A stretch of 64,000 nucleotides of DNA from Halobiforma lacisalsi AJ5 (GCF_000226975.2 NZ_CP019285.1:1054001-1118000); one strand, 5' to 3'. Positions 1 to 64,000 are shown, counted from the stretch's first letter. The notes: generated from the letters alone by a model not told the origin. Numbers and translations are program-made.

Positions 1-1
1 C

Positions 2-376
2 CGTGCGGACGGGGTCGTCCTCGGCACGCCGATGTACCACGGAACGGTTAGCTCGCCGCTCAAGACGGCGCTCGATTACTGCGGCGGGGACGAGTTCGAG
101 GAAACGACCGTCGGACTCGCGGCCGTCGCCGGCGGCTCGTTCCCGACGCCGGCGCTCGAGCATCTCCGGTCGGTCGCCCGGGCGCTCGGCGCGTGGACGC
201 TCCCCCATCAGGTCGGGATTCCCGACTCCCACGAGCGGTTCGCCGACGGCGAACTGGTCGACGACGACCTCCGGGAGCGTACCCGCCGACTCGGCCGTGA
301 ACTCGTCGACTACGCGGGAGTAACGTCCTACCCGGAGGTCGCCGAGAAGCCGATCGAGGCCCAGTCGACACCGTAG
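2..376 (+). CDS. NADPH-dependent FMN reductase family protein, C-terminal part
   Basis: The gene is open at the left edge, so its N-terminus lies outside the window. The visible 124 residues contain the flavodoxin-fold loop GTPMYHGTVSSPLKTALDY, which in the NADPH-dependent FMN reductase (SsuE/ArsH-like) family follows the third strand and contacts FMN. The remainder ends in a helical C-terminus. The family uses NAD(P)H to reduce FMN or quinone-like acceptors in the cytoplasm; the specific substrate cannot be told. An internal ATG at 32 lies after the conserved GTP of this loop, so it is not the true start. The family call is fairly secure; the physiological role is not. Confidence 0.72.
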   Translation, partial: RADGVVLGTPMYHGTVSSPLKTALDYCGGDEFEETTVGLAAVAGGSFPTPALEHLRSVARALGAWTLPHQVGIPDSHERFADGELVDDDLRERTRRLGRELVDYAGVTSYPEVAEKPIEAQSTP

Positions 377-458
377 CCGACGTCCGACGGTCCGGATCCT
401 TTCACGAGGGGATCACACGTACTGCCCCCAGTTGGAACCTACCCGAACGGATTCAACG

Positions 459-1445
459 ATGCCCGTGCTATCCGAACGCATGACCGAACGCTCGGCGGAG
501 CGAACGTACGGATCGCTGCCGCCAGACGAGGCGCTCGCACTGCTCGGAAACGAGGTCAGAGCGAAGATCCTTCACACACTGAGCGAAGCCCGCGGTGGAC
601 GCGGACCGCCGCCGGTCCTGCCGTTCTCGGAACTCCGCGAACGGACCGACGGCTCCGTCGAGAGCAGTCGCTTCAACTACCACCTCCAGCAACTCGTGGG
701 CACCTTCGTCGAGCGGGTCGATCCCCGTGCCGAGGCAGGGGCCGACGACGCGCAACCGGTATCCGAGATGGCGGCCACCGACGAGGAGGGGTTTCGCCTC
801 CGGCCGGAGGGGACGACGATGGTCCGGACGATCCGGGCCTGGTCCGTCGCCGGGGAGGCGACCGTCGAGCCGTTCGATCTCGAGCAGTCCTGTCATCACT
901 GTGGCGGGTCGATCCGGGCACAGTACCGCAACGCCATCTTCGCCATCCAGTGTGCCGACTGCGAGTACCTGTACGATTACAATCTCACACCCCCCGGGAT
1001 CCTGAACGGCCCGGACGATCGGCTCCTCGAGCGGGTCGCGGCGTACAACCGTCAGCAACGGTTCGCGTTCGCGCAGGGAACGTGTCCGCTCTGTGGCGGC
1101 GGGGTCGATGCGGAGTTTCTGGAGCCGGAAACGACGGGATATCCGCGCGGCGACCTCCGATCGACGATCGTTCGGCGCGGCTGCTCGCACTGTGGAAACA
1201 AGGACACGCTCACGACCGGCGAGTTCCTGCTCGGCGAGAGCGAGGTGATCGCGTTCTGTCGGCGACGGGGTCTCGACCTCATGGACACTCCGATCTGGGA
1301 GGTGGAGTTCGCCGCGACGGATCGGCGAACGACGGTCGAAGCGACCGACCCGTGGCGGGTCACGACCGCCGTCGAACTGGACGGGGAGGCCCTCGAGTGT
1401 ACTGTAGACGAGACGCTCGAGGTCGTCGACCGGGAGCGGTACTGA
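459..1445 (+). CDS. ArsR-like winged-helix/zinc-ribbon transcription regulator
   Basis: Residues about 20-110 form an ArsR-type winged helix (LLGNEVRAKILHTL then SSRFNYHLQQLV), and the rest carries two zinc-ribbon modules: SCHHCGG paired with CADC, and CPLCGGG paired with CSHCG. This is a haloarchaeal architecture of probable DNA-binding regulators whose signal is unknown. The gene at 33310 has the same layout, so the window holds two paralogue-like copies. I chose ATG 459; an in-frame TTG at 432 and an ATG at 480 are alternatives, and the start remains uncertain. It stands alone, with a palindromic repeat element directly after its stop. Regulator status is inferred from domains, and no target is indicated. 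Confidence 0.78.
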   Translation: MPVLSERMTERSAERTYGSLPPDEALALLGNEVRAKILHTLSEARGGRGPPPVLPFSELRERTDGSVESSRFNYHLQQLVGTFVERVDPRAEAGADDAQPVSEMAATDEEGFRLRPEGTTMVRTIRAWSVAGEATVEPFDLEQSCHHCGGSIRAQYRNAIFAIQCADCEYLYDYNLTPPGILNGPDDRLLERVAAYNRQQRFAFAQGTCPLCGGGVDAEFLEPETTGYPRGDLRSTIVRRGCSHCGNKDTLTTGEFLLGESEVIAFCRRRGLDLMDTPIWEVEFAATDRRTTVEATDPWRVTTAVELDGEALECTVDETLEVVDRERY

Positions 1446-1457
1446 GACGGGCTATTG

Positions 1458-1585
1458 ATACGGACTGCTGTAAGTCATTACCGGTGCAACCGCGACCGTC
1501 CTGCGGTTGTACCGGTAAACAGTTACAGCAATCCGTATGAGTCGTTGCGGCCCGACCGCGAGGGTCCGACGCCTGCGGTCGGGCC
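1458..1585. repeat. Composite palindromic repeat (two nested hairpins)
   Basis: Arm 1458-1493 is nearly the perfect inverse of 1503-1538 (36-nt arms, few mismatches, 9-nt loop), with ends ATACGGA and TCCGTAT. Next comes a second hairpin with perfect 11-nt arms at 1549-1559 and 1575-1585. The stretch from 1503 (GCGGTTGTACCGG) and the stretch from 1575 (GCGGTCGGGCCGG) can be aligned over about 40 nt, so the second unit looks like a diverged copy of the right half of the first. It lies between convergent genes and could act as a bidirectional terminator or be a non-coding mobile repeat. Confidence 0.8.
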
Positions 1586-1624
1586 GGCAAATCGTCACAG
1601 CAGACTGCGGGAGTCGATCCGCCG

Positions 1625-2740
1625 TCAGGCTCGAGCAGGACGCTTGCCGACCTCCCGCTCGAGTTCGCTCGCCGCCTCGAGCCGGAGCCGCTTGGCCTCC
1701 GGTTTCGTGAGCCGGGAATCGGGGAGCCGGTTCGCGAGCGGATCGTACGCCTCCGGTGAGAAGCCGAGGTCGCGCAGGTAGCTGCGGACGCCGTCGTCGG
1801 CCATTCCGTCCCGAATCGCCGCGTCGGTGATCTCCTCGACGGTCTCGAACGCGGGGAGCTGGACGGGTCCCTCGCCGCTCACGCCCATGCCCACGCCCAC
1901 GCGCCGGCCGTCCTCGACGTCGACGACCGTGCCGGCGGTCGCCGCCCGGTCGACGATCGAACGGACCGTCTCCGCCAGCCGGAACGTCTGCCCGGGCAGT
2001 GCCGCGTCGGGCGATCGCCACTCCACGGTCGGTACTTCTTCCCGGAGTCGGACCGGCGTCCAGACCGTGTCGTAGGGATCGAACTCGTCGTCGAACGCCG
2101 CGGGATCGACGCCGCGCTCGAGCGCGCGCTCGCGGAACCGGTCGTAGGCGGACTCGAGCCGGCGCTCCCACTCGTCGACGCTTTCGACGTAGGGCCACAG
2201 CTGTCCCTGCTCGGGGCAGGCGTCGTAACACGACCGCCGGTAGAGGTACGGGCGGGCGCACTCGAGGATCCGCTCTCCGCGGTAGTGGGACGCACTGTTG
2301 ACGAGAGTGAACGCGGGATCGATAGCGGTCAGGGCGTTGAGCTGGTCGGCGACGCGGTCGCTCGAGTCCGCCCGTTCGAAGTGGAAGTGGGTGCCCGCAC
2401 AGACGCGGGCGTCGTCGAAGGTCGGACCGACGATCCGGCGCTGGAGGTCGGTGCCGCGCTTGTCCCGGTAGGGGATCTCCGACGGCGTGGCGTGCAGCGG
2501 CGTCGCCAGCGGGACGAGCCGCTTGTCCCGTTCGTGGGCAGCCTCGACGACGGCGCCCAGCAGGTCGCGAAACTCCGCACGCAGTTCCGCCATCGTCGCG
2601 CACGGCGTCGTCTTCAGTTCGATCATCGGTTCGACGAACTCCGGATCGATCCGATCCGAGAGTTCGAGCAGTGTTCCGGGCGGTACCAGTTCGCCGTCGT
2701 CGTCGACGACCCAGTACTCCGCCTCGAGACTCGTATTCAT
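1625..2740 (-). CDS. gshA: Glutamate-cysteine ligase family protein (GCS2 type)
   Basis: This 371-residue protein matches the GCS2 family of carboxylate-amine ligases, which join glutamate and cysteine to gamma-glutamylcysteine. That compound is the main low-molecular-weight thiol of many haloarchaea. Visible family features are the N-terminal SLEAEYWVVD strand, the acidic metal-site segment PMIELKTTP, the VCAGTHFHFERAD motif, and the RSPDAALPGQTFRL segment near the nucleotide site. The start is ATG 2740: residues encoded upstream of it in the same frame are arginine/proline-rich and unlike the family. The gene is convergent with the regulator at 459. Assignment to thiol synthesis is inferred from the family. 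Confidence 0.82.
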   Translation of the reverse strand: MNTSLEAEYWVVDDDGELVPPGTLLELSDRIDPEFVEPMIELKTTPCATMAELRAEFRDLLGAVVEAAHERDKRLVPLATPLHATPSEIPYRDKRGTDLQRRIVGPTFDDARVCAGTHFHFERADSSDRVADQLNALTAIDPAFTLVNSASHYRGERILECARPYLYRRSCYDACPEQGQLWPYVESVDEWERRLESAYDRFRERALERGVDPAAFDDEFDPYDTVWTPVRLREEVPTVEWRSPDAALPGQTFRLAETVRSIVDRAATAGTVVDVEDGRRVGVGMGVSGEGPVQLPAFETVEEITDAAIRDGMADDGVRSYLRDLGFSPEAYDPLANRLPDSRLTKPEAKRLRLEAASELEREVGKRPARA

Positions 2741-3043
2741 GGCTGTTTCCGGTGGTGTGGTTGGCTGGAGCCGCGATCGCGGATTGCGGTTTGCGGTCGT
2801 GTAGTGCGGTCGCGGCGGCGTCGCGTTGCGCGGCGCTCGAGCGGGGCAGGGGGCCGCCCTCACAGCGCAGCGCCGAGAAGCGGTCGGGCGTCACGTCGTC
2901 GGGGTGCCGACGCCCGCCATCTCTGTCGCGTACTCACCGGTAGCGCCGTCCCGGAGGAACCGATTGAGCCTGCACTGGCAAGTGGCGGCCGAGCCTTCGG
3001 CGGGTCGGCTTCTCCTGGCGGCGGAAAAAGGGGCTCGAGCGGG
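2741..3043. other. Intergenic stretch, no gene recognised
   Basis: About 300 bases separate the gshA start from the end of thiM, both on the minus strand. Short open frames on either strand have arginine/alanine-rich compositions typical of GC-rich shadows, and none resembles a known family. It must hold the gshA promoter, but I see no clear TATA box. Confidence 0.5.
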
Positions 3044-3892
3044 CTAGACGATTCGTTCGACGCGGTGCTCGAGGTCGAACTCGAGGTCGCGGTCGCCGTC
3101 CGCCGTGGCGTCGGCGGCGAACCCGTACACGGCGTCGTGGAAGTTCGTCCGGTAGCTCGCCGGTCCCGCGTAATCCATCTCGGCGGCGCGTTCGCCCGCG
3201 AGGCCGAACGCGAGCGTCCCGTGTAGTGCCGCCGCGTGTTCGTCGTCGACGGCTCCCCCGAACGCGGCGAGGGTCGCCCCGAGCATGCAGCCGGTGCCGA
3301 CGACCTCGCCGAGCATTTCGTGACCGGCCGCGAGCCGATAGGCGCTGTCGGCGTCGGCGACGACGTCCTCGACGCCCGAGGCGACGACGATCGCGCCCGT
3401 GGAGTCGGACAGCGAGCGGGCCGCCCGCTCGATCTCATCGTAGTCGCCGACGGATTCGACGCCCTTGACCTGGGCCTCGACGCCCGCGAGGGCGCTGATC
3501 TCGCCGTAGTTACCCTTGATGATCGAGAACTCGGCCGCCGAGAGCAGCCCTTCGGCGACCGACTCGCGGGTTGGGGTCGAGCCGACGCCGACGGGATCGA
3601 GGACGACCGGAATCCCGCGCTCGTTGGCCGTCTCGACGGCCTCGTGCATCGCGTCGATCTTTCCGTCGGGCACCTGCCCGGTGTTGACGAGGACGGCGCT
3701 CGCCGCCTCGGCCATCTCCCCTGCGTCGCCGGGCGAGTCGGCCATCACCGGCAGCGCGCCCCAGTGGAGGATCAGGTTCGCGACGTCGTTCATCGTCACC
3801 TCGTTGGTCAGCGCCTGGACCAGCGGCTCGGTCTCCCCGACGGCCTCGAGCGATTCCGCGAGCTCCGCGCCGGTTACGTCTATATCGGTCAT
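3044..3892 (-). CDS. thiM: Hydroxyethylthiazole kinase ThiM
   Basis: The 282-residue protein phosphorylates 4-methyl-5-(2-hydroxyethyl)thiazole with ATP, the salvage entry of the thiazole half of thiamine. It has the ribokinase-like ThiM pattern: VQALTNEVTMNDVANLILHWGALPVM near the N-terminus (matching the family's TNxVxxNxTANxLLAxGASPxM), VLDPVGVG, IIKGNYGEI, and VGTGCMLGA with the catalytic Cys of the anion-hole loop. Start ATG 3892 overlaps the stop of thiE by four bases (ATGA), so the two genes are translationally coupled. Together with ThiE it supplies and joins the thiazole moiety. Confidence 0.95.
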   Translation of the reverse strand: MTDIDVTGAELAESLEAVGETEPLVQALTNEVTMNDVANLILHWGALPVMADSPGDAGEMAEAASAVLVNTGQVPDGKIDAMHEAVETANERGIPVVLDPVGVGSTPTRESVAEGLLSAAEFSIIKGNYGEISALAGVEAQVKGVESVGDYDEIERAARSLSDSTGAIVVASGVEDVVADADSAYRLAAGHEMLGEVVGTGCMLGATLAAFGGAVDDEHAAALHGTLAFGLAGERAAEMDYAGPASYRTNFHDAVYGFAADATADGDRDLEFDLEHRVERIV

Positions 3893-4569
3893 TCCGTTCC
3901 CTCTCCGTCTCCCACGCCCTTCGCGGTTTCGACGGCTTCGGCGAGCGACTCCGTCGCGGCCCGCGGGTCCGGGGCGGCCGTGATCTCGGAGATGACGGAG
4001 ACGCCGACCGCACCGGCCTCGACGACCGGCCCTGCGTTCTCGGCGGTGATCCCGCCGATCCCGACGACCGGGATCGACACCGCGTCGGCGATCTCGGCGA
4101 CCCGCTCGGGGCCGACGCCGTCCTTGTACTCGGCGACGTCCTTCGAGGTGGTGCCGTAGATCGTGCCGACGCCGAGGTAGTCCGCGCCCGCCGCCTCGGC
4201 CTCGTGGGCCTGTTCGACGGTTGCGGCCGAACAGCCGACGATCGCCTCCGGCCCGAGCAGGTCGCGGGCGACAGCCACGGGGAGGTCGGACTGGCCGACG
4301 TGGACGCCGTCGGCGTCGATCGCCTCGGCGATGTCGACCCGGTCGTTGACGATCAGGTCGACGCCCGCCTCGGCGGTTAGCTCCCGTAACTCGAGGCCGA
4401 GTTCGTGTCGCCATCGGGCGTCGGTTTCTTTCTCCCGTAGCTGGACGACGTCGATCCCGCCCGCGATCGCCTCGCGGACGATCTCGAGGGTCGACCGCCC
4501 GTTCGAGACCGATTCCTGGGTGACGAGGTACGTCCGCCAGTTCGACGGCTCCGCGGCGTTCCGAGGCAT
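3889..4569 (-). CDS. thiE: Thiamine-phosphate synthase ThiE
   Basis: The 226-residue TIM-barrel enzyme condenses HMP diphosphate with thiazole phosphate to give thiamine monophosphate. Family motifs are VVQLREKETDA (pyrophosphate-binding RExK), LIVNDRVDIA, GVHVGQSDLP, YLGVGTIYGTTSK and PVVGIGGI. It is the first gene of a thiE-thiM operon with a four-base overlap. The 136-base gap upstream is shared with the divergent HAD gene. I see no TPP riboswitch in it, so regulation is probably at the promoter. Confidence 0.95.
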   Translation of the reverse strand: MPRNAAEPSNWRTYLVTQESVSNGRSTLEIVREAIAGGIDVVQLREKETDARWRHELGLELRELTAEAGVDLIVNDRVDIAEAIDADGVHVGQSDLPVAVARDLLGPEAIVGCSAATVEQAHEAEAAGADYLGVGTIYGTTSKDVAEYKDGVGPERVAEIADAVSIPVVGIGGITAENAGPVVEAGAVGVSVISEITAAPDPRAATESLAEAVETAKGVGDGEGTE

Positions 4570-4705
4570 ACTCGATACTCGAGGTGGCGGCGGTCGGTCA
4601 CTAAGCGGCTTCGGTCGACGCGCGGGACGTTCCGCGGGCCCACCGGACGCCGACCCGATCCCTGTCCTGGCTCAGTTTCTTGCCCTCTGCCGTCGAAATA
4701 CGGGT

Positions 4706-5401
4706 ATGTCCTTCGACCCGGATCGCGTCAGCACGGTCACGTTCGACTCCTACAGCACGCTCGTCGACGTCGACTCCGTCGAGACCGCGCTCGTCGAACA
4801 CGACGCCGTCGCCGACGTCGATACGACCTCCGTGTCGAACACCTGGCGGCGGCGGTCGATGGAGTACACCCTCGTCGGCAACGCCCTCGACCGCTACGAG
4901 TCGTTCTACGAGGTCAACCGCCGCGCCCTCGAGTACGCCCTCGCGGTTCACGGCATCGAGACGACGCCCGACGACCGCGCGGAGATCCTCTCGGTCTACC
5001 ACGACCTCGAGCCGTTCGCGGACGTCCGGCCGACCCTCGAGCGCCTCGACGAGGCCGGCTACGACCTCTACGTCCTCTCGAACGGGTCGCCGGAGATGCT
5101 CGCGTCGATGATCGACGGGGCCGGAATCGGCGACTACGTCACGGACGCGATCAGCGCCCACGAGGTGGCGACGTTCAAGCCCGACCCCGACCTCTATCGC
5201 CACGCCGCCGGCCGGACGGGGACGCCGATCGATCGGATCGCCCACGTCTCGGCGCTGTGGTTCGACGTCCAGGGCGCGGTCAACGCGGGAATGCAGGGAG
5301 TCTGGCTCGATCGACAGGACCGCCCGTGGGAGCCGTTCGGGCCGGAACCGGACCTCGTCGCGGAGGGACTCGAGGGCCTCGCCGAAGTGCTCGAGGCCTG
5401 A
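4706..5401 (+). CDS. HAD superfamily hydrolase, haloacid dehalogenase type II-like
   Basis: The 231-residue protein has the four HAD motifs in the L-2-haloacid dehalogenase arrangement: nucleophile motif FDSYSTLVD, motif II YVLSNGSPEML, the motif III lysine in FKPDPDLY, and motif IV VSALWFDVQGAVNAG. In type II dehalogenases motif I usually reads FDxYGTL; the Gly is Ser here, and motif IV has LWFD where the family has an Asn/Trp/Asp loop. Dehalogenase activity is therefore possible but unproven; a phosphatase is equally plausible. Start ATG 4706 is the only one that puts motif I about 15 residues in. It is divergent from thiE with no evident link. Confidence 0.82.
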   Translation: MSFDPDRVSTVTFDSYSTLVDVDSVETALVEHDAVADVDTTSVSNTWRRRSMEYTLVGNALDRYESFYEVNRRALEYALAVHGIETTPDDRAEILSVYHDLEPFADVRPTLERLDEAGYDLYVLSNGSPEMLASMIDGAGIGDYVTDAISAHEVATFKPDPDLYRHAAGRTGTPIDRIAHVSALWFDVQGAVNAGMQGVWLDRQDRPWEPFGPEPDLVAEGLEGLAEVLEA

Positions 5402-5483
5402 TCTTCGATGGCACGTCGCGACCGTCCGTAACTTCCGGGAAATATCACGTTACCCGACGTGACGCACCATCGGATTATGGGAA

Positions 5484-5512
5484 ATGATATCATATAGCGT
5501 GAGCTATTTATT
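5484..5512 (+). promoter_or_regulatory. livH promoter with 10-bp palindrome
   Basis: A TATA-like TATTTATT at 5505-5512 is centred about 29 nt before the livH ATG, fitting a leaderless or near-leaderless message. Just upstream, 5484-5493 is the perfect palindrome ATGATATCAT at the place where a repressor or activator would meet the BRE/TATA. The regulator is unknown. Confidence 0.6.
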
Positions 5513-5536
5513 GACGGTGCAGGATAGCACAACCGT

Positions 5537-6625
5537 ATGGGGGATGTAACGGACTTCACGTGGGAGCAGTGGTTCGGCGTGCTCCTGCTCGCTGGTGTCG
5601 GGGTACTGATCTTGGACCTCCTCAGGCGGCTCGCGGTCGGCGACCTCGGTGCGTCGACGCTGACGACGTTCCTCTGGCGTGGGCTCGTCGACGGGCTGAT
5701 CGTCGGACTCGCCGCGGTCGGGTTGTCCATGACCTACAGCATCCTTCGGTTCGCGAACTTCTCGCACGGCGATCTGGTCACGACGGGCGCGTTCTCCGGC
5801 TGGACGGCCGTCTGGGTGATCGGTGGGCTCGGGGCCGCGGATCTGGGCTCCCGGCTGCTGTTGAACGCCGATCGGAGTACCTCGGCGCGGGCACTCGACG
5901 TGCACGTCTACGCCGAACCGCTGGCCATCGTCGCCGGGCTGGTGATCGCGGCCCTCGTGACGATCCTCGTGGCGCTGGCGATCGACAGGCTGGTCTACAG
6001 GCGAATGCGCGATTCGGGCGGCATCCCGCTGCTGATCGCGAGCGTCGGGGTCGCGCTGGTGTTGCGGTACCTCATCGTGTTCCTGTACGGCGAACGGACC
6101 CGCGGAGTCGTCCGCAGTTCGCCGTCGGTTGATCACCCACTGCTGTTCTGGACGGACGGACTGGTCGTCCACGAACTCATCATGGTCGGCTCCGCGGTCG
6201 TCCTGATGGTCGGATTACACGTGCTGTTGCAGTACACGAAACTCGGGACGGCGATGCGGGCGATGGCCGACAACAGGGACCTGGCGCTGATCACCGGCAT
6301 CCCGACCGAGCGAGTCATCCTGGCGACGTGGATCATCGGCGCGGGGCTGACCGGCGTCGCCGGCTACCTGATCGTCCTGGAGCAGGAGACGCTGAACTTC
6401 AACACGGGCTGGTTCCTCCTGCTTTTGATCTTCGCCGCGGTCATCCTCGGCGGGATCGGGTCGATCTACGGCGCGATCACGGGTGGGCTCATCATCGGCC
6501 TGGCGGACAACGTGATGCTCGTCTGGATCTCGGGTGATCTCACCCGCGTAGCCGCGTTCACGCTGATGATCCTCATCCTCATCTTCCGCCCGCAGGGGCT
6601 GTTCGGGGGTGTCGAGACGGCATGA
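5537..6625 (+). CDS. livH: Branched-chain amino acid-type ABC transporter permease LivH
   Basis: The 362-residue inner-membrane permease has the LivH family pattern: GLVDGLIVGLAAVGLSMTYS, the helix break RFANFSHGD, GTAMRAMADN in the cytoplasmic EAA-like loop, GIPTERVILATWIIGAG and AVILGGIGSIYGAI. About eight hydrophobic helices are visible. It pairs with LivM to form the channel of a HAAT-family importer for branched-chain or other amphipathic amino acids, or urea. It is the first gene of livHMGF and overlaps livM by four bases. Confidence 0.93.
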   Translation: MGDVTDFTWEQWFGVLLLAGVGVLILDLLRRLAVGDLGASTLTTFLWRGLVDGLIVGLAAVGLSMTYSILRFANFSHGDLVTTGAFSGWTAVWVIGGLGAADLGSRLLLNADRSTSARALDVHVYAEPLAIVAGLVIAALVTILVALAIDRLVYRRMRDSGGIPLLIASVGVALVLRYLIVFLYGERTRGVVRSSPSVDHPLLFWTDGLVVHELIMVGSAVVLMVGLHVLLQYTKLGTAMRAMADNRDLALITGIPTERVILATWIIGAGLTGVAGYLIVLEQETLNFNTGWFLLLLIFAAVILGGIGSIYGAITGGLIIGLADNVMLVWISGDLTRVAAFTLMILILIFRPQGLFGGVETA

Positions 6626-8037
6626 CGGTTGACGAGACCGACGCGGACCCCGACGCGGACGCCGACCGAACCGCCGCCGACGGCTCCGGCGCGGCCCCGG
6701 CGTCGCCGCTCGAGGGCGCGGCCGCCGTCACGGAGTCACGTCCCCGGTGGCAGGTCGACCTCGGCTACATCGTCCTCACGACGATCGGCATCTACGCGCT
6801 GATCACGGCCCTCGGCCTGCTGACGGGACTCGGGTTTGGCGGCGTCTTCCGCCAGCTACAGACGGTGACGTTTCTCGCAGCGGCCTACGCGCTCGTGGTC
6901 CTCGCGCTCAACCTCCACTGGGGGTACACCGGCCTGTTCAACATCGGCGTCGCGGGGTTCATGGCCGTCGGCGCGTACGGGATGGCGATCCTGACGGCCC
7001 CGACGGAGGGGACGACGACGCCCGGCCTCGGCCTCCCGATGTGGGTCGGCATCCCTGTCGGCGTGGCCCTGGCGGGACTGGTCGGGTTGATCGTCGTCCT
7101 GCCCGCGTTGCGCATCCGGGCCGACTACTTCGCCATCGTGACGCTTGCCTTCGCCGAAGTGATCCGACTCACGATCAACTCCGGGGCCCTGGCCGACGTC
7201 GACGCCTTCGGGCGCCAACTGGGGACCGGCGGCGGCCGGGGGATCAACTTCCCCCTGCTCGAGCACGCGATCCCGCGCTGGGTCCTCTACGAGGGCGGCG
7301 ACCCGGCTCAGGGAGCCACCTTCGTCGGGGTCCAGGTGCTGACCGTGACGAACCGGCTCGGGATCGAGCGGACGGTCGTCGAGTCGGCGATCTACACGTC
7401 GGTGCTGGTCGGACTGGTGGCGATCGTGTTCGTGCTGTCGGTCCGGACGGCGAACTCGCCGTTCGGCCGCCTGCTCAAGGGAATCCGGGAGGACGAACTC
7501 GCGACGAAGTCGCTGGGCAAGAACACCGATCTGGTGAAGATCAAGGTGTTCGTGCTCGGCTGTGCGATCATGGGGCTGGCCGGAATCTTCTGGCAGGGCC
7601 GCAACGGCTACGTCGACCCCGACGCCTTCCTCCCGATCATCACGTTCTACATCTTCATCGCCCTGATCATCGGCGGCTCGGGCTCGAACACGGGCAGCGT
7701 CGTCGGCGCGCTCGTGTTCGCCGGGGTTCTGTTCGAGGGGCCGCCCTACGTCCAGCGGATCATCAACCAGGTGATCGATCTGCCCCGGCCCACGACGATC
7801 TACGACGCGGTCGTCGCCCTCGGCTCGTTCGATCCGTTGCCGCTCGTCGGCTACACCGTCGGCCAACTCGCGAACCTGCGATTCGTCCTGTTCGGGGTCA
7901 TCCTGATCCTCCTGATGATCTACCGGCCGGACGGGTTGCTCGGCCACCGCGACGAACCGGCGTCGCCGCTCGATCTGCGGGCCGAACGGCCGACGGACGG
8001 CCCCTCGAGCGTCGACGGGGGTGACGACGATGAGTGA
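6622..8037 (+). CDS. livM: Branched-chain amino acid-type ABC transporter permease LivM
   Basis: The 471-residue second permease has a roughly 45-residue acidic N-terminal extension before the first helix and an acidic C-terminal tail. The LivM core is clear: NLHWGYTGLFNIGVAGFMAVG, LRIRADYFAIVTLAFAEVIR, GRLLKGIREDELATKSLGKN and IIGGSGSNTGSVVGA. The start overlaps livH by ATGA, and the end overlaps livG, so the operon is tightly coupled. The terminal extensions are common in haloarchaeal membrane proteins. Confidence 0.92.
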   Translation: MTVDETDADPDADADRTAADGSGAAPASPLEGAAAVTESRPRWQVDLGYIVLTTIGIYALITALGLLTGLGFGGVFRQLQTVTFLAAAYALVVLALNLHWGYTGLFNIGVAGFMAVGAYGMAILTAPTEGTTTPGLGLPMWVGIPVGVALAGLVGLIVVLPALRIRADYFAIVTLAFAEVIRLTINSGALADVDAFGRQLGTGGGRGINFPLLEHAIPRWVLYEGGDPAQGATFVGVQVLTVTNRLGIERTVVESAIYTSVLVGLVAIVFVLSVRTANSPFGRLLKGIREDELATKSLGKNTDLVKIKVFVLGCAIMGLAGIFWQGRNGYVDPDAFLPIITFYIFIALIIGGSGSNTGSVVGALVFAGVLFEGPPYVQRIINQVIDLPRPTTIYDAVVALGSFDPLPLVGYTVGQLANLRFVLFGVILILLMIYRPDGLLGHRDEPASPLDLRAERPTDGPSSVDGGDDDE

Positions 8038-8848
8038 CGTCGAGGTGAGCGGGGCCGACGGGGCCGCCGAAAGCGAGGCGACCCACCCGCTTCGCATTTC
8101 GAACCTGACGAAAACGTTCGGCGGGATCCTCGCCGTCGACGGCGCGAGTTTCGCCGTCGAACGGGGCAGCATCACCGGGCTGATCGGCCCGAACGGGGCC
8201 GGGAAGTCGACGACGTTCAACCTGATCACCGGCGTTCACGCGCCCGACTCCGGGCACGTCTACTTCGAAGGCGAGGACATTACCGGCCTGCAACCCCATC
8301 AGGTCGCCGAACGGGGGCTGGTCCGGACGTTCCAGATCACCCGCGAACTCGGCGAGATGACCGTCCTCGAGAACATGCTGCTGGCGTTCAAAGGACAGCG
8401 CGGCGAGGCGCTGTGGCGGTCGGTCCTGCCGGTCGCCCGCCGTCGCGTCGTCGAGGAGGAGCGGGATCTCCTCGAGCGGGTCTGGGAGACGCTCGAACTG
8501 TTCGAGATCGACCACCTCGCCCACGAGGAGGCGGGGAACCTTTCGGGCGGCCAGCGGAAACTGCTCGAACTGTCGCGGGCGCTGCTGACCGACCCCGAGA
8601 TGTTGCTGCTGGACGAACCGATGGCGGGCGTCAACCCGACGCTCGAGGGGAAACTGCTCGAGCGGATCCACGACCTGACCGACGAGGGCTACACGTTCCT
8701 GATCGTCGAACACGACATGGACGTCATCATGGAGAACTGCGAGCACGTGATCGTCATGCACCAGGGATCGGTACTGGCGGAGGGTACGCCGGCGGACATT
8801 CAGTCGAACGAACGCGTCATCGAGGCCTACCTCGGGGGTGAGGTCTGA
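8030..8848 (+). CDS. livG: ABC transporter ATP-binding protein LivG
   Basis: This 272-residue ATPase has Walker A GPNGAGKST, the LivG insertion typified by NLITGVHAPDSGHVYFEG, the signature LSGGQRKLLELSRAL, Walker B LLLDEPMAGVNP and the switch VEHDMDVIMENCEHVIVMHQG. ATG 8030 was preferred to GTG 8021, because a GGGGGTGA Shine-Dalgarno-like stretch sits about five bases before it. It overlaps livM by eight bases and livF by one (TGATG). Confidence 0.92.
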   Translation: MSDVEVSGADGAAESEATHPLRISNLTKTFGGILAVDGASFAVERGSITGLIGPNGAGKSTTFNLITGVHAPDSGHVYFEGEDITGLQPHQVAERGLVRTFQITRELGEMTVLENMLLAFKGQRGEALWRSVLPVARRRVVEEERDLLERVWETLELFEIDHLAHEEAGNLSGGQRKLLELSRALLTDPEMLLLDEPMAGVNPTLEGKLLERIHDLTDEGYTFLIVEHDMDVIMENCEHVIVMHQGSVLAEGTPADIQSNERVIEAYLGGEV

Positions 8849-9546
8849 TGCTGGTCGTCGACGGTCTGGACGCCGGCTACGGGGATCTGCAGGTCCTTCA
8901 CAACGTCGACCTCCAGGTCGACGAGGGCGAGTACGTCGCCATCGTCGGCCCGAACGGGGCCGGGAAGTCGACCGTGATGAAGTCGGTCTTCGGCCTGACG
9001 ACGTACATGGGCGGACGAATCGAGTTCCAGGGCCGCGAAATCAGCGGTCTTCGGCCCGAGGACATCATCACCCACGGGATCGGGTACGTCCCCCAGAACG
9101 ACAACATCTTCTCGTCGCTCTCGGTCCGTGAGAACCTCGAGATGGGCGCGTACATCCTGGACGAGGTGCCCGAAGACGCGATCGCAGAGGTCTTCAACCG
9201 GTTCCCGATCCTCGAGGAGCGCCAGGACCAGACGGTCGGGAGCATGAGCGGGGGCCAACAGCAGATGGTCGCGATGGGCCGGGCGCTGATGCTCGATCCG
9301 GATCTGCTGTTGCTCGACGAGCCCTCGGCGGGACTCGCGCCTGACCTGGTCGAGGACATGTTCGACCGGGTGGACGCAATCAACGACGACGATACCGCGG
9401 TCTTGATCGTCGAGCAGAACGCCAAAGAGGCGTTGCGCCGCTGTGACCGGGGCTACGTGCTCGTCCAGGGCGAGAACCGATACGAGGACGACGGCGACGC
9501 GCTCCTTGCCGACGAACAGGTTCGGCGGGACTTCCTGGGCGGCTGA
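8848..9546 (+). CDS. livF: ABC transporter ATP-binding protein LivF
   Basis: The 232-residue second ATPase has Walker A GPNGAGKST, YVPQNDNIFSSLSVREN (Q-loop), signature MSGGQQQMVAMGRAL, Walker B LLLDEPSAGLAP and the switch IVEQNAKEAL. These sequences separate LivF from LivG. It is the last gene of the operon and ends only nine bases before the convergently oriented substrate-binding protein gene. With LivG it forms the nucleotide-binding heterodimer under LivHM. Confidence 0.93.
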   Translation: MLVVDGLDAGYGDLQVLHNVDLQVDEGEYVAIVGPNGAGKSTVMKSVFGLTTYMGGRIEFQGREISGLRPEDIITHGIGYVPQNDNIFSSLSVRENLEMGAYILDEVPEDAIAEVFNRFPILEERQDQTVGSMSGGQQQMVAMGRALMLDPDLLLLDEPSAGLAPDLVEDMFDRVDAINDDDTAVLIVEQNAKEALRRCDRGYVLVQGENRYEDDGDALLADEQVRRDFLGG

Positions 9547-9555
9547 GCCGTCGTC

Positions 9556-10851
9556 TCAGGCCTCGAACTCGATGCGTTCGACGGCCTCGATCTCGAAGTC
9601 GCCGAACTCGAAGATGTCGTACGAGACGCTCTCCATGTCCCCGTTCTCGTCGAAGTCGACCGTGCTCGAGGCGCCCTGGTACTCGACCTCCGCGCCGTCG
9701 GCCGCGAGTTCGACGCCCTCGGCGAAGTTCGACGGCCCGACCACCTCGCCGCCGGGGTTGGCGACCTCGCGCATCTGGCTGCTGATCGCGTCGCCGTCGT
9801 TCTCGCCCGCCCGGAGGTTCGCCAGGATCTGGACCGCGCTGGCGTCGTAGGCGTGGGCGTTGAACACGCCCGGGCCGGAGCCGTACTCCTCCTCGTACAG
9901 TTCCGCGAACGCGTCGGCCTCCGGACCGTCGGCGGCCGGTGCCGTTCCCATGACGTTGTCCATCGGGTTGTCGACGTCCTCCGGAAGGCCGTCCTCGATC
10001 AGCCCGTCCGTGACCATGATCGGTAACTCGTCGCTGAACTCCCCGTAGAAGTCCCGGAAGATCTGGATCCCGCTGACGGGGAACGCGATCACGATGAGCA
10101 CGTCCGGCTCGTCGCTCAGGACGTCCTCGAGCCCGGAGGTGTACGACGGCTGTTCCGGTTCGAACGCCACCTCGTTGGTCACCTCGCCGCCGAGCTCCTC
10201 GAAGGAGTCGACGAACACCTCGGAGAGCGCCTGGCCGTAGTCGTCGTTGAGGTGGAACGAGGCTGCGCTCTCCCAGCCGCGTTCCTCGAAGGCGACCTCG
10301 GCCATCACCTGGCCCTGGAGCGCGTCGCTTGGCGCCGTTCGGAAGACGTAGTCGCCGTCGAGGTCGGTGATCAGCGGCGACGTGCTGGCCGGCGAGCACA
10401 TCACGACCTGTTCGGGGATCGCGACGCTCTCGGCGACGGGGATCGTCACGTCCGACGCCGCGGCGCCCGTAAAGGACGGGACGCCGGCGGCGACGAGGTC
10501 TTCGGCGCGGCTGATGCCCGCCTCCGACTCCGTCTGCGTGTCCTCCCGCTGGACGGCTACCGTGACCGGGCTCCCCTCGTTCTCGAGTTGGAGCGCCGGC
10601 AACTCCGCGGCGTCCGCGATCGGCGTCCCGAGTTCACCGAGGTCGCCGGTTTCCGGCTGGAGAATCCCGAGCATGACCTCCCGCTCGTCGGGATCCGTGC
10701 CTGTCGCTTCCGCGTCCTCTTCCTCGTCGTCGCCGTCCTCCGACTCCTCGATGACGTCTTCTTCCTCGCCGATGCAGCCGGCGAGCAGTCCAGCAGTCCC
10801 TGTTGCACCCAATCCCTTGACGTACGTCCGTCGGTTGATGTTCCCTGGCAT
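9556..10851 (-). CDS. Substrate-binding Tat lipoprotein of Liv-type ABC transporter
   Basis: The 431-residue protein begins with a twin-arginine lipoprotein signal: INRRTYVKGLG, then lipobox LLAGC. Export is therefore by the Tat route, with membrane anchoring through the lipidated Cys, normal for haloarchaeal binding proteins. After a low-complexity acidic linker comes a type I periplasmic-binding fold (leucine-binding protein family). Start ATG 10851 places the RR pair at residues 7-8; longer in-frame starts would bury the signal. It is convergent with livHMGF and so has its own promoter. The ligand cannot be read from sequence. Confidence 0.88.
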   Translation of the reverse strand: MPGNINRRTYVKGLGATGTAGLLAGCIGEEEDVIEESEDGDDEEEDAEATGTDPDEREVMLGILQPETGDLGELGTPIADAAELPALQLENEGSPVTVAVQREDTQTESEAGISRAEDLVAAGVPSFTGAAASDVTIPVAESVAIPEQVVMCSPASTSPLITDLDGDYVFRTAPSDALQGQVMAEVAFEERGWESAASFHLNDDYGQALSEVFVDSFEELGGEVTNEVAFEPEQPSYTSGLEDVLSDEPDVLIVIAFPVSGIQIFRDFYGEFSDELPIMVTDGLIEDGLPEDVDNPMDNVMGTAPAADGPEADAFAELYEEEYGSGPGVFNAHAYDASAVQILANLRAGENDGDAISSQMREVANPGGEVVGPSNFAEGVELAADGAEVEYQGASSTVDFDENGDMESVSYDIFEFGDFEIEAVERIEFEA

Positions 10852-11107
10852 CGTTGCTGTGATCGAATCTCGTTCTCGTGCGGTTCGCCGTCTCAGCAAC
10901 CAGGACAGCCCCGGGAACGCACCACGTCCGGGGACTGTGGTCTCGCCGTCCCGACCGGTCTCGACTACTTGTCGCTCGTTCCCACTCCACACGGTACGGT
11001 TCCACATACCCCTATACGAGGGTTATCCTTGATTTCGTTCACTATGGGCGAGAAAACTCCAGCGATCGTCCCACGACCGACTACCGTCGGCCACCGCCGA
11101 ACCGCAG

Positions 11108-12397
11108 CTACTCGTCGTCCTCGAGCAGTCTGTCGACCATCTCGTCGGGATCGAACCGCTCGAGGTGGTCGTACCCCTGCCCGACTCCCAGAAAGAGGAT
11201 CGGCTTGCCCGTCACGTGGGCGATCGAGATCGCCGCGCCGCCGTTGGAGTCGGCGTCGGCTTTCGTCAGGATCGCGCCGTCGATCTCGGCGGCCTCGTTG
11301 AACTCGCGGGCGCGGTTGACGGCGTCCTGGCCAGCCACCGCCTCGTCGACGAACAGGGTCATGTCGGGATCGACGACGCGGTCGATCTTCTCGAGTTGGT
11401 CCATCAGGCCCTCGTCGGTGTGCAGACGGCCGGCGGTGTCGCCGAGCACGACGTCGACGTCGTTTGCCTCGGCGTACTCGACGGCGTCGTAGAGCACGGC
11501 CGCGGGGTCGCCGCCCTGCTCGTGGCTGATGCACTTCGTGTCCAGAGCGTCGGCGTGCTCCTGGATCTGCTCGTTGGCCCCGGCGCGGTAGGTGTCGCCG
11601 TTCGCCATCACCGTCGAGTAGCCCCGCTCCTCGAAGTAGCGGCTCAGCTTCGCGATCGTGGTCGTCTTGCCGACGCCGTTGACGCCGGTGAAGACGATGG
11701 TAACGGGCTTGTCCTCGATGGCGATGCGCTCGTCGAAGTCGAACTGGCCGACGCTGATCACGTCGTAGATGGCCTCCCGCAGAGCGTCCTCGACGACCTC
11801 GCCGGTCGAGGTGGTGAACGTCCGCGTCTCGCCGACGAGTTCGTCACGGATGTTGTCGAGGATCTCCTGGGCGACGTTCATCTCGACGTCGCTCGAGAGC
11901 AGCGCCATCTCGAGTTCGTAGAGGGGGTCCTCGAGGTCCTCTTCCTCGATGACGAACTTGCCCTTGACCAGCGATTTGGCCTTGCGGCCGAAGCCGGTCG
12001 AGTTGGACTCCTCCCGGGATTCGTCTTCGTCGGACTCGTCGTCGGTGGCGGCTTCGTCGCTCTCGTCCTCGAGAGCGGCCGGCTCCGCGTCGGGTTCCTC
12101 GAGTCGGTCGCCAACGCCCGCCTCCGACGGGGACGCGGCGTCGGTGTCGGCGGCGTCGGGACCGGGACCGGGATCGGGATCGGGATCGGAAGCGGCCTCC
12201 GCTTCGGCCACCGCCTCCGTCTCTTCGTGGCCGGCGTCTCCCTCGGGGGAGTCCTCGAGTTCTTGTTCCGGCTTCGGCTCTGTCTCTTCGAGTTCGACGT
12301 CGTCCTCCTCGGGATCGACTTCTTCGACGTTCTCTTCGGCGGCTTCTTCCGCGTCTTCTCGGAAACTTCCGAGCTTCTTCTTCAGGTTATCGAACAT
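11108..12397 (-). CDS. ftsY: Signal recognition particle receptor FtsY
   Basis: The 429-residue GTPase docks the SRP-ribosome complex at the membrane. Residues 1 to about 133 form a very acidic A-domain, followed by the N helical bundle and the G domain. The P-loop GVNGVGKTT is at 238-246, with NGDTYRAGANEQ, VVLGDTAGRLHTD (G3), TKADADSNGG (G4) and LFLGVGQGYDHLERF at the C-terminus. It follows rplX-pfdA on the same strand with a 191-base gap. The unusually long acidic A-domain is common in haloarchaeal FtsY. Confidence 0.95.
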   Translation of the reverse strand: MFDNLKKKLGSFREDAEEAAEENVEEVDPEEDDVELEETEPKPEQELEDSPEGDAGHEETEAVAEAEAASDPDPDPGPGPDAADTDAASPSEAGVGDRLEEPDAEPAALEDESDEAATDDESDEDESREESNSTGFGRKAKSLVKGKFVIEEEDLEDPLYELEMALLSSDVEMNVAQEILDNIRDELVGETRTFTTSTGEVVEDALREAIYDVISVGQFDFDERIAIEDKPVTIVFTGVNGVGKTTTIAKLSRYFEERGYSTVMANGDTYRAGANEQIQEHADALDTKCISHEQGGDPAAVLYDAVEYAEANDVDVVLGDTAGRLHTDEGLMDQLEKIDRVVDPDMTLFVDEAVAGQDAVNRAREFNEAAEIDGAILTKADADSNGGAAISIAHVTGKPILFLGVGQGYDHLERFDPDEMVDRLLEDDE

Positions 12398-12588
12398 GGC
12401 TATGGATGGCTGTGGCAGTGATAGGGACGGTTACAGTGGCAGTTGCAGTCGAAACCGACCGTCGAACGGGACCGATAGGGTGGATACCTGACCCATCGCG
12501 ATCGACGGTGATAGAAGTGGCGATGACGGCTCCGTACGTCCGACTGCGACCGCGTTCGCGGCCGCCGACGGGCGAAACCGACGCTCCG

Positions 12589-13038
12589 TTACTCGTCCCC
12601 TTCGGGACCGCCGCCCATCCCCTGCATCTGCTGTTGCATCGCCTGCTGCTGGAGCTGCTGGGCCTGCTGCTCGAGCTTTTCGCTCTCGCTTTCGAGCTCC
12701 GCGATCTCCTCGTTGACCTCGTCGATCCGGTCGTCGAGGTGCTCCTTTTTGTTCTCGAGGGCGTCGACGGCGTCGTCCTCCTCGAACTCCGCGGCGTAGT
12801 CGGCCCCGAGGTCGACGATCGCCTCGTCGATGTCCTCGATCGTCGCGCGGAGGTAGGCACCGCCGCCGATCGGGACCTGAACCGTCGAGCCGGTCTCTAA
12901 GGTCTCGAGGGCTTCGATAGCCTCGTCGACCTCGATCTTCTCCTGCTGGAGCGACTCGACGTTCGCTTCGAGGGCCTCGATCTCTTCCTGGATCTCCTGG
13001 AGTTCCTGGGAGAGCTGCTGGAGTTGCTGCTGGCTCAT
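12589..13038 (-). CDS. pfdA: Prefoldin alpha subunit
   Basis: The 149-residue protein has two long coiled-coil helices flanking a beta hairpin. The N-terminal helix is QLQQLSQELQEIQEEIEALE, the hairpin contains TVQVPIGGGAYLRATI, and the C-terminal helix ends in a Gln-rich tail and MGGGPEGDE. Two alpha and four beta subunits form the jellyfish-shaped chaperone that passes unfolded proteins to the thermosome. Its ATG overlaps the stop of rplX by four bases. The beta subunit is not in the window. Confidence 0.95.
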   Translation of the reverse strand: MSQQQLQQLSQELQEIQEEIEALEANVESLQQEKIEVDEAIEALETLETGSTVQVPIGGGAYLRATIEDIDEAIVDLGADYAAEFEEDDAVDALENKKEHLDDRIDEVNEEIAELESESEKLEQQAQQLQQQAMQQQMQGMGGGPEGDE

Positions 13039-13211
13039 TGTGCGTCGACCTCCTCGAGGTCGATCTCGGTGCGTTTGAGCCCGTGCTGGCTCCCGAGCTG
13101 GGAGAGGGCGTGTTCGCGGGCGACGTCCTCGTTTTCGGCGTCGACCGTCGTTTCGAACTCCGCGTAGCCGTCGCGGGTCTTGAACTGACCGGTCACCGTA
13201 AACTGACTCAT
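13035..13211 (-). CDS. rplX: 50S ribosomal protein LX (L18Ae)
   Basis: This 58-residue gene reads MSQFTVTGQFKTRDGYAEFE and ends TEIDLEEVDAQ. It is the short archaeal LX/L18Ae protein of the large subunit, whose family is placed beside prefoldin alpha in many archaea. Its TGA overlaps the pfdA ATG (ATGA), which supports both starts. Translation was made directly from the minus strand. Confidence 0.92.
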   Translation of the reverse strand: MSQFTVTGQFKTRDGYAEFETTVDAENEDVAREHALSQLGSQHGLKRTEIDLEEVDAQ

Positions 13212-13422
13212 GGCTGTTCCTCCGGCAGGCAGTCGGAAGAATCTTCCCTTCCGTATTTTCGGCCGGGTGTCGATCCCTGATCGCCGGTGGGGTCGAAATC
13301 AGTCGTGTCAGTACCTCCGGCCGGCCCGAACGCGGCCATCGCCTCCCCCGAGTGTGAGGGGGTCGGAGACGGGAACCCACAGGACGAGAAACGGTTTTGC
13401 CCGGGAGCCCGTACGGGCCTCC

Positions 13423-13734
13423 ATGGCCGACATCGATCCCGGCACGCTCCTCCCGAACGATCGCATGAAACGACAGGCCCTCGAGGGCGAGGTCACCCAG
13501 ATCCACCGCGGCCAGCAGTACGCCGACGAGGGCGACACGTTCACCATCGAGGATACCACGTTCGAGGTGCGGGAGGTGACCGACCGGACGCTCGGCGACC
13601 TCACCGACGAGGACGCACGGGCCGAGGGCATGGCGGACCTCGAGGGGTATCGCCGACTGCTCGAGCGTGCCCACGAGAACTTCGAGTGGGACGACGACAG
13701 CGAGGTCGTCCTGCACCGGTTCGAACCGCAGTGA
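13423..13734 (+). CDS. ASCH domain protein
   Basis: The 103-residue protein has the PUA-like ASCH barrel: LLPNDRMKRQALEGEVTQIH, then GDTFTIEDTTFEVREVTDRT, and a terminal VVLHRFEPQ strand. ASCH domains resemble RNA-binding PUA domains and are thought to act in RNA metabolism or as coactivators; no activity is established for this haloarchaeal group. ATG 13423 was chosen because residues encoded further upstream in frame are a GC-rich shadow over the rplX promoter region. It lies 12 bases before a second small gene on the same strand, so the two may be co-transcribed. Confidence 0.8.
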   Translation: MADIDPGTLLPNDRMKRQALEGEVTQIHRGQQYADEGDTFTIEDTTFEVREVTDRTLGDLTDEDARAEGMADLEGYRRLLERAHENFEWDDDSEVVLHRFEPQ

Positions 13735-13746
13735 GGACTCCATGAC

Positions 13747-14031
13747 ATGAACCATCTCCCACCGCTCGACGACGGCGAATGGCGACTCCCGAACCACGCC
13801 CACGTCGTCGTCTACGACCGCGAGTGCGAGGACGAGGACGGCGAGCGCGGCCTGCTCACGATCTACGACTGCGGCGCGGCCCAGAAGCCGCCGCGGGCCC
13901 AGTTGCTCGGCACCCTCGAGGGCGTCGACGCCGAGGCCGAGTTCGAGTCGACGCCGACGGGAAAGATCGTCAAACTGCGCGAGGCGGCGACGCTTTCCGA
14001 GGGCGAGCCGGATCGGTTCCGGATCCGCTAG
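13747..14031 (+). CDS. Conserved-looking small protein, function unknown
   Basis: The 94-residue acidic protein begins MNHLPPLDDGEWRLPNHAHV and ends FRIR. It contains strands VVVYDREC and GLLTIYDCGAA but no motif I recognise. It follows the ASCH gene after 12 bases and ends four bases before the convergent MFS gene. Codon composition matches its neighbours and supports a real gene. Confidence 0.65.
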   Translation: MNHLPPLDDGEWRLPNHAHVVVYDRECEDEDGERGLLTIYDCGAAQKPPRAQLLGTLEGVDAEAEFESTPTGKIVKLREAATLSEGEPDRFRIR

Positions 14032-14035
14032 GCGA

Positions 14036-15199
14036 TCAGACCGGAAGCCGATCCGCCCGCTCGAGGAGCAGGAGACCGACGACCAGCGTGGCCAGGAAGA
14101 CGGCCGCGGTCCGGAACACCAGATCGTAGGTGTATCCGCCCTCGATGAACAGTCCCAGCACGAACGAGCCGAGCGCCTGCGTGAGCATCCACATCGAACT
14201 GAACACGGCGTAGGCGCTGCCCCGCGTCGAATCCGGCAGCGTATCGAGGAGGAACGTGTCCGTGGCCGGAAACAGCGCGTGGATGACGAATCCGAGGACG
14301 CCGGAGACGAGGATCACGGCGATCAGTCCTTCGACCGCGGTCAGTACAAGCAGGGTCGCCGAGAAGGCCCCCACGACCCCGAGCAGGTACGGCACCCGGG
14401 GCAGCCTGTCGGCGAGGTCGCCCCCGAAGTAGAACGCGGGGATGCCCGCGGCGAAGACGATGGTGAGCATCGTCCCCGCCATCCGGTCCGAGTGGCCTTT
14501 CGACTGCATGTAGAGTTCGTAGAAGTTGAACACGCCCTGCCAGACGAACGAGGCGATGCCGACGATCGCGAGCGTCGTGACGATGATCCGCCACTCCGAG
14601 AGCGCTCCGGCGACGAAGTTACGGTCGTCCTCGCCGGCCCGCGGCAACTCGGTTCGTTTCGCCTCGAGACCGGTATAGACCGTGACCGCGGCCGCGACGA
14701 CGGCGATCAGCCACAGCGACAGCCGCCAGTCGGCGACGATGGCGACCGTGATCGTGACCAGCGGCGCGGCGATCACCGCGGCGATCTGGCTGGCTGCGCC
14801 GTGGATCCCCATGACGCGACCGACGCGATTCGGGAACAGTTCGCTCAGGAACGGGTTCGCGGAGACGAAGTAGACGCCGGAGGCGATCCCCATCAGGAAC
14901 GCGCCGACCATGAGGTGGCGGATCGACACTGCGGTCGCGGCGAACGCGGAGGCGACCGCGAGGATCGACCCGGACCCGAGCACGACGTAGTGTCGCGGCA
15001 CTTTCGTCAGGAGCCATCCCGTGGGCAGGCGCGGCGACGCGCTGCCGACCCACGCGAGGGTGACGAGGAGCCCGGCGGTCGCCTCCCCGATCGCGAACTC
15101 CCCGATGATGACGTTGAGAAGCGGCGCGAAGATAATTCTGGCCAGGTTGAGAAGGAAGACGAGTCCACAGAGAGAGGCGAAGAGTCGAGCGCGGCTCAC
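14036..15199 (-). CDS. Major facilitator superfamily transporter
   Basis: The 387-residue membrane protein has twelve likely helices and the MFS loop pattern PRLPTGWLLTKVPRHY after helix 2, with DLADRLPR in the second half. Helix 1 reads LFASLCGLVFLLNLARIIFAP. The substrate is not indicated. The start is uncertain: GTG 15199 (MSRARLF) is preferred, GTG 15205 adds two residues, and ATG 15265 adds 22 residues of poor quality. It is inserted between two translation-related clusters on the same strand. Confidence 0.85.
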   Translation of the reverse strand: MSRARLFASLCGLVFLLNLARIIFAPLLNVIIGEFAIGEATAGLLVTLAWVGSASPRLPTGWLLTKVPRHYVVLGSGSILAVASAFAATAVSIRHLMVGAFLMGIASGVYFVSANPFLSELFPNRVGRVMGIHGAASQIAAVIAAPLVTITVAIVADWRLSLWLIAVVAAAVTVYTGLEAKRTELPRAGEDDRNFVAGALSEWRIIVTTLAIVGIASFVWQGVFNFYELYMQSKGHSDRMAGTMLTIVFAAGIPAFYFGGDLADRLPRVPYLLGVVGAFSATLLVLTAVEGLIAVILVSGVLGFVIHALFPATDTFLLDTLPDSTRGSAYAVFSSMWMLTQALGSFVLGLFIEGGYTYDLVFRTAAVFLATLVVGLLLLERADRLPV

Positions 15200-15584
15200 G
15201 ACCACTATTTCCGACGGGCGGCCACAAACGTTCCGAAACCGGAACCGTTTGGGACACTGAAACACTCACGGTAGCCGGTCGCTCGGTCACGGTAGCGAGC
15301 CACAGGCGGGACGCAACGCTCGCGACTCGAGCGCTCTGTCTCTGTCGGAACGGAACACCCCGCAACGGGAACGACGGGAACGACGGGAACGACGGGAACG
15401 ACGGGAACGACGGGAACGCACAGGCGTCGCTCCGCGAGATCGAACACTCGAGCGGGTAGAACGGAACCGGGCGTCCACGACCCGGAAAACACGGTGCCGC
15501 GACGGCCGTGGCGAGATCGACGGTCGATAGTCGACAGCTGACCGTCGACGGCCGCGCCGACGGCACGAACGAGGGTCGCCCGAC
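15200..15584. other. Intergenic stretch with tandem repeat
   Basis: The 385 bases between tif6 and the MFS gene hold a 9-bp tandem repeat (15367-15418) and the presumed MFS promoter. Long minus-strand frames across it read as repeated FPS tripeptides and are not considered coding. Confidence 0.55.
15367..15418. repeat. Perfect 9-bp tandem repeat, GGGAACGAC
   Basis: There are five perfect copies of GGGAACGAC followed by a seven-base partial copy. The length is a multiple of three but the tract lies outside any gene. Copy number is likely to vary between strains. Confidence 0.9.
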
Positions 15585-16250
15585 CTACTCGAGGTAGCCC
15601 AGCGCGTCCTCGATCCGGCCCAGTTCCGGTCCGGTCGTGTCTTGGCCGACGACGTAGCCGGCGTCGTTGGCGACCAGTCCGGAGCCGACGAGCGGCGCGC
15701 CGTAGTTGACGGTGCCGACGTCGGCCCGGACGTCGAGGGCGTCCTCGAGGAAGTCAAGTTCCTCGTCGGTCGCCTTCGGGTGACAGAGCACCCCGGAGTT
15801 GGTCGCGACCGCGGCGGTTCCGACGGTGCGGACGCCCGCCAGGTCGCCGCGTTCGACCGGCACGTCGAGCGTGTTCTTGACGATCCGTATCGCCTCCCGG
15901 GGCAGGTCCGGATGGACGTAGGCCCCGTAGTCGTTCGCAAGGACGACGTTGCCGGCGGCGTTGATGCTGCCGGGCAGTTCGGCGACGGGGAGGTCGACCG
16001 CCTCCTCGAGTTGCTCGCGCTCGTAGTCGAGGATCCGCGAACTGACGAGGAGGCCGTTCTCGTTACCCGTCGCTAGGGCGCCGACCGTCGAGGAGCCGCC
16101 GACGGTCGTCGGGACGGCCGGCACCTCGAGTTCGTCGGTCAGGTCGGCGACGACGTCGTCGTCGACGTCGCGGCGAACGAGCACGCACGAGTCGGTCGCG
16201 CGGGCGAAGACGCCGACGTAGGCCGACCCGGCGAAGGCGAGGCGTTGCAA
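15585..16250 (-). CDS. tif6: Translation initiation factor 6 (aIF6)
   Basis: The 221-residue aIF6 binds the 50S subunit and keeps it from joining 30S. The five-fold pentein repeat is visible in recurring segments such as [52 protein letters not shown] and [16 protein letters not shown]. The only fitting start is TTG 16250, giving [20 protein letters not shown], two bases after the rpl31e stop. There is no in-frame ATG that keeps the conserved N-terminus. It is the third gene of rpl39e-rpl31e-tif6, a common archaeal order. Confidence 0.94.
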
Positions 16251-16252
16251 GT

Positions 16253-16531
16253 TTAGTCGGCGACCTCGGCCTCGACGACGGCCTCACCTTCTTCGTCGAA
16301 GCGGGCCGCGCGGACGCGGAGCTTTCGCGGCGGGTTGGATCGGCCGTTCGACCAGACCGCCTCGTTGATCGAGGGGTCCAGGCGGATGGCGTCCTCGTCG
16401 ACCGCGAAGTGCTTCGCGAGGTGTTCGCGGACGAGTCGCATCGCGAGGTCCGCGGCCTCGTGGTTGGCCCCTTTCTTGACGTCTCGCAGCGGAACGGTTA
16501 CGACGCGTTCCTCGAAATCACTTGCACTCAT
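16253..16531 (-). CDS. rpl31e: 50S ribosomal protein L31e
   Basis: The 92-residue protein has [13 protein letters not shown] and [16 protein letters not shown], then the conserved [20 protein letters not shown], matching the L31e family near the peptide exit tunnel. It sits between rpl39e (two-base gap) and tif6 (two-base gap), so the three are surely one transcript. Confidence 0.96.
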
Positions 16532-16533
16532 CG

Positions 16534-16686
16534 TTATTCGTCGGTGTCGCTACGTCGCCAGTTGCGTCGCTTCGGGTTCCGCTGGACCTCCATGTCGGTC
16601 TTCATCATGACCCAGGCCGGAACGCGGCTGTTCTGGTTCTCGAGTTTGGCAAGACGCTTTTTCTTGCCCTTCGATTTCTTACCCAT
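16534..16686 (-). CDS. rpl39e: 50S ribosomal protein L39e
   Basis: This 50-residue basic protein, rare in an acidic proteome, starts [18 protein letters not shown] and ends [13 protein letters not shown]39e lines the nascent-chain exit tunnel. ATG 16686 gives the family's exact length; a longer in-frame start at 16728 would lie upstream of the predicted transcription start. Confidence 0.96.
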
Positions 16687-16712
16687 AGTAGCCGGACGTA
16701 GCCCGTGCTGGC

Positions 16713-16718
16713 TTAAAA
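16713..16718 (-). promoter_or_regulatory. TATA box of rpl39e-rpl31e-tif6
   Basis: TTTTAA on the minus strand is centred about 29 nt before the rpl39e ATG, so the message is expected to be leaderless or nearly so. Confidence 0.65.
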
Positions 16719-16831
16719 TCTTGTCCATCTCTCGAGGGTGATCCCACTGGACTCGTAACGCGTCTCGAGGGGCGGTTCAGGCCTCGAGAACTTCCGTCGC
16801 CGTCTTCGGGCTCGAAGCCGGATTACCCCCG

Positions 16832-17389
16832 TCACTCGAGCGGGAACCGCTCGACCGTCGAGTACACCGGTCCCTCGTCGGTGAGGGTGCTCTCGGTCAG
16901 TCGGACCTCCTCGACCGTCGTCTCGCCGACGGTCGGATCCCGCTCCCGGACGAGGTCCTGGACCAGTTCCTTTCCGCCGGCGTGTTCCATTCGGGCGAGG
17001 GTGACGTGTGGCGTGAACTCGTGGTCCTCCTCGTCGAAGCCCATCGCCGTCGTTCGCTCCTCGATCGCCTCGTGCAGCGCCGTCAGTTCGTTACCGCCGG
17101 TCTCGGCCCCGAGCCAGAGGACGCTGATGTATTCGAGGGTCGGGAAGACCCCCAGGCCGCCGAACCGCGCGGTGAAGGGGTCGATGCCCGCGTCCTCGAC
17201 GGCAGCCGCGAGTTCCCGCTGGAGGTCGGGCAGGCGATCTTCGTCCACGTCGCCGAGGAACTTCAGGGTGACGTGGGCCTGTTCGGGATCGGTGAAGCTC
17301 AGGCCGCTTGCGTCGTCGAACTCCGCCTGGAGGTCGGCGACGGGGTCGGCGAGTTCGTCGGGGAGGTCGACGCTGACGAACAGTCGCAT
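16832..17389 (-). CDS. thpR: RNA 2',3'-cyclic phosphodiesterase (2H family)
   Basis: The 185-residue protein has the duplicated 2H-phosphoesterase fold with both catalytic motifs, HVTLKFLGDV near residue 40 and HVTLARMEHA in the second half. This ThpR/LigT family hydrolyses 2',3'-cyclic phosphate RNA ends to 2'-phosphate and can join tRNA halves in vitro. Start ATG 17389 gives MRLFVSVDLPDEL, the family's usual opening. It is a single gene, divergent from the FAD oxidoreductase gene. Confidence 0.9.
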   Translation of the reverse strand: MRLFVSVDLPDELADPVADLQAEFDDASGLSFTDPEQAHVTLKFLGDVDEDRLPDLQRELAAAVEDAGIDPFTARFGGLGVFPTLEYISVLWLGAETGGNELTALHEAIEERTTAMGFDEEDHEFTPHVTLARMEHAGGKELVQDLVRERDPTVGETTVEEVRLTESTLTDEGPVYSTVERFPLE

Positions 17390-17488
17390 GGTCGGAGGTT
17401 CGCGGGCGGATCACTCAACGGTGACGGTCGCCGCTGGCCGAGGGCCGTCCGTCGATCGCCGGCTGCCAACTACCGTTAGGGGAGGCCA

Positions 17489-17494
17489 TTATAT
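17489..17494 (+). promoter_or_regulatory. TATA box of FAD oxidoreductase gene
   Basis: TTATAT is centred 27 nt before ATG 17518. This supports that start as leaderless and argues against the in-frame GTG at 17506. Confidence 0.65.
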
Positions 17495-17517
17495 CCGACG
17501 AAGCCGTGTCTACGCTA

Positions 17518-19236
17518 ATGATAGAGTCCGACGTTGCCGTCGTCGGTGGCGGAATCGGCGGCCTCACCGCGGCCCACGAACTCGCCGAGCGCGGGTTCGA
17601 CGTGACCGTCCTCGAGGCGAACGATCGGTTCGGCGGCAAGGCAAGGTCGATGCCGATCGCCGACACGAGCGGCGGGACCGAGCCGACCACCGAATCGATG
17701 GACGCGCCACCGCTGCACGGCGAACACGGCTTTCGCTTCTTCCCGGCGTTCTACCGGCACGTGACCGACACGATGGAGCGGATTCCGGACGGCGAGTTCG
17801 AGTTCGAAGGCGGGAGCGGGGGAACCGTCGCCGACAACCTCGTCGAAACCAGCGCGACCCTGATCGCCAACGTCGACGGGCCGCCCCAGATCGCCGAAAC
17901 CAGCACGCCGGACACCCTCCGGGGATGGCTCGAGGCGCTGCGGCCGGCGTTCGCGGAGGACCTGCCCCGGGAGGACGTCCGGTTTCTCCTCGAGCGATTG
18001 CTGTACCTGCTGACGGCCTGTGACGACCGCCGGGAGGACGAACTCGACGACGTCTCCTGGTGGGAGTTCATCGACGCCGAGAATCGCTCCCAGGAGTTCC
18101 GCGATCGGCTGGCCTACGCCACGCAGGCGCTGGTCGCGCTGCGCCCGCAGGTCGGCAGCGCACGGACGATCGGGACGATCTACCTCCAGTTGCTGTTCGG
18201 CCAGCTCGATCCCACGCAACCGACCGAGCAAGTGCTGAACGCGCCGACCAGCGTCGCCTGGATCGACCCCTGGGTGCGCTACCTAGAGGGGCTGGGCGTC
18301 GACCTCCGGGCGAACGCGCCGGTTCGCGCCCTCGAGTTCGACGGCCGCCGGATCACCGGGGCGACGCTGGCCGACGGCGCGCGGGTCGTCGCCGACGAGT
18401 TCGTTCTCGCGGTGCCGGTCGAGGTGGCCCCCGAGTTCGTCACGCCCGAACTCGCGCGGGCGGCCCCCGAACTGGGCCGGATCGAGCGCCTCGACACCGC
18501 CTGGATGAACGGGATCCAGTTCTACCTCTCGGAAGACGTCGAGTTGACGCGGGGCCACCAGGTCTACGCGGACTCGCCGTGGGCGCTGACGTCGATCTCA
18601 CAGCGGCAGTTCTGGCGCGACCACGAGTACGACGTCGGAGAGCGCGGCCCCGACGAGGTGGAGGGCGTGCTCTCGGCGATCGCCTCCGACTGGGACACGC
18701 CCGGGATCGTCTACGGGAAACCGGCGAGGCAGTGTACCCGCGAGGAGATCGCGACGGAAGTCTGGGCGCAGTTGAAGGCCCACCTGAACGTCACCGGGAC
18801 GACGCTGTCGGACGACCTGCTGGTCGACTGGTTCCTCGACCCGTCGATCGTCGAGGTCGACGACCCGGGCGACGGCGACCGCGTCGAGAACCGCTCGCCG
18901 CTGTTGATCAACACCGCCGGCTCCCTGCGGAACCGCCCGCCGGCCGACGTCGGTGTCCCGAACCTGACGCTCGCCGCGGACTACGTCCGGACGAACTCCG
19001 ATCTCGCCTCCATGGAGTCGGCCAACGAGGCCGGCCGCCGGGCGGCCAACGCCATCCTCGAGCGCCATGCACGAGGGTCGTACGTTCCCGCCGAGATCTG
19101 GGAGTTGAGAGAGCCGGCGGCGTTCGAGCCGTTCAAGCGCCAGGACCGGGTCCGCTACCGCCTGGGGCTGCCCCACCCTGCGGAGGTCACCCAGTCGGTC
19201 CGGTCGCTCACCAGGCGCCTCGGTGGCCGGGCGTGA
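17518..19236 (+). CDS. FAD-dependent oxidoreductase, phytoene desaturase/HpnE-like
   Basis: The 572-residue protein opens with a Rossmann dinucleotide motif, VAVVGGGIGGLTAAHELAERG, and ends strand 2 in VLEANDRFGGKA, the amine oxidase/carotenoid desaturase pattern. A HGFRFFPAFY-type segment (GEHGFRFFPAFYRHV) and the C-terminal FAD strand LTLAADYVRTN follow. Haloarchaeal relatives are annotated as hydroxysqualene dehydroxylase-like or phytoene desaturase-like, and a role in isoprenoid lipid oxidation is plausible but not shown. No prenyl synthase is adjacent. Confidence 0.82.
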   Translation: MIESDVAVVGGGIGGLTAAHELAERGFDVTVLEANDRFGGKARSMPIADTSGGTEPTTESMDAPPLHGEHGFRFFPAFYRHVTDTMERIPDGEFEFEGGSGGTVADNLVETSATLIANVDGPPQIAETSTPDTLRGWLEALRPAFAEDLPREDVRFLLERLLYLLTACDDRREDELDDVSWWEFIDAENRSQEFRDRLAYATQALVALRPQVGSARTIGTIYLQLLFGQLDPTQPTEQVLNAPTSVAWIDPWVRYLEGLGVDLRANAPVRALEFDGRRITGATLADGARVVADEFVLAVPVEVAPEFVTPELARAAPELGRIERLDTAWMNGIQFYLSEDVELTRGHQVYADSPWALTSISQRQFWRDHEYDVGERGPDEVEGVLSAIASDWDTPGIVYGKPARQCTREEIATEVWAQLKAHLNVTGTTLSDDLLVDWFLDPSIVEVDDPGDGDRVENRSPLLINTAGSLRNRPPADVGVPNLTLAADYVRTNSDLASMESANEAGRRAANAILERHARGSYVPAEIWELREPAAFEPFKRQDRVRYRLGLPHPAEVTQSVRSLTRRLGGRA

Positions 19237-19299
19237 GCCCGCCCCGGCGTCGCTTCGCGGGTCGCAGACCTTAACAGTCCGCGTCGCCAAATTTCTCCG

Positions 19300-20217
19300 A
19301 TGACCGACCCAGCGGACGACCGCGACCACGACTTCTCCGAAGGGGAGGGGTTCGACGATCCGTACGACGAGTTCGACCTCGACCCGCCCGAACTCGGCGT
19401 CGACCCGTCGAAGGTCGACCCCGTCGACTCCCGGGTGGTGACGGACACGCTCGACGAGCACACCATCGACCACGAGGACGTCGACGCGCACGAACTCATC
19501 GACGTCGGCCTGAACTACATGCAGATCAACCGCTACGAGCAGGCCACCGAGGCCTTCGAGCGGGCCGCCTCCTTCGCCGACGACGACCGCGTCGAACAGG
19601 AGGCGTGGGTCAACAAGGGCGTTGCCCACGCCGAACTCGAGGAGTACGACGAGGCGATCGGGGCCCACCGCGAGGCCCTGCGGATCGACGACTCGAGCGA
19701 GCATGCCGCGACCGCGGAGACGAACCTCGCGTACGCGCTCTGGGAGTTCGGCGAGACCGCCCAGGCCTTGGAACACGCCGAGCGAGCCGTCGAGATCGAC
19801 GAACGGTTCGCCGAGGGCTGGTTCAACCGCGCGTTCTTCCTCTCGGAGCGCGGCCTGGCCGAGGAGGCCTTACACTGCATCGACAACGCGATCCGACTCG
19901 GCCTGCGTAACGCGAAGGTCCTCGAGGAGAAAGCCGAGATCCTCGAGGAACTCGGCGAGTACGACGAGGCCGAGGAGATCGCCGAGGAGGCAAACGAGAT
20001 GCTCGAGCAGGCCGAACAGCGAATCATGGAGGATCGCATGGACGGCCGTGGGCAGGCTGGCGGCGCTGGCGCGGGCGGTGCCGGCGGCGCTGGAGGCCCC
20101 GGCGGACAGGCCCCGTTCGGCGAAGCCGGCGAGGAACCGCTCGATGACCTCGCGGACCCCGGCCGGCGAACCGGCGAGGAGCGCACCGAGCGCGACCGCG
20201 AGTTCGAACTCGAGTAG
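19300..20217 (+). CDS. Tetratricopeptide repeat protein
   Basis: The 305-residue cytoplasmic protein has an acidic N-terminal 65 residues, then about five TPR units from LNYMQINRYEQATEAFERAA through EAWVNKGVAHAELEEYDEAI, WFNRAFFLSERGLAEEAL and KAEILEELGEYDEAEEI. A Gly/Ala-rich linker near residues 250-270 and an acidic tail follow. TPR solenoids bind protein partners; none is suggested here. It is two bases upstream of the DUF424 gene, so they form an operon. Confidence 0.88.
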   Translation: MTDPADDRDHDFSEGEGFDDPYDEFDLDPPELGVDPSKVDPVDSRVVTDTLDEHTIDHEDVDAHELIDVGLNYMQINRYEQATEAFERAASFADDDRVEQEAWVNKGVAHAELEEYDEAIGAHREALRIDDSSEHAATAETNLAYALWEFGETAQALEHAERAVEIDERFAEGWFNRAFFLSERGLAEEALHCIDNAIRLGLRNAKVLEEKAEILEELGEYDEAEEIAEEANEMLEQAEQRIMEDRMDGRGQAGGAGAGGAGGAGGPGGQAPFGEAGEEPLDDLADPGRRTGEERTERDREFELE

Positions 20218-20219
20218 CG

Positions 20220-20513
20220 ATGATCGTCAACGAACGGGAGACCGAGGAGGGACTGCTCGTCGCCGTCTGTGACACGGACGTCCTCGGCGAGACCTTCGAG
20301 TCAGAGTCCGTCTCGCTGACGGTTACCGAGGAGTTCTACGGCGGCGACGAGGTCGACGAGACCGCCGTCGTCGACAGCCTCGCCCGCGCCGACGTGGCAA
20401 ACATCGTCGGCACCCGCTCGGTCGAACTCGCCGTCGAGGAGGGGTTCGTCGACGAGGCGAACGTCCTCGAGGTCGGCTCGACGCGACACGCGCAGTTGTT
20501 GCGGCTGTACTGA
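20220..20513 (+). CDS. DUF424 family protein
   Basis: The 97-residue protein begins MIVNERETEEGLLVAVCDTD and contains ADVANIVGTRSVELAVEEGF and the terminal TRHAQLLRLY, matching the archaea-specific DUF424 family. The family has no established function; its broad archaeal distribution suggests an information-processing role. It is coupled to the TPR gene. Confidence 0.82.
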   Translation: MIVNERETEEGLLVAVCDTDVLGETFESESVSLTVTEEFYGGDEVDETAVVDSLARADVANIVGTRSVELAVEEGFVDEANVLEVGSTRHAQLLRLY

Positions 20514-20578
20514 CGCTCGCGAGCGTCGAACACGTCACGGGCCGTACCTTTTTGCCGACCGCTCTGTTCTCCACGGGT

Positions 20579-21487
20579 ATGGGATCCGAACGGTCGAACC
20601 GGGACCGCTCGAACGAATCGAGCCCCCTCGAGCGACTGCGCCAGCCCGAGTACACGGGCGAGAACCGGTGTGTCCCCTGTACGGCGGTCAACGTCGCGAT
20701 CGCCGCGGTCCTCACGCTCGGGATCGCGGCGATCTCGCTTCCAGCAGCGCCCGCCGTCCTCGCGGTCTCGCTCGCAGCGATCTACTTCCGGGGGTACCTG
20801 GTTCCCGGGACGCCGACGCTGACGAAACGGTACTTCCCCGACTGGGTGCTCGCGAAGTTCGACAAAGCGCCGGCCTCCGGCCCCGGCCCCGGACCCGGCG
20901 GGACGGCGCTCGAGGCCGACGACGGGCCCGAGGATGCGGCCGCGCCGGACGACGTCGACGGTCCCGACCACGTCGATCCCGAACGGCAGTTCCGCGAGCA
21001 CGGGATCGTCGTCCCCTGCGAGGAACGCGACGGCGACGGGCCCGAGGACGACCTCTGTCTCACGGACGACGTCGAGACGGACTGGCACGCCCACCTCGAG
21101 GCGCTGCGGGACGGCGACCGCGAACGACAGGTCGCGCGCTTCCTCGAGGTCGAACCCGACTCCCTCGCCCTCGAGGAGTCGGACGAGCATGCGATCGCCC
21201 GCGTCGACGGCCGTATGGTTGCCCGCTGGGAGTCGGGGGCCGCCGCGCTCGCGGACCTGGCCGGAGCCCGGGTCCTCGAGGAGCGACTGCCGGACTGGGA
21301 GCGATTCGCGCTCGAGAACCGGAGCCAACTGGCGAGCGGGCTCCGGGCGTTCGTCGACCGGTGTCCGGACTGTGAGGGGTCGATCTCGCTCGACGAGGAA
21401 ACCGTCGAATCGTGCTGTCGCTCCCACCAGGTGTACGCGATCACCTGCGAGGACTGCGGGGCGCGGATCCTCGAGGTGTCGGCCTGA
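20579..21487 (+). CDS. Membrane protein with C-terminal zinc ribbon, function unknown
   Basis: The 302-residue protein has an N-terminal CVPCTAVN Cys pair followed by two hydrophobic helices (about residues 35-75), a Pro/Gly-rich acidic linker, a helical middle domain, and a C-terminal zinc ribbon of CPDCEG and CEDCGA types with a further Cys pair SCCRSH between them. Start ATG 20579 keeps the N-terminus short. I know haloarchaeal proteins of this layout but no function. It stands alone between the DUF424 gene and sufS. Confidence 0.72.
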   Translation: MGSERSNRDRSNESSPLERLRQPEYTGENRCVPCTAVNVAIAAVLTLGIAAISLPAAPAVLAVSLAAIYFRGYLVPGTPTLTKRYFPDWVLAKFDKAPASGPGPGPGGTALEADDGPEDAAAPDDVDGPDHVDPERQFREHGIVVPCEERDGDGPEDDLCLTDDVETDWHAHLEALRDGDRERQVARFLEVEPDSLALEESDEHAIARVDGRMVARWESGAAALADLAGARVLEERLPDWERFALENRSQLASGLRAFVDRCPDCEGSISLDEETVESCCRSHQVYAITCEDCGARILEVSA

Positions 21488-21522
21488 TCGCATACGACCG
21501 AAGAAGAAGCGGAAACCGAAAC

Positions 21523-21542
21523 CGAAACCGAAATCGGTTTCG
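21523..21542. terminator. Small hairpin in CGAAAC-rich tract
   Basis: CGAAACCG, loop AAAT, CGGTTTCG is an eight-base perfect stem, preceded by short direct repeats of CCGAAA from about 21510. It lies 36 bases after the preceding stop and may be a terminator. No U-rich run follows, so this is tentative. Confidence 0.35.
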
Positions 21543-21649
21543 ACCACGGTTCCGTTCGGGGCCGCCTTACACCGCCAGCCGTCCGTGATAGCGACGGGAT
21601 CTGGCGGAACCGAAGGAGTGTTTTGTGTGCGGTACTTGCTAGTCACGTA

Positions 21650-22894
21650 ATGAGTTCCCAGGACCTCGAGTCGCTCGACGTCGAGGGGATCCGCCAGCAG
21701 TTCCCCATTCTACAGCGGGAGTTCGACGGCCAGCAGGTCGTCTACCTCGACAACGCCGCGACGACCCAGACGCCCGACCCGGTCGTCGACGCGATGAGCG
21801 ACTACTACCGTCAGTACAACGCGAACGTCCACCGCGGGATCCACCACCTGAGCCAGGAGGCCTCGATCGCCTACGAGGAGGCCCACGACCGCGTCGCCGA
21901 GTTCATCAACGCGGACGGCCGCGAGGAGGTCATCTTCACCAAGAACACGACCGAGAGCGAGAACCTGCTCGCCTACTCCTGGGGCCTGAACGAACTCGAG
22001 CCTGGCGACGAGATCGTCCTCACGGAGATGGAACACCACGCCTCGCTGGTGACCTGGCAACAGATCGGCAAGCGCACCGGCGCGGACGTGAAGTACATCC
22101 GAATCGACGACTCGGGCCGGCTCGACATGGACCACGCCCGCGAACTGATCACCGACGACACCGAGATCGTCTCGGCGGTCCACGTCTCGAACACGCTCGG
22201 CACCGTCAACCCGGTGGGCGAACTCACCGATCTGGCCCACGAACACGGCGCGCTCTCGTTCATCGACGGTGCACAGGCCGTCCCCAACCGGCCGGTCGAC
22301 GTGGCGGAGATCGGCGCCGACTTCTACGCCTTCTCGGGGCACAAGATGGCCGGACCCACGGGGATCGGCGTTCTCTACGGAAAGCGGGAACTGCTCGAGG
22401 AGATGGAGCCGTACCTCTACGGCGGCGGCATGATCCGCAAGGTCACCTTCGAGGAATCGACCTGGGGTGAACTGCCCTGGAAGTTCGAACCCGGGACGCC
22501 GCCGATCGCGGAGGCCGTCGGCCTCCACGCGGCCATCGACTGGCTCGAGGACATCGGCATGGACCGAATCCGGGCCCACGAGCAGGAACTCGCGGCCTAC
22601 GCCTACGACCGCCTCGACGGCGAGGGCGACGTCGAGATCTACGGCCCCGAGGCCGGTTCGGATCGTGGCGGCCTCGTCAGCTTCAACCTCGAGGGCGTCC
22701 ACGCCCACGACCTGACCTCGATCCTGAACGATCACACGGTCGCGGTCCGGGCGGGCGACCACTGTACTCAGCCGCTGCACGACAAGCTCGGAGTTCCGGC
22801 ATCGACGCGGGCGTCGTTCTACGTCTACAACACGCGCGAGGAGGTCGACAGGCTGGTCGCGGCGCTGGACGACGCACGGCAGTTGTTCGCGTAA
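21650..22894 (+). CDS. sufS: Cysteine desulfurase SufS
   Basis: The 414-residue class II cysteine desulfurase takes sulfur from cysteine as a Cys persulfide for Fe-S cluster assembly. Motifs are VYLDNAATTQTP, the PLP site HHASLVTW and DGAQAVPN, the Schiff-base lysine in FYAFSGHKMAGPTGIGVLYG, and the catalytic Cys in VRAGDHCTQP. Start ATG 21650 was chosen over upstream in-frame codons by family alignment. Its scaffold partner sufU lies 1.7 kb downstream on the same strand. Confidence 0.95.
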   Translation: MSSQDLESLDVEGIRQQFPILQREFDGQQVVYLDNAATTQTPDPVVDAMSDYYRQYNANVHRGIHHLSQEASIAYEEAHDRVAEFINADGREEVIFTKNTTESENLLAYSWGLNELEPGDEIVLTEMEHHASLVTWQQIGKRTGADVKYIRIDDSGRLDMDHARELITDDTEIVSAVHVSNTLGTVNPVGELTDLAHEHGALSFIDGAQAVPNRPVDVAEIGADFYAFSGHKMAGPTGIGVLYGKRELLEEMEPYLYGGGMIRKVTFEESTWGELPWKFEPGTPPIAEAVGLHAAIDWLEDIGMDRIRAHEQELAAYAYDRLDGEGDVEIYGPEAGSDRGGLVSFNLEGVHAHDLTSILNDHTVAVRAGDHCTQPLHDKLGVPASTRASFYVYNTREEVDRLVAALDDARQLFA

Positions 22895-22941
22895 GCCCGT
22901 GGAGCGGGCGACGCTCGTCGAACGGCCCATACTTACACTAA

Positions 22942-22949
22942 TTTTTATT
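22942..22949 (+). promoter_or_regulatory. TATA box of small wHTH gene
   Basis: TTTTTATT in an AT-rich island (22935-22952) is centred 28 nt before ATG 22974, consistent with leaderless transcription. Confidence 0.65.
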
Positions 22950-22973
22950 ACAGTGTTTCTGGCATAGTCGGGT

Positions 22974-23405
22974 ATGTCTCTCGACCGGGAGCGGGACCCC
23001 GAACGGGTCGTTCACCGATGGAACCGTGCGTTCACGGCCCTTGCAGCGGAACCGCGTCGGCAGCTCGTTGACGCACTCATGGACGTCTCCGACGACGAGT
23101 CGGTCCCGTTGCCGGAAGCCGCGGTCAATCCTCGGCTTTCGGTCGACCACGACTACCTGCAGGTCCAACTCCGGCATACGCACCTCCCGATGCTCGAGAG
23201 CCACGACTACGTCCGCTGGGAGGGAACGCCGCTCCGGGCGTCCCGAGGGCGGCGGTTCGAGGAGGTCGCGGTCGTCTTCGACTCGTTGTACGCGAACGCA
23301 GGCGCGATCCCCGAGCAACTGGTCGACGGCTGTCGAAGGCTCGAGCGGCGACAAGAGCGGGACGTCGCCGACGAGGGCGGCGACTCGGCCTCGACGAGCG
23401 ACTGA
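22974..23405 (+). CDS. Winged-helix regulator-like protein (DUF7344-like)
   Basis: The 143-residue protein has a degenerate ArsR-type layout: AFTALAAEPRRQLVDALMDV (helices 1-2), then QVQLRHTHLPMLESHDYVRW (recognition helix and wing). This is the pattern of haloarchaeal winged-helix proteins that also occurs at 57282. DNA binding is inferred. A strong promoter and isolated position suggest independent expression. It lies between sufS and an HD hydrolase gene; any role in SUF control is a guess. Confidence 0.62.
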   Translation: MSLDRERDPERVVHRWNRAFTALAAEPRRQLVDALMDVSDDESVPLPEAAVNPRLSVDHDYLQVQLRHTHLPMLESHDYVRWEGTPLRASRGRRFEEVAVVFDSLYANAGAIPEQLVDGCRRLERRQERDVADEGGDSASTSD

Positions 23406-23464
23406 GGTGCGGACGCCAACGGAACGGTTCATTTATCTCTCGTTCGGCGAAACACGCCGTCGCC

Positions 23465-24109
23465 ATGCTCGAGCAGGTCAGACGCCGTGCTCGCCCGTAC
23501 TTCGAAGACGCCCCTCCCGCACACGACTGGAACCACGTGCGCCGCGTGGAGGCCCTCGCGGAGACGCTCGCCGAACGCCGTTCCCCGGATCCCGTCGCCG
23601 ACGAACGGGTCCTGAAACTCGCCGTCCTCCTCCACGACGTCGGCCGCGCGAAGGAGGACCGCGGCGAGATCGACGACCACGCGGCCTGGGGGGCGGACGA
23701 GGCCGAACGGATCCTCGAGGACCTGGGCGCCGACCCCGACGTCGTCGACCGCGTTCGGCACTGCGTCGCGGCCCACCGGTACTCGACCGATCCGGACCCC
23801 GAAACGCTCGAGGCGAAACTCCTGTCGGACGCCGACAACCTCGACGCCCTCGGCGCGGTCGGGATCGCCCGGGTGTTCTCCTACGGCGGCGAGATGGGGT
23901 CGCCGATCCACGGGTCGGCGGTCCTTCCGACCGACGCGCCGGAGGCCCACCCGGAGGGCGAGAGCCAGTACGGCCACATCCACGAGAAGATCCTCGACCT
24001 GCCCGAGCGGATGTACACCGACGTCGGGCGCGAACTCGCCGACGAGCGCGCGTCGTTCGTCCGGGAGTACGTCGCCCGGTTCGACGCGGAGGTTCGCGGC
24101 GACCGATGA
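23465..24109 (+). CDS. HD-domain phosphohydrolase
   Basis: The 214-residue cytoplasmic protein has the HD metal site: H24 in DWNHVRRV, the H57-D58 pair in LLHDVGR, and the later His/Asp residues in VAAHRYS and LSDADNLDALGAVGIARVF. This subset acts on nucleotides or related phosphoesters with divalent metals; the substrate here is unknown. It is a single gene with 59 bases upstream. Confidence 0.85.
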   Translation: MLEQVRRRARPYFEDAPPAHDWNHVRRVEALAETLAERRSPDPVADERVLKLAVLLHDVGRAKEDRGEIDDHAAWGADEAERILEDLGADPDVVDRVRHCVAAHRYSTDPDPETLEAKLLSDADNLDALGAVGIARVFSYGGEMGSPIHGSAVLPTDAPEAHPEGESQYGHIHEKILDLPERMYTDVGRELADERASFVREYVARFDAEVRGDR

Positions 24110-24200
24110 CCGCCGGTGGCCGTCCGTTGAAAACAACAACAAACTGGCAGTAGGTTTTTGCCGCTTCTGTTCGTACGGACCGATGCCGAGGTGAGAGCGC

Positions 24201-24449
24201 ATGTACGAGAAACCCATCGGCCGTCCCCAACGGGACCCGTTCGACGCCCTGGTCGACGTTCTCGCCGCGGCCGACCGGTACGACCTCCTGCTCGGGATCG
24301 TGCCGGTCGCTTTCGCGGTTGCACTGGTCGTCGCCGGCGTGGCGAGTCTCTCGATGGCGCAGGCACTGCTGGTCGCTGCGACCATCGGCGTGCTCGTCAT
24401 CGTCGACGCCTGCTACCGCAACCCCCCGACCGACCAGGGGTCGACGTAA
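24201..24449 (+). CDS. Small two-helix membrane protein
   Basis: The 82-residue protein has two hydrophobic helices, LLLGIVPVAFAVALVVAGVA and AQALLVAATIGVLVIVDACY, and short polar ends. A GAGGTGA Shine-Dalgarno sequence at 24189-24196, a few bases before the ATG, supports the start. The function is not recognised. Confidence 0.68.
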   Translation: MYEKPIGRPQRDPFDALVDVLAAADRYDLLLGIVPVAFAVALVVAGVASLSMAQALLVAATIGVLVIVDACYRNPPTDQGST

Positions 24450-24638
24450 CGGCATCGGCCACCAACCGTTCGACACACCGAGAGACAACCGGTTCCCGCT
24501 TCCGCCTCGAGCAACAGCACTCGTTGCGGTTTTTTGTGCGCTCCCGATCGAAGAGAGGGTTACGTAACCGATTTCGGTATCTGCGCGTCGGCGGCCCCGG
24601 AACCCTTTTACAACTCACCGATCTATTCGCAGATACCA

Positions 24639-25073
24639 ATGGGACTGGGCTCGGACATGTACCGACAGCAGATCCTCGACCACTACAAGAACCCCCGTAA
24701 CTACGGGGAACTCGAGGATCCCACCTTCACCCACGTCGGCGAGAACCCGATGTGCGGCGACGAGATTCGGATCGACGTAAAACTCGCGGAAGACGGCGAA
24801 AGCGACGACGAGGAGACCATCAAGCAGGTCGCCTTCTCCGGTGACGGCTGTGCGATCAGCCAGGCCTCCGCGAGCATGCTCTCGAAGGAACTCCAGGGCA
24901 AGACCGTCGAGGAACTCCTCGAGATGGACCGCGACGACGTCGTCGACATGCTCGGGGTCGACATCTCGCCGATGCGGGTCAAGTGTGCTGTCCTGGCGGA
25001 GAAGGTCGCCCAGGATGGCGCGAAGATCCACCGGGACGAACTCGACGTCGACAAGACGACGACCGAGGACTAG
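24639..25073 (+). CDS. sufU: Fe-S cluster scaffold protein SufU/NifU-N
   Basis: The 144-residue scaffold has the three conserved Cys and Asp of the IscU/SufU fold: C39 and D41 in ENPMCGDEI, C71 in GDGCAISQAS and C116 in VKCAVLA, after the MYRQQILDHYKNPRNYG opening. It receives sulfur from SufS and holds a nascent cluster or zinc. A TTTTAC box at 24606-24611 lies about 30 nt before ATG 24639. Confidence 0.93.
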   Translation: MGLGSDMYRQQILDHYKNPRNYGELEDPTFTHVGENPMCGDEIRIDVKLAEDGESDDEETIKQVAFSGDGCAISQASASMLSKELQGKTVEELLEMDRDDVVDMLGVDISPMRVKCAVLAEKVAQDGAKIHRDELDVDKTTTED

Positions 25074-25182
25074 CCGACGTCGGCTCCCGGGTCCGCCGTT
25101 CGCTGTTCTTCCGTTTCGGTGCTCCCCGCTCGACGGCCGTCGCCAGGGGCACGCTTACCCCGGTGGCGACGCTTGTCCGTCC

Positions 25183-25584
25183 ATGGTCGAGACCGCCATC
25201 GGCTTCGTGCTGGGGGCGATCATCGGCGCAATCGCCACCGCCACCGGCTCCTACCTGCTCTACTGGAAACGTGAGCGGGACGCCACCCGTCGACTTCGCC
25301 GCGCGTTCGCCGAGGAGCTACGGGCCTACGACCACCTCGACGAGTTGATCGCGGACGGAGGGTACGAGCGGGTCACGACTCGGGTCGACCCGCCGATAAT
25401 CTACGAGTCCGCGGCCGACGACCTCGGACTGCTCGCGGAGGAGGAAATCGGCCGGCTCGTGGCTTTCTATAGCGCGCTCTACTGGCTCGACGGGCTCGAG
25501 GATCCGGAGGACAAGAAAAATCGGATCGAGAGCGTCGCCGAGAAACGGCGGGCGGCACTCGAGACGCTCGCGCTCGAGGAGTAG
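25183..25584 (+). CDS. Membrane-anchored hypothetical protein
   Basis: The 133-residue protein has one N-terminal membrane helix (VETAIGFVLGAIIGAIATAT) and a cytoplasmic helical domain rich in Arg, Glu and Leu. I do not recognise a family. It ends 29 bases before the convergent radA gene. The N-terminal anchor with a soluble helical domain could be a scaffold, but nothing specific supports a role. Confidence 0.65.
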   Translation: MVETAIGFVLGAIIGAIATATGSYLLYWKRERDATRRLRRAFAEELRAYDHLDELIADGGYERVTTRVDPPIIYESAADDLGLLAEEEIGRLVAFYSALYWLDGLEDPEDKKNRIESVAEKRRAALETLALEE

Positions 25585-25613
25585 GAGATCGGGCGGGCGG
25601 TGCTGGAGGCGCG

Positions 25614-26645
25614 TTACTCCGGCTTCAGCCCCTCGTCCTGGACGCGCATGACCGCCTCGCCGTCGGCGAGGTTCGGCGCGTCGACCAGGCGGACGATCCG
25701 TTTGTCACCCTTGGACTTGCGCAGGTAGATGCGGAACGTCGACTTGTGGCCGAGGATGTTCCCACCGATCGGCTGGGTCGGGTCGCCGAAGAACGAGTCG
25801 GGGTTGGAGGCGACCTGGTTCGTGACGATCACGGCCGCGTTGTAGAGGTTGCCGACCTTGTCGAGGTCGTGGAGGTGCTTGTTGAGCTTCTGCTGGCGGT
25901 CCGCGAGTTCACCACGGCCGACGTACTCGGCACGGAAGTGGGCCGTCAGGGAGTCGACACAGAGCAGGCGGATGGGGTACTCCGAGTCCTCGTGTTCGCT
26001 CGCGAGTTCCTGGGCTTTCTCGGCCAGCAGCATCTGGTGGTTGGAGTTGAACGCCTTCGCGACGTGAATCTTCTCGAGGATGGCGTCGACGAGTTCGTCC
26101 AGCGCCTCTTCGTCGTCGGCCGACCCCTCGATGTCGCGGTCCTCGAGGGTGGCCTCGATGGCCTCGTCCGGGAGGCCCCGAACCATGTCGTCGATCCGCT
26201 CGGGACGGAACGTGTCCTCGCTGTCGATGAACATCGCGCTCCCGTGGAGGCCGCCGACCTCCTTGGGGAGCTGGACGTTGACGGCCATCTGGTGGGTCAC
26301 CTGAGACTTGCCGGACCCGAACTCGCCGTACACTTCGGTGATCGACTGGGTCTCGATCCCGCCGCCGAGTAGCTCGTCGACCTCGTCGATATGCCAGCTC
26401 AGTTTACCGATCTTGTTCCGCCGCTCGAGTACCGTGGAACCGGTCTCGAAGCCGCCGACGTCGGCGGCGTCGCGGGCGGCGTTGACGATGTCCGCGGCGG
26501 TGGACTCGCCGACGTCGGCCGTGTTCGACAGTTCCGACGGGGAGGCGACGGCGAGACTCTGGAAGGAGTCGAAGCCTGCGTCCTGAAGTTTGTCTGCCGT
26601 TGCCGGTCCGACGCCGGGGAGTTCCTCGAGATCTGCTTCGGGCAT
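25614..26645 (-). CDS. radA: DNA repair and recombination protein RadA
   Basis: The 343-residue archaeal RecA/Rad51 homologue forms filaments on single-stranded DNA for strand exchange. It has an N-terminal helix-hairpin-helix domain ([20 protein letters not shown]), the polymerisation region near GGFETGSTV, Walker A GEFGSGKS at 107-114, Walker [10 protein letters not shown], and loop L2 near [12 protein letters not shown]. The length is as usual for haloarchaeal RadA. Start ATG 26645 removes a nine-residue in-frame extension and fits the TATA box. Confidence 0.97.
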
Positions 26646-26670
26646 ACTCCGTCGTTGTGCCGGACCCCCC

Positions 26671-26676
26671 ATAAAC
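26671..26676 (-). promoter_or_regulatory. TATA box of radA
   Basis: GTTTAT on the minus strand is centred about 28 nt before the radA ATG at 26645, giving a leaderless message. Confidence 0.62.
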
Positions 26677-26805
26677 CCTCGTTAACAGGGAAGTGAAAGT
26701 GAAAGTGCCGGAGGGCGCGCTGGTCGTCGTGAGGCGGTCAACGGGTTTAGGTAGGAAGAGGCGCGGATCGGCGGTCGTCGAGACTGGCCTCGGGTCCAGG
26801 GCTGA

Positions 26806-28089
26806 CTACGGTCGCCGGTCGTCGTCGCTCCAGATCAGGCAGTGGAAGCGGCCGTCCTCGGTGCCGACGAACAGCTGTCGGTCGCCGACCGCGGGGGTCG
26901 CCGTCACGGCGGTCCCGGTGTCGAAGTGCCAGAGGTGGGTGCAGTCGTCGGCCGTGTCGAGTCCGTACAGCGAGCCGGTCTCGTCGCCGACACAGACGAC
27001 GTCGCCGACGACGACCGGGCTCCCGGAGACCGGGCCGTCCAGGCCGACGCCCTTCTTCGAGAAGAGCCAGCCGCGCAGTTTGCGCCGGCCGAACGACGTG
27101 TCGGTGACGTGGAGGTAGCCGTCGGTCGCGCCGACGAACGTCGTCTCCTCGTCGGGCAGCACCGTCGCCGAGCCGGTGAAGGCGGCGTCGATGTCGTAGG
27201 AGAACCACGCCCGGCCGGAGTCGGCGTCCATCGCGAGCAGCGTGCCGTCGTCGTCGGCGACGTAGACCAGCCCGTCGGCGACCGTCGGCCCGCCGGTCGC
27301 GACCCCGTCGGTCGGGGCGGTCCACTCCTCGTCGCCGGTCGCGGCCGCGAGCGCGTGGACGGTCCCGTCCTCGTCGGCGACGAACACGCGGGACGTCGCC
27401 GAACCGCGGTCGAAGTCGGCGTCGAACCCGGTCTCGAGGTCGACGTCGGGTTCGGCACTCGAACTCGGGTTCGCGGTCGGGTCCGGGAGCGAGTTCGCGT
27501 TCGCGTTCGCGTTCTCGGGCTCGCCGAACCGGTTTTCGCCGTTCCCCCCGTCGCCTACTGCCGGGCGGCCGACGACCGGCGCGTCGGTCCCGTGGGTCCA
27601 GACGATCTCACCCGGCTCGGCGGTCCCGCCTTCGGGCTCCTCGAGCACGCTACCGGCGCCGCTTTCGAGCGCGATCGCGGACGTACCCGCCGTGTGGCCG
27701 ACGTACAGCCGCCCGTCGGCGACGGTGAGCGAACTCGAGTCCGCGCCGGGCAGCGCCGCGGCCCAGGCTTCGTCGCCGGTCGCAGCCTCGAGCGCGTGGA
27801 CGGTCCCGTCCGCGGTGGCGACGTAGACCCGGTTGCGCGCCACGACCGGCGTCGCGGCCGGACCGCCGGACGTCTCGAAGACCCACCGGCGACGACCGCT
27901 CTCGCGCTCGAGCGCGTACCAGTTCCCGCGCTCGGTACCGACGAAGACGGTGTCGCGGTCGAGAACCGGCGAGCCGACGGCTCCGGCGAGGTCGGCGGTC
28001 CAGGCGGACTCGACCCGGAGCGGTCCCTCGAGGTCGCGACGGACGCCCCCGTTGTGCGCGTCGCCCTTGTGCTGGTCCCAGGTCGTCAC
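26806..28089 (-). CDS. PQQ-type beta-propeller repeat protein
   Basis: The 427-residue protein is built of repeated YVATADGTVHALEAATGDEAW-like blades (about seven), each with a W/A-x-G-type closure. It is the PQQ/BamB-like propeller. There is no signal peptide or lipobox, so this copy appears cytoplasmic, unlike the usual exported ones. A Ser/Asn/Ala-rich linker interrupts the blades around residues 190-225. The start is GTG 28089, supported by a TATA box 28 nt upstream. The ligand is unknown. Confidence 0.82.
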   Translation of the reverse strand: MTTWDQHKGDAHNGGVRRDLEGPLRVESAWTADLAGAVGSPVLDRDTVFVGTERGNWYALERESGRRRWVFETSGGPAATPVVARNRVYVATADGTVHALEAATGDEAWAAALPGADSSSLTVADGRLYVGHTAGTSAIALESGAGSVLEEPEGGTAEPGEIVWTHGTDAPVVGRPAVGDGGNGENRFGEPENANANANSLPDPTANPSSSAEPDVDLETGFDADFDRGSATSRVFVADEDGTVHALAAATGDEEWTAPTDGVATGGPTVADGLVYVADDDGTLLAMDADSGRAWFSYDIDAAFTGSATVLPDEETTFVGATDGYLHVTDTSFGRRKLRGWLFSKKGVGLDGPVSGSPVVVGDVVCVGDETGSLYGLDTADDCTHLWHFDTGTAVTATPAVGDRQLFVGTEDGRFHCLIWSDDDRRP

Positions 28090-28114
28090 TGCGCGGGGCT
28101 ACTCGTCGGATCGG

Positions 28115-28120
28115 TATAAT
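28115..28120 (-). promoter_or_regulatory. TATA box of the propeller gene
   Basis: ATTATA on the minus strand is centred about 28 nt before GTG 28089 and supports a leaderless GTG start. Confidence 0.6.
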
Positions 28121-28349
28121 GGAACGGATCTCCGGCGTCGTACGGGGTCGTCGGGCCACTGCGGAGCCGCGGGGCTCGAGAGGACGTTGCGGAAGGGGGA
28201 ACGGAAGGGGGAAAACCCGGCAGGCACCGAAGATCGCTGTGTATGGCGCAGCGATGATGATGATGATGATGTGGCGTCGGCGTCCTGCCGTACTTCCTCC
28301 TTCCGGTCCCAGGGTAATACGATCTCTTCCAAAAGAATTTGGTTCCTTC

Positions 28350-28955
28350 TCACTCCCAGGGATGGGTTCCGCTCGCGCTCGGCCACAGCGGGTACCAGTA
28401 CTCCTTGTCGCGTTCGATCTCGAGTTCGCCGTCAAGCGCCGACTCGAGTTTGAACTCCGCGCTGGAGTCCCGTTCCCGGCCGGACCGGGGCGCGAAGGGG
28501 TAGTACGCGCCTCTGCGGAACGAGTAGATCCAGTAGGCGGGGCCGTCACGCCCCCTGTAGGCGAAGACCGCCGCGAGCAGTCGCGAGCCGTAGCCGTGCT
28601 CGATGAACGTGTCCGCGGCGAAGTGCATGCTCGTGATCAGATCCTCGGGGTCGTCGTCCTCGAGGACGACCCAGTGATAGCCGTGATCGTCCTCGGAGAC
28701 CGAGAACGCGGTGCCGGTCTCCTCCTGTCCGGCCTCGAGGATGGCTTCGACCTCGTCGACGGTTTCCCGGAAGCTACGGGAGTCGACGCCGGAGAAACAC
28801 AGCGCGCCGACGTCGGCCGACTCGTAGCCGAGTTCGGCCTCCATCGTCAGGTAGGCGGTACTCATCCCGAACAGGTCGTCGGGGTCGGCGTCGCGGCTCG
28901 CGTCGGCTTCGGCACGGAGGCCGAGGGCGGCCCGGAGTCCGTCCAGCAGTCCCAT
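28350..28955 (-). CDS. PspAB-like (PspA-associated) protein
   Basis: The 201-residue protein starts MGLLDGLRAALGLRAEADAS and carries DLFGMSTAYLTMEAELGY, LCFSGVDSRSFRETVDEV, DDHGYHWVVLEDDD, YWIYSFRRGAYYPFAP and a terminal WYPLWPSASGTHPWE. From memory this matches the haloarchaeal family labelled PspA-associated protein PspAB, found with PspA and HtpX in envelope-stress loci. Neither pspA nor htpX is nearby, so the link is weaker. It has no membrane segment. Confidence 0.6.
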   Translation of the reverse strand: MGLLDGLRAALGLRAEADASRDADPDDLFGMSTAYLTMEAELGYESADVGALCFSGVDSRSFRETVDEVEAILEAGQEETGTAFSVSEDDHGYHWVVLEDDDPEDLITSMHFAADTFIEHGYGSRLLAAVFAYRGRDGPAYWIYSFRRGAYYPFAPRSGRERDSSAEFKLESALDGELEIERDKEYWYPLWPSASGTHPWE

Positions 28956-29136
28956 ACCCGATTCAACGGAGTCCTCCCTTTAGAACTTCCCGAGGCGATC
29001 CCGAGCGTTCCGATCGGATCAAGTCGGAATTCCGGACGGACAGTCCCGCTAACACCCGGCGGGGCCGTTATAGGGCTCGAGCCCCTAGCGGAATCGAATA
29101 GCCCGCCGACCGTCCGCGAGCACACTCGATGCATCC

Positions 29137-29787
29137 ATGAACACAAAAGCATCACCGAAAGCACCGCTTCCCGTCTCGTCTCCCGAGGTCGACCGCCTCG
29201 AGCAGCGATCGCTCCGGGCCCGCACCGAACCGATGTCGGTGCTCCCGCTGGGCGATGGACTCTACGAGGTCGAATCCGCCAGCGACAACACCTATCTCGT
29301 CGACCTCGAGGCCGGACGCTGTACCTGTCCCGACCACGTCTTCCGCGGCGGTCGGTGCAAGCACGTCCGTCGTGTCGCCATCGAGATCACCGAAGGACGC
29401 ACGCCGCCGCCGGGCGAGATCGCGCTGGAGTGTCACGACTGCGACGCGCCGGTGTTCGTCGACGAGGACGAGGCGATCGAACCGGCCTACTGCGACGAGC
29501 ACGCGATCTACCCGGGCGCTCCCGTCGTCGACCGCGAGACGGGCGATCGGCTCACCGTCGTCGATGTCTCGGAGTACCGGGCCGACGCGGTCGAGATCCC
29601 GGCGGCCGACCGGACCGTCGCCGACTACTGGACGAACGAGGACTACGACCCCGACGTGCCGGTCGTCGGCGCGGTCTACCCGCATGCAAACGTTAAATCC
29701 AACGGCGTCGTCCCCTCGTCGCTGAAGGTCTACGTCTTCCCGCGGACGCGACTCGAGAAGGCCGCAGATACGGACGGCCAGCGGTAG
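29137..29787 (+). CDS. SWIM zinc finger protein
   Basis: The 216-residue protein has a SWIM motif: C62-x-C64-x9-C74-x-H76 in RCTCPDHVFRGGRCKHVRRV. A second potential zinc site follows in CHDCDAPVF and YCDEH. SWIM domains bind DNA or proteins and in archaea sometimes accompany recombination proteins; radA is 2.5 kb away but not linked. The C-terminal half is an uncharacterised beta-rich domain. Confidence 0.8.
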   Translation: MNTKASPKAPLPVSSPEVDRLEQRSLRARTEPMSVLPLGDGLYEVESASDNTYLVDLEAGRCTCPDHVFRGGRCKHVRRVAIEITEGRTPPPGEIALECHDCDAPVFVDEDEAIEPAYCDEHAIYPGAPVVDRETGDRLTVVDVSEYRADAVEIPAADRTVADYWTNEDYDPDVPVVGAVYPHANVKSNGVVPSSLKVYVFPRTRLEKAADTDGQR

Positions 29788-29793
29788 CCGCGC

Positions 29794-30168
29794 CTACGAG
29801 AGGTGCGCGGTGACGTCCGTCGAAGAGACCATCCCCACGTAGTCGTCGTCGACGACCGGGAGGTGTTTGATCCCGTAGGTAGTCATCATCGCAGCGACCT
29901 CCTCCATGTAGAGGTCCGGCGCGGCGGTCTCGACGTCGGTCGTCATCACGTCCGCGACCTCGAGGCCCGTGGGATCCTTCCCTTCCGAGACGGCATCGAG
30001 TACGTCGGTACTGCTGATTATCGCCCGCGGGGTGGTCCGGACCACGAGCGCGTTGATGTCTTTCTCCCGCATCCGGCGGGTCGCTTCCATCACCGTCGCG
30101 TCCGCCGCGATCGTCTCGAGCGGCGTGGACATGACGTCTTCGACGATCGTTCGGTCGTCCGAAGTCAT
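29794..30168 (-). CDS. CBS domain-pair protein
   Basis: The 124-residue protein consists of a Bateman pair: VMSTPLETIAADATVMEA to RAIISSTDVLDAV, then VMTTDVETAAPDLYMEEV to GMVSSTDVTAHL. Such pairs bind adenosine nucleotides and act as energy sensors. I chose ATG 30168 as the family's usual opening; in-frame ATG 30210 would add 14 residues and lies about 27 nt from a weak TTTTTC box, so it cannot be excluded. It ends six bases from the convergent SWIM gene. Confidence 0.85.
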   Translation of the reverse strand: MTSDDRTIVEDVMSTPLETIAADATVMEATRRMREKDINALVVRTTPRAIISSTDVLDAVSEGKDPTGLEVADVMTTDVETAAPDLYMEEVAAMMTTYGIKHLPVVDDDYVGMVSSTDVTAHLS

Positions 30169-30274
30169 AGGGAAGCAGACGACGGCGGGAACCATGAGCG
30201 TTTCCCGCATGGGTCGAGGCGGTCGACCGCACGGAAAAACGGGTGAACACCGACGTGGCGTTTGTTTACCCCGG

Positions 30275-30280
30275 TTTTAT
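30275..30280 (+). promoter_or_regulatory. TATA box of acyl-CoA dehydrogenase gene
   Basis: TTTTAT is centred about 29 nt before ATG 30307. It lies downstream of the longer in-frame start at 30262, which is therefore unlikely. Confidence 0.62.
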
Positions 30281-30306
30281 CGGCGTTCGTGGGGGATTAC
30301 CACGGT

Positions 30307-32181
30307 ATGGGTTCGGCCATCGACTACGGCGAGTTCGAGGAGGGACGGCACGTCAACTACTGGGACCTCGATCGCGCTATCCGGCGCGAACTCCGTCGGA
30401 TCTACGCCGCCGACGAGTTCGCGTGGGCCGAGCCCCGCCTCTCGGAGTTCGGCGACGTCGTCGGCCACACGGTCGCCGACAACGCCGACTACGTCGACGA
30501 CCACGGCCCCGAACTCGAGACCTACGACAAACACGGCGACGTCGTGAACCGCGTCCGATACCCCGCGGAACTGCTCGAGACCGAGCGCCTCGCGTACGAT
30601 CGCGGGATCGTCGCCGACGCGTTCGAGGCTCCGCCGGGTCGCGACGAGCCGATGCCGCTCGCACACAACCTCGCGATGCAGTATTTGCTCTCGTATGCGG
30701 ACCCGGGCTTCGACTGCCCGGTCGCGATGACGGCGGGCGCGGCGCTCGTCCTCGAGAAGTTCGACGACGGCTCGCTCTCCGAGTATTACGAGGCCCTGAC
30801 CAGCCGCGACTACGAGGCGGTGATCGAGGGCGCGATGTTCCTCACGGAGAAGCAGGGCGGCAGCGACGTCGGTGCGACCGAGACTCGCGCCGAGTACGAC
30901 GAGGAAGCCGACTGCTGGCGGCTCACGGGCGAGAAGTGGTTCTGTTCGAACATCGACGCCGAGGGGACGCTCGCGCTGGCCCGTACCGAGGACGCGCCGG
31001 AGGGGACCGACGGCCTCTCGATGTTCCTCGTGCCCCACGCCGACCCCGACGCGGCGGGCGGCCCGTGGACCAAGGGCGACCGCCTTGAGGACGGCCCACT
31101 CGACCCCGATGCGGTCAACGAGCAACGCTATCGGCGGCTCAAGGACAAACTCGGGACGATCTCCGTCCCGACGGGCGAGGTCGAACTCGAGGGCGCGAAG
31201 GCCTATCTCGTCGGCGAGGAGGAACGCGGCTTCAAGGAGATGACCGAGATGCTGAACTTGGAGCGGCTGTCGAACGCGGCGGCCTCCTGCGGCATCATGG
31301 GCCGGGCGCTGCTCGAGAGCAAGATCCACGCCGCGAACCGGGAGGCGTTCGGCGAGACGATCGATCAGTATCCGCTGATGCGCGAGGACCTGGTGGACAT
31401 GGCCGTCGACCACGAGGCCGCGACGGCGTTCGTCTTCGAGGTCGCGCGGCTGTTTTCGGAACGCGAGCGTGCCGAGCGGGGTGCGGAGCCACGATCCGCG
31501 GAATCCACGAGCGGTGGAACCGCGAGCGCGGGTGAAGGGGCCGAGGACGCCTATCGGCTCATGCGCCTGCTGATCCCCGTCGCCAAACTCCGCACCGCGC
31601 GGATGGCCGTCGACACCGCCTCCTACGCGATGGAGGTCCAGGGCGGCAACGGCTACGTCGACGACTTCGTCACCAACCGCCTCCTGCGGGACGCCCAGGT
31701 GCTGCCGATCTGGGAGGGCACCGAGAACATCCTCTCGCTTGACGTGCTCCGGGCCCTCGAGCGCGAGGACGCCCACGAGCCGTTCCGCGAGGCCGTCGAG
31801 CGGCGACTCGAGTCAGTCACCCACCCGGCGCTCGAGGACGCCGCGGAGACGGTCGAATCGGAGTTCCACGACCTCGAGACGGCGCTGGTGACGCTCGCCG
31901 GCGAGGACGCCGAGTACGCACAGCTGTCGGCAAAGCGGCTGGCACACTACGTCTTCGACGTCTTCACGGCGGCGCTGTTGCTCGAGGAGGCACAGGCGAA
32001 AATCGAAGACGGCGAGGGTCGGCTTGCACTCGTTGCGAATCGGTTCGTCGCGAACGAACTCGAGGACCGGGACGCCCGTGGGATCACGAGCGGCGACCGA
32101 TTCGCACTGGAGAGCTTCGACGCAGTCGTCCGGTACGAGGCGATTTCGGTCGCGGACCTCGAGGCGGTCCCGACCGTCTGA
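30307..32181 (+). CDS. Acyl-CoA dehydrogenase family protein, AidB-like
   Basis: The 624-residue flavoprotein has the ACAD order: an N-terminal helical region with an extra 100 or so residues, the FAD/substrate strand FLTEKQGGSDVGATETRA, GEKWFCSNIDAEGTLALAR, and the C-terminal helical domain QGGNGYVDDFVTNRLLRDAQ with IWEGTENILSLDVLRAL. The long N-terminus and C-terminal extension resemble the AidB/isovaleryl-type branch. It probably oxidises an acyl-CoA, with electrons to ETF, though AidB-type proteins can bind DNA. It ends exactly against the convergent CPBP gene. Confidence 0.85.
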   Translation: MGSAIDYGEFEEGRHVNYWDLDRAIRRELRRIYAADEFAWAEPRLSEFGDVVGHTVADNADYVDDHGPELETYDKHGDVVNRVRYPAELLETERLAYDRGIVADAFEAPPGRDEPMPLAHNLAMQYLLSYADPGFDCPVAMTAGAALVLEKFDDGSLSEYYEALTSRDYEAVIEGAMFLTEKQGGSDVGATETRAEYDEEADCWRLTGEKWFCSNIDAEGTLALARTEDAPEGTDGLSMFLVPHADPDAAGGPWTKGDRLEDGPLDPDAVNEQRYRRLKDKLGTISVPTGEVELEGAKAYLVGEEERGFKEMTEMLNLERLSNAAASCGIMGRALLESKIHAANREAFGETIDQYPLMREDLVDMAVDHEAATAFVFEVARLFSERERAERGAEPRSAESTSGGTASAGEGAEDAYRLMRLLIPVAKLRTARMAVDTASYAMEVQGGNGYVDDFVTNRLLRDAQVLPIWEGTENILSLDVLRALEREDAHEPFREAVERRLESVTHPALEDAAETVESEFHDLETALVTLAGEDAEYAQLSAKRLAHYVFDVFTAALLLEEAQAKIEDGEGRLALVANRFVANELEDRDARGITSGDRFALESFDAVVRYEAISVADLEAVPTV

Positions 32182-33210
32182 TCAATCGTCGTCGCCAGCT
32201 GAACCGGCGGTGTCAGTCGCTTTCGGTGAGGCTCTGCCAGTAGTGCCGGGGGCAGCGATGTCCTCAACGATTCGAACGCGTCCGTGAACGACCAGGAGCC
32301 ACGTGAAGAGCAACCCGAGTACGACGATCGTTCGGAGGGCGACGAGTGCGTACGACTCCCAGAACCATTCCTCGATCGCTCCGACCACGACCAACGTCGG
32401 AAGTGTGGCATCCGCGGCCATCGGCGGGATAGAGAGCACGAGTCCATTCGTCACGTTGTATCCGAGGTGCATCCCGAGCGGGAGTGCTATCTTTCCGGTG
32501 GACACGTACGCGACCCCCCAGACGAGGCCGAACAGCGTACTCGAGATCACGAGCGCGAGACTGCGGCCCTCGTACCCGCCACCGCCCTGGAAGACGATAT
32601 GATACAGACCGAACACGACGCTACTGCCCACGAGGGCGACCGTCACTGCGCCCGTCGTCGGGTACGACCGGGTAGCCATCCCCTCGGCGAAGTTCTGGAG
32701 CATGACGCTCCGAAAAAGGAGTTCTTCACCGACGACGTTGACGAGCAGGCCGAACAGCGAGAACGCGCCTAGTACCACTACACCGGTGCCGCCGGCGGCT
32801 CGAAAAACCTCTGTCACCTCTCCGTAGCCAAGCGCGACGCCGACGATCGACGGAATCGCAGCCATCCCGAACCCGATCAGGAGTCCGCCGACGAGATCGG
32901 TCCACCAGGAGCACGAGTTCTCGAGTCCGTACTCCACGTACTCCCGGCGATCGATACGCTTTGCTAGCCGGAATGCCGCTCCGAAACTCCCCAGCGCGAT
33001 GAGTCCCACTACGAACAGGTCGTGGCTTCTGGTGAAGGGCAGGTCCCAGGCCCGGACGACCGATCCCACAACTGAGACGTACACCGTCATCCCGACGAAC
33101 GTCAGTCCGAGCATGACCAGAAACGGAACCAGCCCGCGCCAGAGCGCTCGCGGACGATCATTTCGGCTCCCATACAATACCGCCCGCAGATAATTCGAGA
33201 TCGAATCCAT
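32182..33210 (-). CDS. CPBP family intramembrane metalloprotease
   Basis: The 342-residue polytopic protein has the three Abi/CPBP motifs: EELLFRSVM (motif 1, catalytic Glu pair), FGLYHIVFQ (motif 2) and HLGYNVTNG (motif 3), within about eight helices. These resemble Rce1-type CAAX proteases; in prokaryotes roles include bacteriocin immunity and membrane-factor cleavage. Start ATG 33210 was preferred over ATG 33246, because the latter would lie upstream of the transcription start predicted from the AT-rich element at 33255-33274. The divergent neighbour is a winged-helix regulator. Confidence 0.85.
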   Translation of the reverse strand: MDSISNYLRAVLYGSRNDRPRALWRGLVPFLVMLGLTFVGMTVYVSVVGSVVRAWDLPFTRSHDLFVVGLIALGSFGAAFRLAKRIDRREYVEYGLENSCSWWTDLVGGLLIGFGMAAIPSIVGVALGYGEVTEVFRAAGGTGVVVLGAFSLFGLLVNVVGEELLFRSVMLQNFAEGMATRSYPTTGAVTVALVGSSVVFGLYHIVFQGGGGYEGRSLALVISSTLFGLVWGVAYVSTGKIALPLGMHLGYNVTNGLVLSIPPMAADATLPTLVVVGAIEEWFWESYALVALRTIVVLGLLFTWLLVVHGRVRIVEDIAAPGTTGRASPKATDTAGSAGDDD

Positions 33211-33253
33211 GGCGACATCTCGGCCCTGATCGACGATAAGTGTCATCTGAGCT

Positions 33254-33274
33254 GTATTTAAGTTGAAATATTGA
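33254..33274. promoter_or_regulatory. Overlapping divergent promoter elements
   Basis: A compact AT-rich block (GTATTTAAGTTGAAATATTG) in the 99-base gap between the CPBP gene and the divergent regulator contains TATTTAA and AAATATT. Either could serve as TATA box on either strand, so the regulator could control both directions. The exact assignment is not possible from sequence. Confidence 0.5.
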
Positions 33275-33309
33275 CACTTTTGCCGCGTAGACTCGCTCCA
33301 GAACTCTTA

Positions 33310-34206
33310 ATGAGCTTCCGCGACGTGTTCTCCGCCGTGTCGGAACACGGTCCGGTAGCGAGCGAACTCGAGGATGTCTTCGAGCTATTGGCACACGAAC
33401 TCCGACTCGAGATTCTCCAGCGGCTCTGGGAGGCCGAGTCGGACACACTCGCGTTTTCTGACCTGTTCAAACAGGTCGACACCCGCGACTCGGGGAAGTT
33501 CAGTTACCACCTCGACAGGCTGACGCCGGCATTCGTCCGGACCGCCGACAGCGGCTACGCCCTCACCTTTGCCGGTCGAGACGTGATCGGGGCAGTCCTC
33601 TCCGGACGTTACACCGCTGCTGACCGCCTCGAGGCCGAGACCATCGAAGCCGGCTCCTGCCTATTCTGTGACGAGGCCGTGACGATCCGGTACGAGGACG
33701 GTCACTGTATCCTCGAGTGTGAGGCCTGTGGGAGCTTTATTTTTCGGCTGCCGGTCCCGCCCGTCGTTCTCGCGAGCCACGAGGCACCAGCGGTCCCGCG
33801 TGCGATCAACGATCATCTCCGACTGCGCGTCCAGGCGTTGAATCGCGGCCTCTGCAAACTGTGTCGGGGGCGGGTCGAGGCAATGCTTACCGCGGCGTCG
33901 GCACGCGAACCGGTCGCTCACAACCCGGATCTGGACGTCACGTTCGAGTGTCGGGAGTGTGGCGACGTGACACATCTGAACGCGGGAATCGTACTGATCG
34001 GTCACCCTGTCGTCGTCGCGACGCTGTTCGACGTCGGCCTCGATCCCCGAACGACGTACATCTGGGAGCTCACCCCGTTGCTTGACCCTGACGCGGCGCT
34101 TCTCGAAGAGCCGCCGCGTCTCGAACTTGGCTTCGAATTCGAGGAAGAGCGCCTCGAACTCGTGGTCGACGACCGCTGTAACGTCGTTGACTACGCTCGA
34201 CGATAG
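33310..34206 (+). CDS. Winged-helix/zinc-ribbon transcription regulator
   Basis: The 298-residue protein repeats the architecture of the gene at 459. It has winged helix LLAHELRLEILQRLWEAESD and SGKFSYHLDRLTPAFV, then zinc ribbons SCLFCDEAV with CEACG, and CKLCRGRV with CRECGD. Start ATG 33310 was preferred over TTG 33271, which overlaps the promoter block. It is divergent from the CPBP protease gene and shares its control region, suggesting local control. It is less acidic than the copy at 459, and the two are diverged in sequence. Confidence 0.8.
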   Translation: MSFRDVFSAVSEHGPVASELEDVFELLAHELRLEILQRLWEAESDTLAFSDLFKQVDTRDSGKFSYHLDRLTPAFVRTADSGYALTFAGRDVIGAVLSGRYTAADRLEAETIEAGSCLFCDEAVTIRYEDGHCILECEACGSFIFRLPVPPVVLASHEAPAVPRAINDHLRLRVQALNRGLCKLCRGRVEAMLTAASAREPVAHNPDLDVTFECRECGDVTHLNAGIVLIGHPVVVATLFDVGLDPRTTYIWELTPLLDPDAALLEEPPRLELGFEFEEERLELVVDDRCNVVDYARR

Positions 34207-34210
34207 TTAG

Positions 34211-34732
34211 TCACTCGAGCAGGTCGGCCGCCTCCTCGATCTCCATCGTCCCCTGTTTCACGGCATTCAGAACCCGGAGGACGTCCTCGTCGTGGCTGTC
34301 GCCCCTGTCCTCGCCGACCTCCTCGAGGGTGACCTTCTCGCTGTCGCCGACGAACTCGGGGAAGTCGGTGCCGTCGGCCAGGGCGGTCTCCTTCTTGACC
34401 CGGTAGTTGCCCCCGTCGGTGACGTGCAGATCCGCGGGGTGGAAAAAGTACCAGTCCTCGCGGTCGAACCGGACGCCGATGCGCGGTTTCGCGCCGAAGT
34501 TCTGCGCGAAGTAGGTCAGGGCCTCGACCTCCTCGCCGGAGAGGTAGATCGGGTCGCCCGAACTCGATTTCGCCTCGATGGCGTAGAAGGTCTCGCCGTC
34601 GCCGGCGAGTACGTCGGGGAGTTCGCGTTCCGTCGCGGAGCCGCTGGCGGGCGCTCGCATCACCGCGAAGCCGGCCTCGTCGAGTTCGTTGACGAGTTCC
34701 CGCTCGCGGCGGTCGCCCTTCGCGTGGGACAT
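34211..34732 (-). CDS. hjc: Holliday junction resolvase Hjc
   Basis: The 173-residue endonuclease cuts four-way DNA junctions. Catalytic residues of the archaeal Hjc fold are visible: Glu in [16 protein letters not shown], Asp in [10 protein letters not shown] and the E-x-K pair in [17 protein letters not shown]. The core ends near residue 120; a further 50 acidic residues form a C-terminal extension with a helical end ([21 protein letters not shown]). It is convergent with the regulator, four bases apart. Confidence 0.93.
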
Positions 34733-34791
34733 ACACCCCTCTCACCGGCGGCGAATAATAAAGGAACGGACAGCGGTCGGGGACTCGAGGG

Positions 34792-35637
34792 CTACGCCAC
34801 GGCTGTGGCGACGGTCCAGGCGACGTCGACGACCTCGGCCAGCGTCGACGGTTCGGCCTGGACCTCCTCGATACCGTACTCGATGGCGAGATAGAGGACG
34901 CCGAACTGGAAGGCGTTGAGCACCGCGTGGGCGGCCGTCGGGACGAGGAGGTTGTCAGTCTTCGCGTAGACGTAGCCGAAGATGAGCGCGCCGCCGAACA
35001 TCACCGTCAGCGACGCGAGCGTCGAGAGGAGGGAGTCGGCGAAGGCGACGTACATGGGGAAGTGGACGAGTGCGAAGATGACGCTCGCCACGACGACCGC
35101 CTGCATTCGGGTAAACGCCGCGTACAGCCGCTTCTGTATCACGTTCCGGAAGAGGAACTCCTCGGCCGGCGCGTTGAACAGGAAGACGATAGCGATCATG
35201 ATCAGGATCATCGTCTGGTCTCCACCGATGATCTCCATTATCTGGCTGTCCGCGGCCGACACCTCGAGCAGGGTGGAGACGATGTTGAACGCGAACAGGA
35301 AGAGGAGACTGCCGACGCCGCCGGCGACGATGTACTTCCAGTCGCGCCGGGACGGGATCCGCAGGTCGATCCACGCCACCCCGCGACCGGTCGCCAGCAG
35401 GTAGAGCAGGCCGGCCAGGAACATTCCGACGAAGTTCAGGATCAGCGCGAGGGTCCGGCCCGCGATCGAGCCGTTCCCGAGCCCCTCGAGCAGGGCGGGA
35501 TCGAACAGGAACGCCGGCGTCGTCAAGACGTTGGCCATGAGGAGTCCGAACACGGTCAGACCGATGCCGACGAGCGTCGCCCGTACCGGCCCGTCGTCGC
35601 GCTGGTAGGAGGACGTCGACGTCGAGGGGGTTTCCAT
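34792..35637 (-). CDS. CPBP family intramembrane metalloprotease
   Basis: This second CPBP protein of the window has 281 residues. Motifs are AEEFLFRNVIQK, FALVHFPMYV and HAVLNAFQFG within about eight helices. Start ATG 35637 removes a hydrophilic Pro/Thr-rich in-frame extension. It lies 59 bases upstream of hjc on the same strand, but a functional link is unlikely. Sequence similarity to the protein at 32182 is limited to the motifs. The substrate is unknown. Confidence 0.85.
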   Translation of the reverse strand: METPSTSTSSYQRDDGPVRATLVGIGLTVFGLLMANVLTTPAFLFDPALLEGLGNGSIAGRTLALILNFVGMFLAGLLYLLATGRGVAWIDLRIPSRRDWKYIVAGGVGSLLFLFAFNIVSTLLEVSAADSQIMEIIGGDQTMILIMIAIVFLFNAPAEEFLFRNVIQKRLYAAFTRMQAVVVASVIFALVHFPMYVAFADSLLSTLASLTVMFGGALIFGYVYAKTDNLLVPTAAHAVLNAFQFGVLYLAIEYGIEEVQAEPSTLAEVVDVAWTVATAVA

Positions 35638-35749
35638 GCACGTCCCTACGGGAACTGGCCTTTTGGGCGTTCCTGTGTCGGGCGACGGGGCCGGCTCCGT
35701 AGCGGATCGTCCGTCACGCTCGTCAACACCCGCGGGCGGCGAGACCTCG

Positions 35750-38700
35750 CTACTCGCCGACCGCGACCGTACCGTCTTCAAACAGCTGTCGTAACAGGCG
35801 TTGCTGGCCGATCCGGAGGTGGCGGTTGACCGTCGGCTGGCTCACCCCCAGCGCCTCGGCGACCTCCTGGCCGGTACTCTCCCGGGGCCACTCGAAGAAC
35901 CCCGCGAAGTAGGCCGTCCGGAGTACCTCGAGCTGGCGATCGGTCAAGGCGTCGAACAGCGAGGTAACGAGTTCCCGGCGGGTCTGGAGCGCGCGTTCGA
36001 CGTGGCGACGACGCCGGAGTTCGGCGTCGCCGGTGTGGTCGGCGAGCGTCTCGACGAACTCGCGGACGTCGGTGCCGGCGGGGACGTCGACGGTGACGAC
36101 CGTTTCGTCGCCGTCGGCCAGGATCGACCGGGGGCTGCCGCCGTGGCGGACCAGCCGCGAGGCGATGACGGGGCCGGTGACGAGCGCTTCGAAGCGGCAG
36201 CGGTTCGCGTCGGGGTCGCTTTCGTCCCGGTCTTCACCACCGTCCTCGTCGCCGTTCCCGTCGCCGTCGTCACCTCCGGTGCTGAGCAGTCGATACTCCG
36301 ACACCGATACGAGGTCCTCGAGGACCGCGGCGACCGCGTCGGGGTCTGCACCGCGGGTCTCGAAGAACAGCAGCGCCTCCTCGCCGGAGTCAGAGTGGGT
36401 GCCGAGCCCCTCGTACTCGACCCGCGCGTCCGTCAGCGACGCGATCCGGGAGAGGACGTCGGTCGCGTCCGTCATCTCGAGGGTGAGTTCGACGACCGTC
36501 TCGGCGTGCAGCGCCTCGCGGGTCTTCGTCGCCGTGATCGCGTTCGCGATGGCCTCGCCGAGTTCGGCGAATACCGTCCGCTCGAGGTCGGTGAACGCGT
36601 CCGGCTCGGTCGCGTACACCGTCAGTACGCCGTAGGAGTAGTCCTCGACGGCCAGCGGGACGCCGATGACCGACTGGAACCCGGCCTCGAGGGCGCGCTT
36701 GCGCCAGGATTCGCGCTGGAGGTCTTCGACGACGTTCTCGACGACGGTCGTCCCCTCGCTGCTGGCGGTTCTGACGGCCGGGGGGATCGATCCGTCCCCG
36801 TCCCCGTCGCCGGCCCCCGCCGCATCGAGCGAAACGAGATCGAGGTACTCCTCGCCGTCGCCGGCCCACCCACGGGGTTCGAGGGACTCGCCGTCCGGCC
36901 CCGGCCGGCCGATCCAGGCGAACGCGACCTCCTCGACCGCGACCAGTTGTTCGGGGACGGTGCGTTCGATCTCGGCCCGGCTCGTCGCGCCGATCAGCGA
37001 CTGGTTGATCCGCCTGATGGTCTCGTTGATCGTGATCTGACGTCGCAGCCGACGGTTGCGCGCCTCGAGTTCCGCGTCGCGTTCCCGCAGGTTGGCCTCG
37101 CTCTCGAGGCGGTCGAGCGCGGCTTCGGTCGTCGCGCCCAGGGTCTCGATCAGCCGCCGGGCCTCGACGTCGATCGGCTCTCCGTCGGAGGCGACCGCGA
37201 ACACGCCGTGGTCGCCGATGGGGACGACGACGGCGGTCTCGACGCCCGTCTCGAAGGCCTCGGAGCGGTCGAACGCGGCCGCGTCGTCGACGACGGTCTG
37301 TGCACCCGTGACGAATGCGTTCCAGAGGACCGAATCGCCGTTCCCGACGGCGGCCGACGGATCGTCGCTCGAGAGCCGGCCATACGCCTCGGTGTGTGCG
37401 ATCGGGACGAGCCGGTTGACGTCGGGGTCGAGCCCGTAGAGGGCGACCCCCGACGCGTCGAGCAGGTCGTCGGTGGCCTCGACGACCAGCTCCGCGACGT
37501 CCTCGACCGTCTCCGTGCCGAGCAGGCCTCTGGCCACCTCGTGGAGCGACTCGAGGGCGAGTTCCCGTTCCTTCCGGTCGGTGATGTCCTGGAGCGCGCC
37601 CTGATACTTGACGAGTTCGCCGTCCTCGAAGATCGGCGCGCCGAATCCGCGGACCCACCTGATCTCGCCCGGCTCCGGCTGTAGCCGCGCCTCGAGGTCG
37701 TAGATCGTCTCGCTTTCGATGGCCGACTCGAGGGCTTCGCGGACCTTCGGCCGGTCGTCCGGGTGGTACTGGTCGATCGCTTCCCACAGGTCGGGTTCGT
37801 CCTCGCGGGGCATGCCGTGGAGCCGGAACAGCTCGTCCGTCCAGGTCGGCGTCCGCGGATCGGTCCGCATGTCGAGTTCCCAGCCGCCGATGTCGGCCAG
37901 CTTCTGGATCCGCTCGAGGAAGGCCCGGGTACGCTCTAAGTCGTGTTCGCGTTCCTTCTGGGCGGTGATGTCCTGGATGGACCCGCGAACGGCGTCGACG
38001 TCTCCCTTCACGACGCCCCCGTCGTGATCGTCGGATCGGCTCCGCGCCGCAGTTCCACGATCGCAGTCGGCGATCGGCTCCCCGATCGTCCGCACCCATC
38101 GCTGTTCGCCGTCGGCCCGGATCAACCGCAGTTCGAGGTCGTACGGCTCGCCGTCTTCGATCGCCCGTTCGATCGCGTCCTCGAGTTGCGGTCGGTCCTC
38201 CGGGTGGTAGTAGTCGAGCAGGCCCTCGAACCCGCGCTCGAGGTCGGCGACGGTCCCGGGCGGGAGCCCGTGGATCCGTGCCGTCTCCTCGGTCCACGTC
38301 ACCTCGTGTTCGTCCTCCCGAACGTCGAGTTCCCAGCCGCCCACGCCAGCGATCCGCTGGGCCTGCTCGAGCAGTCCGCGGGTCCGCTCGAGCGCCCGTT
38401 CGTTCTCGACCTGCTCGGTGATGTCGACGATCGCGCCCTCGAGGTGGGCGAGTTGGCCGTCCTCGTCGAACACGCCCCGCCCCTGTTCGCTCAGCCACCG
38501 GCGCTCGCCGTCCGCGGTCTCGATCCGGTACGTCACCCGGTACGGTTCCCGGTTCTCGAGCGCACGCTGGACGTCGTCCCAGAGATCGTCCCGGTTCTCG
38601 ACCAGGACGTCCCGTCCCCAGTTGACGTCGCCTTCGACCAGTTCCGCGGGCTCGTAGCCGGTGATCTCCTCGGCACCACCGCTGACGAACTCGAACGGCC

Positions 38701-40138
38701 AGTCGGGCTCGTTTCGACACCGATAGACCATCCCGGGGACGTTGTCCATCAGCGTCGACAGTTCCTGCTCCCGCTCGCGAAGCTCGCGGTCGCGGCGCTT
38801 GCGCTCGGTGACGTCCTCCTGGAACCCGACGAAGTGGGTGACAGCCCCGTCCTCGTCCTCGAGCGGGGTGACCGTCACCCGGTTCCAGAACGGCGTCCCG
38901 TCCGCCCGATAGTTGCGAAGTTCGACGGTCGTCTGCTCCGCGGCCTCGACGGCCTCGCGTAGTTCGCCGATCCGCTCGGGATCGGTCTCCTCACCCTGGA
39001 GGAACCGGCAGTTTCGCCCGAGGTACTCCGCCGGCGAGTACCCCGTTAGCCGCTCGAACTCCTCGTTGGCGTAGACGATGGGATTGTCCGGCTCGTCGGG
39101 GTCCGTGATCGTGACACCGATCGGGGCGTACTCGAGCGTCCGGGTCTTGAGCCGAAGCTCTCGCACGTACTCCCGGCGCTCGAGGACGTGGCTCAACCGC
39201 CGCCGAACGCGGTCGACGAACGTTCGTTCGATCCCGGTAAACGGCGCTTCGCGTGGCTCGCGATCGACGAAACAGACCGTCCCGTAGGGTTCCCCGTCGA
39301 CGTCGATCCGCCCGCCGGCCGCCCACTCTACTCCTCGGTCGTCCCAGGCTCCGCAGATAGGGTGGGCCCCGTCGGTGACCTCGAGTTCGGCCCCGGTACC
39401 GTCGGTGAATTCGACGGTCCCGCCGGTGCAGTCGCCGGGTTCGCCGCCGTGTTCCCGTTCGATCGGCGCGTGTGCGCCCTCGGGAACGACCTCGCTCCCC
39501 TCCGCGATCAGCACCTCGTAGCGGCCCCGGTCGGGATCCCGTCGCACGACGAACCCTGCCTCGACGCCCAGCCGTTCGCGACCGACCTCGAGGAGCCGCC
39601 GGATCGTCTCTTCGGGCTCGAGGTCGGCATCGGACGCGATCCGGTCGAGCGCCTCCCCGGAGCGTTCGTTCGCGGCCAGTTGCTCGACCCGTTCGTCGAG
39701 GACGGCCGCGAGGTCGTCGACCGCCGCCGACAGCTCGCCGAGTTCGTCGTCCCGCTCGAGTTCGGCGTCGACCGCCGGAAACCGCCGCTCCGCGTCCGCG
39801 ACGCTCTCGGCGTCCTCGAGCGCGTCGGAGACCGTTCTGACGTCGTCAGTGAGGCGCTCGAGGGGGCCGAATCGATCGCTGCCGCCGGCGGCGAGCCCGA
39901 GCACCGCCGGGAGCGCTGGAAACGGGAGGGCCGGACCGATCGCGACGAACCGGTGGAGGTCGACGGCCGGCGTCGACTCGAGGCCCCCGACGACCGCGAC
40001 CGCCGCGAGGGCGACAGTCGCCGCGAGCCACCACCAGTCCCGGCCGAACCGACCGGGTCTCGCGGATCGCGCGGATCGGTCGTTACGGAGCCGCGATCCG
40101 GGACCGATCGCGAGGTGCGGGGTCGAACCGTGGCACAT
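35750..40138 (-). CDS. Bat-type transcription activator with LOV, PAS and GAF sensors
   Basis: The 1462-residue protein begins with one or two short hydrophobic stretches (about 33-85). It continues with GAF (about 165-320), a LOV-type PAS (330-445), three further PAS/PAC domains (about 460-860), two GAF domains (about 865-1205), a Bat linker and a C-terminal HTH-10 domain (LTDRQLEVLRTAYFAGFFEW and VAEALGVSQPTVNRHLR). The LOV domain has the photoactive-Cys motif GRNCRFLQ with C377, LRNYRADGTPFWN (N409, N419) and Q440 in GFQEDV, the full flavin-binding set. Bat proteins control the bacterio-opsin regulon; this one should be a blue-light and multi-signal activator. Start ATG 40138 fits the TATA box. 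Confidence 0.9.
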   Translation of the reverse strand: MCHGSTPHLAIGPGSRLRNDRSARSARPGRFGRDWWWLAATVALAAVAVVGGLESTPAVDLHRFVAIGPALPFPALPAVLGLAAGGSDRFGPLERLTDDVRTVSDALEDAESVADAERRFPAVDAELERDDELGELSAAVDDLAAVLDERVEQLAANERSGEALDRIASDADLEPEETIRRLLEVGRERLGVEAGFVVRRDPDRGRYEVLIAEGSEVVPEGAHAPIEREHGGEPGDCTGGTVEFTDGTGAELEVTDGAHPICGAWDDRGVEWAAGGRIDVDGEPYGTVCFVDREPREAPFTGIERTFVDRVRRRLSHVLERREYVRELRLKTRTLEYAPIGVTITDPDEPDNPIVYANEEFERLTGYSPAEYLGRNCRFLQGEETDPERIGELREAVEAAEQTTVELRNYRADGTPFWNRVTVTPLEDEDGAVTHFVGFQEDVTERKRRDRELREREQELSTLMDNVPGMVYRCRNEPDWPFEFVSGGAEEITGYEPAELVEGDVNWGRDVLVENRDDLWDDVQRALENREPYRVTYRIETADGERRWLSEQGRGVFDEDGQLAHLEGAIVDITEQVENERALERTRGLLEQAQRIAGVGGWELDVREDEHEVTWTEETARIHGLPPGTVADLERGFEGLLDYYHPEDRPQLEDAIERAIEDGEPYDLELRLIRADGEQRWVRTIGEPIADCDRGTAARSRSDDHDGGVVKGDVDAVRGSIQDITAQKEREHDLERTRAFLERIQKLADIGGWELDMRTDPRTPTWTDELFRLHGMPREDEPDLWEAIDQYHPDDRPKVREALESAIESETIYDLEARLQPEPGEIRWVRGFGAPIFEDGELVKYQGALQDITDRKERELALESLHEVARGLLGTETVEDVAELVVEATDDLLDASGVALYGLDPDVNRLVPIAHTEAYGRLSSDDPSAAVGNGDSVLWNAFVTGAQTVVDDAAAFDRSEAFETGVETAVVVPIGDHGVFAVASDGEPIDVEARRLIETLGATTEAALDRLESEANLRERDAELEARNRRLRRQITINETIRRINQSLIGATSRAEIERTVPEQLVAVEEVAFAWIGRPGPDGESLEPRGWAGDGEEYLDLVSLDAAGAGDGDGDGSIPPAVRTASSEGTTVVENVVEDLQRESWRKRALEAGFQSVIGVPLAVEDYSYGVLTVYATEPDAFTDLERTVFAELGEAIANAITATKTREALHAETVVELTLEMTDATDVLSRIASLTDARVEYEGLGTHSDSGEEALLFFETRGADPDAVAAVLEDLVSVSEYRLLSTGGDDGDGNGDEDGGEDRDESDPDANRCRFEALVTGPVIASRLVRHGGSPRSILADGDETVVTVDVPAGTDVREFVETLADHTGDAELRRRRHVERALQTRRELVTSLFDALTDRQLEVLRTAYFAGFFEWPRESTGQEVAEALGVSQPTVNRHLRIGQQRLLRQLFEDGTVAVGE

Positions 40139-40162
40139 ACCCGCAATACACAGTGTCAGCGA

Positions 40163-40168
40163 TTATAT
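40163..40168 (-). promoter_or_regulatory. TATA box of the LOV-Bat gene
   Basis: ATATAA on the minus strand is centred 27-28 nt before ATG 40138, giving a leaderless message and confirming the start. Confidence 0.65.
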
Positions 40169-40355
40169 GTTGGGTGCGTTCTCGACCGCCGGACCGACCG
40201 CAACCGGTATCCAGCGGCAGGAATGCTCGCTCGCCGTCGTGCACTCGACGTCGTTTGGACCGGGTCCGGGGCTATACATGTAGCGTCCGCCGGCCGACGA
40301 CCGAACGCATATAGTAAACAGGGAAATGCCCCTTCCTCGCCTTCGGTGGAGTAAG

Positions 40356-40613
40356 ATGGTAGAATCCGCTCTGGACCACCACAACGATTCGCCCAGTCTC
40401 CGCGTCATCGACGCGCTCGCATCCACGACCGGTACCGACCCGCTCGAACTCGATCCGCTGTACGAGGTAGTCGACCCCGAGGCACTCGACCAGCTATTCC
40501 GGGACGAGTCGGACGCGTTCGCCGCCGTCTCCTTCGAGTACGAGGGACATTCGGTCGAAGTTCGGGGGGACGGTACCATCTCGGTCGACGGAACCGTCCA
40601 TGAGCCGGTGTAA
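40356..40613 (+). CDS. HalOD1 output domain protein
   Basis: The 85-residue stand-alone HalOD1 protein contains SLRVIDALASTTGTDPLELD, PLYEVVDPEALDQLF and SFEYEGHSVEVRGDGTISV. HalOD1 is a haloarchaeal output module often found with response regulators or near Bat-like genes; its biochemical function is unknown. It is divergent from the LOV-Bat gene, with a CATATAG TATA candidate near 40311-40317. GGAG upstream of ATG 40356 supports the start over the in-frame ATG at 40326. Confidence 0.78.
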   Translation: MVESALDHHNDSPSLRVIDALASTTGTDPLELDPLYEVVDPEALDQLFRDESDAFAAVSFEYEGHSVEVRGDGTISVDGTVHEPV

Positions 40614-40673
40614 GCGAGCGCCGTCCGGTCCCGCGCCCCGGCCCACGAGCGCTGCGCTTCCACGACATCACCG

Positions 40674-41516
40674 ATGGCATCACCGTCGATAACCGGCACG
40701 TTCCGCGATCAACGCGTTGCTTCGGAATCCCTCGAGGTGCTCGCCCTCGGTACCGAGGCGTTCGTCGAGTCGATCGAGCCGCTCGAGGTACACTGGACGC
40801 GCGATCCAGACTCCGAGGACGGCCCCGGCCCCGACCCCGACCCCGACCGCGACCGCGAGGAGCGAGTCCGACTACGAACCACGCCCTCGCTTTCGGCTGC
40901 CGAGTCCATCGACGGCGTCGACTGTCTCGTCTGTCAGTACCCGCTCGCGTCCGCCGAGCCGACGGCCGTCCTCGAGCGAGCGCGCCGTCTCGGGACGCTC
41001 CCGGTGCTGTTCGTGACGACGGAGCCGGGTCGGAGCCCCGAGTTACGGGACGTGGCGAGCGAGTACCGGTGGGCGGCCGTCGTCGTCGCAGCCGATCCGA
41101 GTCGACTCCGTGACCGCCTGTCCCACCGACTCCCCCGGCTCGTCGAGCGGCGGCGGCTCTCGGCGCTCTCACACCGGTCGGTCTCGGGCCTCGAACTGGC
41201 CGGCGACGCGATCGCGATCGTCGCCCCGGACGGGACGATCGAGTTCGCGAACCGCGCGTTTACCGTCCAGCTCGGCGCCGATCGGGACGCGCTCGTCGGC
41301 CGTCCGTGGCAGGACCTGTTCGCCCCGACGGCGGTCGACCGCCTCGAGGAGACCGCGATCCCAACCGTCGAGGACGGCTGGCGCTGGAGCGGGACGGCGA
41401 CCGGACGACGACCTGACGGTGCCGACTTCGAGGCGACGGTTCGTATCGACGGCCTCGAGGACGGCACGCTCGTGTTCGCCGTGGATGCGCTCGAGCAAGG
41501 AGAAACGAAAGAATAA
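40674..41516 (+). CDS. PAS domain signalling protein
   Basis: The 280-residue protein has an N-terminal region resembling a receiver fold (VDCLVCQYPLA, LPVLFVTTEPG and the RWAAVVVAAD strand) without the usual phospho-acceptor Asp context. A PAS domain from about 170 (GDAIAIVAPDGTIEFANRAF, LVGRPWQDLF) follows. There is no kinase or HTH domain, so it likely passes signals to a partner. It follows the HalOD1 gene after 60 bases on the same strand. A pseudo-receiver plus PAS protein is common in haloarchaea. Confidence 0.75.
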   Translation: MASPSITGTFRDQRVASESLEVLALGTEAFVESIEPLEVHWTRDPDSEDGPGPDPDPDRDREERVRLRTTPSLSAAESIDGVDCLVCQYPLASAEPTAVLERARRLGTLPVLFVTTEPGRSPELRDVASEYRWAAVVVAADPSRLRDRLSHRLPRLVERRRLSALSHRSVSGLELAGDAIAIVAPDGTIEFANRAFTVQLGADRDALVGRPWQDLFAPTAVDRLEETAIPTVEDGWRWSGTATGRRPDGADFEATVRIDGLEDGTLVFAVDALEQGETKE

Positions 41517-41608
41517 GCCCGCCAGCTACTCGGGAGCGTTCTCGAGCCTGTCGGGCTCAGGGGTGAGCGATTCCCGGCCCGTGACGCTCGAATTTTGTCG
41601 GTCCGTCG

Positions 41609-42916
41609 TTACGTCCCGTGATCCCAGGAGTCCATGTACTCGCGCTGGGTGTCCGTCAGGGAGTCGTACTCGACGCCCTCGGCCTCGAGTTTGATCTCCG
41701 CGATCTCGCGGTCGAGTTCGTCGGGTACCTCGTGGACGCCCGCATCGTACTCGTCGCCGTTCTCGAGCATCTCCCGCACACAGACGGCCTGCACGCCGAA
41801 GCTCTGGTCCATGACCTCGACGGGGTGGCCGAGCGAGATCGGCGCGGCGAGGTTCACGAGTCGGCCCTCGGCGATGACGTTCAGCCGGCGGCCGTCGGCC
41901 ATCTCGTAGGCTTCGACACCGTCGCGGGCCTCGTAGCGGTCGACCGCGAGGTCGTCGAGCGCATCGAGGTCGATCTCGATGTCGAAGTGGCCCGCGTTCG
42001 CCAGCAGGACTCCGTCCTGCATCTTCTCGAAGTGCTCCTCGACGATGACGTCGCGGTTGCCCGTCGTCGTCAGGAAGACGTCGCCGACTTCGGCGGCCTC
42101 GTCCATCGGCATGACCTCGTAGCCCTCCATGTGGGCCTCGAGGGCGCGGCGGGGTTCGACCTCGGTGACGATGACGTTGGCGTTCTGGCCGGCGGCCTTC
42201 TTCGCGACGCCCTTGCCGCAGTAGCCGTAGCCGGCGACGACGACGTTCTTCCCGGCCCACGAGAGGTTCGTCGTCATCGCGATGGAGGCCAGCGAGGACT
42301 CGCCGGTGCCGTGGACGTTGTCGAACAGCCGCTTCATCGGCGTGTCGTTGACGGCGAAGACGGGGTACTCGAGGGCGCCGTCGTCGTCCATCGCGCGCAG
42401 GCGGTGGACGCCGGTGGTGGTCTCCTCCGCGCCGCCGACGATGCCGTCGATCAGTTCGGGGTAGTCCTCGTGGATCGCGGCGACGAGGTCCATCCCGTCG
42501 TCGACCGTGATCGTCGGCTCGTGGGCGATGACGGCCTCGATCGCGGCGTAGTACTCCTCGTCGTCGACGCCGCGTTTCGCGTAGCTGGTGATGTTCTCGT
42601 GGGCGTCGAGCGCCGCGGAGACGTCGTCGTGGGTCGAGAGCGGGTTGCAACCCGTTACGGCGACCTCGGCACCGCCCTCCGCGAGCGTCTCGACGAGCAT
42701 CGCCGTCTTCGCCTCGACGTGCATCGCCATCCCGATACGCTCGCCCTCGAACGGCTGGTCGTCGACGAACTCTTCGCGGACGGACTCGAGGATGGGCATG
42801 TGCTGGGCGGCCCAGTCCATCTTGCGTCGGCCCTCCTCGCGGGCGGACTCGAGGTCGTCTAGCTGTTCGCTGATCGGCGGGTAGGAACTCCCGCGGTCGG
42901 CCTCGCTCTCGGTCAT
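41609..42916 (-). CDS. ahcY: S-adenosylhomocysteine hydrolase
   Basis: The 435-residue NAD-dependent enzyme splits SAH into homocysteine and adenosine, relieving product inhibition of methyltransferases. It shows the substrate-site segments VTGCNPLSTHDDV and VDDGMDLV, the NAD-binding VAGYGYCGKGVAKKA, VHGTGESSLASI and the C-terminal LTDTQREYMDSWDHGT. Start ATG 42916 was chosen over the much longer frame, whose extension is Arg/Ser-rich. The amidohydrolase at 45107 may act on the same SAH pool. Confidence 0.95.
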   Translation of the reverse strand: MTESEADRGSSYPPISEQLDDLESAREEGRRKMDWAAQHMPILESVREEFVDDQPFEGERIGMAMHVEAKTAMLVETLAEGGAEVAVTGCNPLSTHDDVSAALDAHENITSYAKRGVDDEEYYAAIEAVIAHEPTITVDDGMDLVAAIHEDYPELIDGIVGGAEETTTGVHRLRAMDDDGALEYPVFAVNDTPMKRLFDNVHGTGESSLASIAMTTNLSWAGKNVVVAGYGYCGKGVAKKAAGQNANVIVTEVEPRRALEAHMEGYEVMPMDEAAEVGDVFLTTTGNRDVIVEEHFEKMQDGVLLANAGHFDIEIDLDALDDLAVDRYEARDGVEAYEMADGRRLNVIAEGRLVNLAAPISLGHPVEVMDQSFGVQAVCVREMLENGDEYDAGVHEVPDELDREIAEIKLEAEGVEYDSLTDTQREYMDSWDHGT

Positions 42917-43346
42917 GGGTGGACAGAGTGTGACCGGAGCCAAAACGGTACCGAAGCGAACCGACGGCCGGTCGACACGGGTGGCGGACGTGGATGTGGG
43001 CGAGGACGAGGATGTAGACGTGGATGTCTCGTCGTCGTTGGGCGTGGACGGAGGACGGGGATAGAACGGGCGGAGGCCGACTCGCGGTCCTCTTTCCGTC
43101 CGTCGTCTCGGCCGACAAAACCCTCCCGCGGAGCGACCGCTCCCAGTCGTTCGACTACCTGAAAACGGAAAACGATGCGGCGTCGGTAGGTGAACTGTGG
43201 GTGGCCGTCGACCCGGTTCGATTCGGGGCCGGCGGCTTCGCCGGCGTCGGCGACGGACTCCGTTTCGTGCCTCTGACAGCGATTCGATCCGGTCCGTCGG
43301 GCGACGGCGGCCCGGTAGGCGCACGATAGCGTGGCCTTAGTTCGGA
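42917..43346. other. Intergenic stretch, no gene recognised
   Basis: About 430 bases contain short imperfect repeats (GTGGATGTG and GTAGACGTGGATGTC near 42990-43030). A T-loop-like GGTTCGATTC at 43211 lacks any matching tRNA arms. No protein family was recognised on either strand. The ahcY promoter lies at its left end. Confidence 0.5.
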
Positions 43347-44957
43347 TTACGAACTGGCGTGGTCCGGCGGACCTTGCTGATCTTCGTCGTCTTCATCGTC
43401 TTCGTCTTCCCCATCGTCATCGTCATCATCATCGTCTTCTTCGTCCTGCTCATCGTCTTCCTCTTCGACCTCGTTCTCTTCCTCGTCTTCCTCGTCTTCC
43501 TCGTCTTCTTCGTCCTCATCGTCGTCGTCACCGTTCGGACCGGCGTGCTCCGGCGGGCCACGTTCGGAATCGTCGTCACCGTCCGGGCCGACGTCCTCCG
43601 GCGGGCCGCGTTCGGAGTCGTCGTCACCGTTCGGACCGGCGTGCTCCGGCGGGCCGCGTTCGTCGTCATCGGGCCCGTTCCCGGGATTGTTCTCGAGGAC
43701 GAAACTCGAGACCGCCTGGCCGATGCCGCCGTCCGTCTCGTTTTGCTGGTCGAAGACGAACGCCGAGACGAGCGCGCCGAAGCTGTCGGGCGCTTCTTCG
43801 TCACCGCCGAGCGTCACCGTCGTTTCGGCCGATTCGTTCTCGAGCGTCGCGGTGATCGTTACCTCGACCGGCTCCTCGGGGGCGGGTAGTTCGACCTCGC
43901 CGTCGTCGCCGGTCGTGTACTCGCCGGTCCCGGCGTAGGAGGTGTTCTCGTCGTCGTTCGCGAGCGCGACGTCGACCGTCGCGTTCTCGACGTCCTCGCC
44001 GCCATCGGTGACTCCGATTTCGACCTCGTCGTCACCCTGTTCGACGTCGATCGAGAGGCCCTCGACCGCGTCGCCCTCGAGTTCGACGGTCTCGGCGGCG
44101 GAGACGTTCTCGTGGGTTGCGGTAATCGTCACGTCGACGGTCTCGTTCGGTGCAGTGAGTTCGAGTTCGCCGTCCTCGGCGACGTACTCGCCAGTGCCGG
44201 CGTAGGTGGCGTTCTCGTCGTCGTTCGCGAGTGCGACGTCGACGGTTGCGTTCTCGACCTCCTCGCCGTCGCCATCCGTAATCTCTACTTCGACCTCGTC
44301 GTCGTCCTGTTCGACGTCGATCGAGAGTTCTTCGACGGCGTCGCCCTCGAGTTCGACGGTTTCGGTGGCCGAAACGTCCTCGAGGGTCGCGGTAATCGTC
44401 ACGTCGACGGTCTCGTTCGGTGCAGTGAGTTCGAGTTCGCCGTCCTCGGCGACGTACTCGCCAGTGCCGGCGTAGGAGGCGTTCTCGTCGTCGGTCAGCG
44501 AGACGTCGATGGTGACGTTTTCGACGTCATCGCCATCGCCGTCGGTGACTTCGATTTCGACCTCGTCGTCGTCCTGCTCGACGTCGATCGAGAGGTCCTC
44601 GACGGTATCGCCCTCGAGTTCGGCGGTCGTCGAGACGGTCGCGTCGTCCGTCGACGCGGTGACGTTCACCTCGACGGTCTCGTCGGGCTCGGGAAGTTCG
44701 ACTTCGCCGTCGTCGTCGGTCGTATACGTCCCGGTGCCCGCGTACGAGGCGTTCTCGTCCGCGTCGTCGGCCAGTTCCACCTCGACGGTGGCGTTCTCGA
44801 CCGGAGTTTCGTTTGCCGTGACGGTGACCACACCGTCGTCCGATACCACGAGGGAGGGATCGTCATGCGAGTCCGCCGCGACCGTCCCGGCGGGGGCCAG
44901 AACGGACAGGACCATGACGATCGCAAGCGCCGTTGCGAGCAGTCGATAACGCTTCAT
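43347..44957 (-). CDS. Secreted protein with four Ig-like repeats and acidic tail
   Basis: The 536-residue protein has a Sec signal peptide (MKRYRLLATALAIVMVLSVL, AxA-type cleavage near residue 28). Four repeats of about 88 residues follow, each with VENATVDVALANDDENATYA, GTGEYVAEDGELELTAPNET and a VELEGDAVEELSIDVEQ strand, consistent with beta-sandwich surface domains carrying many N-glycosylation sequons (NAT, NET, NAS). Then come GPPEHAGPNGDDDSER repeats and a tail of almost pure Asp/Glu ending GPPDHASS. No C-terminal anchor (PGF-type) is present, so attachment is unclear. Start ATG 44957 fits the TATA box. Confidence 0.82.
   Translation of the reverse strand: MKRYRLLATALAIVMVLSVLAPAGTVAADSHDDPSLVVSDDGVVTVTANETPVENATVEVELADDADENASYAGTGTYTTDDDGEVELPEPDETVEVNVTASTDDATVSTTAELEGDTVEDLSIDVEQDDDEVEIEVTDGDGDDVENVTIDVSLTDDENASYAGTGEYVAEDGELELTAPNETVDVTITATLEDVSATETVELEGDAVEELSIDVEQDDDEVEVEITDGDGEEVENATVDVALANDDENATYAGTGEYVAEDGELELTAPNETVDVTITATHENVSAAETVELEGDAVEGLSIDVEQGDDEVEIGVTDGGEDVENATVDVALANDDENTSYAGTGEYTTGDDGEVELPAPEEPVEVTITATLENESAETTVTLGGDEEAPDSFGALVSAFVFDQQNETDGGIGQAVSSFVLENNPGNGPDDDERGPPEHAGPNGDDDSERGPPEDVGPDGDDDSERGPPEHAGPNGDDDDEDEEDEEDEEDEEENEVEEEDDEQDEEDDDDDDDDGEDEDDEDDEDQQGPPDHASS
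44119..44206. repeat. 88-bp direct repeat copy 1 (second copy 44389-44476)
   Basis: 44119-44206 and 44389-44476 are identical over 88 bases with a 270-base period, inside the second and third Ig-like repeats. Flanking repeat sequence is diverged, pointing to recent conversion or duplication within the gene. Confidence 0.85.
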
Positions 44958-44983
44958 CCACGCTGAAGGTTCACCGATCGGAG

Positions 44984-44989
44984 CATAAA
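44984..44989 (-). promoter_or_regulatory. TATA box of the Ig-repeat protein gene
   Basis: TTTATG on the minus strand is centred 29 nt before ATG 44957. This shows the gene has its own promoter, separate from the amidohydrolase gene upstream. Confidence 0.62.
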
Positions 44990-45056
44990 CCCGGTCGGCA
45001 GTTACCCCCAATTTCGATCCGTCAACGGCGATTGAAATCTGTTCTAAGCGTTTATA

Positions 45057-45074
45057 AAAACGTCTGAACGTTTT
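45057..45074 (-). terminator. Hairpin after the amidohydrolase gene
   Basis: On the minus strand, AAAACGT, loop TCAG, ACGTTTT forms a seven-base stem that runs into TTTTTATAAA, 33 bases after the stop of the gene at 45107. A terminator is plausible, though the AT-rich end could also serve as a promoter element. Confidence 0.45.
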
Positions 45075-45106
45075 ATTTCCGTTTACGATGGGACGGAGAA
45101 GGGTGC

Positions 45107-46411
45107 TCACTCGGTTGGGTTCACTCGTGCAGCCAGGTCCTCTGCCGCCTCGAGCGCACGTTCCCGGACGGCCGACTCCTCGAGGGTCAGCACCTCGCGG
45201 TCGCGCATGAGCACCTGCCCGTCGCAGATCGTGTGGCGAACGTCGGCCGCGGCCGCGGCGTAGGCCAGGTGACTCACGAGGTCGTGGCGGGGCGTGAGGT
45301 GTGCTTTTTCCAGGTCGAGCACCGCCAGATCGGCCGGCGCACCCTCCTCGAGTCGCCCCGACTCGAGGCCGAGAGCGTCGGCACTGCCCGCAGTCAGCAG
45401 TTCGGCGACGGCCTCGGCCGGTACGGCGGCGGCGTCGTCGGCGGCGAGTTTGCCGAGCATGGCCGCGTCCCGGGCCTCGTCGAGCATCGAGAGATCGTTG
45501 TTCGAAGCCGCGCCGTCGGTGCCGAGTCCGACGGTGACGCCCGCCTCGCGCATCCGCTGGACGGGAGCCATCCCGCTTGCCAGTTTCATGTTCGAGGCCG
45601 GACAGTGGATCACGCCGGTGCCGGCCTCGGCGAGCAGGCCGATCTCGCTCTCGTCGACGTGGACGCCGTGGGCGACGAAGTCCTCGGCCTCGAGCATTCC
45701 CTTTTCGGCGGCGTAGGCAAGCGGCCGGACGCCCTCCTCTTCGACAATCGGCGTCACCTCGTCTTCGGTCTCGTTGGCGTGATAGTGGATCGGCACGCCG
45801 AGCTCGCGGGCCTTCGGGACGTACTCCTCCAGGTACTCCGCGCCGACGGTCGTCAGCGAGTGGGGCATGAACGCCGTCGAGATCCGGCCGTCGGCCGCGC
45901 CGTCGTACTCCTCGGCGACCTCGAGGCTCGTCTCCATGTCCTCGTGGGCCCCCTCCTCGTCCTTTGCGACCGTGACGACGCCGTGGCCGAGGCGGGCGCG
46001 GAGGCCGGCCTCCTCGACGGCGGCGGCGATCTCCGGGACGTGGAAGTACATGTCCGCGAAGGCCGTTGTCCCGGACTTGATCATCTCGAGCAGGCCGAGT
46101 TCCGCGCCGACGCGGACGTCTTCGGCGGTCAGTTCGCCCTCCGCGGGCCAGATGTCCTCGCGCAGCCAGGCGTCCAGCGGTTTGTCGTCGGCATAGCCCC
46201 GGAGCAGGCTCATCGCGACGTGGCAGTGGCCGTTGACGAAGCCGGGCGTCACGAGCGAGTCCGAGGCGTCGAGGGTCTCCACGGCGTCGCCCCCGAGGTC
46301 GGGACCGATCTCGAGAATCTCGCCGCGGTCCCGGTCGATCAGTACGTCCGCACGGATCACCGTCGCGTCGGGGCGGAGCACCCGTCCGCCGGTGAGTGCC
46401 AGCGTGGTCAT
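45107..46411 (-). CDS. Amidohydrolase, MTA/SAH (5'-deoxyadenosine) deaminase type
   Basis: The 434-residue zinc amidohydrolase has all metal-site motifs: H62-x-H64 in VNGHCHVAMS, the MPHSLTTV loop, IHYHANETEDEV, DFVAHGVHVDESE and GLGTDGAASNNDL. The GTDGAASNN form and NGHCHVAMSLLRG are typical of 5-methylthioadenosine/S-adenosylhomocysteine deaminases (MtaD/DadD), which convert SAH to S-inosylhomocysteine and also deaminate MTA or 5'-deoxyadenosine. Its proximity to ahcY supports a role in SAM by-product recycling. Guanine or chlorohydrolase activity cannot be excluded. Confidence 0.86.
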   Translation of the reverse strand: MTTLALTGGRVLRPDATVIRADVLIDRDRGEILEIGPDLGGDAVETLDASDSLVTPGFVNGHCHVAMSLLRGYADDKPLDAWLREDIWPAEGELTAEDVRVGAELGLLEMIKSGTTAFADMYFHVPEIAAAVEEAGLRARLGHGVVTVAKDEEGAHEDMETSLEVAEEYDGAADGRISTAFMPHSLTTVGAEYLEEYVPKARELGVPIHYHANETEDEVTPIVEEEGVRPLAYAAEKGMLEAEDFVAHGVHVDESEIGLLAEAGTGVIHCPASNMKLASGMAPVQRMREAGVTVGLGTDGAASNNDLSMLDEARDAAMLGKLAADDAAAVPAEAVAELLTAGSADALGLESGRLEEGAPADLAVLDLEKAHLTPRHDLVSHLAYAAAAADVRHTICDGQVLMRDREVLTLEESAVRERALEAAEDLAARVNPTE

Positions 46412-46437
46412 CGGTCGGTGTTTTCTCGTCGCATCGC

Positions 46438-46444
46438 CTTATAG
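46438..46444 (-). promoter_or_regulatory. TATA box of the amidohydrolase gene
   Basis: CTATAAG on the minus strand is centred 30 nt before ATG 46411, consistent with a near-leaderless transcript. Confidence 0.6.
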
Positions 46445-46602
46445 TGTCGAATCCGAACGGCGGGACACCGGTCGTCGGCCCGCCCGTCGGTCGGCTACGA
46501 GCCGTCGACCGTCGGCTCACATCGCCAGTAGCTCTCGCGCTCGCGAACCTCGTACCCGATACCCGACGCTCGAGAGCAGCCCCTTCGTTTCGCGTGGAAC
46601 GC

Positions 46603-46926
46603 CTACGTCAGGCCGTCGTGGATCTCGAGGACCACCGTCGGGCGGTGGGTCTCGAGGGTCGATCGCGCACCGCGCGGGACGGCGGGTGCCGCGCCCTCGA
46701 CGTCGATCCTGATCGCGTCGGGGGAGGGAGGGATACGCTCCCGTCGTCGCCGTCGCCGCCGTCTTTGCCATTGTCGGCGAGCGAATCGAGCCGTCGAACC
46801 CGCACCGATCGCACCTCGGCCACCGACGCCCCGAACCGGCGTGCGCTCTCGCCGTCGAACGCCGACAGCTCCGGGTTCGTCGACCGGTAGAACGGTCGCT
46901 CGCCGCCGGCGAACGTCCCCTGGTGA
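46603..46926 (-). pseudogene. Frameshifted, truncated FkbM-family methyltransferase
   Basis: Read on the minus strand, 46926 to about 46724 encodes ERPFYRSTNPELSAFDGE and VRVRRLDSLADNGKDG. A different frame then continues as PDAIRIDVEGAAPAVPRGAR, HRPTVVLEIHDGLT and stop. Joined, these give the C-terminal half of an FkbM methyltransferase, including its hallmark IDVEGA. The frames switch at a C5 tract (GGGGG, 46720-46724), where one extra C would restore reading. The N-terminal SAM-binding half is missing, cut at the promoter of the next gene. The stretch 46412-46602 has only the amidohydrolase promoter. Confidence 0.78.
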
Positions 46927-46940
46927 GGGGAGGCGGCGGA

Positions 46941-46946
46941 TTTATC
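46941..46946 (+). promoter_or_regulatory. TATA box of the SpoIIM-like gene
   Basis: TTTATC is centred 27-28 nt before ATG 46971, supporting this start over the in-frame codon at 46923. Confidence 0.65.
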
Positions 46947-46970
46947 CTTGCTTTTACCCAACCGTGTGGC

Positions 46971-48074
46971 ATGAACGGCGGCCCCAATGGGAGCCGAGAC
47001 GACGCGGAGGACGACCGCGACGGGACTGGCGACGGGACCGGCGACGATTCCGCCGGCAGGTTCGAGTTCGGTCCCGAACGCGAACCGGTCGACGGCTCGA
47101 GCACCGACGCCGGAACCGAACGCGATTCGAGAACGGACGCCGAGACCGTACGCCGCGCGGACGACTCGCGGATCGAGGTCGACCTTCCCGACGGCCACGA
47201 GGCGTCGGAGCCTCCGGAATCGGATCCCGGCTTCGATCCATCGGAGTCCGGACCCGAACCCGGACCGGGTGCCGTCCGGAACTGGTCGCTGCTGGCCGTC
47301 GCCCTCGCCGTGGCCGCGTTCGCGACGGCCGCGTTCACGTTCGCCACACACGATGATCCCGCTCCCGTCGCCGGCGTCGCCGGTCTCGGCGTCGCGTTCG
47401 CCGCGCTCGCGGTCCTCCCCCGGTTCGGACGACCCACGCTCCTCGAGGGACTGGCCGCGGGCTGGCTCGAGCACCGGCGGTACGTCCGGTTCTCGATCGG
47501 CCTCTTCGCGTTCGGGACGGTCGTCGGCGTGGTCCTCCTGCTGGCCGGGGTCAACCTGCTCGAACTCATCGCCGAGTTGCTCGAGGAGGGCCTGTTCCCC
47601 GAACTCGAGGACGGGGAGTTTCAGCTCACCGCCACTTTCTTCATCCGGAACAACTCCCAGCCGTTCCTGCTGTCGATCGTCGGCGCGCTGTCGCTGGGTC
47701 TCCTGACGGCTTTTCTGATGGTCTTCAACGGGGTCATCGTCGGCAACGTCGCCGCGGCCGTCGGCGGGGAGATCGGCGTCGGCTACATCGTCGCCGGGAT
47801 CGCGCCCCACGGGATCTTCGAACTGCCCGCGCTGTTCATCGCGGCCGGCGTCGGGTTCCGCCTGCTCTACCGGTTCGGCGAGCGGGTATTCGGCTCCCGG
47901 GACGCGTTCGTCACGAAACCGTACCTCTACCGGACCCTTGCCTTCGCCGTGTTCGGCTGGCTCCTGCTGGTACTCGCCGCGTTCGTCGAAGCTTACGTCA
48001 CGCCCGAACTGCTCGAGTTGCTGTTCGCCGATCAGTTCGCCGGGACGGCAGAGCCGGGTCCGTCGTTCCCCTGA
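46971..48074 (+). CDS. Stage II sporulation protein M (SpoIIM) family membrane protein
   Basis: The 367-residue protein has about 100 acidic, disordered N-terminal residues, then roughly seven helices. The family core includes FIRNNSQPFLLSIVGALSLG, LMVFNGVIVGNVAAAV and VAGIAPHGIFELPALFIAAG, the N-x-x-N and PHGxxE motifs of SpoIIM/DUF95 proteins. Archaeal members do not sporulate, and their role may be in membrane or cell-wall processes. It is a single gene, leaderless. Confidence 0.87.
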   Translation: MNGGPNGSRDDAEDDRDGTGDGTGDDSAGRFEFGPEREPVDGSSTDAGTERDSRTDAETVRRADDSRIEVDLPDGHEASEPPESDPGFDPSESGPEPGPGAVRNWSLLAVALAVAAFATAAFTFATHDDPAPVAGVAGLGVAFAALAVLPRFGRPTLLEGLAAGWLEHRRYVRFSIGLFAFGTVVGVVLLLAGVNLLELIAELLEEGLFPELEDGEFQLTATFFIRNNSQPFLLSIVGALSLGLLTAFLMVFNGVIVGNVAAAVGGEIGVGYIVAGIAPHGIFELPALFIAAGVGFRLLYRFGERVFGSRDAFVTKPYLYRTLAFAVFGWLLLVLAAFVEAYVTPELLELLFADQFAGTAEPGPSFP

Positions 48075-48262
48075 TCTCCGATCGCTCAGAGTACGTCCAA
48101 CTACCCCCGGTGTCGTCGTCGCTTCGCGGCCGAATCTTTTGTTACTACAGTCGGTGGTCGACACGAGTTTTCATTCTGAAGTCGCGGCGCGGAAGAGGGC
48201 CGATCCGTTAGTAGTAAACCGCTTGAAACGTCGGCCCGTAGTACGAGTCGAGTGATCACACC

Positions 48263-51007
48263 GTGAAATCTACCATCGCCATCTCGGGGATGTCGTGTGC
48301 GACGTGTTCCGGGACGGTCGAGGAGTCCGTCGGCGACCTCGAGGGGGTCGAGGCCGTCGACGTGAACTTCGCGACCGACGAGGGCACCGTCGAGTACGAC
48401 CCCGACGAGGTCTCGCTGTCGGAGATCTACGCGACGATCGAGGACGCCGGCTACGAGCCCGATCGGACGAAGACGACGGTCGAGATCGCCGGCATGTCGT
48501 GTTCGACCTGCGCCCAGACGAACGAGGACGCCATCGAGGACGTCCCGGGCGTGCTCTCGGCGACGGTCAACTACGCAACCGAAGAGGGAACGGTGGAGTT
48601 CAACCCCCAGGACACCTCGCTGGCGACGATCTACGACGCCATCGAGGACGCGGGGTTCGAACCCGAACGCGTCGGCGACGACGGCGATGAACTGACCGAA
48701 CAGCGGGAGAGCGCCGTCCAGCGCGAACTCCGGACGAAGCGCCGGTGGACGATCATCGGCGGCCTCCTTGCCGCGCCGTTCCTGCTCGTGATGGCCGAGA
48801 TGTTCGCCGTCGACTTCCTGCCCGAGTGGTTCGACTGGGTCGAGTTCCTCTTTGCCACGGCGCTGATGGCCACGCTCGGCCGGCACTTCCTCGCGGGCGC
48901 GTACAAGTCCCTGGTCAACAACCACCAGGCGAACATGGACACGCTCGTCGCGCTTGGCACCTCCGTCGGATACGTCTACAGCACGGCGGTGCTCTTCGAT
49001 CTCATCGCCAGCGAGGGGCTGTACTTCGAGGCCGTCGCCTTCATCCTGTGGTTCATCTACCTGGGCGTCTGGCTCGAGGCCCGCTCGAAGGCCCGCGCGA
49101 GTTCGGCGCTGCGTGAACTGCTCGAGATGCAGGCCGAGGAGGCCACGATCGTCGAGTGGGAGACGCCTCCGGCGGACGGCGACGCCGTCCCCGGCGAGGA
49201 ACGCGTCGTTCCGCTCGAGGAGGTCGAACCCGGCGACGTGATGAAGGTCCGGCCCGGCGAGAAGATCCCGACCGACGGCGTCGTCGTCGACGGCCAGAGC
49301 GCGGTCGACGAGTCGATGGTCACCGGCGAGTCGGTCCCCGTCGAGAAAGGCGAGGGCGACGAGGTCGTCGGCTCGACGATCAACGAGAACGGCGTCCTCT
49401 ACGTCGAGGCGACCAACGTCGGCGAAGAGACGGCGATCCAGCAGATCGTCGCACGGGTGAAAGAGGCCCAGGCGCGCCAGCCCGACGTCCAGCGGCTGGT
49501 CGACACGGTCAGCGCCTACTTCGTGCCCGCGGTGATCGTCAACGCCGTCGTCTGGTCGATCCTGTGGTTCTTCTTCCACGACGCGCTGTACCCGATCGCC
49601 TCGTCGCTGGGCGGGTGGATCCCGGTACTCCAGCCCGTCGGGGGTGGGCCGATCGGTCCGGAACTCGGTGGCGTGCCCGTCTTCGAGTTCTCCGTGATCG
49701 TGCTCGCCTCGGCGATCCTGATCGCCTGCCCCTGCGCGCTGGGACTGGCGACCCCCATGGCGACGATGGTCGGCTCGACGCTGTCGGCGAAAAACGGCGT
49801 CCTCTACAAGGGTGCCGATATCCTCGAGAAGGCCCGCGGCATCGACACGGTCGTCTTCGACAAGACGGGGACGCTGACCCACGGCGACATGCGGCTGACC
49901 GACGTCGTGCCGATCGACCAGGCGCTCGAGACGGACGGCGGGTCCGACGGCAGCACGCCGGCACCCGACGGTGGCGTGCTCGCGGACCGCGAGGCAAAGG
50001 AACGGGAAGGAGAACGGGAACGGGCCGTCGACGACGACCTCCTGCTCTCGGTCGCGGCCAGCGCCGAGTCCGGCTCCGAGCACCCGCTCGCACAGGCCAT
50101 CGTCGAGGGGGCAGAGGAGCGCGGCGTCGACCTCGAGAAGCCGACCGAGTTCGAGAACGTCCCGGGCCACGGCATCCGCGCGACGGTCTCCGAGGGCGAG
50201 GTGCTGGTCGGCAACCGCAAACTGATGGAAGACAACGGCGTCGATCCCGCGCCCGTCGAGGCGACGATGGAACGGCTCGAGCGGGAGGGGAAGACCGCGA
50301 TGCTGGTCGCCCTCGAGAGCGCGGCGCCCGGCCCCGCGGACCCCGCGAGCGGTGACGGTCAGGAACCGCGAGCGTACGAGTTGCTCGGCGTCGTCGCCAC
50401 CGCGGATACGGTCCGGGACAGCGCCAGGGAGACCGTCGCGGAACTCCAGCGGCGGGGCTACGACGTGATGATGCTGACCGGCGACAACGAGCGCACCGGC
50501 CGGGCGATCGGTGACCAGCTCGGGATCGATCCCGAGAACGTCCACGCAGAGGTGCTGCCCGAGGACAAGGCCGACGAAATCGACGCAATTCAGGCGGACG
50601 GGAGCCGCGCGATCATGGTCGGCGACGGGGTCAACGACGCGCCTGCGCTGACGACCGCCCACGTCGGCGTCGCGATCGGCTCCGGGACGGACGTCGCCAT
50701 CGAGAGCGCCGACATCACGCTGATGCGGGACGATCCCGCCGACGTGCTGAAGGCGATGCGAGTCGCCGACGCGACCATCTCGAAGGTGCGCCAGAACCTG
50801 TTCTGGGCGCTCGCCTACAACGCGACGCTGATCCCGATCGCGTCGATCGGCCTGCTGAACCCCGCACTCGCCGGGCTGGCGATGGCGTTCTCGAGCGTTT
50901 CGGTCGTCTCGAACAGCCTGGCGTTCATGAAGTGGGACCCCCACGAGGACTACGTCTTCCTGCCGTTCCGGCCGTTCGTGTGGGTCTCGGATCGGGTGAC
51001 GGGCTGA
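48263..51007 (+). CDS. copA: Cu+-exporting P-type ATPase with two HMA domains (CopA)
   Basis: The 914-residue PIB-type ATPase has two N-terminal metal-binding domains with C12-x2-C15 (MSCATC) and C80-x2-C83 (MSCSTC), eight helices, the actuator TGESVPVE, the membrane CPC motif at 489-491 ([12 protein letters not shown]), phosphorylation site D533 (DKTGTLTHG), [19 protein letters not shown] and YN and MAFSS residues of the final helices that define Cu+/Ag+ (PIB-1) specificity. It expels copper from the cytoplasm. The start is GTG 48263, immediately before the first HMA strand. An insert with an acidic linker follows the phosphorylation site. Confidence 0.95.
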
Positions 51008-51067
51008 CGACGCCCGGAATCGACGTCGTCCCTTTCCCAGTGACGTTTGGAACGAAAGGGGCCGCTC

Positions 51068-51442
51068 TCAGACAAGAACGATCGCGATCCGGTAGAAGAG
51101 CAAGAGCAGAACCACGAGAATCGAACCGCGCACGAGGTAGCCCGCGAGATTGTCCGGTTGCCGCGTGTATATTTCGATGAGCCCGGGACCGGCGGAAGCG
51201 TTCGCGTTCGGCATAGTGTCGAAAATATCCTCGCCGAACATCTCCTCGAGTTCCTTGTCACGCCGATCTATCATGGCTTCCATGTGGTCGTAGTCGTCGA
51301 ACCTGTTCGTTACGTCGCTCACGTACGACGCCGAACAATCGCACGCCTCGGCGATCTCTTTCTGGGTCGCGTCCGGGTTCTCGTACCACGTGAGTAAGAT
51401 ATCACGCTGGAGTTCAGTTTTCCCGCCCGTTTTTTGCCCCAT
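51068..51442 (-). CDS. Tail-anchored helix-turn-helix protein
   Basis: The 124-residue protein starts with an HTH (LQRDILLTWYENPDATQKEI then AEACDCSASYVSDVTNRFDD), continues through a charged helix, and ends in a membrane helix, YLVRGSILVVLLLLFYRIAI. DNA binding with a C-terminal anchor suggests a membrane-tethered regulator. It is convergent with copA, 60 bases apart. The Cys pair in CDCS inside the recognition region could also bind metal, which is speculation. Start ATG 51442 is the first after a Pro-rich frame. Confidence 0.65.
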   Translation of the reverse strand: MGQKTGGKTELQRDILLTWYENPDATQKEIAEACDCSASYVSDVTNRFDDYDHMEAMIDRRDKELEEMFGEDIFDTMPNANASAGPGLIEIYTRQPDNLAGYLVRGSILVVLLLLFYRIAIVLV

Positions 51443-51589
51443 GTTTCCGCTTATGTCTGTCCTCTCACCAATAGTGTTGTGGCTGGAAATTACCCACGGC
51501 ACGAATCCGGCCACGCGCCGGTCGTGTTTCAGTTCCCGTTAGCAGGAAAGGGATGGCTGAGTAGCGGTGCTCGCGCGTTTCAGCGACGA

Positions 51590-51886
51590 TCAGTGACACG
51601 CCCCGGCGGCTTCGTGGTCGTGTTGATGTTGCTCGCCGTGGTGGACACCGGGTTCGTGGTCGCTGGCGTGGTGGTCGCCGTGCTGGTGTGCGCCGTCGTG
51701 GTGGTCGCCGTGCTCGCCCGCGCGATCGCCCATCCAGTCGTGGGCGTCGGTCGACTCGAGGTCGCCCGCGTTTGCGTTCGCGTCCGCGTCCGCGGTGCCG
51801 TCGTCGGCGCTTGCGAGCGCCGCGCCACCCAGCAGCGCGAGGGCGACGAGCGCGGCCAGTCCGAGTCGGTAGCGTTGGGTACGCAT
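51590..51886 (-). CDS. Small secreted histidine-rich protein
   Basis: The 98-residue protein has a Sec signal peptide (MRTQRYRLGLAALVALALLG, cleavage near ASA-DD). The mature part has 15 His, 14 of them in the last 44 residues (EHGDHHDGAHQHGDHH, VHHGEQHQHDHE), ending AAGACH. Such composition chelates copper, zinc or nickel outside the cell. Its position between two heavy-metal ATPase genes supports a metal buffer or delivery role. I know no family for it. Confidence 0.72.
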   Translation of the reverse strand: MRTQRYRLGLAALVALALLGGAALASADDGTADADANANAGDLESTDAHDWMGDRAGEHGDHHDGAHQHGDHHASDHEPGVHHGEQHQHDHEAAGACH

Positions 51887-52010
51887 TTGCTATCACCTCG
51901 TTCGTCCCTACGGCCCGGGTCGATTTGTCGATCCGGGCGTGAACGCAGATGAAAATACGGGCCGAGATCGTCCGAGAACATTTCTCGGACAGCCTGATCG
52001 TTTCCGAGGC

Positions 52011-52766
52011 TCAATCTTCGTCGAGGACGACCGGCACTCCGCGGCCCGCCACGTCCCCAGCGAACGCCTGCGAGTCGGCCTCGAGGTCGGGGAACGTGTT
52101 ATAGTGGATCGGCAGGACGAGGTCGGGCGCGAGCCGTTCGGCGAGGTCGGCGGCGTCGTGGCGGTCCATCGTGAAGTTCTGCGCGATCGAGGGCATGAAC
52201 AGCGAGACCTCGAGGTCGTCGTGGGCGTCGATGACGTCCGAGTCGCCGGTCCAGAAGCAGGGGACGCCGTCGACGGTCAGGCGAAAGCCACAGCCGAACC
52301 CCTCGGGGTGGATCGGGTCGCCGCCGGGCGCGTTCGGGCCGTCGGGGTGGTTGTACGCGGGGACGACCTCCACGTCGACGCCCGCGACGGTGAGTTCGTC
52401 GCCGTACGCGACCCGGCGGACGTCGTAGGGGAGGTCCTCGGGCGGGACGACGTCGCGGCCGCCCGCGGTGATCCGCTCGGCGGAGACGTCCTCGTAGACG
52501 ACGAGCGTCGCGTCCTCGCTCGCGACGCGTTCGATCCCGTCGTCGTCGTAGTGGTGGTCGTGGGTGACGACCACGAGGTCGCCGTCCCGGGCGTCGTAGG
52601 GGTCGCTGCTCGGGTGGGACGCGCCGCCATACTGCTGTGCCCAGGTGCCGTCGAGCGTGCCGTAGCGGCCGGGATCGGTGTAGACCACGGTGCCGTCCGA
52701 CGCCTCGATGCGCGCCGTCGCGTAGCCGAGCCAGGAGACGGTCAGGTCGCCGTGTTCGATCGCCAT
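52011..52766 (-). CDS. MBL-fold metallo-hydrolase
   Basis: The 251-residue cytoplasmic protein has the metallo-beta-lactamase zinc site HDHHYDDDG (HxHxD) in VVVTHDHHYDDD, with later ligands in AYNHPDG, FWTGDSDVID and LPIHYNTFP. This resembles UlaG-like hydrolases. The substrate is unknown, and its place in the metal island may be accidental. It is 124 bases downstream of the His-rich gene's start on the same strand. Confidence 0.82.
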   Translation of the reverse strand: MAIEHGDLTVSWLGYATARIEASDGTVVYTDPGRYGTLDGTWAQQYGGASHPSSDPYDARDGDLVVVTHDHHYDDDGIERVASEDATLVVYEDVSAERITAGGRDVVPPEDLPYDVRRVAYGDELTVAGVDVEVVPAYNHPDGPNAPGGDPIHPEGFGCGFRLTVDGVPCFWTGDSDVIDAHDDLEVSLFMPSIAQNFTMDRHDAADLAERLAPDLVLPIHYNTFPDLEADSQAFAGDVAGRGVPVVLDED

Positions 52767-52823
52767 ACCCGTCGTTGGCGCTCGCGCGTCAAAAACCTCG
52801 AGTCGTCGTCTGCTCCGTGGACC

Positions 52824-53423
52824 CTATCCGTCACCCTCGAGGTCGTCGCTCGGGTACACCCGATACGTACGGCCCTGTTTCTCGCGATAGAGGAGTCCCC
52901 GCTTCTCGAGGTCGGTGACGGTCTGGCTGACCTTGCTCTTCGAGAAATCGGCCCGGTCGCGGAGTTCGATCTGCGTCAGCCCCGGCGAGTCGACGACCGG
53001 CCCGAGGACGCGGCGCTCGTCCTCCGGGAGCACCTCGAGAACGGCCGTCGCGCTCGAGGTGGCTTCGGCCCGCTGCCCGTCACTGCTCCCGGTTCCGCCG
53101 TCGCCGCTTCCGTGACCGCCAGCGGCTGGAGAGTCGTCTCTTTCGCTCCCCGCGGTCGGGGGTCCGGCTTCGGCTTCGGGTTCGGTCCCGCCGACGAGTT
53201 GCTCCCGACCGAGCGCGTACGCGCCGGCGACGATTCCCCCGGCGAGCACGGCCCCCAGCAGGTACCAGACCGGGTGGACGCCGTGCATCGTCCCGCCGTG
53301 GCCGCCCATCATGCCGGCGTGAGCCTGGGCCTGTCGGTAGGTCTGCCAGGCCGCGCCGGCACCCAGGAGGAGGATTCCGGCGACGACGGCGGCTACCATC
53401 CTGTCGAGCGTCCTTCGATCCAC
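52824..53423 (-). CDS. Membrane winged-helix protein with His/Met-rich outer loop
   Basis: The 199-residue protein has helix 1 (VAAVVAGILLLGAGAAW), a loop AHAGMMGGHGGTMHGVHP with several His and Met, helix 2 (YLLGAVLAGGIVAGAYALG), a disordered linker, and a C-terminal MarR-like winged helix (LTQIELRDRADFSKSKVSQT and VTDLEKRGLLYREKQGRTYR). The loop should face outside and the DNA-binding domain the cytoplasm. It is divergent from the CopB-like ATPase gene, which it may control. The start is GTG 53423; ATG 53399 is an alternative. Confidence 0.75.
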   Translation of the reverse strand: MDRRTLDRMVAAVVAGILLLGAGAAWQTYRQAQAHAGMMGGHGGTMHGVHPVWYLLGAVLAGGIVAGAYALGREQLVGGTEPEAEAGPPTAGSERDDSPAAGGHGSGDGGTGSSDGQRAEATSSATAVLEVLPEDERRVLGPVVDSPGLTQIELRDRADFSKSKVSQTVTDLEKRGLLYREKQGRTYRVYPSDDLEGDG

Positions 53424-53547
53424 GGTCCCGTTCGGCTTTCGCTCGACGGTTCCCTACGTGTTACGCTTTTCGTGCCCGCCGACGCTACGCTCGGCCGAAC
53501 CGGTTCGCCGTCCTCCCGGCGGGCGTTGGGACGGTGCATGGATGAGG

Positions 53548-53555
53548 ACTATGAC
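53548..53555 (+). promoter_or_regulatory. TATA-like element before the CopB-like gene
   Basis: ACTATGAC is centred 27-28 nt before ATG 53579. The element is weak, but its position fits a leaderless start. Confidence 0.4.
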
Positions 53556-53578
53556 GGCGTGGGTCGTACTCACACGCT

Positions 53579-55933
53579 ATGGTCGACGTCGATTCCGCCC
53601 CCGACGCCTCGCCGCGGTCGACGAGGACGGACCGTGACGAGGGGCGAAGTCCGACCGACGCGTACTGTTCGTGCTGTCGCGTCTGTCGCTGCTACCGGGA
53701 GGTCCCGGAATCGGGTGCCGCCCCTTCGACGGGGCTCGAGGGGACGGCGGAGGCGGACCGCCAGTTGGGGGAGCCCGACGAGGACCGCGATCACGGCCGC
53801 GAGCGAGGAGAGGGGGCCGAACACGACCACGGGGACGGGGACGGGGACGGGGACGGGGACGGCGACGGCGACGGCGACGACGGTGCCCACGTCGACCACT
53901 CGGACCACGAGGAACTGTTCAAACGCCGGTTCTTCGTCTGTTTCGTCCTCGCGCTCCCGGTGCTGTACTACAGCCCGATGATCCAGGAGTGGTTCGGCTA
54001 CGCCGCCCTCGAGTTTGCGGGCAGCGAGTTCGTCGGCCCCGTTTTCGGCGTGGTCGTCTTCGCATACGGCGGCGTGCCGTTCCTCCGGATGGGTGCGGTC
54101 GAGGCCCGGAACCGCGAACCCGGCATGATGTTGCTGATCTCGCTTGCGATCACCGTCGCGTTCGGCTACAGCCTCGCGGCGGTCGGCGTCGGGATCGGCG
54201 AGCCGTTCTTCTGGGAACTCGTGACGCTGATCGTCATCTTCCTGCTGGGTCACTGGATCGAGATGCGGTCGGTCAGGCGCGCGTCGGGCGCGCTGGACGA
54301 ACTCGCGGAACTGCTGCCGGATACGGCCGAACGGCTCACGGCGGACGGGGAAACCGAGGAGGTTCCCGTCGACGACCTCGAGGAGGGCGATCTAGTGCTC
54401 GTCCGGCCGGGCGCGAACGTCCCGGCGGACGGCGTCGTCGAGGACGGGGAGTCGAAGGTCAACGAGTCGATGGTCACGGGCGAGTCGAAACCCGTCGGGA
54501 AAGAACCGGGCGACGAGGTCATCGGCGGAACGACCAACCGGGAGGGCAGCCTGCGGGTCCGAATCTCTGCGACCGGCGAGGAGACGACGCTGTCGGGGAT
54601 CATGCGCCTCGTCGAGGAGGCCCAGGAGAGCCGTTCGCGGACGCAGGTGCTGGCCGATCGCGCGGCAGGGTGGCTCTTCTACGCCGCGGTCGGCGTCGCG
54701 GCGGTGACGGCCGTCGCCTGGACCGTCGCCGTCGGATTCGGCCTGCCGGTGGTCGAACGGGTCGTCACGGTCCTCGTTATCGCCTGTCCGCACGCGCTCG
54801 GGCTGGCGGTTCCGCTCGTAGTCGCGATCAACACCTCGATGGCCGCGCGCAACGGGATGCTCGTCCGCGACCGGATCGCGATGGAACGTGCTCGCGACCT
54901 CGACACCGTCGTCTTCGACAAAACGGGAACGCTCACCGAGGGCGAACAGGGCGTCGTCGACGTGACGGCGGTCGACGACTGGGAGGCGGACGACGTCGTG
55001 ACCCTCGCGGCCGCCGCGGAGGGTGACTCCGAACACGTGATCGCACAGGCGATCCGCGAGGAGGCAGGCGACCGCGACCTCTCGGTCCCCGACGTGCGGG
55101 GGTTCGAGGCCCTCGAGGGTCGGGGCGTCCGCGCGACGGTCGAACGCGACGCGACCCCGGCCGTCGTCGGCGATTCCGGGCGAGGCCGAGCGACCGCCGA
55201 TACGGCCGATCGCGACGGCTACACGGTCTCGGTCGGCGGCCCCAACCTCCTTCGCCACCTCGAGATCGGGCCGGGCGACGCCCTCGAGCGGTTCGCCGAG
55301 GCGGCCGGCGAGCGCGGCGAGGGCGTCGTCTACATCCTTCGGGACGACCGGGTCGTCGGCGCGATCGCGCTGGCGGACGTGATCCGCGACGCGAGCTACG
55401 AGGCGATCGACGCGCTCCACGGGATGGGCGTCGAGGTGGCGATGCTGACCGGCGACGACCGGGACGTGGCCCACAGCGTTGCGGACGACCTCGGGATAGA
55501 CACTGTCTTCGCAGAGGTGCTGCCGGAGGACAAAGACGAGAAGATCGTGGAACTTCAGGATCGGGGGCACCTCGTGGCGATGGTCGGCGACGGCGTCAAC
55601 GACGCGCCGGCGCTGACCCGGTCGGACGTCGGAATCGCCATCGGGTCGGGGACCGACGTCGCCGTCGAGTCGGCCGACGTCGTACTGGTCGAGAACGACC
55701 CGCGGGACGTCGCGCGTCTCGTCCGGCTGAGCGCGAAGAGCTACCGCAAGATGCAGGAGAACATCGCCTGGGCTGCCGGTTACAACGTTTTCGCCCTGCC
55801 GCTGGCTGCGGGCGTACTCGCGCCGATCGGCGTCTTGCTCTCCCCGGCGGTCGGCGCGGTCTTGATGTCCGCGAGCACGGTGATCGTGGCGATCAACGCA
55901 CAACTGCTCCGGCGTGCGGACCTCTCCCTTTGA
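53579..55933 (+). CDS. copB: Heavy-metal P-type ATPase, CPH (CopB) type
   Basis: The 784-residue PIB-type ATPase has CPH at 403-405 ([14 protein letters not shown]) instead of CPC, marking the CopB/PIB-3 class that moves Cu2+, Cu+ or Ag+ outward. D447 ([10 protein letters not shown]) is the phosphorylation site, with TGESKPVG and [10 protein letters not shown]. The N-terminus has no HMA domain. It carries five Cys in nine residues (C30 to C38, CSCCRVCRC), an Asp-Gly run and a His-rich segment ([10 protein letters not shown]), all potential metal ligands. Both ATPases together give two export routes. Confidence 0.92.
53831..53878. repeat. Hexanucleotide tandem repeat in copB
   Basis: Five GGGGAC copies (53831-53860) are followed by three GGCGAC copies (53861-53878), coding for Gly-Asp repeats. 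Length changes would be in frame. It may alter the His/Gly-Asp metal-binding linker length. Confidence 0.85.
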
Positions 55934-56107
55934 GCCCGTTCCCCGGACGGCGGCCGATCACCCAGCTCGTCGTCCCGACTTCGCATGTGCCCGTCGCCGG
56001 AAACCGCCCCGCTCGAGCACCCGACCCCGCCGCTCGCGGATGCCGTCGGAACGTCGCCGCGAGCGACATAGAAAAACAGTTCCCGCGCCGGCCCGAACGG
56101 ACGCCCA

Positions 56108-56971
56108 ATGCGAATCGCCGTTCCCAACAAGGGCCGCCTGCACGAGCCGACGATCGACCTCTTGGAGCGGGCGGGGCTCCATCTCGAGAACGGTGCGGAC
56201 CGAAAGCTCTACGCGGATACCGTCGATCCCGACGTCTCCGTGCTGTTCGCCCGCGCCGCGGACATTCCGGAGTACGTCGCCGACGGCGCGGCGGACGTGG
56301 GGATCACCGGCTACGATCAGGTCCGGGAGGCCCGCGTCGACGACGTCGCCGAACTGCTCGATCTCGAGTTCGGCCGCTGTCGACTCGTCCTCGCCGCGCC
56401 CGAGGACGGCGACATCTCGGCGGTCGAGGACCTGGCCGGCAAGACCGTCGCCACCGAGTTCCCGAACATCACGCGGGACTTCTTCGCGGAGACGGGCGTC
56501 GACCCCGAACCGGACGTCGTCGAAGTGACGGGAGCAACCGAACTCACGCCCCACGTCGAGATGGCCGACGCCATCGTCGACATCACCAGTACGGGGACGA
56601 CGCTGAAGATGAACCGGCTCGCGGTCGTCGAGGAAGTCCTCTCGAGTTCCGTTCGCCTCTTCGCCCGCGAGGACGCCCTCGAGGACCCGAAGGTCGAGGA
56701 GGTCAGGACCGCGCTGGCCTCGGTCAAGCAGGCCGAGGGAAAGCGGTACCTGATGATGAACGTTCCCGAGGACCGCCTCGAGGAGGTCCGGGACGTGATC
56801 CCGGGAATGGGCGGCCCGACGGTGATGGACATCGCGGACGAGAACGGCGACGGCAAGGTCGCGGTCCACGCGGTCGTCGACGAGAGCGACGTCTTCGAGA
56901 CGATCACCGAGGTCAAGAAGGCCGGCGCGAGCGACGTGCTGGTGACCGAAATCGAGCGGCTGGTCGAGTAA
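56108..56971 (+). CDS. hisG: ATP phosphoribosyltransferase HisG, long form
   Basis: The 287-residue first enzyme of histidine synthesis joins ATP and PRPP. It opens [20 protein letters not shown], has the PRPP loop [14 protein letters not shown] and [15 protein letters not shown], and a C-terminal ACT-like regulatory domain ([20 protein letters not shown]) that binds histidine for feedback inhibition. The length and regulatory domain identify the long form, which needs no HisZ. It is a single gene; other his genes are absent here. Confidence 0.95.
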
Positions 56972-57281
56972 GGCGGCGTTTTCGAGTCCGCTCGGCTGCC
57001 GTCGGAGTGTCCGGTTGCCGTTGTGGCTTTTCGTCGTCGATCGGACGCTTCTCGCTCTGTCGCCGGACTCGATCACGATGGAGGATGGGGGATGGGGGAT
57101 GGGGGATGGGGGTTCAGCCGGGAGGCTCGACGATCCGATTCGGCGATCGGTCCCGGGAACAGGGGTGGCCGAGCCGGGCCACGTGCCTCTGACTTCGGTC
57201 CGACTCGGCTAGTCGTCGATTCGTGCGTGTCATGTTAACACTTGTGCCAAACGGGGACGGAATGCCGGGCGAGACGAGGGG
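56972..57281. other. Intergenic stretch with G-rich tract
   Basis: The 310 bases between hisG and the convergent HTH gene contain the GATGGGG repeat (57084-57112) and no convincing protein gene on either strand. Confidence 0.5.
57084..57112 (+). repeat. GATGGGG tandem repeat, perfect G-quadruplex motif
   Basis: Four GATGGGG units give four runs of five G (57087-57091, 57094-57098, 57101-57105, 57108-57112) separated by AT. This is an ideal intramolecular G-quadruplex sequence, in the 3' region of hisG. Confidence 0.85.
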
Positions 57282-57707
57282 TCACCTCCCGTCGGTCGCC
57301 TCGAGCGCCGCCTCGAGTTCCGTCTCGACCGCGGACAGTCGGTCGCCGGGCGAGACCAGGCCCCGCTCCCGATCGTAGGTCACGAGCCCGTGGGACTCGA
57401 GCAGCGGCAGGTGCGTACGACACAGCGAGACGTGAACGCGCTGGCGGCGTTCGTGGACCGTACTCACCGTCGTCGCTTCGCCCTCGGCGTCCGCGAGTCG
57501 GCCGACCAGCGTCCCCAGCGAGAGCGACTCGCCGGTCTCGAGAAGCGTCTCCAGGGTCGCTCGCCGGCGGTCGTTTTCGAGGACTCGTTCGAGCGTGCCA
57601 CGCGAGAGCGCGTGGCCGCCGGGACTGCGGGGGGCCGCGTTCGCTCGGTTCGATCCGGTCCGGGCTCCAGGGGACTGCCGCCACGTACGGTCGGGATGGG
57701 TCGGCAT
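57282..57707 (-). CDS. Winged-helix regulator-like protein (DUF7344-like)
   Basis: The 141-residue protein has a basic, disordered N-terminus, then a winged helix: LSRGTLERVLENDRRRATLE, LSLGTLVGRLAD, and RQRVHVSLCRTHLPLLESHG with wing LVTYDRERGLVSPG. The HLPLLESHGLV segment is the signature shared with the gene at 22974. ATG 57707 was chosen over GTG 57722 because a GGTTAAAGT TATA candidate (minus ACTTTAACC, 57737-57745) lies just upstream. The target is unknown. Confidence 0.68.
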   Translation of the reverse strand: MPTHPDRTWRQSPGARTGSNRANAAPRSPGGHALSRGTLERVLENDRRRATLETLLETGESLSLGTLVGRLADAEGEATTVSTVHERRQRVHVSLCRTHLPLLESHGLVTYDRERGLVSPGDRLSAVETELEAALEATDGR

Positions 57708-57949
57708 GTACTCGAGTGCCACGCCCTGGGGACGGTTAAAGTCGCCAACCCGTTTCGACGGTCACGGAGGATTCGGGCCAGTCTCGGCGAATTAGGCCCA
57801 GATAAACGGTCGAAAACTCGGTATGATCGGTCCGAAGTTCGAGCGAATCGCCGGCTGTTTCGTTCGCTCCGCGGTTTCGCCGCCCATCGACTGGAGCGTC
57901 GTTTCCGGCGTCGGAGGGATTCCTCGGCGCGCGAGGGTGGGGAAACCAC

Positions 57950-57955
57950 TATATC
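57950..57955 (+). promoter_or_regulatory. TATA box of the 70-residue wHTH gene
   Basis: TATATC is centred 32 nt before ATG 57985, giving a leader of a few bases. Confidence 0.55.
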
Positions 57956-57984
57956 CCAGTGTGGTGTGGTAGCTTCACCCACGG

Positions 57985-58197
57985 ATGGTGCGTTGCTCGG
58001 ATCGGGCGCTTCTGGCGGCCCTCGAGGAGCGTGGCCCAGCGCGGGTGACCCAGTTGGCCGCGGAACTGGACGCCCACCCGATCACGGTCACCCAGCGGTG
58101 CGACGCGTTACAGTCCCGGGGCCACGTCCGTCGGATCTCCACCGACATGTTCGGAATCACCGAGGACGGCCGGGCATACCTCGCGTCGATCGAGTGA
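57985..58197 (+). CDS. Small winged-helix protein
   Basis: The 70-residue protein consists solely of a winged helix: LLAALEERGPARVTQLAAEL, DAHPITVTQRCDALQSRGHV and wing RRISTDMFGITEDGRAYL. It resembles haloarchaeal PhiH-like/PadR-like repressors of about this size. It stands alone with its own promoter; the palindrome-rich leader might be an autoregulation site. The target is unknown. Confidence 0.72.
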   Translation: MVRCSDRALLAALEERGPARVTQLAAELDAHPITVTQRCDALQSRGHVRRISTDMFGITEDGRAYLASIE

Positions 58198-58239
58198 CGA
58201 GCGCCGAGTAACGAGTCGTAAGCGGCGAGTAACGAGCTA

Positions 58240-59301
58240 TTACTGCGGGACTTCCTCCCTGATTCCACCCTCGACGTCGCCGCTCGTCGGCGGCCACTCC
58301 CAGGCATCGGCCTCCACGATTCCGCGGAGCTTCCGGCGGCGGTCGCTCAACTCCTCGAGTGCCGTTTCGAACTGATCGTCCGGGACGGTCGGGATCCCCG
58401 CTTCCCGGAGTCGGTCGAGGTCCGGTTCGGGCGGCACCTCCGGGGCCGGGTCGATGAACGCCGCGTCGAGGGTCTCGAGGTAGCTGTCCGCGCTCGCTCG
58501 CGCGGTCTCGATCAGCGCGGGATCGAGTCCCCGGTCGTCGGGGATCCCGTAGCGGTGCAGCGTCAGGGCGTCGTCGAGGATCGCCACGGCCATCGCCGAG
58601 GCTTCGTCATCGCTCTCGCTGTGATAGTAGTGGAGGATCGGGTAGGACTTGTGCTGTTCCGCGAGCAGCGACAGTTGGGTGGCCATCGACTCGAGGGGGA
58701 GCTCGAGGCCGCGGGTGGGAGTGCGGTCGCCGTCCGCGTCGCCGGTCCCGTCGGCCCACCCCGTGCGGACGAATCGTTCGCTGCGGTCGCCGAGCCCGGT
58801 GACGTCGCTGGCGAACGATCGCTTCTCGGAGACGGCCCCGAGCACCGCGAGGACGTAGGAGACGCCCAGAGTAACGAATGCCATCCCTGTCGCCGTCGTG
58901 AACGAACTGGCGATCTCCCAGGTCGAACTGGTAGGCGTGTAGTCGCCGTTCCCGTTCGTGAACATCGTGTAGGCGACGTAGTAAACCCGGCCGGACCAGG
59001 TCGCGGGCTGGTCGGTCTGGGTGCTGACGAGCGCGGTCGTCCCGCCGGCGAAAAGCAACGTCCAGCCGAGCCACAGCAGGGCGATCCACATCGCGAGCGT
59101 GAGTGCGAGGATCAGGGGTCCCGCGAGGCTGAGTACCCGGGAGTCGTCGCGGCTGACGCGTCGCAACCCGCGCCAGAGGATCGTCGTCAATCGACCGGAC
59201 AGGGGTCCGGAGCCGCCGTCGACCCACAGCGTCGTCCACAGGATGTCCACGATCACGGCGACGAGCACCGCAGCGCCCGAAAGGAGGAAGAGCGGTTGCA
59301 T
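58240..59301 (-). CDS. Two-helix ion channel protein, potassium-channel-like
   Basis: The 353-residue protein has N-terminal helix LFLLSGAAVLVAVIVDILWT, a second helix around 58-85, a pore loop at 105-122 and a third helix after it, then a long cytoplasmic domain. The filter reads T115-N-G-N-G-D-Y121, where potassium channels have TVGYGD. The Tyr-to-Asn change may relax selectivity. The cytoplasmic region has no RCK Rossmann motif that I can see. Channel status is inferred from topology and filter remnants. Confidence 0.72.
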   Translation of the reverse strand: MQPLFLLSGAAVLVAVIVDILWTTLWVDGGSGPLSGRLTTILWRGLRRVSRDDSRVLSLAGPLILALTLAMWIALLWLGWTLLFAGGTTALVSTQTDQPATWSGRVYYVAYTMFTNGNGDYTPTSSTWEIASSFTTATGMAFVTLGVSYVLAVLGAVSEKRSFASDVTGLGDRSERFVRTGWADGTGDADGDRTPTRGLELPLESMATQLSLLAEQHKSYPILHYYHSESDDEASAMAVAILDDALTLHRYGIPDDRGLDPALIETARASADSYLETLDAAFIDPAPEVPPEPDLDRLREAGIPTVPDDQFETALEELSDRRRKLRGIVEADAWEWPPTSGDVEGGIREEVPQ

Positions 59302-59604
59302 TTTCCCCGTCTTCGTTCCCCAGTCCCGTCAACCACCGGCCGGCGAATCCTACGGCGTGATCGTCTCGGATCGCCGCGAGTGGCGGTCGACCGTCGGTCA
59401 CCACGGAGAGGAGCGGGCGTTCGTGACGCGACGCCGAAGCCGGGGCTGGAACCGGAACACGGACGAAAACGGACGGACGTGGCCGCGGCCGTGGACGACG
59501 ACGAGACGTGACATGGCCGAGAACCCGCGGATCGGGCCCGACCGAGCCGACACCGTCGCTCGAGGACGGGAGATCGTAGCGGCGGGTTGGACGGGTGGGT
59601 CCCG
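59302..59604. other. Intergenic stretch, no gene recognised
   Basis: The 303 bases between tbp and the channel gene contain no recognised gene; open frames are Arg-rich. It holds the channel gene promoter. Confidence 0.45.
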
Positions 59605-60165
59605 TTACTCGAGCAGGCCGAGGTCCTCGAGTCGGGAGACGATCTTGTCGACGGCGTGTTCGGCGTCTTCGGGCTTCTTGCCGCCGGTGATGACGAGTTT
59701 CCCGGAGCCGAACAGCAGCGCGACGACCTCGGGCTCGTCGAGCCGATAGACGAGGCCGGGGAACTGCTCGGGCTCGTACTCGATGTTCTCGAGGCCGAGG
59801 CCGATCGCGATCGCGTTCAGGTTGAGGTTGCGGCCGAGGTCCGCGCTCGTAACGATGTTCTGGACGACGATCTCGGGGTCCTCGTTGACCTGGATCTGGA
59901 GTTCACGGAGCTTGTCGAAGACGATGCGCAGGCTCTCGTGGACGTCGTCGGTGCTTTTCGCGCCGGTACAGACGATCTTCCCCGAACGGAAGATCAGGGC
60001 GGCGGACTTGGGATTCTGGGTACGGTAGACGAGACCGGGGAACTGCTCGGGGTCGTAGTCGGCCCCCTCGAGGTCCATCGCGACGCTCTGGAGGTCGAGT
60101 TCCTGGCCGATGCCGGTCGACGCCACCACGTTTTCGATGTTGATGGTGTCCTTCGGATCCGTCAT
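59605..60165 (-). CDS. tbp: TATA-box binding protein
   Basis: The 186-residue basal transcription factor has two pseudo-repeats of the saddle: NIENVVASTGIGQELDL with DPEQFPGLVYRTQNPKSAAL, and VQNIVTSADLGRNLNL with EPEQFPGLVYRLDEPEVVAL. The FRSGKIVCTGAK and FGSGKLVITGGK strands match between halves. It binds TATA with TFB to recruit RNA polymerase. Haloarchaea often have several tbp genes; this one looks like the housekeeping form. Confidence 0.96.
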   Translation of the reverse strand: MTDPKDTINIENVVASTGIGQELDLQSVAMDLEGADYDPEQFPGLVYRTQNPKSAALIFRSGKIVCTGAKSTDDVHESLRIVFDKLRELQIQVNEDPEIVVQNIVTSADLGRNLNLNAIAIGLGLENIEYEPEQFPGLVYRLDEPEVVALLFGSGKLVITGGKKPEDAEHAVDKIVSRLEDLGLLE

Positions 60166-60167
60166 TA

Positions 60168-60204
60168 GTCGCTTAAAAAGACGTATTTAAGGTTTATAAA
60201 GGTT
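60168..60204 (-). promoter_or_regulatory. Triple TATA-like cluster upstream of tbp
   Basis: On the minus strand CTTTATAAACC (about 60192-60204), CCTTAAATACG (60181-60192) and GTCTTTTTAAGCG (60168-60180) lie in a row, 33, 22 and 10 nt before the ATG. The first is best placed for transcription; the others could be TBP or repressor sites for autoregulation. Confidence 0.55.
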
Positions 60205-60240
60205 GGTGCCGCGGACTGATATGTCCGCTTTATTCCCTGG

Positions 60241-60269
60241 CCGATATCCGGCGCAAACCCCGATATCGG
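60241..60269. repeat. Inverted repeat CCGATATC / GATATCGG
   Basis: Eight-base arms 60241-60248 and 60262-60269 are exact inverses separated by 13 bases, and each contains the palindrome GATATC. It lies between the divergent tbp and trmG10 promoters and could be an operator. Confidence 0.55.
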
Positions 60270-60364
60270 TCGGCTTAGCGGCTGCAAGGGATTGGTTTAT
60301 CAAACCGGTCGTGCGCCGCTGAGAAAACGGCAGGCTGATACTCGAGCCCCGACGAGCAACGGGC

Positions 60365-61441
60365 GTGTACCTGCTGGAGCTCGGCGGCGAGGACGATGCG
60401 TTCGCGGCCTGCGAGGCGAGAAGCGCCGCGACCGGCGTCGAGCGGATCGCACCCGGGCTCGCCGTCGCGAACGCCGTCGTCCCCGACCGTGTCCGCGGAC
60501 TCGCCTACACACACCGGGCGAGCGACCTCCTCGGGCGGACCGACGCCGACCTCGAGAGCGCTCGGGCGCTGCTCGAGGCCGCGCCGATCGATCTGGAGGG
60601 CTCGGTCGCAGTGCGGGCAACGGACGTCCACGGTTCGACGGGGGTCAGCACGGAGCGAGCGGAGCGGGAACTCGGCCAGGTCCTGGTCGACCGCGGGTTC
60701 TCCGTGGACCTCGAGGACCCCGACCACCTGTTGCGGGCGACGTTCTCGGAGGGTCGACTCGCGGACGACGCGGACGGCGGCGTCCTCGAGGCCGACGACG
60801 ATCCCCGCGGCGAGCACGTCTCCGTCTGTGCCCTCGGCTGGCTCGCAGCCGAGAGCGTCCGGGACTTCGGCGAGCGCGCGCCGACGGACAAACCTTTCTT
60901 CCAGCCCGGGAGCATGGATCCCCTGCTGGCCCGCGCGATCGCCAACGTCGTCGGTGCGCGGCCCGGTGCGACCGTCCTCGACCCGATGTGTGGCACCGGC
61001 GGCGTGCTCGTGGAAGCCGGCCTCGTCGGCGCGGACGTGATCGGTACCGACGCCCAGCGAAAGATGGCCGAGGGCGCCCGCGAGAACCTGCGGGGTTTCC
61101 TCGACCGTGAGGACCCCTCGCCGACCGGAGTCGAGCGCGGGGCCTGGTCGGTCGGTCGCGGCGACGCGACCCGGCTTCCACTGGCCGACGACGCGGTCGA
61201 CGGCGTCGTCTTCGACGCGCCCTACGGCCGCCAGTCGAAGATCGACACCCACCGGCTCGAGGACCTCGTCGCCGGGGCGCTATCGGAAGCGCGGCGCGTG
61301 GCTCCGCGGGCGGTCGTCGTCGCCGACCGGTCGTGGGCCGCCGAGGCTCGGGACGCCGGCTGGACGCTCGAGGCGGCGTTCGAGCGGCGCGTCCACCGCT
61401 CGCTGACGCGGTACGTGCTGGTGCTTTCGGACGCCGACTAG
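60365..61441 (+). CDS. trmG10: tRNA (guanine10-N2)-methyltransferase, THUMP type
   Basis: The 358-residue enzyme adds one or two methyl groups to guanine 10 of tRNA. An N-terminal THUMP-related tRNA-binding region (about 1-170, with ERAERELGQVLVDRGFSVDL) is followed by a Rossmann methyltransferase domain: VLDPMCGTGGVLVEAGLVGA (SAM site), VIGTDAQRKMAEGARENL and the catalytic FDAPYGRQSKI (DPPY-type, Pro to Ala). Start GTG 60365; TTTATC at 60296-60301 is a possible TATA box leaving a leader of about 40 bases. Confidence 0.9.
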   Translation: MYLLELGGEDDAFAACEARSAATGVERIAPGLAVANAVVPDRVRGLAYTHRASDLLGRTDADLESARALLEAAPIDLEGSVAVRATDVHGSTGVSTERAERELGQVLVDRGFSVDLEDPDHLLRATFSEGRLADDADGGVLEADDDPRGEHVSVCALGWLAAESVRDFGERAPTDKPFFQPGSMDPLLARAIANVVGARPGATVLDPMCGTGGVLVEAGLVGADVIGTDAQRKMAEGARENLRGFLDREDPSPTGVERGAWSVGRGDATRLPLADDAVDGVVFDAPYGRQSKIDTHRLEDLVAGALSEARRVAPRAVVVADRSWAAEARDAGWTLEAAFERRVHRSLTRYVLVLSDAD

Positions 61442-61448
61442 TCTCGGT

Positions 61449-61886
61449 TCAGTACTCCGCCTCGAGCGCCCGCTCGCGCAGTTCCCGGCCCTCGTCGCTC
61501 TCGACGGTGAGGTCCGGAACCGAGACCGGCGAGCCGTCCTCGTCGATCGCGACGAAGGTGAACGAGGACTCGGTCGTCTTCTCGGCCTCGCCGCTGCGGG
61601 GTTCCTCGCGCCAGGCTCGCAGGGCGACGTGGACGCTCGTCCGGCCGGAATCGTAGACGTAGGCCTCGATCAACGCCGTGTCGCCGATCCCGATCGGGCG
61701 CTCGAAGTCGAGTTCGTTCACCTGCGCGGTGACGCAGGTCTCGCCCGCGAAGCGCATCGCGGACATCGCGGCAACCTCGTCGAGCCACTTCATCAGGTTC
61801 CCGCCGTGGAGCGTGTCGTTGTTGTTCGCGTGGTTGGGCTGGACGCGAAACCGGTTCTCGATGTAGGTCTCGAGGACGGTCGGCAT
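61449..61886 (-). CDS. Acyl-CoA thioesterase, hotdog fold
   Basis: The 145-residue protein has the YciA/BFIT hotdog pattern: PNHANNNDTLHGGNLMKWLD (catalytic Asn/Asp region, GG turn), VTAQVNELDFERPIGIGD and VYDSGRTSVHVALRAWREEP. It hydrolyses acyl-CoA thioesters in the cytoplasm. It is convergent with trmG10 (seven bases) and lies downstream of the phototaxis operon on the same strand, 48 bases from sop2's end. Confidence 0.9.
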   Translation of the reverse strand: MPTVLETYIENRFRVQPNHANNNDTLHGGNLMKWLDEVAAMSAMRFAGETCVTAQVNELDFERPIGIGDTALIEAYVYDSGRTSVHVALRAWREEPRSGEAEKTTESSFTFVAIDEDGSPVSVPDLTVESDEGRELRERALEAEY

Positions 61887-61934
61887 ACCGGCTACTCGAG
61901 ACGAACCGCGAAAAAAGTAGGCTCGGCTCCGCGC

Positions 61935-62645
61935 TCAGGCCGGCTGTTCGGCGCCGGCTTCGATCCCCGTCGTCTCGTACTCGGCCTCGATGACCGTACT
62001 CGCGTTGAGCGCGATCAGGCCGAACCCGACCTTCGTCAGGAGGTCGAGGTAGGTGATCAGCATTACGTCCACGCCGGGGGTGAGCAGCGCGAACCCGGCG
62101 GGGCTGAGCAGCCAGATGACCGGATACACCGACCAGAGGATGATCGTGAGGTTCCGCAGGCTGGTAAACAGCGACTCGATGCCGTCGTCCTGCCCGGCGG
62201 CCTGTGCCGTCATCGGGCCGACGACGAGGTAGACGAGCCCCACGTACGCGAGGCCACCGACAGCAAAGAGCGCGAACCGCTCGGTGCCCGAGAGGACGGC
62301 TCCCGCGAAGCCCGCGACCATCACGACGGTGTTGACGCCGACGACCTTGAGGAGGGTATCCCGGTCGGCATCCGCGAGCAATCCGAGGAATGCGAGCAAC
62401 AGCGGCGTCGTGAGGATCCAGTCGATGTACCGGGGAATGAACACCTCGCGGCCGTCGACCGTGTACCAGCCGATCTCGAGGGCCATCACCGCGTACGCGA
62501 CGGTCGCGATCAGGCTGATCGCCGCCAGAGTAGCGTAGTATCGCACGTACCCCTCGTCGGCCGAGAGGCCGCCCCAGACGAACGCCACCGTGCCGACGAA
62601 CATGCCGAGGGCACCGATCGCGAACCAGACCGGGAGGTCGATCAT
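61935..62645 (-). CDS. sop2: Sensory rhodopsin II (phototaxis receptor)
   Basis: This 236-residue seven-helix retinal protein has R72, D75 (counter-ion) and W76 in [14 protein letters not shown]86 where the pump has an Asp proton donor, N105, Y174 and the retinal lysine K205 in [12 protein letters not shown]. These fall on the same numbers as in Natronomonas pharaonis SRII, and T204 needed for signalling is present. It senses blue-green light and signals through HtrII, with which it overlaps by four bases. The start is ATG 62645. Confidence 0.95.
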
Positions 62646-64000
62646 GCGGCATCACCCGCGATGGTCCGCGCGGTTCGATCGTCCGTTCCGTTCCGCGAGA
62701 CCGTCGCGTCCTGCAGAATCTCGAGCAGGGCGTCGGACTCGTCGGCGAGGTCGTCGACCCGTTCGAAGACGTCCCGGACGGATTCGGCCTGCGTCTCGGC
62801 CGTGTTCGCGACGCTGTCGGCTTCCGCTGCCGTCTCCTCCGACACTGCGGCGACGTCGTCGATCATGTCCACGACCTGCTGGGCCGACCGTGCCTGCGTG
62901 TCCGTCGACTCGTTGATCTCCTGGATGCCGTCGTTCGCCTCCTCGACGGCCTCGACGATCCGCTCGAGGGAGTCGACGGTTTCCTCGACGGTGTCGACGC
63001 CCCGCGAGATCCGGTCGCTGGTCGTCCGGATGTCCTCGACGGTCTCCTGGGACTGCTCCTGGATGCGCCCGATCAGGTCGTCGATCTCGTCGGTCGCCTC
63101 TTTCGTCTCCTCTGCCAGGGACTTCACCTCGCTCGCGACGACCGCGAACCCGTCGCCGTCGGCGTTCGCGTGGGCCGCCTCGATCGAGGCGTTCAGCGCG
63201 AGCAGGTTCGTCTGCTCGGCGATGTCGGCGATCAGTTCGGTGATCTCGCCGATCTCCTGGGTCTCCTCGTAGAGCGCCTCGATGGCCTCGACGGCCTCCT
63301 CGGTCTGGGCCTCGACCTCGTTCATCTCGGTGATGGCCTTCTCGGCGGTCTCGCGGCCCTTCTCGCCGGCGCTTGCGGCCTCCTGGGAGGTCTCGGCGAC
63401 GCCGGTCGCGCTCGCGGCCATCTGTTCGGTCGTCGCCGAGATGTCGTCCATCTCGCGGGCGATCTCCTGGATGTTCTCCGTCTGGCGGTTCGCGCCGTTG
63501 GAGATCTCCTGGATCGTCCGATTGACGTCGTCGCTCGCGTCCATCACGTGCTCGGCATTCGCTCGCACCTCCTGGCTACTCTCGGAGACGTTCTCCGCGA
63601 AGCCGTCGATCCGGCCCACCAGGTCCTCGATGCCGTCCATCATCTCGTTGAACGACTCCGCGATCGCCACCATCGCGTCGTTGTCGCTGCGGGCCTCGAG
63701 TCGCTGCGTGAAGTCGCCGTCGGCGCAGTCGGCCATCACGCCGCTGAACCGCTCGGCCTCCCGCTCCAGTTCGGTGTTGATTTCCTCGAGGCGTTCGCGC
63801 TCGCGTTCGACCTCCTCGCGGGCTTCCTCGGCGCGCTCGCGCTCGGTCTCGGCCTCCTCGAGGGCCTCCTCGGCGCGTTCGCGTTCCCGCTCGGCGGTTT
63901 CGATCGACTCGCGCAGCGAGTCGCGCATCTCGGCGAAGGAGTCATAGAGGTCGCCGATCTCGTCGTTACGGCGGGTCTCGAGGTCGACGTCGAGTTCCTC
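62642..64000 (-). CDS. htrII: Phototaxis transducer HtrII, C-terminal part
   Basis: The gene is open at the right edge; at least 452 residues are visible. It starts in the second HAMP region ([18 protein letters not shown]), then a coiled coil, a HAMP-like segment ([18 protein letters not shown]) and the methyl-accepting signalling domain with tip [20 protein letters not shown]. It is followed by sop2 with an ATGA overlap, so I assign it as the SRII transducer that controls CheA. The two transmembrane helices that bind SRII lie outside. Confidence 0.92.

Follow-up and report, generated by a model that had tools for sequence, protein, structure and literature searches.

The gene at 35750..40138 on the minus strand of Halobiforma lacisalsi AJ5 encodes a protein of 1462 amino acids, which is rather probably a one-component multi-sensor regulator of the Bat family that combines a canonical flavin-cysteine LOV domain with a predicted membrane tether and has a local palindrome as its likely target. 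The gene was analysed within a stretch of 64,000 nucleotides, referred to below as the window. In the scheme that we propose, blue light would produce an adduct between C377 and the flavin, and the adduct would change the helices flanking the LOV domain. This signal would combine with those from the GAF and PAS domains and reach the BAT-HTH_10 part at the C-terminus, which would act at the local divergent promoter and so control HalOD1, the receiver-like/PAS gene and perhaps also the gene of the regulator itself. Light-controlled transcription via this protein is plausible but unproven; we infer its location at the membrane and, likewise, the direction of the light effect on transcription.

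Domain architecture and N-terminus of the regulator

The features of the regulator gene are as follows.

35750..40138, minus strand: LOV-Bat regulator gene (open reading frame, 1462 aa)
40161..40169, minus strand: TATA element of the LOV-Bat gene, CATATAATC, conserved in seven aligned orthologues
39881..40039, minus strand: predicted membrane anchor, residues ~34-86 (TM1 34-53; weaker TM2 66-86), from hydropathy and orthologues
39644..39880, minus strand: HAMP-like segment, residues ~87-165, from the alignment, Pfam scores of orthologues and AlphaFold2 helices
39200..39616, minus strand: GAF1, residues ~175-313, a weak Pfam GAF match with a helix/strand pattern in AlphaFold2
38789..39151, minus strand: LOV domain, residues 330-450, from a residue check, PDB sequence match, AlphaFold2 and Foldseek
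35789..36502, minus strand: BAT and HTH_10, residues 1213-1450, from Pfam

The domains follow each other in the order TM hairpin-HAMP-GAF-LOV-PAS-PAS-PAS-GAF-GAF-BAT-HTH_10, the TM hairpin and HAMP being predictions. The Pfam scan recovered four PAS-fold stretches, the LOV domain being one of them, and three GAF stretches, the same count as in the initial annotation, which had been made from the DNA alone. GAF1 is the weak member of this set, as it reached 20.3 bits when scanned alone, just below the GAF cut-off of 22.4. At the C-terminus, BAT (residues 1213-1390) scored 127.1 bits against a cut-off of 26 and HTH_10 (residues 1398-1449) scored 63.7 bits against a cut-off of 23. Both scores exceed the curated cut-offs of the Bat family, identify the DNA-binding part of the protein by homology and bear out the earlier observation that the chain ends in an HTH-10 domain. 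With a complete LOV domain and BAT/HTH_10 in one protein, the suggestion that light could act directly on transcription holds up as well.

The start codon of the gene is supported by the alignment of its Met with a Met in orthologues and by the conserved TATA element. This element is located 23-31 nt 5′ of the start codon in a position kept in the 7 orthologues aligned, which implies a leaderless transcript.

A hydrophobic hairpin at the N-terminus, continued by a HAMP-like linker, is predicted to anchor the regulator in the membrane; the initial annotation had noted neither of them. The two hydrophobic stretches show hydropathy values of 1.83 and 1.77, and a hydrophobic segment, with hydropathy up to 2.8, is present in nearly all non-truncated syntenic orthologues. 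The alignment shows a common layout in which the TM segment is followed by LERLTDDVR and then by RDDELGELSAAVDDL. Against the Pfam cut-off of 25, HAMP scores of orthologues were 32.0 and 25.7, with 26.7 and 28.9 for full chains, whereas the H. lacisalsi protein itself scored 16.0. AlphaFold2 modelling of residues 1-470 placed two helices (92-109 and 130-169) in the HAMP-like region and was unsure of the anchor: most of residues 1-94 have a pLDDT below 50. The comparison of the N-terminal 92 codons with the sister species gave 12 nonsynonymous and 3 synonymous changes, and the dN/dS of this part is not low.

The LOV domain

The initial annotation had pointed to the motif GRNCRFLQ with C377, to the flavin-contact residues N409 and N419 and to Q440, and each of them was found at the stated residue index. 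Other canonical residues of the LOV pocket are also present (T345, N352, N376, R378, Q381 and R394), at positions which we take to be equivalent on the basis of mapping to oat phototropin LOV2. The best match among PDB sequences was PAL (6hmj, E 4.1e-36), followed by YtvA and phototropin LOVs. The AlphaFold2 model of the domain has a pLDDT of 95, and the Foldseek search of PDB with this model (E 3e-15) returned only LOV proteins among the top 50 matches, with 9vf7 (TM 0.97) and 1n9l (rmsd 0.8) as near folds. Helices were modelled on either side of the domain, 302-337 before and 444-465 after it. The Cys that is replaced, e.g. by Pro, in the Cys-less BAT-LOV* proteins is present here. Sequence and modelled fold together show a LOV domain of the canonical flavin-Cys type. 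LOV photochemistry of the regulator is likely, and we infer that the domain binds flavin and undergoes a photocycle. The flavin is probably FMN, because there is no insertion after the LOV Cys motif.

Most syntenic orthologues lack the LOV domain, which was found in the same frame in 12 of the 60 distinct C-terminal rows. The reactive Cys was kept in all LOV domains of membrane-type Bats examined (16/16), and the loss of this residue in close orthologues, named in the initial annotation as an argument against a light receptor, was not seen. A single insertion of LOV within the genus Halobiforma was considered and rejected, as at least 6 changes between presence and absence are needed on the BAT C-terminal tree. 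LOVs from membrane Bats group with each other (3 changes versus 13.8 in shuffles), a single clade for them was not rejected (p-AU 0.49), and in an earlier, smaller set of LOVs they formed one clade with support 87/69. The simplest reading of these sequences is an old origin of LOV in membrane Bats followed by repeated loss, and LOV may also have been transferred among orthologues.

The nearest orthologue comes from Halobiforma haloterrestris (L074) and is 90% identical. Between these two species dN/dS was 0.37 for the LOV domain and 0.08 for HTH_10, so both appear to be under purifying selection. The sister protein has a His at the position of Q440, a difference absent from the initial annotation. 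In YF1, NmPAL and AsLOV2, light signalling was lost when Q was exchanged for H and persisted when it was exchanged for leucine (PMC9098866). Given Q440H, light signalling may differ between H. lacisalsi and H. haloterrestris despite their close relationship. The Pro-type LOV of Halobiforma belongs to a separate paralogue (L072, L073).

The locus and a candidate operator

The following features lie around the regulator gene.

40268..40287, no strand assigned: candidate operator, palindrome GGGGCTATACATGTAGCGTC (family consensus GACACTATACACGTAGTGTC), conserved in syntenic intergenic regions
40326..40613, plus strand: stand-alone HalOD1 gene, divergent from BAT (Pfam HalOD1 90.6 bits; true start possibly 40356)
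40674..41516, plus strand: gene for a receiver-like and PAS protein (PAS from Pfam; receiver likeness by eye, no phospho-Asp)
34792..35781, minus strand: gene for a CPBP/Rce1-like intramembrane protease, downstream of BAT (Pfam Rce1-like 67.2 bits; likely start 35637)

The order of genes in the syntenic locus is AHCY, pseudo-REC-PAS, HalOD1, BAT, CPBP and Hjc. In Natrialbaceae, BAT is thus placed between the divergent pair of HalOD1 and receiver-like/PAS genes, followed by AHCY, and CPBP-Hjc on the other side. HalOD1 is divergent and not more than 600 nt from BAT in 61 of 70 loci, with duplicates counted. CPBP is kept as the neighbour of BAT in Natrialbaceae only; Halosimplex and one genome of another family have retained the HalOD1/PAS side and not CPBP. 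The overlap between BAT and CPBP was discarded as a sign of coupling, as it needs a TTG start; with the internal ATG at 35637 as the start, the two genes would be about 110 nt apart.

The product of the gene at 40674 shares homology with soluble LOV-Bat proteins, in their N-terminal part. In other genomes, for example G022, G073, G081, G097 and G109, the match to the 40674-type protein is adjacent to the LOV match, and the frames that contain the two are equal in length. This fusion in soluble paralogues argues for a functional link between the 40674 receiver-like/PAS protein and LOV-Bat.

The palindrome in the divergent BAT/HalOD1 promoter has the layout GACACTA-TACACG-TAGTGTC and is located directly upstream of the HalOD1 TATA element, where the site of an activator is expected. 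We recovered it from 34 of the 51 distinct intergenic regions of syntenic loci, compared with 1% of mononucleotide shuffles. Its core, CTATACAYGTAG, has one copy in the 4.38-Mb genome at zero mismatches. When the coordinates of exact core matches in 125 family genomes were compared with the coordinates of the locus, 37 of the 42 matches were at the syntenic BAT locus. As the core is single in the genome and nearly confined to this locus in the family, these data favour a local target for the regulator and do not point to bop or carotenoid genes, and the single candidate palindrome in its own divergent promoter is the most likely direct target. The Bat regulator itself would presumably bind the palindrome, which could also be bound by some other protein. 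The link between the two is not absolute, since the palindrome is degenerate in the relatives L142, L144, L145 and L085, and among relatives that carry LOV some have it in degenerate form or lack it. Conservation was apparent in the comparisons of anchor, locus and palindrome alike.

Alternative explanations

The proposed tethered light-responsive regulator draws on the LOV sequence, fold and pocket, the Cys kept in 16/16 domains, the purifying selection on LOV and HTH_10, the predicted TM/HAMP segment conserved across the family, the start codon with its TATA element, the palindrome dedicated to the locus, the fusion of the 40674-type protein and the photocycle of ALovD-1 (PMC12202551). Against it stand Q440H in the sister species, the many orthologues without LOV, the N-terminal dN/dS, the uncertain model of residues 1-94, the protein's own HAMP score below the cut-off, and a palindrome that possibly belongs to another protein and is poorly kept in some LOV-bearing relatives. 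Some of these points would suit a LOV domain kept as a flavin redox or oxygen sensor or as a structural PAS, with light as a side reaction and the GAF and PAS inputs dominating. Flavin binding and a response to flavin reduction are known from a haloarchaeal BAT-LOV that lacks the Cys (PMC4682037), and the loss of LOV from most syntenic orthologues, Q440H and the two Pro-type LOVs in the genus Halobiforma are consistent with such a role. However, the Cys is found in every membrane-type LOV examined, though lost in places among soluble paralogues, and purifying selection acts on the LOV domain, and we consider this explanation unlikely. It is quite improbable that we deal with a cytoplasmic LOV-Bat of the Losi 2014 type, whose N-terminus was over-predicted and which has no membrane tether. 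The low pLDDT of most of residues 1-94, the weak second hydrophobic stretch and the unclear purifying selection on the N-terminal 92 codons would fit it, but the hydrophobic segment recurs in nearly all orthologues, the HAMP after it passes the Pfam cut-off in several of them, and the start Met and TATA are conserved.

An anchored regulator would need release or looping for contact with DNA. In Natrialbaceae the gene that follows immediately in the same direction, with or without LOV in the regulator, is CPBP, and this protease might cut the anchor in response to light and free the regulator. This intramembrane proteolysis is weakened by the absence of CPBP beside the same regulator in Halosimplex and another family (L085, L087, L206, L208, L209), and we regard it as very unlikely. 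The initial annotation had proposed a regulon of bop or carotenoid type, in the manner of Halobacterium Bat. Membership in the Bat family and the several rhodopsin genes in the genome speak for it, but the gene is not adjacent to bop, it is one of 55 HTH_10 genes above the cut-off in H. lacisalsi AJ5, and a predicted TM-HAMP takes the place of the REC of Bat at its N-terminus. The flanking genes tested included no rhodopsin or carotenoid gene, and the four rhodopsin regions scanned in the same genome contained no operator-like site of comparable quality. Flanking genes, rhodopsin regions and the position of the palindrome thus lend this proposal no support, and it is highly improbable. The annotated SRII-HtrII pair was recovered in the window.

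61935-62645, strand not given: SRII gene (E 1e-78 to NpSRII)
62645-64357, strand not given: SRII transducer gene, running past the end of the 64-kb window (two N-terminal TM segments)

SRII is the rhodopsin nearest to the regulator, and bop-like genes are located elsewhere in the genome. At a distance of ~22 kb, nothing was found to tie the SRII-HtrII gene pair to the LOV-Bat gene.

The tethered regulator may also be viewed as a member of an ancient haloarchaeal family of membrane-bound Bats, some with LOV, with one dedicated palindromic operator, a split-off receiver-like/PAS partner and HalOD1, and with repeated loss of LOV. This wider reading is tentative, possible but somewhat doubtful. 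If true, the family would provide a light-sensing transcription factor that works from the membrane with essentially a single target site. The conserved site, the conserved partner pair and the natural LOV variants among close relatives (present, absent, Q-to-H) make archaeal blue-light control of transcription directly testable. If the anchor is real, the protein is an archaeal transcription regulator tethered to the membrane, a type not met in the literature searched, which included few subscription journals and contained no described membrane-anchored Bat or HTH_10 regulator.

Comparison with known systems

The light sensor and the DNA-binding domain are combined in one chain also in the bacterial LOV-HTH protein EL222, and CadC/ToxR are membrane-bound one-component regulators with the DNA-binding domain tethered to the membrane. 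The regulator, whose sensors are cytoplasmic, shows no homology to EL222 or CadC/ToxR in its HTH or architecture.

Bat of Halobacterium salinarum resembles the regulator in its C-terminal BAT and HTH_10 and in its PAS and GAF inputs. It differs by a diverged N-terminal REC (PMC5847659) in place of the predicted TM-HAMP, by a PAS without Cys, according to excerpts of Losi 2014 (PMC4844311), in place of the Cys-bearing LOV, and by activating bacteriorhodopsin production, whereas our Pfam scan shows no REC in the regulator and its gene has no linkage to bop. BAT-LOV* of Halorubrum hochstenium likewise has a LOV fold within a Bat protein with HTH, but carries Pro for Cys and a REC (PMC4682037). 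ALovD-1 of Halonotius is a canonical haloarchaeal LOV that photocycles in 3 M salt; it is a histidine kinase (PMC12202551), in contrast to the regulator, which is of a DNA-binding type judging from its domains.

The same excerpts of Losi 2014 (PMC4844311) report 167 archaeal LOV proteins and state that ~30% of those of Halobacteria are fused to HTH, in a scheme (RR/GAF/PAS)+LOV+nPAS+kGAF+HTH found in Halobacteria only. The regulator, with GAF-LOV-3 PAS-2 GAF-HTH_10, fits this scheme (nPAS 0-8, kGAF 0-2) and shares with those proteins both the order GAF-LOV-nPAS-kGAF-HTH and the reactive Cys. Membrane anchor, HAMP, conserved locus and operator are unmentioned in these excerpts, whereas the regulator has a predicted anchor, a HAMP-like segment, a conserved locus and a candidate operator. 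Haloarchaeal LOV-HTH proteins have been catalogued, and the papers surveyed assign none of them a function in vivo or a target on DNA. The LOV-Bat architecture by itself is already known, and as a plain LOV-HTH protein the regulator is an ordinary member of its class. Of 391 genomes of the haloarchaeal class, 345 gave LOV-like matches (E <= 1e-30), as did 117 of 125 genomes of the family (E <= 1e-25). That LOV-HTH proteins are common in haloarchaea had not been mentioned in the initial annotation. The genome of H. lacisalsi AJ5 itself carries a second LOV-BAT-HTH_10 gene, which encodes 650 aa with the motif GRNCRLLQ.

LOV-HTH_10 proteins

In the closest orthologue of the LOV-Bat regulator, from Halobiforma haloterrestris (L074:10001-14443), the LOV active-site Gln is replaced by His (Q440H), and a membrane LOV-Bat protein from another family (L206:7053-12557) reads GRDCRFLQ, with Asp for the Asn preceding the reactive Cys. 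The genome of the window encodes one more protein of this kind, which has no TM segment:
L058:7779-9728, second LOV-BAT-HTH_10 gene (650 aa, GRNCRLLQ)

Two further genomes of the genus carry two LOV-HTH_10 proteins of the BAT-LOV* type, with Pro for Cys (L072 and L073).

Divergent promoter and partner gene

The promoter shared by the LOV-Bat and HalOD1 genes contains an element whose core has one copy in the genome:
40268-40287, conserved palindrome

In the receiver-like/PAS protein (40674-41516) the phospho-acceptor Asp appears to be missing, and the protein is similar to the N-terminal part of soluble LOV-Bat proteins, in detached form.

Rhodopsin-related genes

The following frame overruns the window end (64000), and its remainder was taken from L062, the continuation:
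62645-64357, HtrII-like transducer (571 aa, two TM), adjoining SRII

Elsewhere in the same genome, two rhodopsin gene cores of 660 bp each, L051 (G000:C1:1533851-1534510) and L052 (1535751-1536410), are identical and spaced 1.9 kb apart, reflecting either a recent tandem duplication or an assembly artefact.
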